NCBI GenBank assembly: GCA_902526645.1
Contig: CABZLS010000009.1
Span: forward strand, 1-55,789
Source of the DNA: an uncultured Pelagibacteraceae bacterium
GTDB taxonomy: Bacteria; Pseudomonadota; Alphaproteobacteria; Pelagibacterales; Pelagibacteraceae
DNA length: 55,789 nucleotides
Reading direction: 5' to 3'
Made by a program: the position numbers and the translations under genes. The notes under the pieces were generated by a model. It did not search any database. It was not told the origin of the DNA and saw nothing but the letters and a program-made list of their open reading frames with translations. Below, piece after piece: positions 1 through 55,789 of this stretch (position 1 is the stretch's first letter; every line of letters starts with the position of its first letter).

Positions 1-1500
1 ATTTTTTATTCAAAACTTGATGAGTTTCATAGACCTAGACAAATTTTTAGACATAAAATTGGTTCATCATCTAAAAATGATGAGCTTATTTTTGAAGAAA
101 AAAGTGAGGCTTTTACAGTTGGAATTAGTTTAAGTTCTGATGAAAAATATTTTTTTATAACAACGTCCGATCATAACACATCCGAACAATATTATTTTGG
201 AGCTCAAGAAATAAAACCCAAACCAAAACTAATAAAGAAAAGAAAAAAGGGGATTATCTACTCAGTAAATTCTTGGGAAAAATACTTTTATTGCCACACA
301 AATGAAAATGCAGAGGATTTTAAGATAGAAAGATGTAAAGATTTATCCAGTCAAAATTGGGAAACTTATATAAACGCCAAAAATGAAGTTTTAATTGGTG
401 GTTTAATTTTTTTAAAAAATTGGGAAATTAGAGGAGAAAAGTCTAATGCATTAGGAAAATTATATGTAAAAAATTGTAATACTGGAGTTGAAGAGGAATT
501 AAAGTTCACAGATGAAAATGTAATTGTGCCTAGTGTTTCGCTAACACAAAAAGATAAAAATACTGATTTAGTCTACTTATCATATTCATCTCCTAAGACA
601 CCAAACAAAACATATTTATATAATCTCAAAACAAAAGAAAAAAAATTAGTTAAAGAACAAGAAATTCCATCTGGACATAATCCTGATGATTATATCGTTG
701 AAAGGCTAGAATGTCCCTCTCACGATGGGAGATTAGTTCCAATTACAATCACCAGACACAAAAAAACAAAAATTGATGGTTCAGCTAATTTGCTTTTGTA
801 TGGTTATGGATCTTATGGAAGTTCAATGACACCAGATTTTTCCTCAACAAAATTTAGTCTGATAAATAGAGATATCATCTGGGTAACTGCTCATATAAGA
901 GGTGGAATGGAGCGAGGAATGAAATGGTGGAAAGAGGGAAAACTTCTAAACAAAAAAAATACGTTCGAAGATTACATTTGTGTTGCAAAATTTTTAATTG
1001 AAGAAAAATATTCGTCAAAAGGAAAAATAATTGGTATGGGTGGCTCAGCAGGTGGTTTACTAATAGGAGCAGTTGTTAATCAAGCACCACATTTGTTTCT
1101 TGGTGTTATAATGGCAGTACCGTTTGTTGATTCTTTAACCACTAATCTTGATCATTCTTTACCATTAACAATTGGAGAATTTGACGAATTTGGAAATGCG
1201 AAAGATAATAAAGAGCATTTTGAATATATCTATTCATATGCTCCCTATAACAATATAAAAAAAATGGATTACCCTCACATGCTAATTACTACAAGTTTAA
1301 GTGATAATAGAGTATTATTTGACGAACCAGCAAAATTTACTGCTAAACTTAGAGACCTTAAAACAGATAATAATTTGCTACTTTTAAAAACTGAAATGAA
1401 TGCTGGTCATGGGGGTAAATCGGGACGTGATGGAGCTATTGAAGAAATAGCTTTTGATTACGCATTTATATTAAAAATATCAAAAAAAATTGATATTTGA
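1..1500 (+). CDS. ptrB: Oligopeptidase B (S9 prolyl oligopeptidase family), 5'-truncated by the window edge
   Basis: Serine peptidase that cleaves short peptides, in oligopeptidase B after basic residues. The frame is open from base 1, so the 499 visible residues are the C-terminal part of a protein usually near 690 residues; the beta-propeller N terminus lies outside the window. The catalytic Ser sits in GMGGSAGG (codon at 1045, about residue 349 of the visible part). The Asp is expected in the LSDNRV segment and the His in NAGHGGKSGR. The first in-frame Met at base 526 is not a credible start, because the upstream sequence reads as good family sequence. No signal peptide can be judged. The stop codon lies three bases before the heat-shock promoter of the next gene. 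Confidence 0.88.
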   Translation: MFYSKLDEFHRPRQIFRHKIGSSSKNDELIFEEKSEAFTVGISLSSDEKYFFITTSDHNTSEQYYFGAQEIKPKPKLIKKRKKGIIYSVNSWEKYFYCHTNENAEDFKIERCKDLSSQNWETYINAKNEVLIGGLIFLKNWEIRGEKSNALGKLYVKNCNTGVEEELKFTDENVIVPSVSLTQKDKNTDLVYLSYSSPKTPNKTYLYNLKTKEKKLVKEQEIPSGHNPDDYIVERLECPSHDGRLVPITITRHKKTKIDGSANLLLYGYGSYGSSMTPDFSSTKFSLINRDIIWVTAHIRGGMERGMKWWKEGKLLNKKNTFEDYICVAKFLIEEKYSSKGKIIGMGGSAGGLLIGAVVNQAPHLFLGVIMAVPFVDSLTTNLDHSLPLTIGEFDEFGNAKDNKEHFEYIYSYAPYNNIKKMDYPHMLITTSLSDNRVLFDEPAKFTAKLRDLKTDNNLLLLKTEMNAGHGGKSGRDGAIEEIAFDYAFILKISKKIDI

Positions 1501-1503
1501 TAT

Positions 1504-1531
1504 CTTGAAAAAAATTAAATAGCTCCCATAT
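1504..1531 (+). promoter_or_regulatory. Sigma-32 (RpoH)-type heat-shock promoter for hsp20
   Basis: CTTGAAA at 1504-1510 is followed by 14 bases and then CCCATAT at 1525-1531. This closely matches the known RpoH consensus (CTTGAAA, 11-16 bases, CCCATnT). It lies just after the ptrB stop and points at hsp20. Transcription would start near 1538, leaving a leader of about 55 bases. Motif seen; sigma factor inferred. Confidence 0.78.
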
Positions 1532-1538
1532 AAATCTT

Positions 1539-1590
1539 GTTGGTCGCCTATCGGGGCTAACTCAAATAAACTTGCTTAACAAAGGAGGAT
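1539..1590 (+). promoter_or_regulatory. ROSE-like RNA thermometer in the hsp20 leader
   Basis: Two hairpins can be drawn. The first, 1539-1561, has a nine-pair stem (two G-U pairs) with one bulged G and loop UAUC. The second pairs CUUGCUU (1571-1577) with AAGGAG (1582-1587): C-G, U-A, U-G, bulged G1574, C-G, U-A, U-A, with loop AACA. It buries the Shine-Dalgarno sequence AAAGGAGG. The UUGCU with bulged G opposite the ribosome site is the hallmark of ROSE elements, which repress small heat-shock genes in alphaproteobacteria. Fold drawn by hand; thermometer function inferred. Confidence 0.65.
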
Positions 1591-1593
1591 ATA

Positions 1594-2040
1594 ATGACAA
1601 GTAAGGATTTATCTATATTCAACTCACTAAGACCTTTTTCAATTGGTTTTGACGATATGTTCGATCAGTTTGAAAATATGCTTGATAATGGTTCTTTGAC
1701 TATGCAGTCAAATTACCCGCCTTATAATATCAGAAAAACTGGTAAGGACAATTATGCTATAGAAGTTGCTTTGGCTGGTTTTAATAAAAAAGATGTTGAG
1801 GTAGAGTTTGAGGATAATTTATTAACAGTTAGAACTAAACAAGTTAATAAAACTGAAAATAATGATGCTAATGGAGAAATAATTCATAAAGGAATTTCTC
1901 AAAGACAATTTGCAAGATCATTTACTATTGCTGATGACGTGAAAGTTAACAATGCCGAGCTTAAAGATGGTCTTTTAACGATTTCTTGTGAAAGAATTAT
2001 TCCTGAGCATAAAAAGAAAAAAATTATTGAAATTAAATAA
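1594..2040 (+). CDS. hsp20: Small heat-shock protein, Hsp20/IbpA family
   Basis: ATP-independent holdase chaperone that binds unfolding proteins in the cytoplasm. At 148 residues it has the usual length. The alpha-crystallin domain spans about residues 45-135, with the strands LLTVRT and DGLLTISCE. The C-terminal tail ends in IIEIK, near the I-x-I motif used for oligomer contacts. The start is fixed by a very strong AAAGGAGG site nine bases upstream. A sigma-32-type promoter and a ROSE-like leader precede it, so heat control at both transcription and translation is likely. A 12-bp hairpin follows the stop codon. Also annotated ibpA in relatives. Confidence 0.93.
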   Translation: MTSKDLSIFNSLRPFSIGFDDMFDQFENMLDNGSLTMQSNYPPYNIRKTGKDNYAIEVALAGFNKKDVEVEFEDNLLTVRTKQVNKTENNDANGEIIHKGISQRQFARSFTIADDVKVNNAELKDGLLTISCERIIPEHKKKKIIEIK

Positions 2041-2049
2041 TTAAAACCC

Positions 2050-2079
2050 TTACTTGTGGAGTTATTACTCCACAAGTAA
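2050..2079. terminator. Perfect 12-bp hairpin between converging hsp20 and lipoprotein genes
   Basis: TTACTTGTGGAG (2050-2061) and CTCCACAAGTAA (2068-2079) form a perfect stem with a six-base TTATTA loop. It lies exactly between the two converging stop codons and can fold on both transcripts. Neither side has a strong U tract, so it may work as a bidirectional terminator or as a 3' end stabiliser. Confidence 0.7.
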
Positions 2080-2080
2080 A

Positions 2081-2386
2081 TTAAAAACAGCCATTAGATA
2101 CAAATCCAATTATTTTTGAAGAAGCATCTATTTCAAATTTTCTCTCACAAGGGATGCCATATTTTTTAGTTTTATAAATTAGCTCCAAATTTCCCCTTTC
2201 ATTATTATAGTCTTCATCTGGGTTTCCTAGATCAATTTTCAATTCTTTTGATGTTTTTCCAATATATTTACTTAATCTCTTATTTTCTTTCTCCACAATT
2301 GCATCTGTTCTCTCTTTGATGGTTTGACAACTTAAAATTAAAAAACTTAAAAAACCTAAAATTAATAATGATTTTATTTGTTGCAC
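2081..2386 (-). CDS. Small hypothetical lipoprotein
   Basis: I do not recognise a named family. The 101-residue product starts with a hydrophobic signal peptide ending in a lipobox (LILSC, Cys near residue 20), so it is probably a lipid-anchored periplasmic or outer-membrane protein. A charged helix follows at about 22-45. A compact C-terminal part contains GKTSKEL...LGNPDEDY and two Cys residues near residues 79 and 100 that could form a disulfide. The GNPD stretch faintly recalls BamE/SmpA-type lipoproteins, but the match is weak. The start is GTG. Upstream is a weaker copy of the heat-shock promoter motif, and the gene converges on hsp20, so a stress link is possible. Confidence 0.72.
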   Translation of the reverse strand: MQQIKSLLILGFLSFLILSCQTIKERTDAIVEKENKRLSKYIGKTSKELKIDLGNPDEDYNNERGNLELIYKTKKYGIPCERKFEIDASSKIIGFVSNGCF

Positions 2387-2405
2387 ATTACTATAATAAC
2401 ATCTT

Positions 2406-2433
2406 ATTTTGGGTATAAATATTAACTTTCAAG
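2406..2433 (-). promoter_or_regulatory. Possible sigma-32-like promoter of the small lipoprotein
   Basis: Read on the minus strand, CTTGAAA (2433-2427) is followed by 13 bases and CCCAAAAT (2413-2406). The -35 element is identical to the one upstream of hsp20, while the -10 element is poorer (CCCAAAA against CCCATnT). The predicted transcript would begin about 13 bases before the GTG start. In AT-rich DNA this could be chance. Confidence 0.35.
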
Positions 2434-2512
2434 TTGTATTATGTGAATAAAACTAGATTAATATAAGAATTATTTAATAGAATCAATTATCCAGGATCTA
2501 TTAGGAGGAAAA

Positions 2513-3823
2513 ATGTTAGAAAATTATTTTAAATATAAAAAACACAAAACTGATTTTAAAACAGAAGTAATAGCCGGGACTACAACTTTTCTAACCATGG
2601 CTTATATCATGTTTTTAAATCCTTTTATATTATCAGGGGAATTTGCTGGACCTGAAAAAGGATTCTTTGATTTTGGTGCAGTTTACACAGCAACAATTTT
2701 AGCTACAGCACTTGCCTGCTTTATTATGGCATTTTACGGAAAAACCTGGCCTATTGGACTTGCGCCAGGCATGGGAATAAATGCTTTTGTAGCTTTTGGA
2801 GTTTGTGCTGGAATGGGTTATTCACCCCAGGAGGCATTGGGTGCTGTATTGGTTGCAGGAGTATTATTTTTAATAATATCTTTAACACCAATTAGAGCTT
2901 GGTTGATAAATTCAATTCCAAAAAGTTTAAAATTAGGAATTGGAGCAGGTATTGGATTATTTTTAGCAATAATTGGTCTTCAGATTATGGAGGTTGTTGT
3001 TGATAATCCAGTAACATTAGTCCAGCTAGGTAACTTAAGTGATCCATTGGTTCTACTTGGGTGTGCAACTTTTATTGCAATCATAGTTTTAGAGAAAATG
3101 AATGTTAAAGGTAATATTATAATAGGTATTTTAGTGTTTAGCATTATTGCTTGGGCCACTGGATTAGCAAAATTTAATGGAATCGCAAGTTCACCACCGC
3201 CTATGACATATCTATTCGAATTTGATTTATCTGCTGCAATGACAGCTGGTATGTCAACTGTAATATTTACTTTGTTGTTCATTGATTTTTTTGATACTGC
3301 AGGCACCTTAACTTCAGTAGCTAATGTTGCGGGAAAAGTTGGAAAAGATGGAAAAGTTCAAGATATAAATAAAGCTATGTTATCTGACAGCGTGAGCACG
3401 GTCGCTGGCGCTATGATGGGAACTACAACAGTTACAAGTTATGTAGAGTCAGGAGCTGGTGTTAAAGCTGGAGGAAAAACTGGAATGACATCCTTGGTAG
3501 TTGGAGTATTATTTTTAGCTTGTATATTTTTTGCTCCATTGGCAACTAGTTTACCAAAACAAATTGATGGTGCTGCTTTGCTTTTTGTTTCAGTTCTATT
3601 TATTAGAAATATTACTGATATAGAATGGAACGATATTTCTGAGTCTGCACCCGCTATTCTTGCGATGATTTCAATGCCATTAACTTATAGTATAAGTAAT
3701 GGTATAGCTTTGGCTTTTGTATCATACGCTTTAATAAAAATATTTACTGGAAAATTTTCGAGTACTTCTCCAGCGATATGGGTTGTTGCAATCTTGAGTG
3801 TTGTTAGTTTTGCAGTAGCTTAA
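2513..3823 (+). CDS. NCS2-family purine permease, AzgA (guanine/hypoxanthine/adenine) type
   Basis: Inner-membrane proton-coupled transporter for purine bases. Its 436 residues fit the AzgA branch of NCS2, which is about 430-450 residues long. The N-terminal stretch GTTTFLTMAYIMFLNP near residue 23 is characteristic of that branch. Many hydrophobic helices follow, consistent with the 14-segment fold, with the glycine-rich GLAPGMGINAF and DFFDTAGTL segments of the transport core. The start has an AGGAGG site seven bases upstream. It converges on a purine-type phosphoribosyltransferase gene, so the pair would import a base and convert it to a nucleotide. I found no purine riboswitch in the 126-base leader. 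Exact substrate cannot be told. Confidence 0.88.
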   Translation: MLENYFKYKKHKTDFKTEVIAGTTTFLTMAYIMFLNPFILSGEFAGPEKGFFDFGAVYTATILATALACFIMAFYGKTWPIGLAPGMGINAFVAFGVCAGMGYSPQEALGAVLVAGVLFLIISLTPIRAWLINSIPKSLKLGIGAGIGLFLAIIGLQIMEVVVDNPVTLVQLGNLSDPLVLLGCATFIAIIVLEKMNVKGNIIIGILVFSIIAWATGLAKFNGIASSPPPMTYLFEFDLSAAMTAGMSTVIFTLLFIDFFDTAGTLTSVANVAGKVGKDGKVQDINKAMLSDSVSTVAGAMMGTTTVTSYVESGAGVKAGGKTGMTSLVVGVLFLACIFFAPLATSLPKQIDGAALLFVSVLFIRNITDIEWNDISESAPAILAMISMPLTYSISNGIALAFVSYALIKIFTGKFSSTSPAIWVVAILSVVSFAVA

Positions 3824-3833
3824 ATATTATTTT

Positions 3834-3862
3834 AAATAGGGCTAGATATACTAGCCCTATTT
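3834..3862. terminator. Bidirectional 12-bp hairpin terminator between the permease and phosphoribosyltransferase genes
   Basis: AAATAGGGCTAG (3834-3845) and CTAGCCCTATTT (3851-3862) form a perfect stem with a five-base loop. On the plus strand it runs into ATTTTTTATTTTT, giving a good rho-independent terminator for the permease. On the minus strand it starts inside the last codons of the phosphoribosyltransferase gene. Confidence 0.85.
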
Positions 3863-4378
3863 ATTTTTTATTTTTATTTCATCAATAGAAATTTCTTCAT
3901 AATGTTCTGTTGGTTGCACAATCCAAGGATCTGAATCAAGCTTTATTGGACAAAAATCCGGTTCAAAAGTTGAAGATTTTTTTTTCCATAAACAAGCTGT
4001 TTTTACTTCTTTTATATAATTTTTAATTGGATCATAATTCTTTAACCACTCTATACTTTTGTTTAATGTCAAACCTGTGTCTGAAAGATCATCAATTAAG
4101 AGGACCCTACTAAAATCCTCATTATTTGCTAAAGAACTGATTTCTCTTGCAAACATTAATTGCCCTTGTTGATCTTCCATTCCTTTACCTGAATAACTTT
4201 GGATTACAATATATGCTATTGGCAATTTTAAAATTCTAGAAAGAATATCAATTATTGGAGCCGCACCTCGCATGATGCCAACAAGAACTGTTGGTTTATA
4301 TTTTTTATGAATTTGTATTGCCAATTTTTCAACAATTTTAGTATATTCATCAAAGTTGATAATTAATTTCTCTGCCAT
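3857..4378 (-). CDS. Purine-type phosphoribosyltransferase
   Basis: Salvage enzyme that joins a purine base to PRPP. About 173 residues from the chosen ATG. The PRPP-binding loop reads VLLIDDLSDTGLT (DD, then the D-T-G turn), and an early GIMRGA segment matches the first loop of the type I PRT fold. A longer in-frame reading exists upstream to 4423, but it adds only a hydrophobic stretch that overlaps the divergent gene. The ATG at 4378 (MAEKLIINFDEY) gives a normal N terminus. The neighbour converging on it is a purine permease, which supports purine salvage. Substrate choice (xanthine, guanine or hypoxanthine) cannot be decided from sequence alone. Confidence 0.8.
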   Translation of the reverse strand: MAEKLIINFDEYTKIVEKLAIQIHKKYKPTVLVGIMRGAAPIIDILSRILKLPIAYIVIQSYSGKGMEDQQGQLMFAREISSLANNEDFSRVLLIDDLSDTGLTLNKSIEWLKNYDPIKNYIKEVKTACLWKKKSSTFEPDFCPIKLDSDPWIVQPTEHYEEISIDEIKIKNK

Positions 4379-4421
4379 AAAATTTATTATCATAATTGAA
4401 ATTATTAAAAAAGGAGAAATC

Positions 4422-4718
4422 ATGAAAGGTTATTGGATAAGTTTATATTATAAAGTAAATAATCAAGATAATTTAAAAAGATATGCAGAAACAGTAACAC
4501 CTGTTATAAAAAAGTATGGTGGTGTACCTCTTGTAAGAGGAGGAAAACACACAACTTTTGATGGTGAAGATTTTTCAAGGATAGTTGTATGGGAATTCCC
4601 AAGTTATGAACAAGCATTAAAATGTCATGAGTCTAAAGAATATCAAGCAGGATGGAACTTAGCAAAAAATACTACTTCAAGACATATGCAAGTGGTTGAG
4701 GGTTTCAATACTGAATAG
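4422..4718 (+). CDS. DUF1330-family protein
   Basis: A 98-residue protein of the DUF1330 family, a small dimeric alpha/beta-barrel (ferredoxin-like) fold of unknown biochemical role. Visible family features are the opening KGYWISLYYKV, the central PLVRGGKHTTFDGEDFSRIVVWEFPS region and the SKEYQAGW segment near the end. The start at 4422 is chosen because AAGGAGAA lies directly upstream; the frame stays open further upstream but that part is not protein-like. The gene is divergent from the phosphoribosyltransferase (43 bases between starts). Its last 14 bases overlap the converging glycosylase gene. Confidence 0.85.
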   Translation: MKGYWISLYYKVNNQDNLKRYAETVTPVIKKYGGVPLVRGGKHTTFDGEDFSRIVVWEFPSYEQALKCHESKEYQAGWNLAKNTTSRHMQVVEGFNTE

Positions 4719-5340
4719 GCTCAGGATCAATACTTCTCCATAAATACCATGTTGCAACGGAACAATATGGAGTAAATCTTCTCTTTAGTAATTTTACAAA
4801 ATTATCTGGTGGTAAGTATTTTTTTTTATAATTATTTGAAATAGCCCTTAATAAACCGATATCTTGAACTGGCCAAATATTTGATCTGTTGTATGTAAAA
4901 AGTAAAATCATCTCAGCAGACCATCTTCCTATTTGTTTTAACTCAGATAAATATTCGATAGCTTCTTCATCATCCATTTTTTTTATTAACTTAGGATTAA
5001 AAGATTTATTAATGATTTTTTTTGCAAGACTCTTTATTCCTAAAACTTTTTGACGACTTAAACCACAGCTTTTCAGTTGATTAAAACTCAATTTAGAAAC
5101 AGTTTTTGCATTAATTTTATTATTGCATTTTTTTTTAAATTTTAGAAAAACTGAATTAGCAGCAGAAATACTTATTTGTTGTCCAATTATACTCTTACAT
5201 AAGGAAAAGAATATATCCTGCCTAGATGTTAAAATAATTTCTGATGGACTTTTATAATTTTCTATTAATTTAAACATTACTTTATCTTTTTTTGCTAAAT
5301 ATTTTTTTGCTTTATTCCAATATTTTGGAATCTTAGTCAT
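4705..5340 (-). CDS. DNA-3-methyladenine glycosylase II-like (AlkA, HhH-GPD family)
   Basis: Base-excision repair enzyme that removes alkylated purines. It is 211 residues long and lacks the N-terminal domain of E. coli AlkA, as is common in short bacterial members. The HhH-GPD core is clear: IIGQQISISAA near 51-61, the hairpin LKQIGRWSAEM near 134-144, and WPVQDIGL with the catalytic Asp at about residue 160. No iron-sulfur cluster Cys set is present, which argues against Nth/MutY. The gene is translationally coupled to the upstream DMT transporter gene (8-base overlap) and overlaps the 3' end of the DUF1330 gene. Confidence 0.85.
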   Translation of the reverse strand: MTKIPKYWNKAKKYLAKKDKVMFKLIENYKSPSEIILTSRQDIFFSLCKSIIGQQISISAANSVFLKFKKKCNNKINAKTVSKLSFNQLKSCGLSRQKVLGIKSLAKKIINKSFNPKLIKKMDDEEAIEYLSELKQIGRWSAEMILLFTYNRSNIWPVQDIGLLRAISNNYKKKYLPPDNFVKLLKRRFTPYCSVATWYLWRSIDPEPIQY

Positions 5341-6217
5341 TAATAGTTTTGGAAGTTAATATTTTTTTATTATAAATTTCTCTCCTAAAAATTATTAATG
5401 TGGAAATGATGACTAAAAAAGCTCCAACAAGTGTTTTAATCGTTGGTATCTCATCCCAAATAAAATAACCAAAAATAATAGCAAAAACTAAAGCTAAATA
5501 TTTTAAAGGCGTCACGAGAGAAACTTCAGAATATTTATAAGATTGACTTAGCCATAAGTTGGCAACTCCTCCAAAAATACCAATTAGAGATAATAAAATT
5601 AAATGATTAAAACTTGGCATCACCCAGCCTTGGGGAATTGTTAAAAAACTTAAAAGAGTTATTGACAAAGAAAAATAAAATGAAATTAGCCATACAGGTT
5701 CAGAAGTAGAAAGTTGTCTAATTGCAATTGCAACATACGAAAGTCCTAAGCAAAAGATTATTGGAAAAATGTAATAAATATTGAGCTCAGTTATACCTGG
5801 TTCTGTAATAATTATTATACCTAAAAACCCGATTAAAACTGCAAGCCATCTAAAAATCCCAACTTTTTCACTAAGTAAAAATATAGAAAAAATAGTAGTA
5901 AAAATTGGAGCAGCAAATGATATACTCACTACTGTCGCCAAAGGTAATTTTCTTAATGCAATAAATATTGCAACCAGGGCAATTAATCCCGATGCACATC
6001 TCAAAAAATGTAATCCAGCTCTCTTAGTCTTGTAAAAATTATGTAATCTTTCCTTGGGAATAATAAAAAAATAGAAAATAATTCCAAAAAAACCTCTAAA
6101 AAATAAAACTTGCCCTATAGGATAATCGACAGACCATTTTACAATAACATCCATTAAAGAAAACGCGCATATGGATAAAAACATGTACAAAAAACCTAAT
6201 TGATTTTTACTAAGCAT
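5333..6217 (-). CDS. DMT-superfamily (EamA) transporter
   Basis: Inner-membrane permease of the drug/metabolite transporter superfamily. The 294 residues hold about ten hydrophobic segments arranged as two EamA repeats, the first starting at LGFLYMFLSICAFSLMD and the second near residue 150. Members export amino acids, nucleosides or other metabolites, and the substrate here is unknown. It is first in a two-gene unit with the AlkA-like glycosylase (8-base overlap). The start lies only 35 bases from the divergent msrA start, so promoters for both must overlap or lie inside coding DNA. Confidence 0.85.
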   Translation of the reverse strand: MLSKNQLGFLYMFLSICAFSLMDVIVKWSVDYPIGQVLFFRGFFGIIFYFFIIPKERLHNFYKTKRAGLHFLRCASGLIALVAIFIALRKLPLATVVSISFAAPIFTTIFSIFLLSEKVGIFRWLAVLIGFLGIIIITEPGITELNIYYIFPIIFCLGLSYVAIAIRQLSTSEPVWLISFYFSLSITLLSFLTIPQGWVMPSFNHLILLSLIGIFGGVANLWLSQSYKYSEVSLVTPLKYLALVFAIIFGYFIWDEIPTIKTLVGAFLVIISTLIIFRREIYNKKILTSKTIND

Positions 6218-6252
6218 ATGAATAATTTGTAAATTAATTTAAATCATAATCA

Positions 6253-6696
6253 ATGGAAATAGCAGTATTAGCATTAGGATGTTTTTGGGGGCCAGAAATC
6301 AAGTTTAGTAAAATTAATGGTATTATCAAAACAGAAGTTGGATATTGTGGTGGTAATAGTCCTACAACAACTTATAAAGAAGTTTGTACTGGTAAAACAA
6401 ATCATGCAGAAGTTGTTAAGCTCGACTATGATGAAAAAATTATAACATACGAAAAAATTTTGAAAATTTTTTTTCAAATTCATGATCCAACAACTTTAAA
6501 TTCTCAAGGACCAGATTTTGGGACTCAATATAGAAGTGAAATATTTATTTTAAATGACAATCAGAGAATGATAGCTGAAAAGGTACTTAATGACGTTAAC
6601 GAAAAATTATCAGGAAAAGTAGTTACTAAAATTTCCTTGTTGAAGAATTATTGTCAAGCTGAGGAATATCATCAAAAATATTTGGAAAAAAGATAA
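6253..6696 (+). CDS. msrA: Peptide methionine sulfoxide reductase A
   Basis: Repairs oxidised methionine (S-sulfoxide) in proteins using thioredoxin-type reductant. At 147 residues it is a short MsrA that begins almost at the active site: catalytic Cys10 in GCFWGPE. GYCGG, HAEVV, QFRSEIF-like GTQYRSEIF and HDPTT segments follow, as in the family. A probable resolving Cys lies in NYCQAEEYHQKY at the C terminus. No signal peptide, so cytoplasmic. Only one base separates its stop from the sseA start, suggesting one transcript for two sulfur-related functions. Confidence 0.93.
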   Translation: MEIAVLALGCFWGPEIKFSKINGIIKTEVGYCGGNSPTTTYKEVCTGKTNHAEVVKLDYDEKIITYEKILKIFFQIHDPTTLNSQGPDFGTQYRSEIFILNDNQRMIAEKVLNDVNEKLSGKVVTKISLLKNYCQAEEYHQKYLEKR

Positions 6697-6697
6697 T

Positions 6698-7517
6698 ATG
6701 TCATTAGTGGAAACAGAGTGGTTAGAAAAAAATTTAAAAAAGGTAAAAATTATTGATTGTTCCTGGCACATGCCTTCCTCTAAAAGAAATGGTCATGAAG
6801 AATATAATAAAAAACATATACCTGGAGCAATTTTTTTTGATTTGGATAAAAATTCAAAAAAAAATACTAATCTTCCACATATGTTAACAGATAAAAAAAA
6901 TTGGGAAAAAATAGTTTCAGATATGGGAATAAACCAAAATGACGAAATAGTCGTGTACGATAATTCTGATGTAATAAGCTCATGCCGTTGTTGGTATAAT
7001 TTCATTTATTTTGGTCACGATCCAAAGATAATACATGTTTTAAATGGTGGATTTAAAAAAATGGTTAAAAGAAAATAGAAGTGTTTCCCTGGAAAAACCT
7101 AAAATTCAATTTTCAACTTATAAAAGTAATGAAAAAAAAGAATTAGTTAAAAGTAAAAACTTAATAGAAAAAAATATTATTTTAAATCAATTTAAAGTTA
7201 TTGATGCAAGAAGCAAAGAAAGATTTGAAGGAAAAGTGCCTGAGCCAAGAAAAGGTTTAAAAAGTGGATCAATACAAAATTCCTTTTGTATACCATTCAA
7301 CTTTTGTCTAAATGATGATCAAACGTTTAAAAATAAAGATGAACTAACATTAATTTTTAAATCTTCAATAAAAGACATAAATGAAAAAGATATTGTTTTT
7401 TCCTGTGGTTCTGGAGTAACTGCGTGTGTTTTGGCACTAGCTTATTCTTTGATTAATGATAAATATCAACCTTGTATTTACGATGGCTCTTGGGCTGAAT
7501 ACGGATTAGTTAAATAA
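6698..7517 (+). pseudogene. sseA: 3-mercaptopyruvate sulfurtransferase-like gene (two rhodanese domains) split by a frameshift
   Basis: Would transfer sulfur from 3-mercaptopyruvate or thiosulfate to an acceptor. The N-terminal rhodanese domain reads from 6698 and stops at 7078. The C-terminal domain continues in the next frame to 7517 and carries the active-site CGSGVTA (Cys codon 7404-7406). The two parts join naturally within the run of seven A at 7055-7061; with six A the product would read GGFKKWLKEN and have 272 residues, the normal length. Outside this point both halves look intact, with no other stops. The gene may be freshly inactivated, rescued by slippage on the A run, or a sequencing error. 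It follows msrA by one base. Confidence 0.85.
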
Positions 7518-7520
7518 GGT

Positions 7521-8390
7521 ATGAAAAGATCTACAAAAATAATATCTATCGTTTTTGTCTTTTTTTTAATTATTGCAATAGTTATTATTGGACGAACATT
7601 AATTGGAAACCATTTTAAAAAAAAATTTAGTAAAATACCTCCTCCAGGAATAATAGTCACTAAAGTTGTAGAAAAAGAATTTTCTGAAAAAATAGAAACT
7701 TTTGGAACTGCAATCTCAAAAAAATCTGAAACTTTTAAGATAAAAAAGAATGATCTTTATGATGATTTAAAGTTAAAAAACTTTGTTAAAAAAGGAGATG
7801 TTTTAATAAAATTAAAAAGTGGAAATATTTTAGCACCGTTTAGTGGGGTTCTTGGTTATACAGGTTTAACAGAGGACATACTTGTATCAAATAATATATT
7901 CATTATTACATTAGATGATAATTCAACAATTTACTCAGATATTAAAATTCCTGAGAATTACTCAGCTTCAATAAAGAAAGGTCTTCCAGTTGAAGTAAAA
8001 TTATCTAGTTTTAAAGATAAAACTTTTTTAGGGGAAGTTGATTTTGTATCAAGTAGAATAAATGCTGATACAAGAAGTTTATTATCAAGAATAAAAATTG
8101 AAAATAACAATTTAGAATTAATTTCAGGATCTTTGTTAGAAGTAAGTGTTAAATTTAATCTTAGAAATTCATTAAGTGTGCCGGACACTAGTGTGATGAT
8201 AGAAGGTGATAAATCATATGTTTATAAAATAAACGATGAAAATGTTGCAAATAAAATCGAGATAAAAACAGGCATAAGAGGAGATAAAAATATTGAGGTA
8301 ATTTCTGGATTAAGTGAAGGGGAAATAATTGTTGCTGAAGGATTAAAAAAAGTGAGACCAAGAGGAAAAATAAGACCTATTACAAAATAA
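7521..8390 (+). CDS. RND efflux periplasmic adaptor (membrane fusion protein) without alpha-hairpin
   Basis: Adaptor linking an inner-membrane RND pump to an outer-membrane channel. It is 289 residues, against about 370-400 for AcrA/MexA. An N-terminal membrane anchor lies at about residues 5-28. The two half-lipoyl motifs, VKKGDVLIKLKSGN and LAPFSGVLGYTGL, follow each other directly at about 92-115, so the helical coiled-coil hairpin normally between them is missing. The beta-barrel region (about 135-210) and membrane-proximal domain ending in GLKKVRPRGKI are present. Its stop overlaps the start of the pump gene (TAATG). No outer-membrane TolC gene is in the window. Confidence 0.87.
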   Translation: MKRSTKIISIVFVFFLIIAIVIIGRTLIGNHFKKKFSKIPPPGIIVTKVVEKEFSEKIETFGTAISKKSETFKIKKNDLYDDLKLKNFVKKGDVLIKLKSGNILAPFSGVLGYTGLTEDILVSNNIFIITLDDNSTIYSDIKIPENYSASIKKGLPVEVKLSSFKDKTFLGEVDFVSSRINADTRSLLSRIKIENNNLELISGSLLEVSVKFNLRNSLSVPDTSVMIEGDKSYVYKINDENVANKIEIKTGIRGDKNIEVISGLSEGEIIVAEGLKKVRPRGKIRPITK

Positions 8391-11300
8391 TGTTTATCAC
8401 AGAATTAAGCATAAAAAGACCAGCAGTTTCTTGGGTAATGTCTTTAATTTTAATTATTTTTGGTTTATTTGTTTTTTGGAAGCTACCTGTAAGAGAATTG
8501 CCAAATGGTATACAGCCACCAGTGGTTCAAGTTCAAGTGGATTATAAATCTGCATCAGCATCGATAGTGGATCAAGAAGTCACTCAAGTTGTAGAGGATG
8601 TTATAGGGGGCGCTGAAGGTATCAAAAATATAGACTCTAAATCCGAAAATGGAAGAAGTACAATTAATGTTGAGTTTGATACTAGTATTGACTTAGATAA
8701 TGCGGCCAATGATATAAGAGAGAGAGTTGCAAGAGTAGTAGATAATTTACCCTCAGAATCTGACCCTCCTCAAATATTGAAAAGAGCAGCAGGATTTACA
8801 ACGACCATGTGGTTATCTTTATCATCTGCAACCTGGAGTGATCTTGAATTAGGAGATTATGCAGAAAGATATTTGGTTGATCAATTTTCAAGTATTAAAA
8901 ATGTTGGAAGAATCTTAGTAGGTGGTTTAAGAGAATTAAGTATCAGAGTCTGGATAGATCCAATTAAACTCGCTGCAAATAATTTGACTATTAAAGAAGT
9001 TGAACTTGCTATGCGTGGAGAAAACATAAGTCTTCCCGCTGGGACTCTTGAGGCTGATAATATTGACCTAACATTAAACCTAGATAAATCATATAACGAT
9101 ATAAACTCAATTAAACAATTACCGATAAAAAAAACAAATAATAAAGTCATTTTGTTATCTGATGTTGCAGATATAGAATTTGGGCCTGTTTCAGAAAAAA
9201 CACTTTTTAAAGCTCAAGCTAAAGATCAAGTAAATTTGAAAACAGTAGGTATTGGTATTTACGCAAGAAGTGGAGCTTCAACAGTAGAACTTTCTAAAGA
9301 TATAAAAAACAAAATAATAGAAGTTAGAAAAAACTTGCCTAGTGAATTAGATCTAAGAATTTCCTTTAATAGAGCAAACTATGTTGAGGCAGCTATTGAG
9401 GAGGTTTACAAAACACTGCTAATTGCTTTTGTTTTAGTAGTGCTAATAATTTATTTGTTTCTTGGAAATCTCAAAGCTGTAGTTGTACCAGCAATTGCTT
9501 TACCTGTAAGCTTAATAGCATCTTTTTTAGGTCTTTATATTTTTGGTTTATCAATAAATATATTTGTTCTTCTAAGTTTTATTTTGGCAATTGGAATAAT
9601 CACTGATGACTCTGTAATCATGACTGATGCAATCTACCGAAGAATAGAAAATGGCGAAACCCCGCTTATTGCTGCTTATAAAGGGTCTAAACAAATTTCA
9701 TTTGCAATTATAGCAACAACATTAATTTTAGTAGCTGTTTTCTTGCCTCTAATTTTTATTGAAGGAATTTCTGGAACATTATTTAAAGAAACTGCTATTG
9801 CATTATCTTTTTCAATAGTTGTTTCCTCATTTGTGGCACTTACTTTATCCCCTATGCTTGCTAGTAAATTTTTGAATAAAAAAACCTCAAAAAAAATATT
9901 TTTGCAAAAATTTGAGAAAATATTTTTAAATTTTGCAAAATTTTATAAGGAAACTCTAGATATAATAGTTGACAAAACAAAATTGGTTGGCGTATTTGTA
10001 ATCTTTATAGTCATTTCATCTGTATTGTTGTTTAGTTTCTCAAAAAAAGAGTTGCTACCTTTAGAGGATCGAGGTGCATACTTAATTATAGGCGCAACAG
10101 ATGAAGGCAGCTCTTTTGAATACACTCAAAAACAAGCGCAAAAAGTTGAGGCAAGATTAATACCTCTTTTACAAGCTGAAGATAGTCCATACTCTAGGTT
10201 TATCATGAGAGTACCGGGTTTTGGAAGTTCTGCTAATTCATATAATAGTTTTATTATAATTGCACTTTTAGATGATTGGAAAAACAGAAAAAAGGGACAA
10301 CAAGTCATTTTAAGAGAGGCGATAGGAAAAATAGTTACTTTACCTCAAGCACTAGCATTCCCAATATCTCCACAATCAATAAGAGTTTCAAATTATAATA
10401 AGCCAGTACAGATGGTTATTTATGGAACTACATATGAAGAACTTGAGGAAATTCAAAAAAGGGTAATTAGAAAACTTAGATCAAATAAAAATCTTTCAAG
10501 AATCGAGTCTGATTACAATCGAAATAAACCTGAGGTAAAATTAATTATTAATAAAAATAAGGCAAAAGATTTAGGTATTTCAACTAGAACAATTGGAGAA
10601 ACACTTGAAACTCTTTATGGTGGAAAAAAAATTACAACTTTCAACAAATTAGGTAAAGAGTATCCTATTATAGTTCAACAATATTTATCAGATAGAAGAA
10701 ATAAAGAGGGAGTTTCAAAAATATTTGTCCGTTCTGATACAAATGGAAAATTAATTTCATTATCAAATCTGGTAAGTTTTAAAGAGGAGGGCTCTGCAAA
10801 AATTCTTGCAAGATATAATCGACAAAGAGCAGTCACTATATCTGCTAACATAAATGAACAATATACTTTAACTGAAGCAATCAAATTTTTTGAGGATGTT
10901 ATAATAGAAATGGCTCCCAAAAATCAAATTACTTGGAAAGGAAAATCAGAGGAAATTAAGGAGACTAGTAATGAATTATTCATAATCTTTATACTCGCGT
11001 TGCTTACTGCATACTTAGTGATGGCAGCAACATTTAATTCATTTATTCATCCATTTATAATCATTTTAACTGTTCCATTGGCGATTTTTGGCGGATTAGT
11101 TTTTATTTTATTCTTAAATACCTCAATAAATATTTTTTCACAAATAGCTTTGATTATACTTATTGGTATATCAACTAAAAATAGTATCCTTATTGTAGAT
11201 TATGCAAATCAAATTAGAACTACTGGAAAAAATATTGATTTAGCTGTAAAAGAAGCTTGTGCTGTAAGATTTAGGCCAATCATAATGACATCACTTAGCA

Positions 11301-11518
11301 CAATGATTGCAATGTTGCCCCTTGTAATTGGAAATTTTGGTCCAGGTGCTGGTGAAGGATCAAGGTTAGCTGTAGGAGCAACCATTTTAGGGGGAATGGT
11401 AATTTCAACTTTTTTCACTTTATATGTTACTCCATCGATGTATTTAGCCTTAGCGAAAAAAACAAAAAGAATTGATGTAATAGATTTAGAATTAAAAAAA
11501 GAATTGACTAAAAAATAA
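8390..11518 (+). CDS. RND-family efflux pump, HAE1 (AcrB/MexF-like) inner-membrane transporter
   Basis: Proton-driven trimeric exporter. At 1042 residues it has full family length, with the twelve-helix and two-large-loop layout: one helix at about 12-30, a periplasmic loop, six helices around 335-555, a second loop, and the final helices from about 860. The paired Asp of the proton relay are visible in ITDDSVI at residues 406-407, as in AcrB. The N terminus FITELSIKRPAVSWV is typical. It forms an operon with the adaptor (1-base overlap). Its last 11 bases overlap the converging lipoprotein gene. Substrates cannot be predicted. Confidence 0.94.
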   Translation: MFITELSIKRPAVSWVMSLILIIFGLFVFWKLPVRELPNGIQPPVVQVQVDYKSASASIVDQEVTQVVEDVIGGAEGIKNIDSKSENGRSTINVEFDTSIDLDNAANDIRERVARVVDNLPSESDPPQILKRAAGFTTTMWLSLSSATWSDLELGDYAERYLVDQFSSIKNVGRILVGGLRELSIRVWIDPIKLAANNLTIKEVELAMRGENISLPAGTLEADNIDLTLNLDKSYNDINSIKQLPIKKTNNKVILLSDVADIEFGPVSEKTLFKAQAKDQVNLKTVGIGIYARSGASTVELSKDIKNKIIEVRKNLPSELDLRISFNRANYVEAAIEEVYKTLLIAFVLVVLIIYLFLGNLKAVVVPAIALPVSLIASFLGLYIFGLSINIFVLLSFILAIGIITDDSVIMTDAIYRRIENGETPLIAAYKGSKQISFAIIATTLILVAVFLPLIFIEGISGTLFKETAIALSFSIVVSSFVALTLSPMLASKFLNKKTSKKIFLQKFEKIFLNFAKFYKETLDIIVDKTKLVGVFVIFIVISSVLLFSFSKKELLPLEDRGAYLIIGATDEGSSFEYTQKQAQKVEARLIPLLQAEDSPYSRFIMRVPGFGSSANSYNSFIIIALLDDWKNRKKGQQVILREAIGKIVTLPQALAFPISPQSIRVSNYNKPVQMVIYGTTYEELEEIQKRVIRKLRSNKNLSRIESDYNRNKPEVKLIINKNKAKDLGISTRTIGETLETLYGGKKITTFNKLGKEYPIIVQQYLSDRRNKEGVSKIFVRSDTNGKLISLSNLVSFKEEGSAKILARYNRQRAVTISANINEQYTLTEAIKFFEDVIIEMAPKNQITWKGKSEEIKETSNELFIIFILALLTAYLVMAATFNSFIHPFIIILTVPLAIFGGLVFILFLNTSINIFSQIALIILIGISTKNSILIVDYANQIRTTGKNIDLAVKEACAVRFRPIIMTSLSTMIAMLPLVIGNFGPGAGEGSRLAVGATILGGMVISTFFTLYVTPSMYLALAKKTKRIDVIDLELKKELTKK

Positions 11519-12107
11519 TATATTTATTTTTGTTTAGAGAGTTTCTACATTTTGACAATTGTTTTTTATATATATTTGATTGACTCTCAACTTTTTTAGC
11601 TAATCCAATCACTTTTTTATTATTTTTATAATGTTTATAATTTCCCCAACCTTCATGATATGCCAGATATTGTTTGAAAGCATCTTGTTTAGAAATTTTT
11701 AAAATTTTTTCTGTCTTGTTTGTATACCAACCAATAAAATCAACACTATCTTTAAATCTGGCTCTTGTTGCTAACTTATTTCCAGTTTCTTTTTTATATT
11801 GTTCCCAAGTTCCCTTTACTGCCTGAGAATAACCAAATGAGCTAGACGGTCGTTTATAGGGAATTACTTTGAAAATTTTCTTTCTTGAAGGTTTAGCTAA
11901 CCAATCAAAGTTCGACTCCATCTTAATTATTGCCAACTGAATATAAATCGGGGTTCCCCATTTTTGCTCAGTCTTTTTTGCGTGTTTGTACCACAAATAT
12001 CTTTCATCGAAGATCAAACAGCTATCTTTTGTATTTTTTGGAATAGAACTACAAGATGCCAAAAGAATGAAAGCAAAAATTAGAAATAATTTTTTTTTAA
12101 TATTCAC
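11508..12107 (-). CDS. Lytic transglycosylase-like (SLT-domain) lipoprotein
   Basis: Probable murein-cleaving enzyme anchored by lipid. The 199-residue product has a signal peptide and lipobox (LLASC, Cys at about 19). The SLT signature is present in order: KMESNFDWLAKP with the likely catalytic Glu near residue 64, SSSFGYSQAVKGTWEQY near 88-104 (the G-x-x-Q segment), and AYHEGWGNY near 148-156. A YIQLAIIK helix leads into the catalytic Glu. Four bases overlap the upstream VanZ-like gene, so the two are probably co-translated. Activity is inferred from motif order; I have not aligned it. Confidence 0.8.
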   Translation of the reverse strand: MNIKKKLFLIFAFILLASCSSIPKNTKDSCLIFDERYLWYKHAKKTEQKWGTPIYIQLAIIKMESNFDWLAKPSRKKIFKVIPYKRPSSSFGYSQAVKGTWEQYKKETGNKLATRARFKDSVDFIGWYTNKTEKILKISKQDAFKQYLAYHEGWGNYKHYKNNKKVIGLAKKVESQSNIYKKQLSKCRNSLNKNKYIIF

Positions 12108-12502
12108 AATATGTTATTTACATTTCTATTCTTAAATCTCCAAATATTCAAAATTTTGTATATCACAACTGCAATCACTATGCCTATTAGATTGCTTATC
12201 AAGTCAACAAATTCAAATGATCGGATCGGAACAATCATTTGTGCGAACTCTAAAAATATCGAAATTACAATAAGATAGGTCATTGTTTTTTTAAAACTCT
12301 CTGGAAAAGACACTAGGCCTAAAATTGATAATATAAAAAATATAAGCAAATGATTAAACGAAAGGAAATTTGATTGATTTAAAATTTGAGGTTGTGTATC
12401 ACAATCATCTATCATTATACATCCCAATAAACTTCCTGGATAAAGGTACAATATAAATAAGATAAAATTTGATATATAAAAGGTTATCTTTAAGAAATGC
12501 AT
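12104..12502 (-). CDS. VanZ-like membrane protein
   Basis: Small inner-membrane protein of 132 residues with about four hydrophobic segments (roughly 5-25, 49-66, 71-91, 102-122). The segment FLEFAQMIVPIRSFEFVDLISNLIGI is the VanZ family signature, with acidic residues in the membrane core. VanZ relatives are widespread and the biochemical role is unsettled; a link to envelope or lipid processes is often suggested. It overlaps the SLT-like lipoprotein gene by four bases, which agrees with an envelope role. It is divergent from gpmA with only 26 bases between starts. Confidence 0.8.
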   Translation of the reverse strand: MHFLKITFYISNFILFILYLYPGSLLGCIMIDDCDTQPQILNQSNFLSFNHLLIFFILSILGLVSFPESFKKTMTYLIVISIFLEFAQMIVPIRSFEFVDLISNLIGIVIAVVIYKILNIWRFKNRNVNNIL

Positions 12503-12528
12503 AAATACTTTATATTAGAAAAGTTATA

Positions 12529-13242
12529 ATGAGTCATTTAATACTTATAAGACATGGCCAAAGTGAATGGAATCTAGAAAAAAAATTCACTGGATGGGTT
12601 GACGTAGATTTAACAGATCAAGGTAAAATTGAAGCAGAAAAAGCTGGAAATTTAATTAAAGAAAATAAAATATTAATTGATTATTATTATTCATCATTAC
12701 AATTAAGAGCTAATAAGACTTTAAAGATAATACAAAAAATTCTTGGTGAAAAAAAAGATTTTGTCAGAGCTTGGCAACTTAATGAAAGGCATTATGGAGC
12801 TTTAACAGGTTTAAATAAAAATGAAATGATAAATAAAATTGGTGAAAAAAAAGTACATTTATTAAGAAGATCCTGGGATATAAGACCAGAGCCATTAAAA
12901 AAGGAAAGTCCCTATCATCCAAATAATATTGATACTTATAATAGCGTCCCAAAAGAGCAAATACCTGATACTGAGTCCTTAAAAGACACTTACAATAGAG
13001 TAGTGAATTTTTATAAAGAGGAAATTAAAGATAAATTATTACAAAATAATATACTTATTTCTGCGCATGGAAACTCTATAAGAGCTTTGTGTAAATTTTT
13101 ATTTAATTTAGATGAGAATCAAATTTCTGATTTAGAAATACCTACTGGAAATCCTTTAATGATTAATATTGATAATAAAAATAATATTTCTAAATGTGAA
13201 TATCTTGATAAGAGTAGAGCTAAAAACCTTTTAATTTTTTAA
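12529..13242 (+). CDS. gpmA: 2,3-bisphosphoglycerate-dependent phosphoglycerate mutase
   Basis: Glycolytic/gluconeogenic enzyme interconverting 3- and 2-phosphoglycerate in the cytoplasm. It has 237 residues, the usual size of the dPGM type. The phosphohistidine is His9 in LIRHGQSEWN. Also visible are FTGWVDVDLT, NERHYGALTGLNK (substrate contacts) and the second active-site His in SAHGNSIRAL. No cofactor-independent GpmI appears in the window. The last 23 bases overlap the 3' end of the converging murU-like gene, the longest tail overlap here. Confidence 0.95.
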   Translation: MSHLILIRHGQSEWNLEKKFTGWVDVDLTDQGKIEAEKAGNLIKENKILIDYYYSSLQLRANKTLKIIQKILGEKKDFVRAWQLNERHYGALTGLNKNEMINKIGEKKVHLLRRSWDIRPEPLKKESPYHPNNIDTYNSVPKEQIPDTESLKDTYNRVVNFYKEEIKDKLLQNNILISAHGNSIRALCKFLFNLDENQISDLEIPTGNPLMINIDNKNNISKCEYLDKSRAKNLLIF

Positions 13243-13906
13243 AAGTTTCATAGTCAGTCAAATGATAAAATTTGTTTTTACTTTCAAATCCATTTAATTT
13301 TTTTTTCTTTTTCAACTCATTCCAAATTTCGGAAATCGGAAAATTATTAATACTATATTCATGAAATAATTTTTTTTTCAAAATTTGACAACCTATAAAA
13401 ATAAATTCTTTATTTTTAGTGGATATAATATTATCTTTTAATTCAAAATCACCTTTTAAATTTTTATCAAAACTTAACTTTTTTTTCACAAGTAAAAGTA
13501 AGTTATCTAATTTTCTATCAAAATAAAATTTTTGCATTTTATTGATTTCATTTATATGACTCTTATTCCAATACGTGTCTGGATTAAAAATCAAAAAATC
13601 GTTATCCAATGAGTGACTCATCATGCTTAAAATACCACCTCCAGTATTCAAAATCTTTTCTCCATCTTTTATTATTTTAATGTTTGCAGAAAAATTTTTT
13701 TTCTCAATAAATTCAAAAATTTGATCTTGTAAATAAAAAGTATTAATGAATATATTTTTTATGTCTAATTCTAAAATTATATCAATACAATGTTCTAACA
13801 TTGTAAAATTATCAAATTTTAGTAGTGGTTTAGGTGTATTTAATGTTAAGGGATTAAGTCTCTTACCAAATCCTGCGCACAATATTAATGCAGTATTAAT
13901 TTTCAT
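13220..13906 (-). CDS. murU: Nucleotidyltransferase, MurNAc-1-phosphate uridylyltransferase (MurU)-like
   Basis: Sugar-1-phosphate nucleotidyltransferase of 228 residues. The N-terminal signature LCAGFGKRLNPLT...TPKPLL (about 9-29) is the nucleotide-binding loop and conserved PKP. The metal-binding Asp is expected in FNPDTYW near residue 108. Alone it could be a mannose- or glucose-1-phosphate enzyme. The preceding gene, which overlaps it by 11 bases, is an AmgK-like sugar kinase, and tsaE-amgK-murU order is known from alphaproteobacterial wall recycling. That context favours making UDP-MurNAc from recycled MurNAc. Gene name is from family plus context. Confidence 0.78.
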   Translation of the reverse strand: MKINTALILCAGFGKRLNPLTLNTPKPLLKFDNFTMLEHCIDIILELDIKNIFINTFYLQDQIFEFIEKKNFSANIKIIKDGEKILNTGGGILSMMSHSLDNDFLIFNPDTYWNKSHINEINKMQKFYFDRKLDNLLLLVKKKLSFDKNLKGDFELKDNIISTKNKEFIFIGCQILKKKLFHEYSINNFPISEIWNELKKKKKLNGFESKNKFYHLTDYETFKKLKGF

Positions 13907-14849
13907 TTAATATATTTTTTTTAAAATTTTTTTTAAGAAGCTCTCTAAGGTCTTCAAGGTTTTTATTATTTATTCTTAAATTAATCAATTTCCAAGCGTA
14001 GGGAATTAATCTTAAATATCTTTTTTTTTTATCTCGAATAGCAAGACGAGTGAAAATTCCTATTATCTTTAAATTTCGTAAAACTGACAAAATTTCAAAA
14101 TCATTTCTAAATTGCTTACCATCAATTTTTTTTTCGGTCTTTAAATAATGATCATAAAGTTTGTTTTTTAATGATTTTGTAGTTTTGAATCTTACATCAT
14201 CTATCAAAGATACTAAATCGTAGGCTTTATTTCCTATCAAAGCATCTTGGCTATCTAAAACACCAATATTATTATTTTTGAGTATCAAATTAGAAACATG
14301 AAAATCTCTATGAACAAAAACATTGTTTTTTAGTGTTAATTTTGAAATTATTTTTTTTACTAATATTTTAAATTTTTTTCTAAATTTTTTTCTTTCATTT
14401 TTCGGCATATGTTGCTCAATATACCATTCACAAAATAAATTAGCTTCGTCGAATAATATTTCTTTTTTATATATTGGAATTGTATATTTTTTATTTTGAA
14501 AATTTTTGATACTTCTATCTTTTATCATCTGAATTTTTTTTAAAACTTTTAAAATTTTTTTAAAGTAAAACATCTTATTTTTTTTTTGACTAAAAATTTT
14601 ATAAATTGTTTGATCACCAAAATCTTGAATTTCTATATAATTTTTTTTATAATTTTCAGAATATAGCTTTGGTGCTAAAATTTTATTCATAATCAATAGC
14701 TTATTAATTGAATCGTAAATTAATAAATTTTTTAACTTTTCTTTTGGAGAAAAGACAATTATTGAAGAAGTTTTTTTAAATTTTTTTCTAAAAAACTGTC
14801 TTTGAGATGCGTCTCCTTTTATTTCTTTTACACTTTGAAATTTATTCAT
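13896..14849 (-). CDS. amgK: Phosphotransferase, N-acetylmuramate/N-acetylglucosamine kinase (AmgK)-like
   Basis: Cytoplasmic kinase of the aminoglycoside phosphotransferase fold, 317 residues. The catalytic loop is FVHRDFHVSNLIL near residue 184, and the metal-binding Asp follows in GVLDSQDAL about 20 residues later. The opening GDASQRQFFR is the conserved N-terminal loop of AmgK/choline-kinase-like proteins. In the known pathway AmgK phosphorylates MurNAc at C1 and MurU then adds UMP, bypassing early de novo UDP-MurNAc synthesis. It lies between tsaE (8-base gap) and murU (11-base overlap). The coding strand is extremely A-rich, with lysine-heavy surface segments. Confidence 0.8.
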   Translation of the reverse strand: MNKFQSVKEIKGDASQRQFFRKKFKKTSSIIVFSPKEKLKNLLIYDSINKLLIMNKILAPKLYSENYKKNYIEIQDFGDQTIYKIFSQKKNKMFYFKKILKVLKKIQMIKDRSIKNFQNKKYTIPIYKKEILFDEANLFCEWYIEQHMPKNERKKFRKKFKILVKKIISKLTLKNNVFVHRDFHVSNLILKNNNIGVLDSQDALIGNKAYDLVSLIDDVRFKTTKSLKNKLYDHYLKTEKKIDGKQFRNDFEILSVLRNLKIIGIFTRLAIRDKKKRYLRLIPYAWKLINLRINNKNLEDLRELLKKNFKKNILNEN

Positions 14850-14857
14850 TATTCAAT

Positions 14858-15310
14858 CTAAAAATTTAAACCATTAATAAGAACAGATCTTTTCTCATAA
14901 TCACCTTCATATTCAAATATAAATTCTATTGTCTTTTTTGGTTTTTCTTTAATTATTTGAGGCCATTCAATCAAAGTAATAGAGTTTGTGTTATTAAATA
15001 AATCTAAATCTTTTAATTCTGATGAGGCTTTAATCCTAAAAAGATCATAATGATAAATATTAAAATCCTTTATTTTATATTCATTAAGCAAATTGAAAGT
15101 TGGACTTGTAACTTCTGTTAATTGTAAATTATTTTCTCTTTGAAACTGATTAATTAAATATTTTACGAAAGTAGTTTTACCAACACCAATTTCACCAAAC
15201 ATTAAAATTATATCACCAACTAAAAGTTTTTTTTGAACTTTTTTTGCTAAATCACTAGTTTTTTCTTCCGAAAATAAATCTATTTTTTCACTTTTAGTAG
15301 CGATACGCAT
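14858..15310 (-). CDS. tsaE: tRNA t6A biosynthesis ATPase TsaE
   Basis: P-loop ATPase that acts with TsaB, TsaC and TsaD to make N6-threonylcarbamoyladenosine at tRNA position 37. Walker A is [13 protein letters not shown] near residues 38-50. Further TsaE marks are [11 protein letters not shown] and the YHYDLFRI segment, followed by LIEWPQ. About 150 residues, the normal size. I chose ATG 15310 (MRIATKSEK), which overlaps ahcY by 17 bases; another in-frame ATG lies at 15328. No clear ribosome site precedes either, so translation is probably coupled to ahcY. Confidence 0.9.
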
Positions 15311-16580
15311 TAGGTTTAAATGGACCATCTACTTCTACACTAATATAGTCCGCTTGTTCTTTAGAAAGTTTAGTTAATTTTGCACCAACTTTTTTTAGAT
15401 GAAGAGTAGCTACTTTTTCATCTAAATGTTTGGGTAAAACATAAACTTTTTTTTCATAATTTTTATAATTATTCCATAATTCTATCTGCGCAATAACCTG
15501 ATTAGTAAATGATGCGCTCATTACAAAACTTGGATGGCCAGTAGCGCAGCCTAGATTCACAAGTCTTCCCTCTGCCAGCAATATTATTCTTTTTTTACTT
15601 GGTAATTCTATCTCATGAACTTGGGGTTTAACTTCTGTCCACTTATAATTTTTTAATGCCTCTACTTGTATTTCATTATCAAAATGACCAATGTTACAAA
15701 GAATAGCTCTATCTTTCATATCCCTCATATGATCTGCTGTTACAATATCTTTATTACCTGTGGCTGTAACAACAATGTCTGCTTTACTAATTGCCTCTTC
15801 CATCAGCACTACTTCATAACCCTCCATCGCAGCTTGTAGGGCACAAATTGGATCTGCCTCGGTAATTAAAACTCTTGCTCCACTTTGTCTTAACGATGCA
15901 GCACTACCTTTTCCGACATCTCCGAAGCCTGCTACTACAGCGATTTTTCCTGACATCATCACATCTGTGGCTCTTCTGATTCCATCTACTAAACTTTCTC
16001 TACAACCATAAAGATTGTCAAATTTTGATTTTGTTACAGAGTCATTTACATTTATGGCAGGGATTAAAAGTGTATTATTTTTTTCCATTTTATTTAAAGC
16101 TTTTATTCCAGTAGTTGTTTCCTCTGAGACTCCTCTTACGCCATTCAATAATTCCCTATACTCATTATGCATTACTGCTGTCAAATCTCCACCATCATCC
16201 AAAAGCAAATTTGGCTTCCAATTTTTTTTTCCAATTATTGTTTGTTTTATACACCATAGATATTCCTCTTCAGTTTCGCCTTTCCATGCATAAACTGGAA
16301 TACCGGCTTTTGCAATTGCGGCGGCGGCGTGATCTTGTGTTGAAAATATATTACATGATGACCATCTAACCTCCGCTCCAAGATGTACTAATGTCTCAAT
16401 TAATACAGCTGTTTGTATAGTCATATGTAAGCAACCAATAATTTTCGCACCTTTTAATGGTAACTTTCCTTTGTATTCATCTCTTAAAGCCATTAAACCA
16501 GGCATCTCACTTTCGGCGATTGAGATTTCTTTACGTCCAAATTCAGCTTGAGATATATCTTTTACTTTAAAATCATCCAT
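15294..16580 (-). CDS. ahcY: Adenosylhomocysteinase (S-adenosylhomocysteine hydrolase)
   Basis: NAD-dependent enzyme that splits S-adenosylhomocysteine to adenosine and homocysteine, closing the methylation cycle. About 428 residues from ATG 16580; the frame extends upstream to a TTG at 16601, but the ATG gives the expected N terminus ([19 protein letters not shown]). The NAD-binding Rossmann motif is [12 protein letters not shown], and the C terminus ends KPNAYRY, the classic family end. The gene follows chvG with a 44-base gap and overlaps tsaE. There is no visible SAH or SAM riboswitch in that gap. Confidence 0.96.
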
Positions 16581-16624
16581 AGTTGATTCTTCTAACAACA
16601 AAGAATTAATTAATCAATATAACT

Positions 16625-18166
16625 TTAAACTGTTGGGAATATTAATTCCATTCTCGCACCTTTTTTGTCTATTCGATTTGATGCTTTTATAGAGCCGTTA
16701 TGAAGATCGACTAAATTTTTGACAATATTTAAGCCCAATCCAGAATGTTGTCCAAATTTATCTGGTCTATTGCTATAAAATCTATTAAATATTTTATTTG
16801 TATCCTTTTCCTTAAAGCCTTGTCCCTCATCTAAAATTTCAATACTAATTCTTTTATTGTTTGATTTTGAGACCTTGACCATAATAATTTTGTTATCCTC
16901 ACTGAAAGATATGGCATTATCCAATAGATTTGCAATTATTTGTTCAATCCTATTCTCGATACCATAAATAAAATATTTATTGCCTCCATCATTTTCATAA
17001 TGAATACTTATACCTCTCTTGACTTTGTAGATATTATTGAAGTCATCAACAACTGACTTAATTACTAATTCTATATCTATTTTTTTTGTCTTTTCTTTGC
17101 TTAAAGCTACTTCATCTTTAAGCATTTGGGAGTAATCAGTAATTAATCTTTCTATTCTTTGAACATCATGGCTCAAAATATTAATCAATTTTTTTCTATG
17201 ATTTGTGTCATTAGTATCATTTAAAATTTCAGAAGCACTTTTTAATGACGCCAAAGGATTTCTAATTTCATGAACAAGATCAGTTGAAAAATTTTCAGCA
17301 TGTGAAATTCTTTTTTGTAATTCAAAAGTCATATCATCTAAAGAATTTGAAAGTAATCCCAATTCATCATTTCTTAATTTCAATCCTTCAATATTTGTTC
17401 CTTTGGAATCATTGTCTTTAATGGTTTTTGTGTAACTTACTAGATTTTTAATTGGCTTAAGAAAATATCTGTTTAAAACAAAAGAAAATATAAGAATTAC
17501 AATTGCAACTGCAATTGCAGTTCTTATAATAAAAGTTTTTCTCTCATCTATAGCAGCTTTAATATCGTTTGCATTTTCACTTATTGCTAAATAGCCAATA
17601 TTCTTATCGTTCTTCATAACATTTTTGATAGTCGTAAGCTTAAATTTATTAAACTCATCTTGTGTAAAAGTAAAAGGTATTCCATAATTTTTTGAACTAG
17701 CATAATTAAATAAAATATCTTTTAGTGAAACTGTATTATCATTCCCAATCTTAATATTTTTCGTTTCGGTAATTTCTTTTGTTTTTTCCTCATTTAAAAT
17801 TTCTAATTCAACTATATCTAATCTTGTTGAAAATGATCTAGGATCAAGGTCAAGAGTATCTGTATCACCTACTAAATTTAGTTCATTATCAAAAAATATA
17901 ACTCTATCTAAATTTTGGAAGAGAAATCTTGTAGAAAATAAAAACTTTCTTATATCCTCTTCAACAAATTTTACTTCTAATCTATTTAAATTATCAATGG
18001 TATTATTGATAATTTCTATATGATTTGAGGATTTTTTTTTTATTAAATTTGGTTGAATATTTTTTAAATAAATAAATGTAAATGATCCAATGATTGTAAA
18101 AAAAATTAAATTGATAAACAAAAATTTTTTTAAAATCGACAAGTTTTTAAGAAGATTGCTAAACAT
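16625..18166 (-). CDS. chvG: Sensor histidine kinase, ChvG/ExoS-type
   Basis: Membrane sensor kinase of 513 residues. Two transmembrane helices at about 15-34 and 213-231 flank a periplasmic sensing domain of about 180 residues. A HAMP linker follows (about 232-285). The phospho-accepting His is His299 in DLVHEIRNPLAS; the N box is in EQIIANLLDNAIS, and ATP-binding motifs are DEGQGF and GLGLNIVKN. Overlaps the response-regulator gene by one base (stop/start). In other alphaproteobacteria ChvG-ChvI responds to acid and envelope stress. The gene is followed by ahcY and wall-recycling genes. Confidence 0.88.
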   Translation of the reverse strand: MFSNLLKNLSILKKFLFINLIFFTIIGSFTFIYLKNIQPNLIKKKSSNHIEIINNTIDNLNRLEVKFVEEDIRKFLFSTRFLFQNLDRVIFFDNELNLVGDTDTLDLDPRSFSTRLDIVELEILNEEKTKEITETKNIKIGNDNTVSLKDILFNYASSKNYGIPFTFTQDEFNKFKLTTIKNVMKNDKNIGYLAISENANDIKAAIDERKTFIIRTAIAVAIVILIFSFVLNRYFLKPIKNLVSYTKTIKDNDSKGTNIEGLKLRNDELGLLSNSLDDMTFELQKRISHAENFSTDLVHEIRNPLASLKSASEILNDTNDTNHRKKLINILSHDVQRIERLITDYSQMLKDEVALSKEKTKKIDIELVIKSVVDDFNNIYKVKRGISIHYENDGGNKYFIYGIENRIEQIIANLLDNAISFSEDNKIIMVKVSKSNNKRISIEILDEGQGFKEKDTNKIFNRFYSNRPDKFGQHSGLGLNIVKNLVDLHNGSIKASNRIDKKGARMELIFPTV

Positions 18167-18873
18167 CAGCTAACATTCCATCTATATCCACTCCCGTACC
18201 TTGTTTCTATAGCTGAAAAGTCTGGGTCAACTTTTTTGAATTTTTTTCTTATCCTTTTAACATGGCTGTCAATTGTACGATCTTCAATATCTGTATCTTC
18301 TCTATAAGCTATGTCCATTAATTGAGCACGTTCTTTGATTATTCCAGGTCTTTTTGCCAACTCTTTTACTAGTAAAAATTCTGTTGTTGTTAATTTATCA
18401 GGTAGTTGTTTACCATCCCACTCACACTCTAGTTGAGATGGGTCTAGCTTGAGCTTTCCATGAGATATGATGCTTTTATTTTCCTCCAAAGTGTCTTTCG
18501 AGTCTTTTTTTCTTAATTGTACTCTGATTCTCTCAATTAATACTTTAATTGAAAAACCTCCTGATTTTTTCACAAAATCGTCTGCTCCTAATTTTAAGCC
18601 AAGAAGTTCATCAATTTCATCATCCTTTGAGGTCAAGAATATTACTGGCATGGAAGTTTTTTTTCTTAATTTTTTCAACAACTCTTCCCCATCCATTTTT
18701 GGCATTTTTATATCAATAATCGCTAAGTCAGGTGGTGTTCTTGTAAGTCCAATTAAAGCACTTTCTCCATCAATATATGTCTGAACCTTAAATCCTTCTT
18801 TTTCTAAAGCAATACTTAAACTTGTTAATATATTTCGATCATCATCAATTAGAGCAATTGTTTGTTTTTGCAT
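18166..18873 (-). CDS. chvI: Response regulator, ChvI-type (OmpR family)
   Basis: DNA-binding response regulator of 235 residues. The receiver domain (about 1-120) has the acidic pair IDDD at 9-12, phosphorylation site Asp54 in AIIDIKMP, and the conserved Lys in FLTSKDDE. The C-terminal winged helix (about 135-235) includes LTTTEFLLVKELAKRPG and DSHVKRIRKKF...TRYGSGYRW, typical of ChvI. Encoded directly before its kinase and after polA, from which it is separated by 51 bases. It is one of two response regulators in the window. Confidence 0.9.
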   Translation of the reverse strand: MQKQTIALIDDDRNILTSLSIALEKEGFKVQTYIDGESALIGLTRTPPDLAIIDIKMPKMDGEELLKKLRKKTSMPVIFLTSKDDEIDELLGLKLGADDFVKKSGGFSIKVLIERIRVQLRKKDSKDTLEENKSIISHGKLKLDPSQLECEWDGKQLPDKLTTTEFLLVKELAKRPGIIKERAQLMDIAYREDTDIEDRTIDSHVKRIRKKFKKVDPDFSAIETRYGSGYRWNVS

Positions 18874-18924
18874 ATAGTAATATAAAAATACTAAATTGTT
18901 CTAATTTGGGCAATAATATTTAAA

Positions 18925-21699
18925 CTAATGTAGAGAACCCCAATTATCACCTATATTAATATCTACGGTTAAAGGTATTGAAAAAGAATGTTGATCACTC
19001 TTTGCTGCGCTAGACATTTCCTCAATTATAATTTTACTGATTCTTTTTGCTTCTTCTTTGGGTGTCTCGAAAATCAGCTCATCATGAATTTGAAGTAACA
19101 TTTTTGTTCTATCAAATTTTTTATCATTTAATCTATTCATCAATCTTATCATTGCTAATCTCATAATTTCAGAGGCAGATCCTTGAATCGGAGCATTAAT
19201 TGCTGCTCGTTCTTGAAAATTCCTGACATTATAATTTTTATCATTAATACTTATAAAATGTGATCTTCTTCCAAAAATATTATTTACATAACCATTCTTT
19301 CTACAAAATTTAATTGTTTGATCCATATAAGTTTTAATTTCTGGAAATCTAGCAAAATAAGAATTGAGAAATTCCTCAGCTTCGTGATTGGTTACATTAA
19401 TTTGTTTTGCAAGTCCATATTGAGATATTCCATAGATTATTCCGAAATTAATTGCTTTTGCTTTTCGTCTCTGATCAGGTTTCACCTTCTTAATATCCAC
19501 ATTAAATATTTGACTAGCTGTTAGTGAATGTATGTCCTCGTTATTTTTAAAGGCTTTCTTAAGTTCTTTTACATCTGCTAAATCAGCCAAGATTCTCATT
19601 TCAATTTGATTATAATCTGCAGAGATTAAAGCATAGTCTGGGTTTGTTACAAAAGCTTTTCTAATATCTTTTCCATCTTCAGATTTAATTGGGATATTTT
19701 GTAAGTTTGGGTCGCTAGACGCAAGTCTTCCTGTAGTAGTCGCTGCAAGCAGGAAGGAGGTATGAACTCTTTTTGTATTTGGATTTATATACTCAGGCAA
19801 AGAGTCTGTGTATGTATTTTTCAATTTTGATAATTGTCTCCAATCTAACACAAGTTTAGGAAATTTATGGCCTTTAAAAGCTAAATCCTCTAAGACTGAT
19901 GCGCTTGTTGCAAATCCTCCTTTTTTTGTTTTTTTAAGACTTGCTATCTTCAAATCGTTATAAATTATTTCACCAAGCTGTTTTGGTGACGCAATGTTAA
20001 ATTTCTTTTTTGAAATTTTAAAAACTTCATTTTCAATCTTTGAAATTTTTTTCTCAAATTTTAAGGACAAGCTTTTAAGAAATTTATTATCAATTTTAAT
20101 TCCCTCTATTTCCATTAGCGCTAATATTTCAATCATTGGTTTTTCAAAAATTTCATAAATATTTATCATATTTTCTAACTTGAGATTTTTTTTAAACTTT
20201 TGATATAATCTTAGAGTAACATCTGCGTCTTCTGCCGCATAATCTTTAGCTTTTTCAATGTCAACCTCACTAAAGTTAATCTCTTTTTTTCCTGTTCCAA
20301 CCAAATCTTTAAATGCTATATTTTTATGATCTAAGTGAATTTGTGCAAGTGTGTCCATGTTATGCCTATTTTTACCAGCATCCAATACATATGACATGAG
20401 CATTGTATCTTCCATAGATGAAATTTTAATTCCTTGCCTGAAAAATATTATAAAATCAAATTTTATATTTTGTCCTATCTTTTTTATACTTAAGTCTTCC
20501 AATAAAGGTTTAAGTTTTTTTAAAACCAAATTTTTATCTAAACATTTTTTTGATTTATGTCCTATGGGTATATAACAAGCTTTGCCTATCTTTGAACTTA
20601 AGGAAATTCCAACTAAATCAGCTTGATGAGGATCAAGCGAATTAGTTTCTGTATCTACCGCAACTTCTCCAGCCTCTTCAGCTTCATTGATCCAAAGATC
20701 TAATTCTTCGATGTCGACAATCAAATGATAATCATTTTTTTTTATTGGCTTTTCTTTACTGATGCTGTTTCTCCTCTCTTTTTTTATTAAAATGTCTGGT
20801 TCGCCATAAACAGATATTGCAGAACTTAATAATCTATTGAATTCCATCTCTCTTAAAAATTTGTAAAGTTTATCTTTATCAATATCTTTTAATTTAAACT
20901 CATTTAACTCTATTTTGACTGGGGCATCATTTTTTAATGTAACTAATCTTTTACTAATTAGAGCCTTGTCTTTATTTTCAATAAGAGTTTCCCTTCTCTT
21001 ATTTTGTTTTATCTCATTAGCAAAATTCAAAAGCTTTTCTAAAGTGCCATACTTATTAATTAATTCAGCTGCTGTTTTAATTCCAATTCCTGGAACCCCA
21101 GGTACATTGTCACTACTATCACCTGCCAAAGATTGAACATCTATAACTTTACTGGAATCTACACCAAATTTCTTTTGAACATCTTCCTCTGTAATGAATT
21201 TATTTTTCATTGGATCATATATCCGAACACCTTTTTTATACAGTTGCATTAAATCCTTGTCAGAAGATACTATAGTTACTTTACCACCTTCATTTAAGAT
21301 TTTGTCTACATAAGTGGCAATTAAGTCGTCTGCTTCATAATTAATCAATTCAACTGATGGTAAATTAAATGCCAAGACTGATTTTCTGATATATTCAAAT
21401 TGTGGTGCTAAATCATCAGGAGCCTCTGATCGATTAGCTTTATATTCACTATAAATTTCGTTTCTAAATGTTTTTCTAGCTGAGTCAAAAATTACCGCAA
21501 AATGTGTTGGCTTCTGTAAATTTTTATCTGACTTTGCGTCTTCTAATAATTTGAAAAGCATACTACAAAATCCGCTTACAGCTCCTGTTGGCAATCCATC
21601 ACTTTTACGTGTCAGTGGAGGAAGTGCATAATAGGCTCTAAAAATATAACCAGAACCATCTATGAGGTAAAAATGATCTGTTTTTTTAATTTTATTCAT
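18925..21699 (-). CDS. polA: DNA polymerase I
   Basis: Repair and Okazaki-processing polymerase with 924 residues and all three domains. The 5'-3' exonuclease covers about 1-300 (YIFRAYYALPP, EADDLIATY, DSSDNVPGVPGIG). The 3'-5' proofreading domain follows at about 325-510 and appears intact, with VAVDTETNSL carrying the catalytic Asp and Glu. The polymerase domain has motif A ISADYNQIEMR, the O helix with RRKAKAINFGIIYG and motif C QIHDELIFE. The proofreading residues are worth noting because many bacterial PolI have lost them. The gene is first in a minus-strand block followed by chvI. Confidence 0.97.
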   Translation of the reverse strand: MNKIKKTDHFYLIDGSGYIFRAYYALPPLTRKSDGLPTGAVSGFCSMLFKLLEDAKSDKNLQKPTHFAVIFDSARKTFRNEIYSEYKANRSEAPDDLAPQFEYIRKSVLAFNLPSVELINYEADDLIATYVDKILNEGGKVTIVSSDKDLMQLYKKGVRIYDPMKNKFITEEDVQKKFGVDSSKVIDVQSLAGDSSDNVPGVPGIGIKTAAELINKYGTLEKLLNFANEIKQNKRRETLIENKDKALISKRLVTLKNDAPVKIELNEFKLKDIDKDKLYKFLREMEFNRLLSSAISVYGEPDILIKKERRNSISKEKPIKKNDYHLIVDIEELDLWINEAEEAGEVAVDTETNSLDPHQADLVGISLSSKIGKACYIPIGHKSKKCLDKNLVLKKLKPLLEDLSIKKIGQNIKFDFIIFFRQGIKISSMEDTMLMSYVLDAGKNRHNMDTLAQIHLDHKNIAFKDLVGTGKKEINFSEVDIEKAKDYAAEDADVTLRLYQKFKKNLKLENMINIYEIFEKPMIEILALMEIEGIKIDNKFLKSLSLKFEKKISKIENEVFKISKKKFNIASPKQLGEIIYNDLKIASLKKTKKGGFATSASVLEDLAFKGHKFPKLVLDWRQLSKLKNTYTDSLPEYINPNTKRVHTSFLLAATTTGRLASSDPNLQNIPIKSEDGKDIRKAFVTNPDYALISADYNQIEMRILADLADVKELKKAFKNNEDIHSLTASQIFNVDIKKVKPDQRRKAKAINFGIIYGISQYGLAKQINVTNHEAEEFLNSYFARFPEIKTYMDQTIKFCRKNGYVNNIFGRRSHFISINDKNYNVRNFQERAAINAPIQGSASEIMRLAMIRLMNRLNDKKFDRTKMLLQIHDELIFETPKEEAKRISKIIIEEMSSAAKSDQHSFSIPLTVDINIGDNWGSLH

Positions 21700-21731
21700 T
21701 AAGAATTATTATTATACTGATATCATTATCT

Positions 21732-21782
21732 TTGAATTAAAAAATGTATATCATATTTTAAAGATTATTTATTTATAGATTA
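21732..21782 (+). promoter_or_regulatory. Possible bioY promoter with BioR-like operator
   Basis: TTGAAT (21732-21737), 16 bases, TATTTT (21754-21759) could be a promoter. Just downstream, TTATAGATTA (21773-21782) differs at one position from the BioR box TTATAGATAA known from alphaproteobacterial biotin genes. Both motifs are AT-rich and could occur by chance here. No bioR gene is in the window. Confidence 0.3.
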
Positions 21783-21809
21783 TCAACAAAAATAAAGGTA
21801 TTGTTTATT

Positions 21810-22361
21810 ATGAATTTAATTATAGAAATTACTCAATCAAAAATTATTAAATCTCTATCTTTAATTTTTTTTGGTTCAATTTTACTTGCAATCTCTGCAA
21901 AAATAAAAATTCCTTTTTATCCAGTACCAATGACGATGCAAACTTTTGTTGTCTTGTTTCTTGGTTTAAGTTTTGGATATAAAATTGGTTTAGCTACAGT
22001 TAGCCTATATTTATTAGAAGGTATTGTTGGGTTGCCTGTATTCTCAAATTCTCCAGAAAGAGGTGTTGGTTTAATTTATTTTACTGGACCAACAATGGGG
22101 TATTTAATTGGATTTTTATTTGCTACTTATTTAGCTTCATTTGTAAAATTAAAAGATAATTATTTTATAATTTTTCTAAAATTAACGCTTTCTGTATCTA
22201 CAATCTATATATTTGGAATTTTGTGGCTTGGCACATTAATAGGATGGGATAAACCATTAATCGAATTAGGAATTACACCTTTTTTATTAGCTGAAATAAT
22301 TAAAATCATATTATTAACAATTTTAGCAAAAAAAATATTTAAATTTAGAAAATTTATCTAG
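21810..22361 (+). CDS. bioY: Biotin transporter S component BioY
   Basis: Membrane substrate-binding component for biotin uptake, which can work alone or with an ECF energising module. About 183 residues from ATG 21810, with roughly six hydrophobic helices. Family marks are the early segment AKIKIPFYPVPMTMQTF, the LLEGIVGLPVFS motif and GPTMGYLIGF. A TTG nine bases upstream would add three residues, but the TAAAGG site ten bases before the ATG fits the ATG. No ECF ATPase genes adjoin it. Uptake fits the reported biotin auxotrophy of many SAR11. Its end overlaps the regA gene by eight bases. Confidence 0.93.
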   Translation: MNLIIEITQSKIIKSLSLIFFGSILLAISAKIKIPFYPVPMTMQTFVVLFLGLSFGYKIGLATVSLYLLEGIVGLPVFSNSPERGVGLIYFTGPTMGYLIGFLFATYLASFVKLKDNYFIIFLKLTLSVSTIYIFGILWLGTLIGWDKPLIELGITPFLLAEIIKIILLTILAKKIFKFRKFI

Positions 22362-22917
22362 GTGATCTTTTAGATAAAATTCTTTGTAGGGTTCTTCTAT
22401 GCATTTTTAATCTTCTTGCAGTTTCAGAAACATTTCTGTTACATAATTCAAAAACTCTATGAATATGTTCCCATTTAACTCTATCTGCAGACATTGGATT
22501 TTCTGGAGGGGCTGCTTTTTTTGAGGGATCAGCCAATAGAGCTTTTTCGACATCATCTGCATCTGCAGGTTTTGCAAGATAATCAATTGCACCCTCTTTA
22601 ATTGCAGCGACTGCGGTAGGAATATTTCCATAACCAGTTAACATTATAATTCTACTAGAAGAATTTGAAGATTGGATTTCTTTAACTACCTCTAAACCAT
22701 TGCCATCACCTAATCTTAAATCTACAACTGCAAAGCCTGGTTTTTTTGCTCTGACTGAATCTATGCCTTTTTTTACACCTTCAGCTTGAATAACCTCGAA
22801 ACCCTTTTTTTCCATTGCTCTAGCTAACCTCTCTCTAAAAGGATTATCGTCATCAACAATTAATAGGGATTTGTTATCAAAATCGCTCAAATTTTGTAAT
22901 GTCCCTTGTGATTTCAT
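22354..22917 (-). CDS. regA: Redox response regulator RegA/PrrA/ActR-type
   Basis: Response regulator of about 187 residues. The receiver domain has SLLIVDDDNPF, the phospho-acceptor Asp in FAVVDLRLGDGNGLEV (about residue 66) and the Lys in YLAKPADADD. A proline-rich linker leads to a Fis-type helix-turn-helix at the C terminus (NVSETARRLKMHRRTLQRIL), a near-signature RegA recognition helix. No sigma-54 AAA domain lies between, which separates it from NtrC-like regulators. A GTG at 22944 would add nine residues. The partner RegB kinase is not in this window. Divergent from the polyamine genes. Confidence 0.9.
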   Translation of the reverse strand: MKSQGTLQNLSDFDNKSLLIVDDDNPFRERLARAMEKKGFEVIQAEGVKKGIDSVRAKKPGFAVVDLRLGDGNGLEVVKEIQSSNSSSRIIMLTGYGNIPTAVAAIKEGAIDYLAKPADADDVEKALLADPSKKAAPPENPMSADRVKWEHIHRVFELCNRNVSETARRLKMHRRTLQRILSKRSPR

Positions 22918-23007
22918 GAGTAAAATATGGTGATTTTTTTCCACAATTCAAGAGGTCATTATTTTCTTTACATTGAATAACTATTGAATTAATTGCCTGA
23001 AATATTA

Positions 23008-23036
23008 AAGTTTTTTAAATAAAAAGCTTTTTTTTT
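23008..23036 (+). promoter_or_regulatory. Leader hairpin with T tract upstream of the polyamine operon
   Basis: AAGTTTTT (23008-23015) can pair with AAAAAGCTT (23021-23029) with one bulged G, and a T run continues to 23036. It resembles a weak terminator located 28 bases before the decarboxylase start and could act as an attenuator. All pairs but two are A-T, so stability is low. The AGGGGG ribosome site for the next gene lies at 23051-23056. Confidence 0.3.
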
Positions 23037-23064
23037 GTTAAATTTTTTTTAGGGGGCATATTTA

Positions 23065-24249
23065 ATGCAAAAATTTAAGTCAGTTGAGGATTTAGTAAAT
23101 CAACTGAGACCAAACAAACCGGTGTATTGTATAAGAAAGAAGTCAATTCTTTCTGCATCAAATTTTTTTCAAAAGAAGTTTCCAGGCAAAATTCTTTATG
23201 CTGTAAAAACTAATCCAAATTCAGAAGTAATAAAGACTTTAATTAAAAGTGGTATAGATCAATTTGACGTTGCATCAGTTGAGGAAATAAAAGTTGTAAG
23301 AAAATTCAGTCAATCAGCAAAATGCTCTTTTATGCATACTGTAAAAAGCCGTGAAAGTATTAGTGATGCTTATTTTAAATATGGTGTAAAAACATTTGCT
23401 CTTGATACAAAAGATGAGTTGATTAAAATAATCGAAAGCACAGGTCATGCTAAAGATCTTGAGCTTTTTGTAAGAGCTGCAGTTTCTAATGAACATGCAG
23501 AAATTGATTTGTCTAAAAAATTTGGAGCGGTGAACTCTGAAGCTTCGGGACTCTTAAGGCTAGTTAAGCAATATGCCAATAAAATTGGTTTAAGCTTTCA
23601 CGTAGGTTCACAATGTATGCATCCAATTTCTTATACTAAGGGTATAAGTGAAATAGGAAATTTAATTAAAAAAACTAAAATAATTCCTAATTATATAAAT
23701 GTTGGGGGTGGGTTTCCAACAATTTATCCAGATTTAGTCCCTCAATCATTAGATAATTATTTTAATGAAATCAAAAAAAGTTTAGAGAATTTAAAACTAA
23801 ACAATTTACCAGAAATAATATGTGAACCAGGTAGAGCCTTGGTCGCAGAAAGTGGATCAACTATTGTCAGAGTTAATTTAAGAAAAAAACAAAAACTATA
23901 TATAAATGATGGTACTTACGGAACACTTTTTGATGCAGGAACACCAAATATAGTCTATCCGGCAAAAATGATTAAAGATAATACAAATAAAATTATTTCA
24001 AAAAAATTAACTGCTTTTGATTTTTATGGTCCAACATGTGACAGTATGGATTATATGAAAGGCCCTTTCCTTCTACCAAATAATATAAAAGAAAATGATT
24101 ATGTTGAGCTTGGTCAGTTAGGTGCTTACGGACTTACATTTAGAACACATTTTAATGGTTTTTATTCTGACAAAATTTACGAGGTTGAAGATAGCCCAAT
24201 AATGAGTCTCTATGATAAAAATACCGATAAAGCTACGTTAGTTGCTTAA
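23065..24249 (+). CDS. Ornithine/lysine decarboxylase (fold-III PLP, Orn/DAP/Arg decarboxylase family 2)
   Basis: Makes putrescine from ornithine, or cadaverine from lysine. 394 residues with both halves of the family: a TIM barrel with PLP-binding Lys48 in YAVKTNPN and the glycine-rich NVGGGFP at 212-218, and a beta domain with EPGRALV and the second-subunit active-site pair Cys325-Asp326 in GPTCDSMD. The length and GPTCDSMD motif fit ornithine decarboxylase of the eukaryote-like/alphaproteobacterial type better than diaminopimelate decarboxylase. AGGGGG lies eight bases before the ATG. The stop overlaps the next start by one base, opening a three-gene polyamine operon. Confidence 0.9.
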   Translation: MQKFKSVEDLVNQLRPNKPVYCIRKKSILSASNFFQKKFPGKILYAVKTNPNSEVIKTLIKSGIDQFDVASVEEIKVVRKFSQSAKCSFMHTVKSRESISDAYFKYGVKTFALDTKDELIKIIESTGHAKDLELFVRAAVSNEHAEIDLSKKFGAVNSEASGLLRLVKQYANKIGLSFHVGSQCMHPISYTKGISEIGNLIKKTKIIPNYINVGGGFPTIYPDLVPQSLDNYFNEIKKSLENLKLNNLPEIICEPGRALVAESGSTIVRVNLRKKQKLYINDGTYGTLFDAGTPNIVYPAKMIKDNTNKIISKKLTAFDFYGPTCDSMDYMKGPFLLPNNIKENDYVELGQLGAYGLTFRTHFNGFYSDKIYEVEDSPIMSLYDKNTDKATLVA

Positions 24250-25292
24250 TGTCAGAAAAAAAAAACTTAGGTCATAATAGCAAAAAAGATTTTCTTAAAT
24301 ATCCAGTTGAACATATTGATATTACATCTTTTGATTCAAGAAAAATTATTTCTTCTATGGAAAAAATGTCCTTTGTTTCTAGAGAAACCGCAAATGCAGC
24401 AAACATTTATAATGAAATGCTAAAAGATAAAGATTGTACAATATTTTTAACATTAGCAGGATCAACCTCTGCAGCTGGATGTATGAATATCTATAAAGAT
24501 TTAGTAAAATATAATATGGTAGATGCAATTGTTGCAACAGGCGCCTCTATAATAGATATGGATTTTTTTGAAGCTCTTGGATTCAAACATTACCAAGGCT
24601 CACAGTTTCAAAAAGATGCTGAGTTAAGAAAAAACTATATAGATAGAATTTACGATACTTATATTGATGAAGATGAATTACAGATCTGTGATAAAAAAAT
24701 TTGTGATATCGCAGACTCTTTAGAGCCAAGAAATTATACCTCAAGAGAATTTATTTACGAGATAGGCAAATACTTAAAAAAGAATTCTGTAAAAAAAGAA
24801 TCATTAATTGAAACCGCTTTTGACAATAATGTTCCAATTTTTTGTCCAGCTTTTACTGACTCAAGCGCTGGTTTTGGTTTGGTAATTCATCAGGAAAAAA
24901 ATCCCAAAAAACACGTATCAATTGACTCAATTAGAGAATTTCGAGAATTAACAGAAATAAAAATTCAATCAAAAGGATCTGGTCTTTTTATGATTGGAGG
25001 TGGTGTACCAAAGAATTTTATTCAAGATACTGTAATCTGTGCAGAATTATTAGGGAAAGAAGTTGATATGCATAAATATGCTGTACAAATAACAGTTGCT
25101 GACTCAAGGGATGGTGCATGTAGTAGTTCAACTTTGAAAGAGGCAAGCTCATGGGGGAAAGTAGATATAACTAAAGAACAAATGGTTTTTGCTGAAGCTA
25201 CTAGCGTACTACCATTAATTGCAAGTGACGCTTACCATAAAGGTGAATGGAAAAATAGAAAAAGAAAAAATTTTTCTCAAATTTTTGGATAA
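24249..25292 (+). CDS. Deoxyhypusine synthase-like protein, possibly homospermidine-forming
   Basis: Member of the NAD-dependent deoxyhypusine synthase family, 347 residues. The catalytic Lys of the family is present (Lys304 in ASSWGKVDI), as are TLAGSTSAAG near 68-77, FCPAFTDSSAG near 198-207, MIGGGVPKN near 248-256 and the DGACSSSTLKEA region. Bacteria lack the eIF5A target of the eukaryotic enzyme. Bacterial relatives instead transfer an aminobutyl group to small amines, and homospermidine synthases are known to derive from this family. Located between a decarboxylase and a ureohydrolase, it most likely makes a longer polyamine from putrescine. The product is inferred. Confidence 0.85.
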   Translation: MSEKKNLGHNSKKDFLKYPVEHIDITSFDSRKIISSMEKMSFVSRETANAANIYNEMLKDKDCTIFLTLAGSTSAAGCMNIYKDLVKYNMVDAIVATGASIIDMDFFEALGFKHYQGSQFQKDAELRKNYIDRIYDTYIDEDELQICDKKICDIADSLEPRNYTSREFIYEIGKYLKKNSVKKESLIETAFDNNVPIFCPAFTDSSAGFGLVIHQEKNPKKHVSIDSIREFRELTEIKIQSKGSGLFMIGGGVPKNFIQDTVICAELLGKEVDMHKYAVQITVADSRDGACSSSTLKEASSWGKVDITKEQMVFAEATSVLPLIASDAYHKGEWKNRKRKNFSQIFG

Positions 25293-25297
25293 ATAAA

Positions 25298-26173
25298 TTG
25301 AAATATCTTTCAAATAAAAATGGATTTCTTGGAATTGATAATAAATTTAGTTTTAAAGAGAAAGTTGTTATTGTTCCTTTTGGTTTAGAAAAAACTGTAA
25401 GTTATGGCAAAGGAACAAAGAATGGTCCAAGAGAAATAATCAAAGCTTCTCATCAAGTAGAGCTTTATGATGAAGAGCTTAATTGTGAGCCTTATAAAAA
25501 AATAGGTATTAAGACTTTAAAACCCTTCAAAATTAATAAAAATATAAAAAAGGCCCTAAAAAAAATATCAGTTATTAATAAGGAAATTTTAGATAATAAA
25601 CTTTTCCCAATGACATTTGGTGGTGAACATTCAATAACTCCTGGGTGTATTGAGCCTTTCGTTAAAAAATTTAAAAAGATTTGTTTATTGCATTTTGACG
25701 CTCATGCAGATTTAAGAAATAGTTATAATGGAGAAAAGTTTTCACATGCTTCTGCAATAAGAAGATGTTTAGATCACAAAAATGTATCTTTAATTTCATT
25801 TGGGATTAGAAATATTTCTGAGAGTGAAATACCTTTTTTAAAAAAAAATAAATCAAGGATAAATATTTTTTGGGCTAAAGATAAGACTAATTGGAATATT
25901 CGAAATTTTAAAAAACTCATAAAAAATAAAACTGTCTACCTAACATTTGATGTAGATGGATTAGATTCAAGTATTATGCCTGCGACTGGAACTCCTGAGC
26001 CTGGTGGATTGCTTTGGGATGAAACCTTAAATATAATTAAAATAGCGGCAAAAAATTCAAACATTGTAGGTGCTGATATAAATGAATTGTCCCCAATAAA
26101 AGGTTTCAACTCTTATAATTTCTTAGTTGCAAAATTGGCTTATAAGATTTTAGCTTATAAATATCTTTATTAA
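25298..26173 (+). CDS. Arginase/agmatinase-family ureohydrolase
   Basis: Mn-dependent ureohydrolase, 291 residues, with the full metal-binding set: His111 in GGEHSIT, Asp134-His136-Asp138 in HFDAHADLR, and Asp218/Asp220 in TFDVDGLDSS. By family it would release urea from agmatine (giving putrescine), arginine or a related guanidino compound. The cluster context favours agmatinase (speB-like), but no arginine decarboxylase is nearby, so the substrate is open. The start appears to be TTG at 25298: no ATG exists before the conserved core, and GGA lies eight bases upstream. It ends two bases from the converging yhhQ gene. Confidence 0.85.
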   Translation: MKYLSNKNGFLGIDNKFSFKEKVVIVPFGLEKTVSYGKGTKNGPREIIKASHQVELYDEELNCEPYKKIGIKTLKPFKINKNIKKALKKISVINKEILDNKLFPMTFGGEHSITPGCIEPFVKKFKKICLLHFDAHADLRNSYNGEKFSHASAIRRCLDHKNVSLISFGIRNISESEIPFLKKNKSRINIFWAKDKTNWNIRNFKKLIKNKTVYLTFDVDGLDSSIMPATGTPEPGGLLWDETLNIIKIAAKNSNIVGADINELSPIKGFNSYNFLVAKLAYKILAYKYLY

Positions 26174-26175
26174 AT

Positions 26176-26724
26176 CTAAATTGGTTTAAATGTTTTTAGT
26201 AACAATCTAAATGGAATTAGCATAATTAATGCTACAAATATCTTTACTCCTAAATCCCCAAGTGCCAAAGTAAACCATGGTATACCAGTTCCATAAAATG
26301 AAATTGAAAAAAATAAGAAAGTATCAATAGTTGATCCAATCATTGAAGAAGTTAATGGAGCTATAAACCACTTCTTTTTCCTTAAATTATCAAATATTTG
26401 AACATCTATAAGTTGAGCAGTCAAAAAGGCAGTTCCAGATCCAATTGCAATTCTAATAGATATTAAATCTCCAAAGTTTGTAGAAAATACAATCGTAAAA
26501 CCGATGCCTAATAAAAAACCAAGATAAACGACTTTTCTTGCAACAAATTTTCCATAAGATCTATTTGCTAAATCTGTAATTAAAAAGGCTATTGGATAAC
26601 TAAAGGCTCCATAAGTCAGAAGTTCATTTAGCCCATAATAGTTTACAGGAAATTGAACAAGATAATTTGAAGATAAAACAACCACTCCCATCATAAACGA
26701 TAGAAGAATAAAGAGTTTATTCAT
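26176..26724 (-). CDS. yhhQ: Queuosine precursor transporter, YhhQ/VUT family
   Basis: Inner-membrane permease of 182 residues with about six hydrophobic segments. The segment FSYPIAFLITDLANRSYGKFVARKVV is split here only by length but is the family hallmark (YP..FL.TDL.N..YG...AR). Known members import queuosine precursors such as preQ0/preQ1. Its start overlaps the rpmB stop (TAATG), so it is translated from the ribosomal protein transcript; there is no room for a preQ1 riboswitch. Pairing with an L28 gene suggests supply of tRNA modification under growth control. Confidence 0.87.
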   Translation of the reverse strand: MNKLFILLSFMMGVVVLSSNYLVQFPVNYYGLNELLTYGAFSYPIAFLITDLANRSYGKFVARKVVYLGFLLGIGFTIVFSTNFGDLISIRIAIGSGTAFLTAQLIDVQIFDNLRKKKWFIAPLTSSMIGSTIDTFLFFSISFYGTGIPWFTLALGDLGVKIFVALIMLIPFRLLLKTFKPI

Positions 26725-27038
26725 TAGACTGTTTTAGATTGAACTGTTTTTTTTTGATATGGAGACTTTATTAATAAACTTTTTTTTAATTTCTTTAACC
26801 TTGGGGACAAATTTTTATTTTTCACAATTTTTAAAAACTCATCAAAACTTCCCATCTTGTCTACTGATCTTACACCAGCATTACTAACTGTAAGTTTAAT
26901 GCTTCTTTTTAAAAGCTCACTGGTAAATTTCACTTTTTTTAAATTAGGTAAAAATCTCCTTTTAGTCTTGTTATTAGCATGACTAACATTATGACCTTTC
27001 AGTGGAATTCTTCCTGTTAATTCACATTTTTTTGACAT
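26724..27038 (-). CDS. rpmB: Ribosomal protein bL28
   Basis: Large-subunit protein of 104 residues. The N terminus SKKCELTGRIPLKGHNVSHANNKTKRRF is typical (cut here in words: C-E-L-T-G-R then NNVSHANNKTKR-like core). The SVDKMGSFDEFL segment corresponds to the conserved C-terminal GIRTVDKxGG region. The C-terminal tail is Lys-rich. It shares a start/stop with yhhQ. A near-consensus promoter lies immediately upstream, with almost no leader (see the promoter entry), and no Shine-Dalgarno sequence is visible. Confidence 0.95.
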   Translation of the reverse strand: MSKKCELTGRIPLKGHNVSHANNKTKRRFLPNLKKVKFTSELLKRSIKLTVSNAGVRSVDKMGSFDEFLKIVKNKNLSPRLKKLKKSLLIKSPYQKKTVQSKTV

Positions 27039-27049
27039 AAACCAAGATC

Positions 27050-27078
27050 TATATAAAGTGAGATTTTCATAACGTCAA
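27050..27078 (-). promoter_or_regulatory. Sigma-70-like promoter of rpmB
   Basis: On the minus strand, TTGACG (27078-27073), exactly 17 bases, then TATATA (27055-27050). Five of six bases match at both boxes. Transcription would begin near 27043, only about five bases before the rpmB ATG, which suggests a leaderless or nearly leaderless mRNA. Confidence 0.72.
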
Positions 27079-27089
27079 GTTTATTAGAT

Positions 27090-28142
27090 TTAAGTATTTG
27101 TTTCGTTTCCTACAATTTCATTAAAATTTTTGACACCTTCTTTTAATAATAATTCACTCAACTCTTTTTTAATCATGTTAACAATATTTGGACCCCTATA
27201 AACCATACCAGTATAAAGTTGAAGATAATTTGCTCCAGCTAGAAATTTTTCATAAGCACTGGCGCCAGAGTCAACACCCCCTACTCCTATAATTTTGATT
27301 CTACCTTTAAGTAATTTGTAAAATTTATTTATCAAAATAGTAGATTTTTTTTTTATCGGTTTCCCAGATAATCCACCTTTTTGATATTTTTGAATATTAG
27401 CTAAACTTTCTCTTGTTGAGTCAGATGTATTTGAGACAATAACTCCTTTAACATTATTACTCAAAAGAACTTGTGATATTTTATCAATTTCATCATCACT
27501 AATATCTGGTGATATTTTTACTACAATGGGAATTTTTGAGTTAATGTTTTTCTTTTCTTTTTCAATACTTTTTAATAAATCATCTAATTGTTTTTGATTA
27601 TGTAACATTCTTAAATTTTCAGTGTTTGGAGATGAAATATTAATTGTTATATAATCTGCCACTTGATTAAAGATATTGAGACATTTTAAATAATCTTTTG
27701 TTCTGTCTTTTGTATCTTTATTAGGTCCAATGTTAATTCCAAGTGTTCCTATTTTTTTATTTACTTTAATTTTGCTAATTATATTTTCTGCACCAAGATT
27801 GTTAAAGCCAAGTCTATTTATTAAGGCCTCGTCCTCAACTAATCTAAAAACTCTTGGTTTTGGATTTCCAAACTGTTTTAATGGTGTGATAGTTCCTACT
27901 TCAACAAAACCAAAGCCTAATTTGAATAAAGAGTTATATACCTCGGCATTTTTATCAAATCCAGCTGCCATGCCGATGGGATTTTCTATATTATTTCCAA
28001 ACAATTCTGCTTTAAATAAAGGGTCATCTTTATTTTTATCTGTTGTATAAGGAACAAAATTTAATTTTAAAGACTTAATAGCTAAATTATGCGCTGTCTC
28101 AGGGTCTAGTTTAAATATTAATGATCTTATATTTGAAAACAT
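27090..28142 (-). CDS. pyrD: Dihydroorotate dehydrogenase (quinone), class 2
   Basis: FMN enzyme of pyrimidine synthesis that passes electrons to the quinone pool, membrane-associated. 350 residues, the class 2 length, with the N-terminal membrane-docking helix region (about 1-40) that class 1 enzymes lack. Motifs: NPIGMAAGFDKNAE near 54-66, FVEVGTITPLKQFGNPKPRVFRL, INISSPNT with the catalytic Ser, VKISPD, VSNTS and GVGGVDSGASAYE for FMN phosphate. The start overlaps the lysS stop by one base, so both are likely on one transcript. Also within reach of the downstream rpmB promoter region. Confidence 0.96.
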   Translation of the reverse strand: MFSNIRSLIFKLDPETAHNLAIKSLKLNFVPYTTDKNKDDPLFKAELFGNNIENPIGMAAGFDKNAEVYNSLFKLGFGFVEVGTITPLKQFGNPKPRVFRLVEDEALINRLGFNNLGAENIISKIKVNKKIGTLGINIGPNKDTKDRTKDYLKCLNIFNQVADYITINISSPNTENLRMLHNQKQLDDLLKSIEKEKKNINSKIPIVVKISPDISDDEIDKISQVLLSNNVKGVIVSNTSDSTRESLANIQKYQKGGLSGKPIKKKSTILINKFYKLLKGRIKIIGVGGVDSGASAYEKFLAGANYLQLYTGMVYRGPNIVNMIKKELSELLLKEGVKNFNEIVGNETNT

Positions 28143-29704
28143 TATTTAATTTTATTTTTTATAAGATCTTTTGTTTCTTTAACACCAAAAAAACTTATAA
28201 AAAAACCCATTCTTGGTCCATTTTCGTCACCAAATACAACTTCATAAATAAGTTTAAACCAATCTCTCAGATTTTTTGAGTAACCATTTTCTTTTCCAGT
28301 TGAATAGATTATTGTTTGAATATCCTCAGGTAACATTTTGTCATTACAATCATCAAGTTTATTAACTAAAGCTTCTAAAGCTATTCTTTCATCGCTATTT
28401 GGTTTTTTATATTTTTTCCTCTTTTTAAGAACATCATTGAAATATTTAATTGCATAACCAATTAGTTTATCAAAAATTGGATGGTCTTTTTCTAGAATAT
28501 TTTTTTTATATTTTTTAACAAATTTCCACAAAAGATCTTTACTATCAGCATTGCTGGTTTCAACTAGATTAAGTAGCATAGAAAAAGACATGATCATTTG
28601 TTCTTTTGGTATATCGCTATTATGAACGTGCCATAACGGATTCATTAAAAGCTGTAATTCATCTTGATTTTTTGTTTTTTCTAACAATTCCAAATACTCA
28701 TCAACAGTTTTAGACACTATCTCCTTGTATAGTTTTTTTGCTCTTTTTGGATTTTGATACATATATAAAGACAAACTTTCTGGTGATGCATATTCAAGCC
28801 ACTGATCTATAGTGATTCCATTTCCTCTAGATTTTGAAATCTTTTCACCTTTTTCATCCAAGAATAATTCATAAGCGAATCCAGAAGGATTAGCTTTTCC
28901 AATTAGTTTTATTATTTTTGAAGATAAAGTAGCACTTTCAATTAAATCTTTCCCATACATCTCAAAGTCTACATCTAAGGCATACCACCTCATAGCCCAA
29001 TCAACTTTCCACTGAAGTTTACAATTTCCATTAAAAATACTTTTCTCCAATTCTTTACCATTGTTGTCAAAAATAATTTTTGAATCTTTTATATTTATTT
29101 CTTTAATTGGAATTTCTAAAACATGGCCAGTTTCAGGACAAATAGGCAAAAAAGGGCTGTAAGTTTTTTGACGTTCCTTTCCTAAAGTAGGTAAAATTAT
29201 GTTCATAATCCCCTCGTAGTTTTCTAAAATAACTTGAAGAGATGAGTTAAAAAAACCTGATTTATAAAGTTCTGTTGAACTCTTAAAATTGTATGTAAAA
29301 TTAAACTTATCTAAAAATTTTTTTAACATTTGATTATTATGCTCACCAAAACTACTATACTTATCAAACGGATCAGGAACCTGAGTAAGAGGTTTGTGTA
29401 AATTTTTTTCTAACAATTCTTTTTTAGGCACGTTATCTGGAACTTTTCTTAAGCCGTCCATATCGTCTGAAAAAGTTATAATCTCTGTTGGAAGATTTGT
29501 TAAATGCTTAAGAGCATTTACAATCATAGATGTTCTAGCGACCTCTCCAAATGTACCAATGTGTGGAAGACCACTGGGACCATATCCTGTTTGTAGAGTT
29601 ATTTTTCCTTTTTTTTCTATAAATAGTTTTCTCTCACGAAGCATTTTTTTTGCTTCTACAAAAGGCCAAGCACTCGTTTTATCTAAGTTTTCTTTTTTAA
29701 TCAT
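28142..29704 (-). CDS. lysS: Lysyl-tRNA synthetase, class I
   Basis: Charges tRNA-Lys. 520 residues of the class I (archaeal-type, LysK) form, not the common bacterial class II form. The class I signatures are visible: GPSGLPHIGTFGEV (HIGH-like motif, about 43-56) and KISKSRGNG (KMSKS-like, about 278-286). Class I LysRS is the normal form in alphaproteobacteria, so this supports the taxonomic call. The start at 29704 follows an AT-rich 88-base divergent region shared with trkH. The gene symbol lysK is used in some annotations. Confidence 0.95.
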   Translation of the reverse strand: MIKKENLDKTSAWPFVEAKKMLRERKLFIEKKGKITLQTGYGPSGLPHIGTFGEVARTSMIVNALKHLTNLPTEIITFSDDMDGLRKVPDNVPKKELLEKNLHKPLTQVPDPFDKYSSFGEHNNQMLKKFLDKFNFTYNFKSSTELYKSGFFNSSLQVILENYEGIMNIILPTLGKERQKTYSPFLPICPETGHVLEIPIKEINIKDSKIIFDNNGKELEKSIFNGNCKLQWKVDWAMRWYALDVDFEMYGKDLIESATLSSKIIKLIGKANPSGFAYELFLDEKGEKISKSRGNGITIDQWLEYASPESLSLYMYQNPKRAKKLYKEIVSKTVDEYLELLEKTKNQDELQLLMNPLWHVHNSDIPKEQMIMSFSMLLNLVETSNADSKDLLWKFVKKYKKNILEKDHPIFDKLIGYAIKYFNDVLKKRKKYKKPNSDERIALEALVNKLDDCNDKMLPEDIQTIIYSTGKENGYSKNLRDWFKLIYEVVFGDENGPRMGFFISFFGVKETKDLIKNKIK

Positions 29705-29792
29705 AAATATTGCTTATAAAATCTAAAATATATGATTAAGTTAATTCATATAGAGTTGAAATTTATTTACCATAAAATAATGTTCTTTCAAA

Positions 29793-31232
29793 ATGCCTAA
29801 TTATAAAACTGTTTTTTTTACGCTTGGAATTCTTCAAATAATCCTTGGGCTTTTCATGTTCATTCCAATTATTGCTCAATTTTTATATAAAGAAATTGAC
29901 TCCTCTTTTTTTGGAGCCTCTATAGTAACAATTATTTTTGGTACTTTGTTTTTTTTATCAAACCTAGATCACGATAAAAAATTAAATTTACAACAAGCAT
30001 TTTTACTAACATCATTATCTTGGCTTAGTATAGCAATTTTTGGATCTCTTCCTTTTGTATTTTCTACAGTAAATTTTACTTTCACAAATGCATTTTTTGA
30101 GAGTATGTCTGGAATAACAACAACCGGTTCAACAATCATAGCTAATCTTGATGATATGCCAAAGGGTATTTTATTATGGAGAGCTATACTTCAATGGTTA
30201 GGTGGTATTGGAATTATAGTAATGGCAATTACACTAATGCCAATAATGAATGTTGGTGGAATGCAATTATTTAAGATTTCCAACAATGACTCCTCTGAAA
30301 AAATTTTTCCTAAATCTAAACAAATTGCAATAAGATTAATATATATTTACATAGGGCTTACTACCCTTTGTGCTATATCATATAATTTTTTTGGTATGAA
30401 TATTTTTGATAGTGTAACACATTCCATGACAACAATCGCAACAGGTGGATTTTCAAATTATAATCAATCTATAGGTTTTTTTAATAGTGCACTAATTGAA
30501 ACCTCAGCTATAGTTTTTATTATTTTGGGTAGCTTGCCATTTATTGCTTACATAAAGTTCATTAGTGGAAATAAATTAATTTTTTTTAAAGATATTCAAA
30601 TTATTACTTTTTTAAAGATTGTCATTTCGTCTATAATTATTTTATCAATTTATATCATAATCAATGACTTTGACTCATATAGCTTCAGATCTGTAATATT
30701 CAATATTGTATCAATATTAACTGGAACTGGTTATGTAAATGCTCAATTTGATAATTGGGGGAGTTTTCCATTAGTTTTATTTTTAATCTTAATGTTTATC
30801 GGCGGGTGTGCTGGTTCAACAACATGTGGTATCAAAATATTTAGAATCCAAATATTGTATTCATTTATCATCAATAATTTGAAAAAAATTATTTACCCAA
30901 AAGGAATTTTTATCTTAAAATACGATCAAAATCCTATTGATAACAAGTTTATTTCCTCAATAATTTCTTTTATTTATATGTATTTAATAATTTTTTTTTT
31001 AATTGCAGCATTACTTACTTTAACTGGACTTGATTTTGTTACTTCAATTTCTGGAGCTGCTACTTCCATATCAAATGTTGGCCCAGGATTGGGATCCATA
31101 ATTGGACCAAATAGTAATTTCTCATCTCTACCAGACGTTTCTAAATGGATATTAAGTATAGGTATGATTTTGGGTAGACTTGAACTATTTGCAATACTTG
31201 TTTTGTTTTTACCATCATTTTGGAGAAATTAG
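29793..31232 (+). CDS. trkH: Trk-type potassium uptake membrane subunit
   Basis: Inner-membrane K+ channel-like transporter. 479 residues with the four-repeat membrane-pore-membrane architecture. The pore loops with selectivity-filter glycines are visible in order: SGITTTGSTI, TIATGGFSNY, ILTGTGYVNA and SISNVGPGLG. TrkH needs the NAD-binding ring protein TrkA, which is not in this window. Divergent from lysS. It ends three bases before the next gene's ATG, suggesting one transcript with the AmpG-like permease and NlpC/P60 gene. Confidence 0.93.
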   Translation: MPNYKTVFFTLGILQIILGLFMFIPIIAQFLYKEIDSSFFGASIVTIIFGTLFFLSNLDHDKKLNLQQAFLLTSLSWLSIAIFGSLPFVFSTVNFTFTNAFFESMSGITTTGSTIIANLDDMPKGILLWRAILQWLGGIGIIVMAITLMPIMNVGGMQLFKISNNDSSEKIFPKSKQIAIRLIYIYIGLTTLCAISYNFFGMNIFDSVTHSMTTIATGGFSNYNQSIGFFNSALIETSAIVFIILGSLPFIAYIKFISGNKLIFFKDIQIITFLKIVISSIIILSIYIIINDFDSYSFRSVIFNIVSILTGTGYVNAQFDNWGSFPLVLFLILMFIGGCAGSTTCGIKIFRIQILYSFIINNLKKIIYPKGIFILKYDQNPIDNKFISSIISFIYMYLIIFFLIAALLTLTGLDFVTSISGAATSISNVGPGLGSIIGPNSNFSSLPDVSKWILSIGMILGRLELFAILVLFLPSFWRN

Positions 31233-31234
31233 TT

Positions 31235-32611
31235 ATGATTGAAGTTAAAAAACAATCATTTTCGGAAAGTTTTTCAGTCTACTTTGATAAAAGAATGATA
31301 AAAATTTTGCTATTAGGTGCTATCTCAGGTTTCCCATGGGTTTTGATTGGAAGCAGTCTTAGTTTATGGCTTAAAGAAGACGGTTTAAGTAGATCAACAG
31401 TTGGGTGGGCAGGACTAATATTTGCAGTTTATGCTTTTAATTATTTATGGGCTCCATTAATTGATAGAATTAAAATACCTTTCCTCACTAAAAAAATTGG
31501 GCATCGAAGAGGTTGGATTGTTTTGATGCAATTATTAATTTTAATTTCTCTACTTTTTTGGAGCATAATTGATCCATCTGAAAATTTAGCATTTGTAATA
31601 TCAGTAGGATTGTTGATTGCAATAGCATCAGCTACTCAGGATATTACAGTTGATGCTTTAAGAATTGAACAAATTGGAGAAAACGAGGATAAAGCAATGG
31701 CTGCTGGTGCTGCCATGGCGGTAGTTGGATGGTGGAGTGGATATAAATTAGGTGGTGTAATCTCTTTATTTTCAGCTGAATTTTTTGAAAATTTAGGAAT
31801 ACAAAATTATTGGCAATTCACCTTTCTCATTTTAGGTATTTTAATAATTTTAATGAATATTGGACTAATGTTCATAAATGAAAGTAATCATAAAGATAGA
31901 GATATTAAACAAAGAGAAAATGACATGTTCATTAGTAAAAAATTTAAAAATTCAAATGTAGTCTCGAAAATATTTACTTGGGTTGGTGGCACCATCAGTG
32001 GGCCCTTAATAAGTTTTTTTAAAAAAAATGGTTTTAAAATTGCTTTAGGCATATTGGGGTTTATCTTTTTATTTAAAATAGGGGAAGCTTTTCTCGGGCG
32101 AATGTCGATTATTTTTTATAAGGAAATTGGTTTTACAAAATCTGATATTGCAATTTATTCTAAAACTTTAGGTTGGATTACAACTGTTATTTTCACACTT
32201 CTTGGGGGTCTTCTTGTAATAAGATCTGGTGTTATAAGAGCAATGTTTATAGCGGGAATTTTAATGGCAAGTACTAATTTATTATTTAGTTTGTTAGCAT
32301 GGAGTGAGAGATCTGAACTTCTTTTTGCAATCGCTGTAATCTTTGATGATATCGCAGCTGCATTCGCAACTGTAGCTTTTGTGGCATTTATATCTTTGCT
32401 AGTTGATAGAACTTACACAGCTACTCAATATGCTCTTCTTGCATCATTAGGGACTGCTGGACGGACTACTTTGGCCTCCTCATCTGGTGCTCTTGTCGAT
32501 TGGTTAAATGGAGATTGGGGAATATTTTTTGTTCTTACAGCATTAATGGTAATACCATCTTTGATTATTTTGTGGATCATAAAGAATAAATTAAAAATTT
32601 ATGAAAAATAA
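31235..32611 (+). CDS. AmpG-like MFS permease, probable muropeptide importer
   Basis: Major facilitator transporter of about 458 residues with 12 or more hydrophobic helices. AmpG-like features are SGFPWVLIGSSLSLWL near the N terminus, the SATQDITVDALRIEQ segment after helix 4, and RMSIIFYKEIGFTKSDIA in the second half. AmpG imports anhydro-muropeptides for wall recycling. ATG 31235 is chosen over an upstream TTG at 31220 because GGAG lies nine bases before it. The next gene, overlapping by 11 bases, is a signal-less NlpC/P60 hydrolase, which fits import followed by cytoplasmic peptide trimming. The name AmpG is by similarity; substrate unproven. Confidence 0.82.
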   Translation: MIEVKKQSFSESFSVYFDKRMIKILLLGAISGFPWVLIGSSLSLWLKEDGLSRSTVGWAGLIFAVYAFNYLWAPLIDRIKIPFLTKKIGHRRGWIVLMQLLILISLLFWSIIDPSENLAFVISVGLLIAIASATQDITVDALRIEQIGENEDKAMAAGAAMAVVGWWSGYKLGGVISLFSAEFFENLGIQNYWQFTFLILGILIILMNIGLMFINESNHKDRDIKQRENDMFISKKFKNSNVVSKIFTWVGGTISGPLISFFKKNGFKIALGILGFIFLFKIGEAFLGRMSIIFYKEIGFTKSDIAIYSKTLGWITTVIFTLLGGLLVIRSGVIRAMFIAGILMASTNLLFSLLAWSERSELLFAIAVIFDDIAAAFATVAFVAFISLLVDRTYTATQYALLASLGTAGRTTLASSSGALVDWLNGDWGIFFVLTALMVIPSLIILWIIKNKLKIYEK

Positions 32612-33353
32612 TTTTTTTAATCACCCTGTAGGAAATATTAATTTTAAACCTTCTTCAAATTCAGAAGTTTTATCTCAAATTTTATATGGAGAAAAATTTA
32701 AAATACTAAGAGGAAATAAAAATTGGTTTAAAATTAAAACTAATTTTGATAATTACGTAGGTTATATAAAAAAAAAAAAATTTTTTAACTATTTTAATCC
32801 CAAACTAAAAATTTTTAAATTAAAATCTAGAATATATATAAAAAAAAATAATAAGATAATAAAATCAAAAGATTTTCTATATTTTGCTTCGGGTATTTCT
32901 GTTTTAGATGAAAATAAAAGCTATATAGAATTTGAAAAAAACAAATGGATTAAAAAAAGCGATACAAAAAAGATAGACCATATCGAAAAAGATTACTCAA
33001 AAATAATAAAATCATTTTTAAAAAGTAAATATTTATGGGGAGGTAAAACTTCAAATGGTATAGATTGCTCAGCATTAATTCAAATGTATTTTTACTATAA
33101 CAGAATTTTTTTTCCTAGAGATTCTAAAGATCAATTGAAATATTGCAAAAAGAAGAAAAATAAAAGACTTAATAAAGGTGATATAATTTTTTGGAAAGGT
33201 CACGTGGGGATATGTCTTGATAGATACAAGTTTATTCATGCTTATGGCCCAAAAAAAAAAGTATTAATAATGCCAATAAAAACAACGATAGAGTTGATTA
33301 AAAGAACTGCTAAATTAAAAGTCAAAAAAGTAACTAATATTAATAAATATTAA
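32601..33353 (+). CDS. NlpC/P60-family peptidase with N-terminal SH3-like region
   Basis: Papain-like cysteine peptidase, 250 residues. The N-terminal part (about 5-120) looks like two small SH3b repeats (ILRGNKNWFKIKT...YVGYIKKKK). The catalytic domain has the triad: Cys in NGIDCSALIQ (about residue 156), His in WKGHVGICLD (about 200) and a third polar residue, probably His in FIHAYG (about 214). There is no signal peptide or lipobox, so it should act in the cytoplasm on imported wall peptides, like YkfC-type enzymes. It is coupled to the AmpG-like gene. The coding region holds a run of 13 A at 32768-32780 that stays in frame. Confidence 0.85.
   Translation: MKNNFFNHPVGNINFKPSSNSEVLSQILYGEKFKILRGNKNWFKIKTNFDNYVGYIKKKKFFNYFNPKLKIFKLKSRIYIKKNNKIIKSKDFLYFASGISVLDENKSYIEFEKNKWIKKSDTKKIDHIEKDYSKIIKSFLKSKYLWGGKTSNGIDCSALIQMYFYYNRIFFPRDSKDQLKYCKKKKNKRLNKGDIIFWKGHVGICLDRYKFIHAYGPKKKVLIMPIKTTIELIKRTAKLKVKKVTNINKY
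32768..32780 (+). repeat. Homopolymer run of 13 A inside a coding region
   Basis: Thirteen A encode four consecutive Lys of the NlpC/P60 protein and are followed by six T. The gene is in frame across it. Runs this long are prone to polymerase slippage. Confidence 0.95.
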
Positions 33354-34246
33354 TTTCTTCCAAAATCAGGTTTATTTATATCCTGTTTTAGTTTTAAGAT
33401 TTTAGATCTAACTTTTTTTGTTTGTATCAATTTCTTAATAATTGACTTGCTATTTTTTGAATTAATATCTTTTTTAAAAGAATTTAAATTTTTTATAAAT
33501 ATATCAACAGCTTTTGAAACATTAACTTTATTATCAAAAAAAATGTCTCGCCACATTATTTCATTCGATGCTGCTATACGTGAAAAATCTCTTAAACCAC
33601 CCGCACTATATTTAATTAAATCATATTTTTGTATTTTTTCAAAATCTTGAGCAGATTTAACTAAATTGTAAGCGATCAAGTGTGGTAAATGGCTTGTAAT
33701 TGAGAAAATTTTATCATGCTTTTCCACGTTCATCATGATTGTTTTAGAACCAACTTTTTTCCAAAAAGAGTTTAAAAATTTTAAATTTTTTGAGTTAGTT
33801 TTTTTATCTTTAATTAAAACGCACCACTTATCTTTGAACATATTTTCTTTACCATGCTCTGGTCCACTTACTTCTGATCCTGTTATAGGGTGGCTTTGAA
33901 TCCATTGAACACCTTTTTTCAAAAACTTTTTAATAATTTTTGAAGACTCAATTTTTGAAGAACCAATATCTGTAATAATTGTCTTTGATGAAATAAATTT
34001 ATTAATTTTGATAATAAGCTTTTTATACTCACTGATAGGTGTGCATAAAATAACTAAATCTGAATTGACCACACCATCCTCTAATGAATTAACTACTATT
34101 CCGGGTAACTTAAGTCTTCTAATCTTTGAAATATTTGATTTTGATTTTTCATAAATAAATATTTTTTTTGCTATTTTATATCTAGAAATTCTTCTTACTA
34201 AAGATGATCCTAATAGCCCACATCCAATGATAAGTACTTTTTTCAT
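33350..34246 (-). CDS. tyrC: Prephenate/arogenate (cyclohexadienyl) dehydrogenase
   Basis: NAD(P)-dependent step of tyrosine synthesis. 298 residues with an N-terminal Rossmann motif IIGCGLLGSSLVR (about 5-17), LCTPISEY, the DIGSSK segment, and the substrate-binding region WIQSHPITGSEVSGPEHG near 114-131. ITSHLPHLIAY holds the second conserved His. Its start overlaps the hisC stop by four bases. The hisC-like aminotransferase plus tyrC pairing is common in alphaproteobacteria, where the aminotransferase may also serve the aromatic pathway. Its end overlaps the nlpC gene by four bases. Confidence 0.92.
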   Translation of the reverse strand: MKKVLIIGCGLLGSSLVRRISRYKIAKKIFIYEKSKSNISKIRRLKLPGIVVNSLEDGVVNSDLVILCTPISEYKKLIIKINKFISSKTIITDIGSSKIESSKIIKKFLKKGVQWIQSHPITGSEVSGPEHGKENMFKDKWCVLIKDKKTNSKNLKFLNSFWKKVGSKTIMMNVEKHDKIFSITSHLPHLIAYNLVKSAQDFEKIQKYDLIKYSAGGLRDFSRIAASNEIMWRDIFFDNKVNVSKAVDIFIKNLNSFKKDINSKNSKSIIKKLIQTKKVRSKILKLKQDINKPDFGRN

Positions 34247-35328
34247 TTTTTAAAAATAATTTCTACTTCTTTCATAAATTTAAAGTTTTCACTTTTAGAT
34301 CCAATTGTTAATCGCAACATATTTCTTATTTTATAACCATCTTCTGTAGACCTTAAAATGATGCCTTTTGATTTTAATTTTTTATAAATATATCTAGCCC
34401 CAAATTTACATTTCGTAAAGTTTAATAACAAAAAATTTGCAGAAACCTTATTTGAACTAATATCATACTTGTTCAAAAAATTTTTTAATTTTTTCGCGTA
34501 GAGGATATTATGTTTTATTGATCTAGAAATAAATTTACTATCTTTGAGTGACTCTACTGCTGCTTTTTGTGCAACTTCATTAACATTAAATGGTGGTTTA
34601 ATTATATTGAGTGCATCAATAATTTTCTTTGATCCGTAACCCCATCCAACTCGCAAAGATGACAAGCCATAAATCTTAGAAAACGTCCTCAATATAAAAA
34701 CATTTTGTTTATTTCTAAATAAATCTAAACCAGATTTGTAATCAGTGTTTTTCATATATTCTGCATAAGCGTCATCTACAACTAACAAAATATTTTTTCT
34801 TAATTTTTTTCTTAATTCAATTAATTCAAATTTAGTAAGATAAGTTCCTGTTGGATTATTTGGATTGGCTAAAAAAACAATCTTAGTTTTTTTTGAAACT
34901 TTTTTGATGATTTCAGACACAGAAACTTTAAAGTTAGTTTCTCTTGAATAAATAACATTTGCTCCAACTATTTTTGCATAAATTCTGTACATCAAAAAAC
35001 TGAATTGTGGAACAATAACCTCATCTCTAGGTTTTAAAAATAATTGACACAACATCTGAATTACTTCATCAGAGCCTGCCCCGCAAATAATTCTGTCTTT
35101 ATTACATTTGAATTTTTTTGCAATTTGACTTCTTAATTTTTTTGATTTTCCATCTGGATATCTAAAAAAATTTAATCCTTTACTAGAAATAGCCTTTTTA
35201 ACCCTTGAACTCATTCCTAAAGCAGACTCGTTTGCAGAAAGTTTAATAATCTTTCTAAATTTCTTAATACTAGATTTGCCTGGTTTATAGGCCTCAATAT
35301 TTAGTTTTTTGAATCTTACAATACTCAT
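34243..35328 (-). CDS. hisC: Histidinol-phosphate aminotransferase family (HisC)
   Basis: PLP aminotransferase, 361 residues, HisC branch of fold type I. Motifs: LSANESALGMS near the N terminus, YPDGKSKKLR, GAGSDEVIQML, ANPNNPTGTYL, VDDAYAEY and the PLP Lys in RTFSKIYGLSSLRVGWGYG-like sequence. In this position before tyrC it could act on imidazole acetol phosphate (histidine), on aromatic keto acids, or on both. Divergent from metX with 190 bases between starts. The ATG is preceded by AAAAAG, a weak ribosome site. Confidence 0.92.
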   Translation of the reverse strand: MSIVRFKKLNIEAYKPGKSSIKKFRKIIKLSANESALGMSSRVKKAISSKGLNFFRYPDGKSKKLRSQIAKKFKCNKDRIICGAGSDEVIQMLCQLFLKPRDEVIVPQFSFLMYRIYAKIVGANVIYSRETNFKVSVSEIIKKVSKKTKIVFLANPNNPTGTYLTKFELIELRKKLRKNILLVVDDAYAEYMKNTDYKSGLDLFRNKQNVFILRTFSKIYGLSSLRVGWGYGSKKIIDALNIIKPPFNVNEVAQKAAVESLKDSKFISRSIKHNILYAKKLKNFLNKYDISSNKVSANFLLLNFTKCKFGARYIYKKLKSKGIILRSTEDGYKIRNMLRLTIGSKSENFKFMKEVEIIFKK

Positions 35329-35401
35329 CTTTTTAATTTTTATGCTCTTTATAATTAAAATAAGAATTTTTCATATAGTTTAAGTGTAAATATTTTTAAA
35401 A

Positions 35402-35430
35402 TTGACATACCAAATAACTTCTTGTACAAA
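35402..35430 (+). promoter_or_regulatory. Sigma-70-like promoter of the metX operon
   Basis: TTGACA (35402-35407) is a perfect -35 box. After exactly 17 bases comes TACAAA (35425-35430), four of six to TATAAT. The expected start near 35436-35438 coincides with the first stem of the SAM-II aptamer, so the riboswitch sits at the extreme 5' end of the mRNA. Confidence 0.75.
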
Positions 35431-35433
35431 ATT

Positions 35434-35495
35434 TATGCGCTGATTTACCTGAATTGCGAGCGCTTTAAAAAAACCGCTAAAAAAGTTTTTCTCGC
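35434..35495 (+). promoter_or_regulatory. SAM-II riboswitch upstream of metX
   Basis: The sequence follows the SAM-II aptamer closely: TGCGCTGATTTA, then AATTGCGAGCGC, an A-rich joiner and CCGCTAAAAAAG. Stem P1 pairs GCGCT (35437-35441) with AGCGC (35459-35463). The 3' CCGCTAAAAAAG segment (35474-35485) should form the pseudoknot strand. The gene served, metX, is the classic SAM-II target in alphaproteobacteria. SAM binding is expected to lower expression. A downstream CTCGC (35491-35495) can pair with GCGAG (35456-35460), giving a possible alternative fold. Class assignment is from recognised consensus; the switching mode is inferred. Confidence 0.9.
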
Positions 35496-35518
35496 ATAAT
35501 TCAATTCTCAGCAATATT

Positions 35519-36649
35519 ATGAATATTAAAGATAATATAAAAACATTAATTATTGAAAAACCACTAAAATTAGATTGTGGTCAGACTATCAGTAATTTTC
35601 CATTGGCTTATGAAACCTATGGAACTCTTAATGAAAATAAAGATAATGCAATTTTAGTTTGCCATGCTTTAACAGGAGATCAATTTGTTACAGGCATAAA
35701 TCCAATAACAAAAAAAGATGGATGGTGGACGTATGCCGTTGGTCCAAATAAATCAATTGATACAAATAAATATTTTGTTATTTGTGCAAATGTGATTGGT
35801 GGGTGCATGGGATCTTTTGGACCAAGTCATGAAAATCCTAAAACAAAAAAAATATATGGTACAGACTTTCCAGTTATAACGATTAATGACATAGTTAATG
35901 CTCAAATAAATTTATTAGACTTTTTTGGGATAAAAAAACTTTTTTCAGTTGTGGGAGGTTCAATGGGTGGAATGCAAGTTTTACAATTTGTAAGTAATTT
36001 TCCTGACAAAGCTAGAACTGCAATACCAATTGCTTGCACATATAGTCATTCGGCACAAAATATTGCTTTCAATGAGCTGGGTAGACAAGCAATTACGGCT
36101 GATCATAATTGGTTAGAGGGAAACTATAGCACAAAAAACATTGTGCCTGATAAAGGACTGGCTGTAGCTCGAATGGCTGCACATATCACTTATTTATCCA
36201 AAAAGGGGCTCCAAGAAAAATTTGGAAGAAAATTGCAAGAGAGAGATGATCTAAAATTTGGTTTTGATGCTGACTTTCAAATTGAAAGTTATCTAAGATA
36301 TCAAGGATCAGTATTCGTAGATCGATTCGATGCAAATAGCTATCTTTATATAACAAGAGCAATGGATTATTTTGATTTAGAAAAACAATTTCACGGCAAT
36401 TTATCTAATGCCTTTAAAAATACAAAAACTAAATTTTTTATAATATCTTTTACATCCGACTGGCTTTATCCAACTCAAGAAAATAAAGAGATCGTTATTG
36501 CTCTAAATGCAATAGGTGCAGACGTGGGTTTTGTTGAAATAGAGTCTGATAAAGGCCATGACTCATTTTTATTAGATGTACCAGATTTTTTAAAAACTCT
36601 TAAAAATTTTTTAGATCAATCTTTTGTTGAGAATTATAATGAAAACTGA
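35519..36649 (+). CDS. metX: Homoserine O-acyltransferase MetX
   Basis: Alpha/beta hydrolase that acylates homoserine in methionine synthesis. 376 residues. Catalytic Ser148 in VVGGSMGGMQ; Asp in FTSDWLYPTQ and His in KGHDSFL near the C terminus complete the triad. NVIGGCMGSFGPSHENP and the early HALTGD motif are typical. Although usually called acetyltransferase, MetX proteins paired with MetW often use succinyl-CoA; the acyl donor cannot be decided here. Controlled by a SAM-II riboswitch. The ATG has no clear ribosome site 5-10 bases upstream. Overlaps metW by 11 bases. Confidence 0.95.
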   Translation: MNIKDNIKTLIIEKPLKLDCGQTISNFPLAYETYGTLNENKDNAILVCHALTGDQFVTGINPITKKDGWWTYAVGPNKSIDTNKYFVICANVIGGCMGSFGPSHENPKTKKIYGTDFPVITINDIVNAQINLLDFFGIKKLFSVVGGSMGGMQVLQFVSNFPDKARTAIPIACTYSHSAQNIAFNELGRQAITADHNWLEGNYSTKNIVPDKGLAVARMAAHITYLSKKGLQEKFGRKLQERDDLKFGFDADFQIESYLRYQGSVFVDRFDANSYLYITRAMDYFDLEKQFHGNLSNAFKNTKTKFFIISFTSDWLYPTQENKEIVIALNAIGADVGFVEIESDKGHDSFLLDVPDFLKTLKNFLDQSFVENYNEN

Positions 36650-37238
36650 ATATAAAATTATTGCTGATATGATTGAAAATAATTCAAGTGTATTAGATGT
36701 TGGCTGTGATGATGGAACTTTAATGGAATTTTTAAAAGCTAATAAAAATATTAATATTAGGGGCATCGAAATTTCTAAGGAAAAAGTTCAAATTTGTATT
36801 GCAAAAGGATTGACTGTTATTGAGGGTAATGCCGAATTTGATTTAAAACAATTTCCAAATAATTCATTTGATTATGTTGTTCTTGGACAAACTTTACAAG
36901 CTTTTATTAATCCAGAGTTAGTAATTAAAGAACTTTTAAGAGTTGGCAAAAAAGCTATTGTTACTATTCCTAATTTTGGACATTGGAAAGTAAGACTTTA
37001 TTTATTAATTAAAGGAACGATGCCAATTACTAATTCACTGCCAAACGATTGGTACAATACACCTAACATTCATATGTGTACAATTAAGGACTTTGTAAAA
37101 TTTTCTGAAATAATTGGCTTTAAAATTTTTAAATCTTTAGCTTTAAAAAATAAGAATATATCTAATATAAATAATTCAAATTTATTCTTTAAAAACTTGT
37201 TTGGTGAACTTGGGATATTTCAAATTGAAAAAAAATGA
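36639..37238 (+). CDS. metW: MetW, methionine biosynthesis partner of MetX
   Basis: Methyltransferase-fold protein of 199 residues that functions with MetX and raises its activity in the organisms studied. The SAM-binding-like motif is SVLDVGCDDGTLME near 20-33, followed by GIEIS, and the MetW-specific VLGQTLQAF and GHWKVRLYLLIKGTMP segments. ATG 36639 is chosen because it lies inside the metX end (ATG 11 bases before the metX gene ends) and gives the usual N terminus MKTEYKIIADMI; an upstream in-frame start would overlap metX further. Also overlaps gloB (ATGA). Confidence 0.95.
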   Translation: MKTEYKIIADMIENNSSVLDVGCDDGTLMEFLKANKNINIRGIEISKEKVQICIAKGLTVIEGNAEFDLKQFPNNSFDYVVLGQTLQAFINPELVIKELLRVGKKAIVTIPNFGHWKVRLYLLIKGTMPITNSLPNDWYNTPNIHMCTIKDFVKFSEIIGFKIFKSLALKNKNISNINNSNLFFKNLFGELGIFQIEKK

Positions 37239-37954
37239 AAATTGAGATTATAAAATGTTTGAAGGACAATTTTAGTTATTTGATTATTGATGAAAAAACT
37301 CAAATAGCATGCGTTATCGATCCTAGTGAGGCAAAACCTATCATTAACTTTTTAAACAAAAAAAAAATAAATCTCAAATATATTCTTAATACTCATCATC
37401 ATCACGATCATGTTGGAGGAAATCGTGAATTAAAAAAAAAATATGATTCTTGCGTTATAGGCTTTAAAGGAGATAAAGATCGTATCCCAGAAATTGACAT
37501 TTTACTGGAAGATAATCAAATATGGAAAAAAGATAACTTTGAGGCAAAAATTTATCACATTCCTGGTCACACAAAAGGACATATAGCTTTTCATTTTTTT
37601 AAAGAAAAAAAAATTTTTACTGGTGATACTTTATTTTCTCTTGGATGTGGAAGATTATTTGAAGGCACATATGAACAAATGTTCAACTCTCTCAAAAAAA
37701 TCAAACAACTTCCTAAAGATACAGAAATCTATTGTGGGCACGAATACACAATACAAAATTCAAACTTTTGTATAGCTAATGATCCTGAAAATTTAAAACT
37801 CAAAGAAAAAATTGCAAAAATTAAAAATAATCTTAAAAATAATTTACCCACTATTCCGACTATTTTAGAAGATGAGCTTGAATGTAATATATTTCTTAAA
37901 GCAAATGATCTAAAAACTTTTTCAAAACTAAGGGATTTAAAGGATAATTTTTAG
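37235..37954 (+). CDS. gloB: Hydroxyacylglutathione hydrolase (glyoxalase II)
   Basis: Metallo-beta-lactamase-fold thioesterase that hydrolyses S-lactoylglutathione in methylglyoxal detoxification. 239 residues. Metal site motif THHHHDHVGGN at about 53-63, HIPGHTKGH near 109-117, the metal-bridging Asp in FTGDTLFSLGCGR and the C-terminal YCGHEYT His. The YCGHEYT end plus the C-terminal helical domain distinguish GloB from other members. The ATG overlaps the metW stop. It is probably last in the SAM-II-controlled transcript, which is unusual company for a methionine operon. Confidence 0.93.
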   Translation: MKIEIIKCLKDNFSYLIIDEKTQIACVIDPSEAKPIINFLNKKKINLKYILNTHHHHDHVGGNRELKKKYDSCVIGFKGDKDRIPEIDILLEDNQIWKKDNFEAKIYHIPGHTKGHIAFHFFKEKKIFTGDTLFSLGCGRLFEGTYEQMFNSLKKIKQLPKDTEIYCGHEYTIQNSNFCIANDPENLKLKEKIAKIKNNLKNNLPTIPTILEDELECNIFLKANDLKTFSKLRDLKDNF

Positions 37955-37964
37955 CTTATATAGC

Positions 37965-37992
37965 TTGACTATGGTTTAGCTAAGATTATATT
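37965..37992 (+). promoter_or_regulatory. Sigma-70-like promoter of rplU-rpmA
   Basis: TTGACT (37965-37970), 16 bases, TATATT (37987-37992); each box matches consensus at five of six positions. It lies between gloB and rplU, predicting a leader of about 20 bases. Confidence 0.65.
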
Positions 37993-38019
37993 GCGATAAT
38001 TAAAAATTACATATTCTTT

Positions 38020-38418
38020 ATGTCTTACGCAGTAATACAAACAGGTGGTAAACAATACAAAGTTAGATCAGGTGAAATCCTGAAGATTGAAAAATTACCA
38101 AATTCTAAACCTGATACTAAAATAGAATTCAAAGAAATTCTTGCATATGGTGATGAAAAAGTAATTGAGATTGGAGCTCCAACAGTAGAAGGTGCAAAAG
38201 TAGAGGCAAATTTGATTAAGAATAGTAAAAACAGAACTATTTTAATTTTTAAAAAAAGAAGAAGACAAAATTCAAGACGAAAAAATGGGCATAGACAACA
38301 ATATTCAATGATTAAAATTAGCAAAATTTTTTCAAAAGATGGTAAAGTATTCTCAGAAACTGAAAAAGTTTCTAAAACTTCAAAAAAAGAGGTAACAGAA
38401 AAGAAAACAAGTAAGTAA
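38020..38418 (+). CDS. rplU: Ribosomal protein bL21
   Basis: Large-subunit protein. The first about 103 residues are a standard L21 (YAVIQTGGKQYKV at the N terminus; KRRRQNSRRKNGHRQQYSMIKI at about 82-103 is the conserved basic end, quoted in part). A Lys/Ser/Thr-rich tail of about 28 residues follows, giving 132 residues in all, longer than the usual 100-105. Such tails are common in alphaproteobacteria. It heads the rplU-rpmA-obgE group, the conserved bacterial order, with its own promoter. Confidence 0.96.
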   Translation: MSYAVIQTGGKQYKVRSGEILKIEKLPNSKPDTKIEFKEILAYGDEKVIEIGAPTVEGAKVEANLIKNSKNRTILIFKKRRRQNSRRKNGHRQQYSMIKISKIFSKDGKVFSETEKVSKTSKKEVTEKKTSK

Positions 38419-38431
38419 CTAGGAAGAAGTT

Positions 38432-40791
<2,360 letters not shown>

Positions 40792-40792
<1 letters not shown>

Positions 40793-42042
40793 TGAGAAAA
40801 GAATTAATTAATATTGGAAAAGGATCTAAAAAAGCTTTTACTACTCAATTAAATTCAAAAAAAAAAAATAAAGTTTTAAAAGATTATTGTAGTCTCATTG
40901 AAAAAAATAAAAAATTAATCATTAAACATAATAAAAAAGATGTTTATAATGCACAAAAAAAAGGGCTAAAACATAACCTTATTCATCGTCTTATTTTAGA
41001 CGAAAAAAAAATTTTTAATATTATTAACTCAATAAAGTCAATTATAAAACTTAAAGATCCAACTAATATAGTTTTAGAGAAATGGAAAAGACCCAATGGT
41101 TTAAATATTTCAAAAAAAACTATAGCAATAGGTGTTATTGGAGTGATCTACGAAAGCAGGCCTAATGTTACATCTGACGTTGCATCTTTATGTTTTAAGT
41201 CTGGTAATGCATTAATATTGAAGGGTGGTAAAGAAGCATATAATTCTAATAAAATTTTATCAAAATTATTTAGAGACTCTCTGAAAAAAAATAATATAGA
41301 TGAAAATTTTGTTCAATTTATTCATAGTAAAAATAGAGGTGTAGTTGATTTTTTATTAACTAAAATGAATAAATATATTGATGTGATCATTCCAAGGGGA
41401 GGAAAAAAGTTAGTTAAAAAAGTTCAAACTTTGTCTAATTTACCAACTATTGGTCATTTGGAAGGAATTTGCCACACATTTGTAGATAAAGATGCGAATC
41501 TTAAAACTGCACAAAAAATTGTACTCAATGCTAAATTAAGAAATACTGCAATTTGCGGTGCTACAGAGACAATTTTAATTCATCAAAAAATTCTTAAGCA
41601 ATCATGTAAACATATATTAAAAGATTTGGAAAAAAATGGTTGTAAAATTATTGGAGATAATAAAATTAGAAAATTTTATAACGGAAAAATATTTAAAGCC
41701 ACCAATAAAGATTGGTCTAAAGAATATTTATCACCCATTGTCTCTGTTAAATCAGTTCAAAATCTTAATGAAGCTGTTAATCACATTAATAAATACGGCA
41801 CATTGCATACAGATTCCATTATTACAAAAAATAAAATGACTGCAAAAAAATTTCTAGATAGTGTTAATAGTTCTATTGCAATGCATAATACTTCAACTCA
41901 ATTTGCTGATGGAGGAGAGTTTGGCTTTGGAGGTGAAATAGGTATTTCAACTAATAAACTGCCTCCGAGAGGGCCTGTTGGTTTGATGCAGCTTGTGTCT
42001 TATAAATATCAAATTGTAAGTAATGGTAAAATTAGAAAATAA
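40792..42042 (+). CDS. proA: Gamma-glutamyl phosphate reductase
   Basis: Second step of proline synthesis: NADPH-dependent reduction of glutamyl 5-phosphate to the semialdehyde. 416 residues, aldehyde-dehydrogenase fold. Motifs: IGVIGVIYESRPNVTSD near 107-123, GNALILKGGKEA, IPRGGKKL, the catalytic Cys in LRNTAICGATET and the C-terminal EFGFGGEIGISTNKLPPRGPVG-type end (quoted in part). The start/stop overlap with proB (TAATG) implies coupled translation. Its last 20 bases overlap nadD. Confidence 0.96.
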
Positions 42043-42562
42043 ATTAAAACCAAAAAAAAAGATTGGGATTCTCGGTGGCTCATTTAATCCAGCACACAGA
42101 GGACATCTTAAAATTTCAAAAATAGCATTAAAAAAATACAAACTAAGAAAAATTATATGGGCTATTACTTTAAATAATCCTTTAAAAAAAAAATATAATA
42201 CACCTATATCCGATAGAATCAAATTTTGTAAAAAAATAATAAAAAGTAATAATTTTATTAAGATCAAATTTTACGAAAAAATAATAAAATCAAATAAAAC
42301 GATTGACCTTATTAATTATTTAAAAAGAAATGATAATTCTGAAATTTACTTCCTAATGGGAGCAGATAATTTAATTAATTTTCATAAATGGCATAAATGG
42401 AAATTAATTTCAGATAAATGTATCATCATAGTATTTGATCGACACGGATATAAAAAAAAGTCTTTAAATTCAATATCATTTAAAAGATTAAAAGGGAAAA
42501 ATTTAAAGTTTATTGAGTTTAATAAGGTCAATATTTCATCTTCTCAATTAAGAAAAATTTGA
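42023..42562 (+). CDS. nadD: Nicotinate-nucleotide adenylyltransferase
   Basis: NAD biosynthesis enzyme that adenylylates nicotinate mononucleotide. 179 residues. The nucleotidyltransferase signature GILGGSFNPAHRGHLKI holds the HxGH motif (about 14-30). The ATP-site end is SSSQLRKI in place of the common S-S-T-x-I-R. The protein is short and Lys-rich but complete. Start ATG 42023 lies within proA; the next gene in the usual bacterial order, rsfS, follows after 17 bases. Confidence 0.92.
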   Translation: MVKLENKLKPKKKIGILGGSFNPAHRGHLKISKIALKKYKLRKIIWAITLNNPLKKKYNTPISDRIKFCKKIIKSNNFIKIKFYEKIIKSNKTIDLINYLKRNDNSEIYFLMGADNLINFHKWHKWKLISDKCIIIVFDRHGYKKKSLNSISFKRLKGKNLKFIEFNKVNISSSQLRKI

Positions 42563-42579
42563 TAATGTTTAGATAATTA

Positions 42580-42930
42580 ATGGATAAAACTTCTAATTTA
42601 AAAGAAATTGTAATCAACACATTAGATAATAATAAAGCTCAAAATATAGTTAGCATAGATCTCAAAGATAAAAGCTCTATGGCGGACTATATGATTATCG
42701 CAAGTGGAAACTCTTCAAGACATATACAGGCACTATCTGAACAAGTGTTAGAGAAATTTAAAATTAATGGTGTAAAGAATTCTAAAATTGAGGGAAAAGA
42801 AAGTAGTGAATGGAAGTTGGTAGATGGTATTGATGTAATTGTTCACATTTTCCATCCTGAGAAAAGAAAATTTTATGAACTTGAAAAAATGTGGTCAGAA
42901 TTAATCCCTAAAGAAAAATTAATTATATGA
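42580..42930 (+). CDS. rsfS: Ribosome silencing factor RsfS
   Basis: Binds L14 on the 50S subunit and blocks subunit joining when nutrients run low. 116 residues. Family marks: DLKDKSSMADYMIIASGNSSRH (quoted in part: MADYMIIASG), a helix with QVLEKFK, GKESSEWKLVDGIDVIVHIF and the end RKFYELEKMW. Preceded by nadD as usual. The next gene is ctpA; rlmH, which normally follows rsfS, is not here. Overlaps ctpA by four bases. Confidence 0.95.
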   Translation: MDKTSNLKEIVINTLDNNKAQNIVSIDLKDKSSMADYMIIASGNSSRHIQALSEQVLEKFKINGVKNSKIEGKESSEWKLVDGIDVIVHIFHPEKRKFYELEKMWSELIPKEKLII

Positions 42931-44063
42931 GAAAAATTTTACTTATCCTTAATACAACTTTTTTTATTCTTTTTTTCCAAAACGTTTACTCTCTAGAAAG
43001 TAACATTTATAAAAAAATTGATCTATTTGGAGAAGTTCTTGATAAAATAAATAAAGACTATGTAGATGAGATAGATCAATCTGAAAGTATGGACTCAGCA
43101 ATCAATGGCCTTTTGCAATCTCTAGATCCATATTCAGCTTACATGTCACCTGAAATTTTTAAAGAAATGCAAACTGAAACCAGCGGAGAATTTGGTGGTT
43201 TAGGTATCGAAGTAAGTATGGAGTCTGGTGTTGTAAAAGTTATATCACCAATTGATGATACTCCAGCTTCACGTGCAGGCATCAAAAGTGGTGATTATAT
43301 AGTCAAGATTGATGGTATACAAGTTCAGGGTAAATCTCTCACTGAGGCAGTTGAAATGATGAGGGGCCTTGTAGGAACTGATATAGAATTAACAATAAGA
43401 AGGCGTGGTGAAAAAAAAGCTCTTACTTTTATAATTGTAAGAGAAATTATAGAAATTCAATCTGTTAAAACTGAACTTATTGAAAAAAATATTGGCTACA
43501 TCAGACTAACCTCTTTTAATGAAAATAGTGCAGATCAAATAGAAAAAAAAATTAAAGAATTAGAAAAAAATAAAGATATTAATGCTTATATTTTAGATTT
43601 AAGAAACAACCCAGGTGGCCTACTTTCTCAAGCAATTAAAATATCAGATTTCTTTCTAGAAAATGGAGAAATTGTTTCAACAAAAAGTAGAAAAAAAATA
43701 GAAAATAGAAAATGGTTTGCAAAAAAAGGAGACCTCACTAATGGTAAAACTTTAATTGTGCTCATTAATTACGGATCAGCGTCTGCGTCTGAAATAGTCG
43801 CTGGTGCTTTAAAAGATCAAAAAAGAGCAATTCTTTTAGGTGAAAATAGTTATGGTAAAGGATCTGTACAATCAATTATACCATTAAAAAATAAAGGAGC
43901 AATTCGTTTAACTGTTGCAAAATATTATCTACCCTCAGGAAAATCTATTTCTGAAGTTGGGGTTTCACCTGATATTGAAATTAACGAAGAGTCAGAGGAC
44001 TTTAAAATTAAAACTAAAACAGATAATCAGCTAAATTACGCAATCAAACTTATCAACGGTTAA
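42927..44063 (+). CDS. ctpA: Carboxy-terminal processing protease CtpA (S41A)
   Basis: Periplasmic serine protease that trims or degrades envelope proteins. 378 residues. An N-terminal signal peptide (about 1-22) leads to a helical region, a PDZ domain (about 85-170; FGGLGIEV, RAGIKSGDYIVKIDG) and the S41 catalytic core with YILDLRNNPGG, NYGSASASEIVAG and SYGKGSVQ. The Ser lies in SASASE (about 284-289) and the general-base Lys is Lys311. Members of this family often act on wall hydrolases or lipoproteins. Located between rsfS and rppH as in many alphaproteobacteria. Confidence 0.93.
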   Translation: MRKILLILNTTFFILFFQNVYSLESNIYKKIDLFGEVLDKINKDYVDEIDQSESMDSAINGLLQSLDPYSAYMSPEIFKEMQTETSGEFGGLGIEVSMESGVVKVISPIDDTPASRAGIKSGDYIVKIDGIQVQGKSLTEAVEMMRGLVGTDIELTIRRRGEKKALTFIIVREIIEIQSVKTELIEKNIGYIRLTSFNENSADQIEKKIKELEKNKDINAYILDLRNNPGGLLSQAIKISDFFLENGEIVSTKSRKKIENRKWFAKKGDLTNGKTLIVLINYGSASASEIVAGALKDQKRAILLGENSYGKGSVQSIIPLKNKGAIRLTVAKYYLPSGKSISEVGVSPDIEINEESEDFKIKTKTDNQLNYAIKLING

Positions 44064-44064
44064 A

Positions 44065-44541
44065 ATGAAGGGAAAATTTAAAAACTTACCACTAAGAAGT
44101 GGTGTTGGAATTATTCTATTGAATAAAGAAAATAAAGTTTTTGTCGGTAAAAGAATTGATAACCCAAAAAACTTTTGGCAAATGCCTCAGGGTGGGATTG
44201 ATAAAGATGAAGATTATTTAGCTGCTGCGTACAGAGAATTAGAGGAAGAGACAAGTATTAAAAATGTTAAACTTATTCAAGAAATTGATCAAACCTTTAC
44301 CTATGAGCTACCTGATAATCTTTTAGGAATAATATGGAAAGGCAAATATAAAGGTCAAAAACAAAAATGGTTTCTAATGAGATATTTGGGTGAAGATAAA
44401 GAAATTAATCTCAAAACTAAAAATCCTGAATTTTTAGACTGGAAATGGCTTGATATAGATATGATTACAGAAGTCGTTGTAGACTTTAAACTTCATATTT
44501 ACAAACAATTAAAAGAAAAAATAAAAAAAATTATTAATTAA
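44065..44541 (+). CDS. rppH: RNA pyrophosphohydrolase RppH (Nudix)
   Basis: Removes pyrophosphate from the 5' end of mRNA, which starts decay, or hydrolyses dinucleoside polyphosphates. 158 residues. The N terminus LPLRSGVGIILLN and the segment FWQMPQGGID are typical of RppH/IalA. The Nudix box runs from about residue 45 to 67 with the REL-EEET core. WFLMRYLG and the late W-K-W-L are further marks. One base separates it from ctpA. Its last eight bases overlap atpC. Confidence 0.94.
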   Translation: MKGKFKNLPLRSGVGIILLNKENKVFVGKRIDNPKNFWQMPQGGIDKDEDYLAAAYRELEEETSIKNVKLIQEIDQTFTYELPDNLLGIIWKGKYKGQKQKWFLMRYLGEDKEINLKTKNPEFLDWKWLDIDMITEVVVDFKLHIYKQLKEKIKKIIN

Positions 44542-44925
44542 TTGATTTTAAAACATCTATTTTTTGGTTATTCAAATATCTGATTTGATCACTTATTTCA
44601 TCATTTTTTATTTCTTCCTCAGCAGTTTTTATTAAATCTAGGACTTTATTTTTTTCAAATTCATTTAAATTAAATATTGAACTTGTAAGAATAGATAAAT
44701 TATTATCTTTGAATTCAACAATACCATCCTCAACATAATAACTTTCCTCTCCAGACTTCGATTTTATTTTTATAATTCCAGGTTTTAAAAAAGAAATAAT
44801 GGAAATATGGTTTTTTAAAATTCCCATCTCGCCCTCGTAAGCTGGAACTATTGCTTCTATTACATCATCCTTTGTTAAAAAGGATTTTTCAGGATTAACA
44901 ATGTCTATTTTAAACTCTTCATTCA

Positions 44926-44926
<1 letters not shown>
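44534..44926 (-). CDS. atpC: ATP synthase F1 epsilon subunit
   Basis: Rotor-stalk subunit that can brake ATP hydrolysis. 130 residues. The N-terminal beta-sandwich (about 1-85) has FKIDIVNPEKSFL, VPAYEGEMGILKNH and a C-terminal helical part. It is last in the atpHAGDC order, and its start overlaps the atpD stop by one base. The end overlaps rppH by eight bases, leaving no room for a separate terminator. Confidence 0.94.
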
Positions 44927-47219
<2,293 letters not shown>

Positions 47220-47226
47220 AAATTTA

Positions 47227-48762
47227 TTAAGATTTAAAGTTTTTTTTTAAATTAGATATTACTTCAATTAAACTTTTTTCAGCTTCTTCTTCCAATTTTC
47301 CTGAATTTAAAATTGACTCTATAATTTCAGGTTTATCAGACTTACATCTGTCTATTATCTTATTTTCGAAATCTGCAATATCTTTTAAATTTATATCATC
47401 TAAATATCCCTTTACTCCACAAAATACTGAAATTACTTGTTCTGCAACTGTCATTGGAGAGTACTGTTTTTGTTTTAAAAGTTCAGTTAATTTTGAGCCT
47501 CTATTTAAAAGTTGTTGAGTTGAAGCATCTAAGTCAGAACCAAATTGAGCAAACGCAGCCATTTCTCTATATTGTGCTAACTCGAGCTTCATTGAGCCTG
47601 AAACTTTTTTCATTGCTTTTGTTTGAGCTGCAGATCCAACTCTAGAAACTGACAATCCAACGTTGATGGCAGGTCTAATACCTTGGTTAAATAACTCTGT
47701 TTCTAAGAATATTTGTCCATCTGTAATTGAAATTACATTAGTAGGTATATAAGCGGAAACATCACCACCTTGTGTTTCAATAATTGGAAGTGCTGTTAAA
47801 GATCCTCCACCATGTTCATCACTTAATTTTGCTGCTCTTTCTAATAATCGACTGTGCAAGTAAAATACATCTCCTGGATATGCTTCTCTTCCTGGAGGTC
47901 TTCTTAATATAAGTGACATTTGTCTATACGCTACTGCTTGCTTTGAAAGGTCATCATAAATAATCAGCGCGTGCATTCCATTATCTCTAAAAAATTCACC
48001 CATCGCACAACCTGTGTAAGGGGCTAAAAATTGTAAAGGTGCAGAATCTGAAGCTGTTGCTGCAACAATAGTTGTATATTCCATAGCACCTGCTTCCTCT
48101 AAAGTTTTTTGAATTTGTCTCACTGTTGATCTTTTTTGTCCAACTGCAACATAAATACAATATAGTTTTTGTTTCTCATCACCAGATTCATTTATTTTTT
48201 TTTGATTAATAATTGCATCAATTGCGACTGCTGTTTTTCCAGTTTGTCTATCACCAATAATTAATTCCCTCTGACCTCTTCCAATTGGAACAAGGCTGTC
48301 GATTGATTTTAAACCAGTTTGCATTGGTTCACTAACTGATTGTCTTGGAATAATTCCAGGAGCTTTTACTTCAACCCTGCTTTTTTTAACTCCTTTATCT
48401 AGCATGCCTTTTCCATCTATCGGATTTCCTAATCCATCAACAACTCTTCCCAATAACTCTTTACCAACTGGGGTATCAACAATACTTCCTGTTCTTTTTA
48501 CAACATCTCCTTCTTTAATATTACGATCATCTCCAAAAATAACTACTCCAACATTTTCACTCTCTAAATTTAAAGCCATGCCTTTAGAGCCATCTGAAAA
48601 TTCAACCATTTCTCCAGCCTGAACATTGTCTAAACCATAAATTCTTGCTATCCCGTCACCCACAGATAAAACTTGTCCTACTTCAGAAATTTCAGCTTTT
48701 TCACCAAAATTTTTAATTTGTTCTTTTAATATTTTTGTTACTTCTGATGGATTAATTTCCAT
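47227..48762 (-). CDS. atpA: ATP synthase F1 alpha subunit
   Basis: Non-catalytic nucleotide-binding subunit. 511 residues. Walker A is [11 protein letters not shown] (about 170-180); [22 protein letters not shown] and the arginine-finger region [10 protein letters not shown] (about 373-382) are present. The N terminus [16 protein letters not shown] is typical. One base separates it from atpH. Full length and intact. Confidence 0.98.
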
Positions 48763-48763
48763 A

Positions 48764-49321
48764 TTATGCCTCTATCATTCTAGATTCTAATTGTTGTAAT
48801 TTTTTTTTAATAGAAGTATCAATCATTGTGCTACCAATTTGCACAACTAAACCTCCAATTAAACTTTGATCATGAGTGTAGTTTAATTTTATTTTGGAAT
48901 TAAAATTATTCGATAATTCTTGTGTAATTTTGTTAATTTCATCTTGTGTTAAGTTTTTGGCTGACTTTATTTCTGCTTTTAATTCACCTCTTTTTTCAGA
49001 GCAAATCTCATTAAAGTTTTTTAAAATCTGCTGAACATAAAAAAATCTTCTTTTTGTAATTAAAAAACCCAAAAAATTTTTGAATAAGGCTTCGAATTTA
49101 AAATTATCAGATATTTTTTTTATAGTTTGGTCTAAAATTTCACTACTAACTATAGGATTTTTTATTAAATTATTAAAATCTTTACTGTTTGAAATTAATT
49201 TCAATAAAGCATGAGAATTCTCTTCAATTTTTGACAGAGAATTAGACTCCTTAGCTAATTCATATAGAGCTAAAGAATATCTATTAGCTGAGGTATCAGA
49301 AAATCCTTTGTTTTTACTCAA
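48764..49321 (-). CDS. atpH: ATP synthase F1 delta subunit
   Basis: Peripheral stalk protein joining F1 to the b subunits. 185 residues. Family marks: [15 protein letters not shown] near the N terminus, [21 protein letters not shown] in the middle and the C-terminal [25 protein letters not shown]-type segment (quoted in part). The start is TTG, supported by AAAGG eight bases upstream and by the lack of any ATG before the conserved region. It opens the F1 operon with its own promoter behind priA. Confidence 0.93.
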
Positions 49322-49380
49322 TTTATTACCTTTAAATGTAAGTGATTAATTTTAAAATCACGCTTTAATTAGCACATGCG

Positions 49381-49409
49381 ATTATAGTCTTCAAGCAACA
49401 CATTTGCAA
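49381..49409 (-). promoter_or_regulatory. Sigma-70-like promoter of atpHAGDC
   Basis: On the minus strand, TTGCAA (49409-49404), exactly 17 bases, then a perfect TATAAT (49386-49381). It lies between the priA stop and the TTG start of atpH, giving a leader of about 53 bases. Confidence 0.75.
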
Positions 49410-49440
49410 AAAACTGTTTTTTTTGGGCTTTAATTAAAGC
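49410..49440 (-). terminator. Weak terminator candidate at the priA end
   Basis: The 14-base palindrome GCTTTAATTAAAGC (49427-49440) spans the last priA codons and its stop. Reading on the minus strand it is followed after an A run by AACAGTTTTTT. The inner stem is entirely A-T and no ideal U tract follows directly, so termination is likely partial. Confidence 0.35.
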
Positions 49441-51385
49441 TTATTGGATCAACATCAACTGAAAGTTTTATTCCTGATGAAAATTTATGTCTTGAAATTA
49501 TTGAAGCTAGAGAGTTCTGTAATTTTAAAGTCTTTGGACCTCTTATAAGTAGTCTGACTCTATATTTTCGCTTCAATCTAAATATAGGTGCACTTACCGG
49601 ACCTAAAACTTTTCCATGAATTTTATTTTCGATAGACAATTTAAATTTCACAGCCTCTTTTTCTAATTTATTTTCATTCTCTCCTGATAAAATAAGAGAA
49701 ATAAATCTTTGAAAAGGAGGAAGATTATTTTTTTTTCTTATTTCTATCTCTTTATCTAAGAAAATTTCAGGATTTTTATGGGTAATATCTGAAATCATTT
49801 TTGTATTATAATTATAAGTTTGAAAATATACTGTTGAAGATTGGCCTGTGCGACCAGCTCTACCAGATAACTGATGATACAATTGTAAATTTTTTTCAGC
49901 ACTCCTTAAGTCGTGACCTTGAGAAGATAAATCAATATCTACAACAACAATACAATTTAAGTTTGGAAAATGAAAACCTTTCGATATCAATTGAGTACCA
50001 ACTAAAATCTGAATCTCATTATTTATAATTTTTTCTAATTTATCTTTTGAGCTTTTTTTATTCATTGTATCACTGGAAAAAATTTCAATTTTTTTTGATG
50101 GAAAAATTTTTTTCACCTCCTCAGATATTCTTTCTACGCCTGGTCCACTGAGTCTAAACTCACAAACTCCTTCTTTGGTACAATTTCTTTTTAAAAAAGA
50201 CTTAAAACCACAATAATGACACAATAAATTATTTTTTTTTTTATGATAAACTAAATTAACAGAACAATTAGGACATGAAAAACTATTATAACATTTTTTA
50301 CAAAAAACATTTGGAGAGAAACCTCTTCTATTTAAAAAAAATAAAACTTGATCTTTTTTTTCTAAATGAAAGTTTACCTTGTTAATTATTTCTTTTGAAA
50401 TCCACGACTGATTTTCTAATTTTGTATCATTTAGATTTATTATTTCGTAATCTGGTAAAGAGGCTTTTTTGTATCGATTGATAAGTTTAGAAACACTATA
50501 TTTTTTTTTTTTTATATTAACATAAGTCTCAACCGATGGAACCGAAGTAATAAGATTGATAGGAATATTTTCAAATAATGCTCTTGATATTGCCATATCT
50601 CTCGCATTATATATGACACCCTCATCTTGCTTATAAGATTGGTCATGCTCTTCGTCAACAATAATTAATCCTAATTTTTTAAATGGCAAAAATAATGATG
50701 ATCGTGCACCGATAACTACATTTATTTCACCATTAAGTATTCCACTCCAAATTTTTTCTTTATTTTTTTTTGTAATACTAGAGTGCCATATTGCTGGCTT
50801 GAAACCAAAAAATTCCATAAATTTTTTTTCAAATTGATTGGTTAAACCTATCTCTGGTAACATTACTAATCCTTGAAAACCCTTTTCTATAATTTTTTTA
50901 AGGGCTTCAAAATACACGATTGTTTTCCCTGATCCAGTTGTCCCTTGTAATACATGAACATTAAATTTTTGATTAGAAGCATTAATCTCATTCAAAGATT
51001 TTTTTTGTTCATTTGTTAATTTGAATGATATTTTTTTAATTTTGTTATTTAAACTTCTATCAAATTTGACATCTAATTTCTCGATAGGTTTTCCACTTAA
51101 CAATACTAGTTTTAAAGCCATTCCTTTTGGCACGAGATTATATTCTGAAAACCAATTTAAAAATTCTAAAGTCTTTTTTTTTAAATTGGGAATTTCTAAT
51201 TTTCGTATAATTTTTTTAATCTTAAAACTTTTATTATTATCTTTTTCAAAATTATCCCATACAACTCCTATGATTTTAGATTTACCAAAAGGCACCTCAA
51301 CAAAATCTCCAATTTTAAGATCAACATCACTCTCATATGTAAATGGATAATTAAATATATTTGGTATAAGAATCGGAAACTTCAT
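49430..51385 (-). CDS. priA: Primosomal protein N' (PriA helicase)
   Basis: DNA helicase that restarts stalled replication forks. 651 residues, shorter than E. coli PriA (732). Order: N-terminal DNA-binding domain (about 1-100), helicase motifs with Walker A QGTTGSGKT (about 149-157), VDEEH box, then the zinc-binding region with eight Cys (CKKCYNSFSCPNC, LLCHYCG, RNCTKEGVCEF) inserted at about 367-415, and the second RecA lobe with QLISKGFHFPNL and QLSGRAGRTGQ. The Asn-Pro-type -3 to -5 ends are intact. Follows lpd after 22 bases; followed by the atp promoter. Contains a run of 13 A (coding strand) at 50501-50513. Confidence 0.95.
   Translation of the reverse strand: MKFPILIPNIFNYPFTYESDVDLKIGDFVEVPFGKSKIIGVVWDNFEKDNNKSFKIKKIIRKLEIPNLKKKTLEFLNWFSEYNLVPKGMALKLVLLSGKPIEKLDVKFDRSLNNKIKKISFKLTNEQKKSLNEINASNQKFNVHVLQGTTGSGKTIVYFEALKKIIEKGFQGLVMLPEIGLTNQFEKKFMEFFGFKPAIWHSSITKKNKEKIWSGILNGEINVVIGARSSLFLPFKKLGLIIVDEEHDQSYKQDEGVIYNARDMAISRALFENIPINLITSVPSVETYVNIKKKKYSVSKLINRYKKASLPDYEIINLNDTKLENQSWISKEIINKVNFHLEKKDQVLFFLNRRGFSPNVFCKKCYNSFSCPNCSVNLVYHKKKNNLLCHYCGFKSFLKRNCTKEGVCEFRLSGPGVERISEEVKKIFPSKKIEIFSSDTMNKKSSKDKLEKIINNEIQILVGTQLISKGFHFPNLNCIVVVDIDLSSQGHDLRSAEKNLQLYHQLSGRAGRTGQSSTVYFQTYNYNTKMISDITHKNPEIFLDKEIEIRKKNNLPPFQRFISLILSGENENKLEKEAVKFKLSIENKIHGKVLGPVSAPIFRLKRKYRVRLLIRGPKTLKLQNSLASIISRHKFSSGIKLSVDVDPISFN
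50501..50513 (-). repeat. Homopolymer run of 13 A (coding strand) inside priA
   Basis: Thirteen T on the plus strand encode four Lys of PriA in frame. It is the second 13-base run inside an essential-type gene in this window. Confidence 0.95.
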
Positions 51386-51407
51386 ACTTTTATAATATGA
51401 AAATTTA

Positions 51408-52808
51408 TTAAGAGTGTATTGCTCTTTTATCTACAGATAATGCAGCCTCTTTTACTGCTTCTGAAAACGTTGGGTGTGCATGGCAAGTTCTGGCTATATC
51501 CTCTGAGCTAGCTCCGAATTCCATCGCAATTCCAATTTCTGCTATTAATTCTCCAGCATGAGGTCCTATCAAGTGTGCCCCTAAAACTTTATCAGTTTTT
51601 TCATCAGCTAAAATTTTAACAAAACCCTCAGAATCATCAATTGCTTTAGCTCTTGAATTCGCCATGAACGAAAACTTACCTGTTCTATATTTTATATTCT
51701 TTTCTTTTAATTGCTCTTCTGTTTGTCCAATAGATGCAACTTCGGGTGTTGTATAAATAACTCCTGGAATAGTATTGTAATTTACATGACCTGATTGACC
51801 TGCAATGTTTTCTGCTACAGCAACACCTTCATCCTCAGCTTTGTGAGCAAGCATAGGTCCGACTATTACATCACCAATAGCATATATGTTGTTAACGTTT
51901 GTTTGAAAATACTTATTAGTTTTTATTCTTTTTTTATCATCTAATTCGACACCTATTTTTTCTAAATTTAAATTTTTTGTATTAGGTTTTCTCCCCACAG
52001 AAACTAGAACTATATCAGTATTAAAATCTTTTTTATTTCCATCTTTATCTTTTGTTGAAACTATAGCTCCAGAACCATTTGTTTTTACTGACTCAACTTT
52101 GTGTTGCATATGAAAATTAATTCCTTGTTTTTTTAAAATTTTCATAAATTCCTGAGAAACTTCTTTATCCATTCCAGGTGTAATATGATCCAAAAATTCA
52201 ATTACATGCACTTCTGAACCTAATCTTGACCAAACTGAACTCATTTCAAGTCCGATATAACCTCCACCCACAACAACCATTTTTTTTGGAACTTTTTCTA
52301 ATTTTAAAGCTCCAGTCGAAGAAACAATCACTTTTTCATCAAAATCAATCCCAGGCAATGAAACTGGGACAGAACCTGTAGCAATAATTGTTTTTTCAGA
52401 ACTTATTATTGTTTCTTTATTTTTCTCATCTTTGATTAAAACTTCATTTTTCGATTTAAAACTTCCAGTCCCCTTAAAATAAGTTACCTTATTTTTTTTA
52501 AGTAGGAACTCGACACCTTTTGTTAGTATCGTGACAGCTTTATCTTTACTTTTCATCATTTTTGATAAATTTAATTTTACTTCTCCTATCTCAATTCCCT
52601 TATTTGATAAATTTTGAACTTTATGAAATTCTTCTGACAAATTTAGTAAACTTTTTGAAGGAATACATCCAACGTTCAAACAAGTTCCACCAAGTGATCC
52701 TCTAGACTCAATACATGCTGTTTTTAATCCTAATTGTGCTAATCTGATTGCACACACATAGCCTCCTGGACCACCACCAATTACAACTGCTTGAAATTTT
52801 TCTGCCAT
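51408..52808 (-). CDS. lpd: Dihydrolipoyl dehydrogenase (E3)
   Basis: Flavoprotein that reoxidises the lipoyl group of 2-oxoacid dehydrogenase complexes, giving NADH. 466 residues. FAD motif GGGPGGYVCA (about 11-20), redox-active disulfide Cys43/Cys48 in GGTCLNVGCIPSK, NAD motif VVGGGYIGLEM, the second FAD site IYAIGDVI and the active-site His in CHAHPTFSEA. It directly follows sucB (no gap), so it serves the 2-oxoglutarate complex and perhaps others such as glycine cleavage. Confidence 0.97.
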   Translation of the reverse strand: MAEKFQAVVIGGGPGGYVCAIRLAQLGLKTACIESRGSLGGTCLNVGCIPSKSLLNLSEEFHKVQNLSNKGIEIGEVKLNLSKMMKSKDKAVTILTKGVEFLLKKNKVTYFKGTGSFKSKNEVLIKDEKNKETIISSEKTIIATGSVPVSLPGIDFDEKVIVSSTGALKLEKVPKKMVVVGGGYIGLEMSSVWSRLGSEVHVIEFLDHITPGMDKEVSQEFMKILKKQGINFHMQHKVESVKTNGSGAIVSTKDKDGNKKDFNTDIVLVSVGRKPNTKNLNLEKIGVELDDKKRIKTNKYFQTNVNNIYAIGDVIVGPMLAHKAEDEGVAVAENIAGQSGHVNYNTIPGVIYTTPEVASIGQTEEQLKEKNIKYRTGKFSFMANSRAKAIDDSEGFVKILADEKTDKVLGAHLIGPHAGELIAEIGIAMEFGASSEDIARTCHAHPTFSEAVKEAALSVDKRAIHS

Positions 52809-54107
52809 TTAAATATCTAAAAACAACCTTCTTGGATCTTCTAAATTTTCTTTAATCATCTTTAAAAATGAAACCGATTCTTTGCCATCAATTATTCTAT
52901 GATCATAAGATAATGCCAAATACATTATTGGTCTGATTTTAATTTCACCATCAACAACTATTGGCCTATCAATAATGTTGTGCATTCCCAATACGCCTGA
53001 TTGAGGTAAGTTAAGTATTGGTGTAGATAACATTGAACCATAAACACCACCATTGCTAATAGTAAATGTTCCTCCTTGTAAATCTTCTATTGTAAGTTTG
53101 CCCTCTTTAGCCTTTTCAGAAATTTGTTTAATATTTTTTTCAATCTCTGCAAAAGATAATTCATCAGCATTTTTCAATACAGGTACTACAAGGCCTTTAT
53201 CAGTTCCAACTGCAAAACTTATGTTATAATAATTTTTGTAAACTATCGTATCTCCCTCAATTTCTGCGTTGACTGCAGGGAAATTTTTTAAAGCAACTAC
53301 ACAAGCTTTTACAAAGAAAGACATAAAGCCTAGCTTTACACCATATCTATTTTGAAAATCTTCCTGATTTTCTTTTCTCATATTCATAATATTTGACATA
53401 TCAACTTCATTAAATGTAGTTAATAAAGCTGCATTTTCTTGGGCTTGCTTTAATCTTTTAGCAATAGTTTGTCTTAATCTTGTCATCTTAATTTTTTCTT
53501 CTTGTCCATACTTAATTTTCCTCTCTGAAGGAGGCGGATTGACTCCCATTAAATCGATTAAGTCCCCTTTTAAAATTCTCCCATCTTTTCCAGATCCTTC
53601 AACTGATGAAATATCAATCTTATTTTCTGCAACTATTTTTCTAACTGCTGGAGACAAACTTTGATCGTATTTTGATTCCATTTTAGATGGTTTCTCTTCA
53701 ATTTCTTTTGTAAGAACTAACGGCTTTTCTTCTACATCTTCAACTTCAATTTTATCCTCAAAAATTTTTGTCTCTTCTTCATCATTTTTTGTTTCCAACT
53801 TAATTATGTTATCTTTTTCTAATGTTGGTTTAATTTTTTCAATTTTCTCTGATTTTTTTTTAGTAGAACCATTTTCTGACACAGATCCTAACAGAGCACC
53901 AACTTCTACTATAGAGCCATCTTTTGTGTTTATTTCTGTCAAAGTTCCAGAAACAGGCGAGGGTACTTCTAAGTTAACTTTATCCGTTTCTAATTCAACG
54001 ACTGGTTCGTCAGCTTCAACTACATCACCCTCTTTTTTTAACCATTTTGATACAGTAGCCTCGTTAATACTTTCTCCAAGCACAGGCACTAAAATTTTTT
54101 CACTCAT
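52809..54107 (-). CDS. sucB: 2-oxoglutarate dehydrogenase E2, dihydrolipoyl succinyltransferase
   Basis: Core of the TCA-cycle 2-oxoglutarate dehydrogenase complex. 432 residues: lipoyl domain with lipoyl Lys43 in [13 protein letters not shown], a long charged linker (about 85-140, rich in Glu/Lys), the peripheral-subunit-binding domain [14 protein letters not shown]...[13 protein letters not shown] (about 152-186), and the catalytic domain ending in [16 protein letters not shown] with the catalytic His-Asp pair. The adjacent sucA and the SYDHRIIDG motif support succinyl rather than acetyl specificity. Confidence 0.96.
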
Positions 54108-54113
54108 TATATG

Positions 54114-55789
54114 TTATTCAAAAACTTTTTTTATAATTTCTTGCTGTTGAGAAATATGTCTTTTAGCATAACCTGTAGCCGGTGATGCATCTGGACTTCT
54201 TCCAATATAAGAAACATTTTTATTATTAGCCTTTATATTATCTAATGTCCATTGGATATAATCTCTAACTGAAAACCAAGCACCCATATTTTTAGGCTCT
54301 TCTTGACACCAATAAAATTGAGCATTTTTAGCATAAGATTTAAGCTCTTTTGCTAAAGCTTTTGCAGGGAATGGGTAAAGCTGTTCTATTCTATAAAATA
54401 CCAAATCATCTCTTTTTAGTTTTTCTCTCGCCTCAAGTAAATCAAAGTAAATTTTACCTGAACATAATATCACTTTTTTAATTTTTTTTGGTTTTTTTAG
54501 TTTAATAAACCCTTTGGTTTTGGGATCAATTGCGTGATCCCACAAAACTCTATGAAAAGAATTTTTTTTACCAAAATCATCTAAGTTTGACACACAATGC
54601 TTATGACGCAACAAAGACTTTGGTGTCATTATGATCAATGGTTTTCTAAAATCTCTATGCATTTGTCTTCTCAGTGCATGAAAATAATTTGCTGGAGTAG
54701 TACAGTTCATAACTTGCATATTGTCGTTTGAACACAATTGTAAAAATCTTTCTAATCTTGCTGAAGAATGTTCTGGTCCTTGACCTTCATAGCCATGTGG
54801 TAACAACATCACTAAGCCAGAAGCCCTAGACCATTTTCTTTCTCCAGAAGCTATAAATTGATCAATTACAACTTGTGCACCATTTGCAAAATCTCCAAAT
54901 TGAGCCTCCCAGATAGTAAGTGTATTAGGTTCAACTAAACTATATCCATACTCAAATCCTAAAACAGCTAATTCAGATAAAAAACTATCTACAATTTCAA
55001 AATTTTTTTGATTCTTTGAAATATTGTTTAAAGGAATGTATCTTGAATTATCAATTTGATTTCTTAAAACAGAGTGTCGTTGACTAAAAGTACCTCTACC
55101 TGAGTCCTGGCCAACTAACCTCACGGGATATCCTTCCTCTAAAAGTGAGCCAAATGCAAGTGATTCTGCTGTTGACCAATCAATTCCTGAACCTTTTTTT
55201 AAATTTAGTTTTCTATTTTCAAAAATTTTTGAAATTGTTTTATGAATATTTATTTCATTTGGAATGGTATTAATTTTATTCGAAATTTCTAATAATTTTT
55301 TAGTATCAGCACCAGTAACACCTCTTTTATCCTTTCCTTTTTCAGGTTTATACCTGGACCAAGTTCCCTCAAACCACTCAATTTTTGGTTTATAATCTTT
55401 CGCATTTTTAAATTGATCATCCAATAAGTCTTTAAATCTTTTAATTGATAAATTTAAAAAATCTTTGGAAATCAAATGGCTCGCTACAAGTCTTTCTCCA
55501 TAAACTTTAACTGGAGAAGGGTGAGATCTAATTTTTTTATACATTAATGGTTGAGTAAAAGAAGGTTCATCTCCCTCATTATGTCCAAACCTTCTATAAC
55601 AGATCAAATCTATTACTACGTCTCTATTAAATTTTAATCTAAAATCTGTTGCTATTCTTGCAGCATACACAACTGCTTCTGGATCATCACCATTTACATG
55701 AATAATGGGAGCTTCAACCATTTTTGCTATATCAGAAGGATACGGTGAAGATCTTGCAAATCTCGGACTTGTAGTAAACCCTATTTGAT
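54114..55789 (-). CDS. sucA: 2-oxoglutarate dehydrogenase E1 (thiamine-diphosphate), 5' part beyond the window
   Basis: Decarboxylates 2-oxoglutarate and passes succinyl to E2. The reading frame continues without a stop to the right edge (reading QIGFTTSPRFARSSPYPSD before the internal Met at 55721), so the Met at 55721 is not the start. About 558 C-terminal residues of the usual 930-1000 are visible. Family marks: HVNGDDPEAV, RRFGHNEGDEPSFTQPLMY, GRGTFSQRHSV, LPHGYEGQGPEHSS and the end CQEEPKNMGAW...GYAKRH. Six bases separate it from sucB, and it heads the sucA-sucB-lpd group. Confidence 0.97.
   Translation of the reverse strand, partial: QIGFTTSPRFARSSPYPSDIAKMVEAPIIHVNGDDPEAVVYAARIATDFRLKFNRDVVIDLICYRRFGHNEGDEPSFTQPLMYKKIRSHPSPVKVYGERLVASHLISKDFLNLSIKRFKDLLDDQFKNAKDYKPKIEWFEGTWSRYKPEKGKDKRGVTGADTKKLLEISNKINTIPNEINIHKTISKIFENRKLNLKKGSGIDWSTAESLAFGSLLEEGYPVRLVGQDSGRGTFSQRHSVLRNQIDNSRYIPLNNISKNQKNFEIVDSFLSELAVLGFEYGYSLVEPNTLTIWEAQFGDFANGAQVVIDQFIASGERKWSRASGLVMLLPHGYEGQGPEHSSARLERFLQLCSNDNMQVMNCTTPANYFHALRRQMHRDFRKPLIIMTPKSLLRHKHCVSNLDDFGKKNSFHRVLWDHAIDPKTKGFIKLKKPKKIKKVILCSGKIYFDLLEAREKLKRDDLVFYRIEQLYPFPAKALAKELKSYAKNAQFYWCQEEPKNMGAWFSVRDYIQWTLDNIKANNKNVSYIGRSPDASPATGYAKRHISQQQEIIKKVFE

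What the first reader, a model, noticed from the sequence alone, without database searches (positions are those of the whole stretch)
1504..1594. Heat-shock promoter plus ROSE-like RNA thermometer stacked in front of hsp20
The hsp20 gene has a CTTGAAA-N14-CCCATAT promoter. The predicted mRNA begins almost exactly at a nine-pair hairpin (1539-1561). A second hairpin pairs UUGCU-type sequence (1571-1577) with the Shine-Dalgarno region (1582-1587), with a bulged G opposite it. The UYGCU plus bulged G layout is that of ROSE thermometers in rhizobia. In a streamlined genome with few regulators, two layers of heat control in about 90 bases is striking. I do not know of a described ROSE element in this clade.
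Basis: partly seen in the sequence, partly recalled or inferred. Interest (0 to 1): 0.72.

Follow-up and report, generated by a model that had tools for sequence, protein, structure and literature searches.

The report
ROSE-like RNA thermometer before SAR11 hsp20
The small heat-shock gene of this abundant ocean bacterium (SAR11) starts with a short folded RNA that hides the ribosome-binding site in the style of known ROSE RNA thermometers, and the same two-hairpin element sits in front of the equivalent gene in almost every marine phage checked, which I found no report of.

Summary
The window is SAR11 (Pelagibacteraceae). A heat-shock-type promoter (1504-1531) leads straight into two hairpins (1539-1561; 1571-1588) before hsp20 (1594-2040). 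Hairpin II pairs CUUGCUU with the Shine-Dalgarno (SD), with G1574 unpaired, as in ROSE thermometers. All 47 sampled genus-mates that have hsp20 have the element. In 92 distinct leaders hairpin I shows compensatory changes in 6 of 9 pairs. Hairpin II is nearly invariant in the genus but covaries across other genera, families and phages. The layout matches the short two-hairpin Pseudomonas type (Rfam ROSE_3) end to end, but at 19.4 bits against a cut-off of 43, so Rfam misses it. Heat control was not tested, and simple folding predicts only a shallow temperature response. New: the model built only from SAR11 leaders finds the element at hsp20 in 97 of 100 marine viral contigs and in isolated pelagiphages, cyanophages and a methylophage, often under a phage late-type promoter. 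I found no earlier report of it in SAR11 or in phages. Unexplained: codons 2-5 are frozen at synonymous sites and are complementary both to the anti-SD strand and to a conserved 3' tail. Verdict: new, unusually widespread member of a known kind.

The parts
1504..1510 (+). -35 element CTTGAAA of a heat-shock (RpoH-type) promoter
   Evidence: 92 of 92 distinct SAR11 leaders have TTGAA at this place; exact promoter pattern unique in the genome; an RpoH gene is present, 359 bits, above the curated cut-off.
1525..1531 (+). -10 element CCCATAT; start of transcription inferred at about 1538-1540
   Evidence: Spacer of 14 in 56 of 59 leaders with a clear -10; 7 nt from -10 to the first hairpin base in 50 of 59. 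Start site inferred, not measured.
1539..1561 (+). Hairpin I: nine pairs, bulged G1546, four-base loop
   Evidence: 6 of 9 pairs with changes on both sides in 92 leaders; whole-structure covariation score 0.207 against 0.122 shuffled, 0 of 500.
1571..1577 (+). Anti-Shine-Dalgarno strand CUUGCUU (ROSE U(U/C)GCU motif), G1574 unpaired
   Evidence: CTTGCT invariant in 92 distinct leaders; TCGCT or CTCGC variants in other families and genera.
1582..1588 (+). Shine-Dalgarno AAGGAGG, paired in hairpin II
   Evidence: Leader fold; helix II has changes on both sides in 4 of 6 pairs in the cross-lineage alignment A4.
1594..2040 (+). hsp20 (small heat-shock protein, 148 aa)
   Evidence: ORF; Pfam HSP20 E 1.9e-17; Arg104 aligns with Arg93 of E. 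coli IbpA.
1597..1606 (+). Codons 2-5 start (ACAAGUAAGG): frozen at synonymous sites, complementary to 1571-1577 and to 2048-2057; role unknown
   Evidence: Lowest synonymous entropy of 97 three-codon windows; alternative fold.
2048..2057 (+). Conserved 3' tail CCUUACUUGU, lower 5' arm of a terminator-like hairpin (2049-2080); role unknown
   Evidence: CTT[AG]CTTG in 87 of 88 distinct tails against 4 matches in 382 kb elsewhere; terminator-like hit on the minus strand.

Best explanation
The leader is a short, two-hairpin ROSE-type translational control element. RpoH-type transcription starts at or next to the first base of hairpin I (inferred). Hairpin I is a stable 5' cap that covaries but is not expected to melt (by analogy with Pseudomonas). 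Hairpin II, built of CUUGCUU against AAGGAGG with an unpaired G and wobble pairs, hides the Shine-Dalgarno at ordinary sea temperature and opens on warming, so hsp20 mRNA is translated mainly under heat or protein-folding stress. Shown here: the structure, its conservation and its covariation. Inferred: SD occlusion in the cell, melting, and the size of the response. The same element precedes hsp20 in marine phages, where the heat promoter is often replaced by a late-type phage promoter and only the RNA layer is kept.
For: Full-length ROSE_3 alignment, 19.4 bits, E 0.13 in a 501-nt scan. All 47 genus-1 genomes with hsp20 have a strong R1 match; the 14 without hsp20 have none stronger than E 0.12. 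Covariation in SAR11 leaders 0 of 500 shuffles; cross-lineage alignment A4 covariation 0.597 against 0.189 shuffled and at most 0.115 in slid versions, 13 of 15 pairs with changes on both sides. R1, trained on SAR11 genus 1 only, finds hsp20 leaders in other SAR11 genera (E 1e-13 to 2e-6), in family 2, and in phages. In a class-wide search of 142 genomes five of the ten top hits outside Pelagibacteraceae lie in loci that hold hsp20. Two-hairpin test: 102 of 151 distinct viral leaders, against 2 of 755 shuffled and 1 of 211 other SD-ATG sites. Positive control: the P. aeruginosa-type ibpA leader scores 69.2 bits with ROSE_3.
Against: No Rfam ROSE family reaches its cut-off in the window or in other SAR11 leaders. 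Hairpin II is nearly invariant inside genus 1, so it gives no covariation there. Alignment A4 was fitted to the model, which favours the structure. Nearest-neighbour folding gives a leaky and almost temperature-flat SD in the window (unpaired probability 0.36 at 5 C to 0.42 at 45 C); the Pseudomonas control also changes little in this model, which ignores the non-canonical pairs, so the test is weak either way. With the first codons included, CUUGCUU prefers codons 2-4 over the SD.
Confidence: 0.8

Rival explanations
1. The leader is mainly a protein-binding site: Hsp20 itself binds the two bulged-G hairpins and represses its own translation, and unfolded proteins titrate it away (a proteostasis sensor), with temperature acting only indirectly. 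This can coexist with melting.
For: E. coli, Cedecea and Vibrio IbpA bind their own 5' UTR and repress translation through Arg93, with Arg97 and Lys98 also needed in E. coli (PMC10474464). The window protein has Arg at 104 and 108, aligned with Arg93 and Arg97, and Arg93 is matched in all seven marine phage proteins aligned but is Gln in IbpB. Hairpin I keeps a bulged G followed by C in nearly every SAR11 and marine phage leader examined, more than a mere 5' cap would need; in Pseudomonas hairpin I does not melt and hairpin II alone still responds to heat (PMC3669281).
Against: Lys98 is Ser in the window protein. Arg93 may be common in bacterial small heat-shock proteins regardless of leader type; not tested. 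No binding data for any SAR11 or phage Hsp20.
Confidence: 0.3
2. In Pelagibacter the leader is one part of a larger switch: codons 2-5 can pair with the anti-SD strand (freeing the SD) or with the conserved 3' tail (leaving the anti-SD free to close the SD).
For: Codons 2-4 are the most synonymously frozen triple of hsp20 (Lys4 AAG in 95 of 96 though AAG makes up 20% of Lys codons elsewhere in the gene); AAGUAAG is the full complement of CUUGCUU with one G-U pair. The tail CTT[AG]CTTG is in 87 of 88 genes; codons and tail can pair over at least 9 nt in 124 of 128 genes against 2 of 128 control windows. Genera and the divergent copy whose codons do not read ACAAGTAAG lack the tail. The three genomes whose codon 4 ends in A are the three with TC instead of CC in the tail.
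Against: Only one or two evolutionary origins; no compensatory double change restores a broken pair. The tail is also an arm of a terminator-like hairpin, which should win over the long-range pairing. Phage hsp20 genes show no such complementarity.
Confidence: 0.12
3. The leader has no regulatory role; hairpin I only protects the 5' end, and the SD pairing is a by-product of an AT-rich leader.
For: A 5'-terminal hairpin can stabilise mRNA (noted for Pseudomonas, PMC3669281). Predicted SD occlusion is only partial.
Against: The anti-SD strand is invariant while the neighbouring spacer and loop vary; the U/C alternatives keep the pair with G, and flanking pairs change together across lineages; the full two-hairpin layout is almost never met by chance.
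Confidence: 0.04

Closest known systems
Short ROSE-like thermometers of Pseudomonas ibpA (Rfam RF02523 ROSE_3; PMC3669281)
   Same: Two hairpins, bulged G in hairpin I, U(U/C)GCU against the SD with an unpaired G in hairpin II, small heat-shock gene downstream, sigma-32-type promoter with the mRNA starting near hairpin I.
   Different: AT-rich, low score with the Rfam model (19.4 bits against 43), weaker hairpin II (-3.1 kcal/mol at 37 C), no GC clamp on both ends of hairpin II.
Classical ROSE of rhizobia (RF00435) and E. coli ibpA ROSE (RF01832)
   Same: U(U/C)GCU motif against the SD in the 3'-proximal hairpin; small heat-shock gene.
   Different: Those have three to four hairpins and a longer leader; neither model reports the window.
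Phage RNA thermometers described so far: lambda cIII, SPbeta blyA, a Caudoviricetes sigma-70 gene (as told in PMC11182007)
   Same: RNA-level heat control in a phage gene.
   Different: PMC11182007 reports fourU-type elements before other genes; none is said to be ROSE or to lie before hsp20.
Synechocystis hsp17 thermometer (PMC4477652)
   Same: Translational thermometer before a small heat-shock gene, in a cyanobacterium.
   Different: One simple hairpin without the ROSE layout; the cyanophage leaders here look proteobacterial in type, not like this one.

Membership tests
ROSE-type RNA thermometer (class as described in PMC3669281) | Located in the 5' UTR of a small heat-shock gene | tested here: met
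   hsp20 start a few bases after the SD; Pfam HSP20.
ROSE-type RNA thermometer (class as described in PMC3669281) | U(U/C)GCU strand imperfectly paired with the SD in the 3'-proximal hairpin | tested here: met
   CUUGCUU against AAGGAGG, fold; invariant CTTGCT.
ROSE-type RNA thermometer (class as described in PMC3669281) | Bulged or mismatched G opposite the SD | tested here: met
   G1574 unpaired in the best fold and in homologues.
[quoted passage not shown]
   Hairpin I covaries, 6 of 9 pairs.
ROSE-type RNA thermometer (class as described in PMC3669281) | Heat-induced melting and translational induction | not testable with these tools
   Needs reporter and probing; the folding model is inconclusive.
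Rfam RF02523 ROSE_3 | Score at or above the gathering cut-off of 43 bits | tested here: not met
   19.4 bits in the window; 0 of 117 order genomes over the cut-off; a methylophage leader reaches 34.1.
Rfam RF00435 ROSE | Score at or above the gathering cut-off of 45 bits | tested here: not met
   No match in the window genome; 0 of 142 class genomes over the cut-off.
RpoH (sigma-32) regulon | RpoH-type promoter and an RpoH gene in the genome | tested here: met
   Promoter -35 conserved in 92 of 92 leaders; RpoH 359 bits. Use of this promoter by RpoH not measured.
IbpA-type self-repressed leader | Essential Arg93, with Arg97 and Lys98, in the cognate protein | tested here: inconclusive
   Arg104 and Arg108 present, Ser109 in place of Lys98.

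The most novel reading that the evidence does not exclude
Marine pelagiphages, cyanophages and methylophages carry a working ROSE element before their own hsp20, shared in type with SAR11, driven by a phage late promoter, so that the phage controls its chaperone by RNA alone in response to heat or unfolded protein; it would be the first ROSE family in phages and one of the most abundant RNA thermometers in the sea.
Probability: 0.5. Interest if true: 0.82.

Novelty: new member of a known kind. Interest (0 to 1): 0.68.

Why it matters
SAR11 is among the most numerous bacteria on Earth, has few regulators, and its genomes have been searched for structured RNAs before (PMC2704228) without this element being reported. 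A conserved thermometer before its hsp20 gene gives a direct handle on how it senses warming. The same element before hsp20 in nearly all marine phages examined means a core gene of marine T4-like phages may be under RNA control, which suggests a simple test of why these phages carry a chaperone. Rfam's present ROSE models miss the whole group; the alignment made here could repair that.

Tried and rejected
Rfam gathering scans of the window and 17 SAR11 leaders gave nothing; the other weak Rfam hits in the local scan (ZEB2_AS1_4, snoR20a, STnc150 and others) were discarded as chance. A relaxed promoter pattern was no more frequent than its reversed control (11 against 13), so only the exact promoter is informative and no wider RpoH regulon could be drawn. 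R1 found no second strong copy in the own genome. Weak R1 hits elsewhere in relatives (E 0.01-1) were treated as chance, apart from family-2 hsp20 leaders. Thermal profiles from nearest-neighbour energies did not discriminate. The register with the second AGGA in genus 1 was rejected on energy. Pseudomonas phage Y7 was set aside as a probable host contaminant (unverified record) and used only as a positive control.

Full report
WHAT IS THERE. The window lies in a SAR11 genome (Pelagibacteraceae relatives). The gene at 1594-2040 encodes a 148-aa Hsp20. Upstream stand CTTGAAA (1504-1510), a 14-nt spacer and CCCATAT (1525-1531). Seven bases after the -10 the sequence enters a nine-pair hairpin with one bulged G (1539-1561). 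After a short AT-rich linker comes CUUGCUU (1571-1577), a four-base loop and AAGGAGG (1582-1588), then AUG at 1594. The leader cut at the AUG folds into exactly these two hairpins (-13.1 kcal/mol; 5 of 200 shuffles as good), hairpin II alone at -3.1 kcal/mol (3 of 200).

RFAM. Nothing in the window reaches a gathering score. A permissive scan of 1300-1800 gives ROSE_3 (RF02523) at 1538-1599, end to end, 19.4 bits against a cut-off of 43, E 0.13. The alignment puts the unpaired G of both hairpins on the model's unpaired positions. ROSE_3 stays below its cut-off in all 117 genomes of the order searched. A P. aeruginosa-type ibpA leader scores 69.2 bits in the same kind of scan, so the model works; SAR11 is simply far from its seed.

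COMPARATIVE PROOF IN SAR11. 92 distinct leaders were aligned (A1). CTTGCT is invariant; hairpin I varies but keeps pairing: 6 of 9 pairs with changes on both sides, 53 cells with changes on both sides against 15 in shuffles, covariation score 0.207 against 0.122, 0 of 500 shuffles. Hairpin II barely varies in the genus, which says nothing either way. A covariance model (R1) built on these leaders finds the element in all 47 genus-1 genomes that have hsp20; the 14 that lack an hsp20 match have no strong hit, and the own genome has only one copy. Four further genera of the family and a second family keep the layout with different sequences, for instance UAAUCGCUUAAGGAGGAUUA in family 2, where the flanks of the SD helix pair differently.

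PROMOTER. TTGAA is present in 92 of 92 leaders, the 14-nt spacer in 56 of 59 with a clear -10, and 7 nt from the -10 to the hairpin in 50 of 59. The bases just before the hairpin are among the less conserved, consistent with transcription starting at the hairpin. The exact pattern is unique in the genome, and an RpoH gene is present. Sigma-32 promoter plus ROSE leader plus 5'-terminal hairpin is also what Pseudomonas has (PMC3669281), so the stacking is not unusual.

MARINE PHAGES. A search of viral contigs with the window protein returned hsp20 loci with the same two hairpins. Isolated phages confirm it: pelagiphages Mosig, HTVC008M, HTVC103P and HTVC115P, methylophage Melnitz-3, cyanophages P-SSM4, S-RSM4, Sf-CH1b and Syn33. 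R1, which has never seen a phage or a second genus, matches these leaders, finds the hsp20 leader as best hit in 7 of 9 complete phage genomes, and hits 97 of 100 viral hsp20 loci at E up to 0.05, all on the coding strand and, in nearly all, directly at the start codon. An independent structural test with no model finds both hairpins in 102 of 151 distinct viral leaders, against 2 of 755 shuffles and 1 of 211 other SD-ATG sites in the same contigs. In a set of 65 leaders from bacteria and phages, 13 of 15 pairs change on both sides, 4 of 6 in hairpin II (this alignment was fitted to the model, so the counts lean towards it). TATAAATA, the T4-type late promoter (consensus as given in PMC3037559), lies within 30 nt upstream of hairpin I in 47 of 130 viral leaders (0.7% of control windows), mostly ending 3-4 nt before it. 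So in phages the heat promoter is often replaced and the RNA element kept. The literature held has no report of an RNA thermometer before phage hsp20; the phage thermometers named there are lambda cIII, blyA and a sigma-70 gene.

HOW IT PROBABLY WORKS. By established knowledge of ROSE elements, hairpin II hides the SD and opens with warming, while hairpin I stays closed. Here the structure and its selection are shown; melting is inferred. Simple folding energies predict a leaky and flat response (0.36 to 0.42 unpaired between 5 and 45 C), but they leave out the non-canonical pairs and also predict only a small response for the Pseudomonas control. A second reading is that Hsp20 binds its own leader, as IbpA does through Arg93 (PMC10474464): Arg104 of the window protein aligns with it and all seven marine phage proteins aligned keep it, but IbpB does not. 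The two readings can both be true.

UNEXPLAINED. Codons 2-4 (ACA AGU AAG) are the most synonymously frozen triple of the gene; the first codons of a neighbouring permease are not frozen in this way. AAGUAAG is complementary to CUUGCUU, and folding with the first codons included prefers that pairing. The first bases after the stop codon carry CTT[AG]CTTG in 87 of 88 distinct genes against four matches in 382 kb elsewhere, although the facing terminator arm is much less conserved. Codons and tail can pair over 9 nt or more in 124 of 128 genes (2 of 128 in controls), and the three genomes whose codon 4 ends in A are the three with TC instead of CC in the tail. Three genera without the ACAAGTAAG codons, and one divergent copy, lack the tail, whereas the sister genus g8 has both. 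There are few independent events, and whole-mRNA folding mostly leaves the tail in its own hairpin, so this is an observation without an accepted mechanism.

VERDICT. The finding is confirmed and its reading supported. It is a new, low-scoring and very widespread member of the short ROSE class, not a new class. It stays formally outside the Rfam ROSE families because their cut-offs are not met. The unexpected part is its near-universal presence before hsp20 in marine phages.

Noticed in passing
L197-L203, L205, L206 (named phages) and L160-L173, L220-L459 (viral contigs): hsp20 of pelagiphages, cyanophages, methylophages and marine viral contigs carries the same two-hairpin ROSE-like leader, often directly downstream of a T4-type late promoter TATAAATA.
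   Followed up: yes
window 1597-1606: Codons 2-5 of hsp20 (ACAAGUAAGG) are frozen at synonymous sites in Pelagibacter and complementary to the anti-SD strand 1571-1577.
   Followed up: partly
window 2048-2057: A conserved 3' tail CCUURCUUG(U/C) right after hsp20 is complementary to codons 2-5; present in genus 1 and g8 (codons ACAAGTAAG), absent in g5, g6, g7 and the divergent G056 copy.
   Followed up: partly
window 1546 and homologues: Hairpin I repeats the logic of hairpin II: a bulged G followed by C, facing a G-rich arm, in SAR11, Pseudomonas and phages; possible protein-binding motif.
   Followed up: partly
L210, L212, L215: R1 hits at hsp20 leaders in other alphaproteobacterial families whose genomes had no RF00435 match over the cut-off.
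   Followed up: partly
L147, L148 and L488 (genome G056): A divergent hsp20 (57% identical) with its own ROSE-like leader (R1 E 4e-7) and a second hsp20-like match (31% identical) in one Pelagibacter genome, perhaps acquired copies.
   Followed up: no
L204 (OQ572409.1): Record called Pseudomonas phage Y7 (unverified) holds what looks like a host ibpA gene with its ROSE_3 leader at 69.2 bits.
   Followed up: no
window 2049-2080: Strong terminator-like hairpin with a U-run on the minus strand, between hsp20 and the convergent ORF 2081-2386.
   Followed up: no
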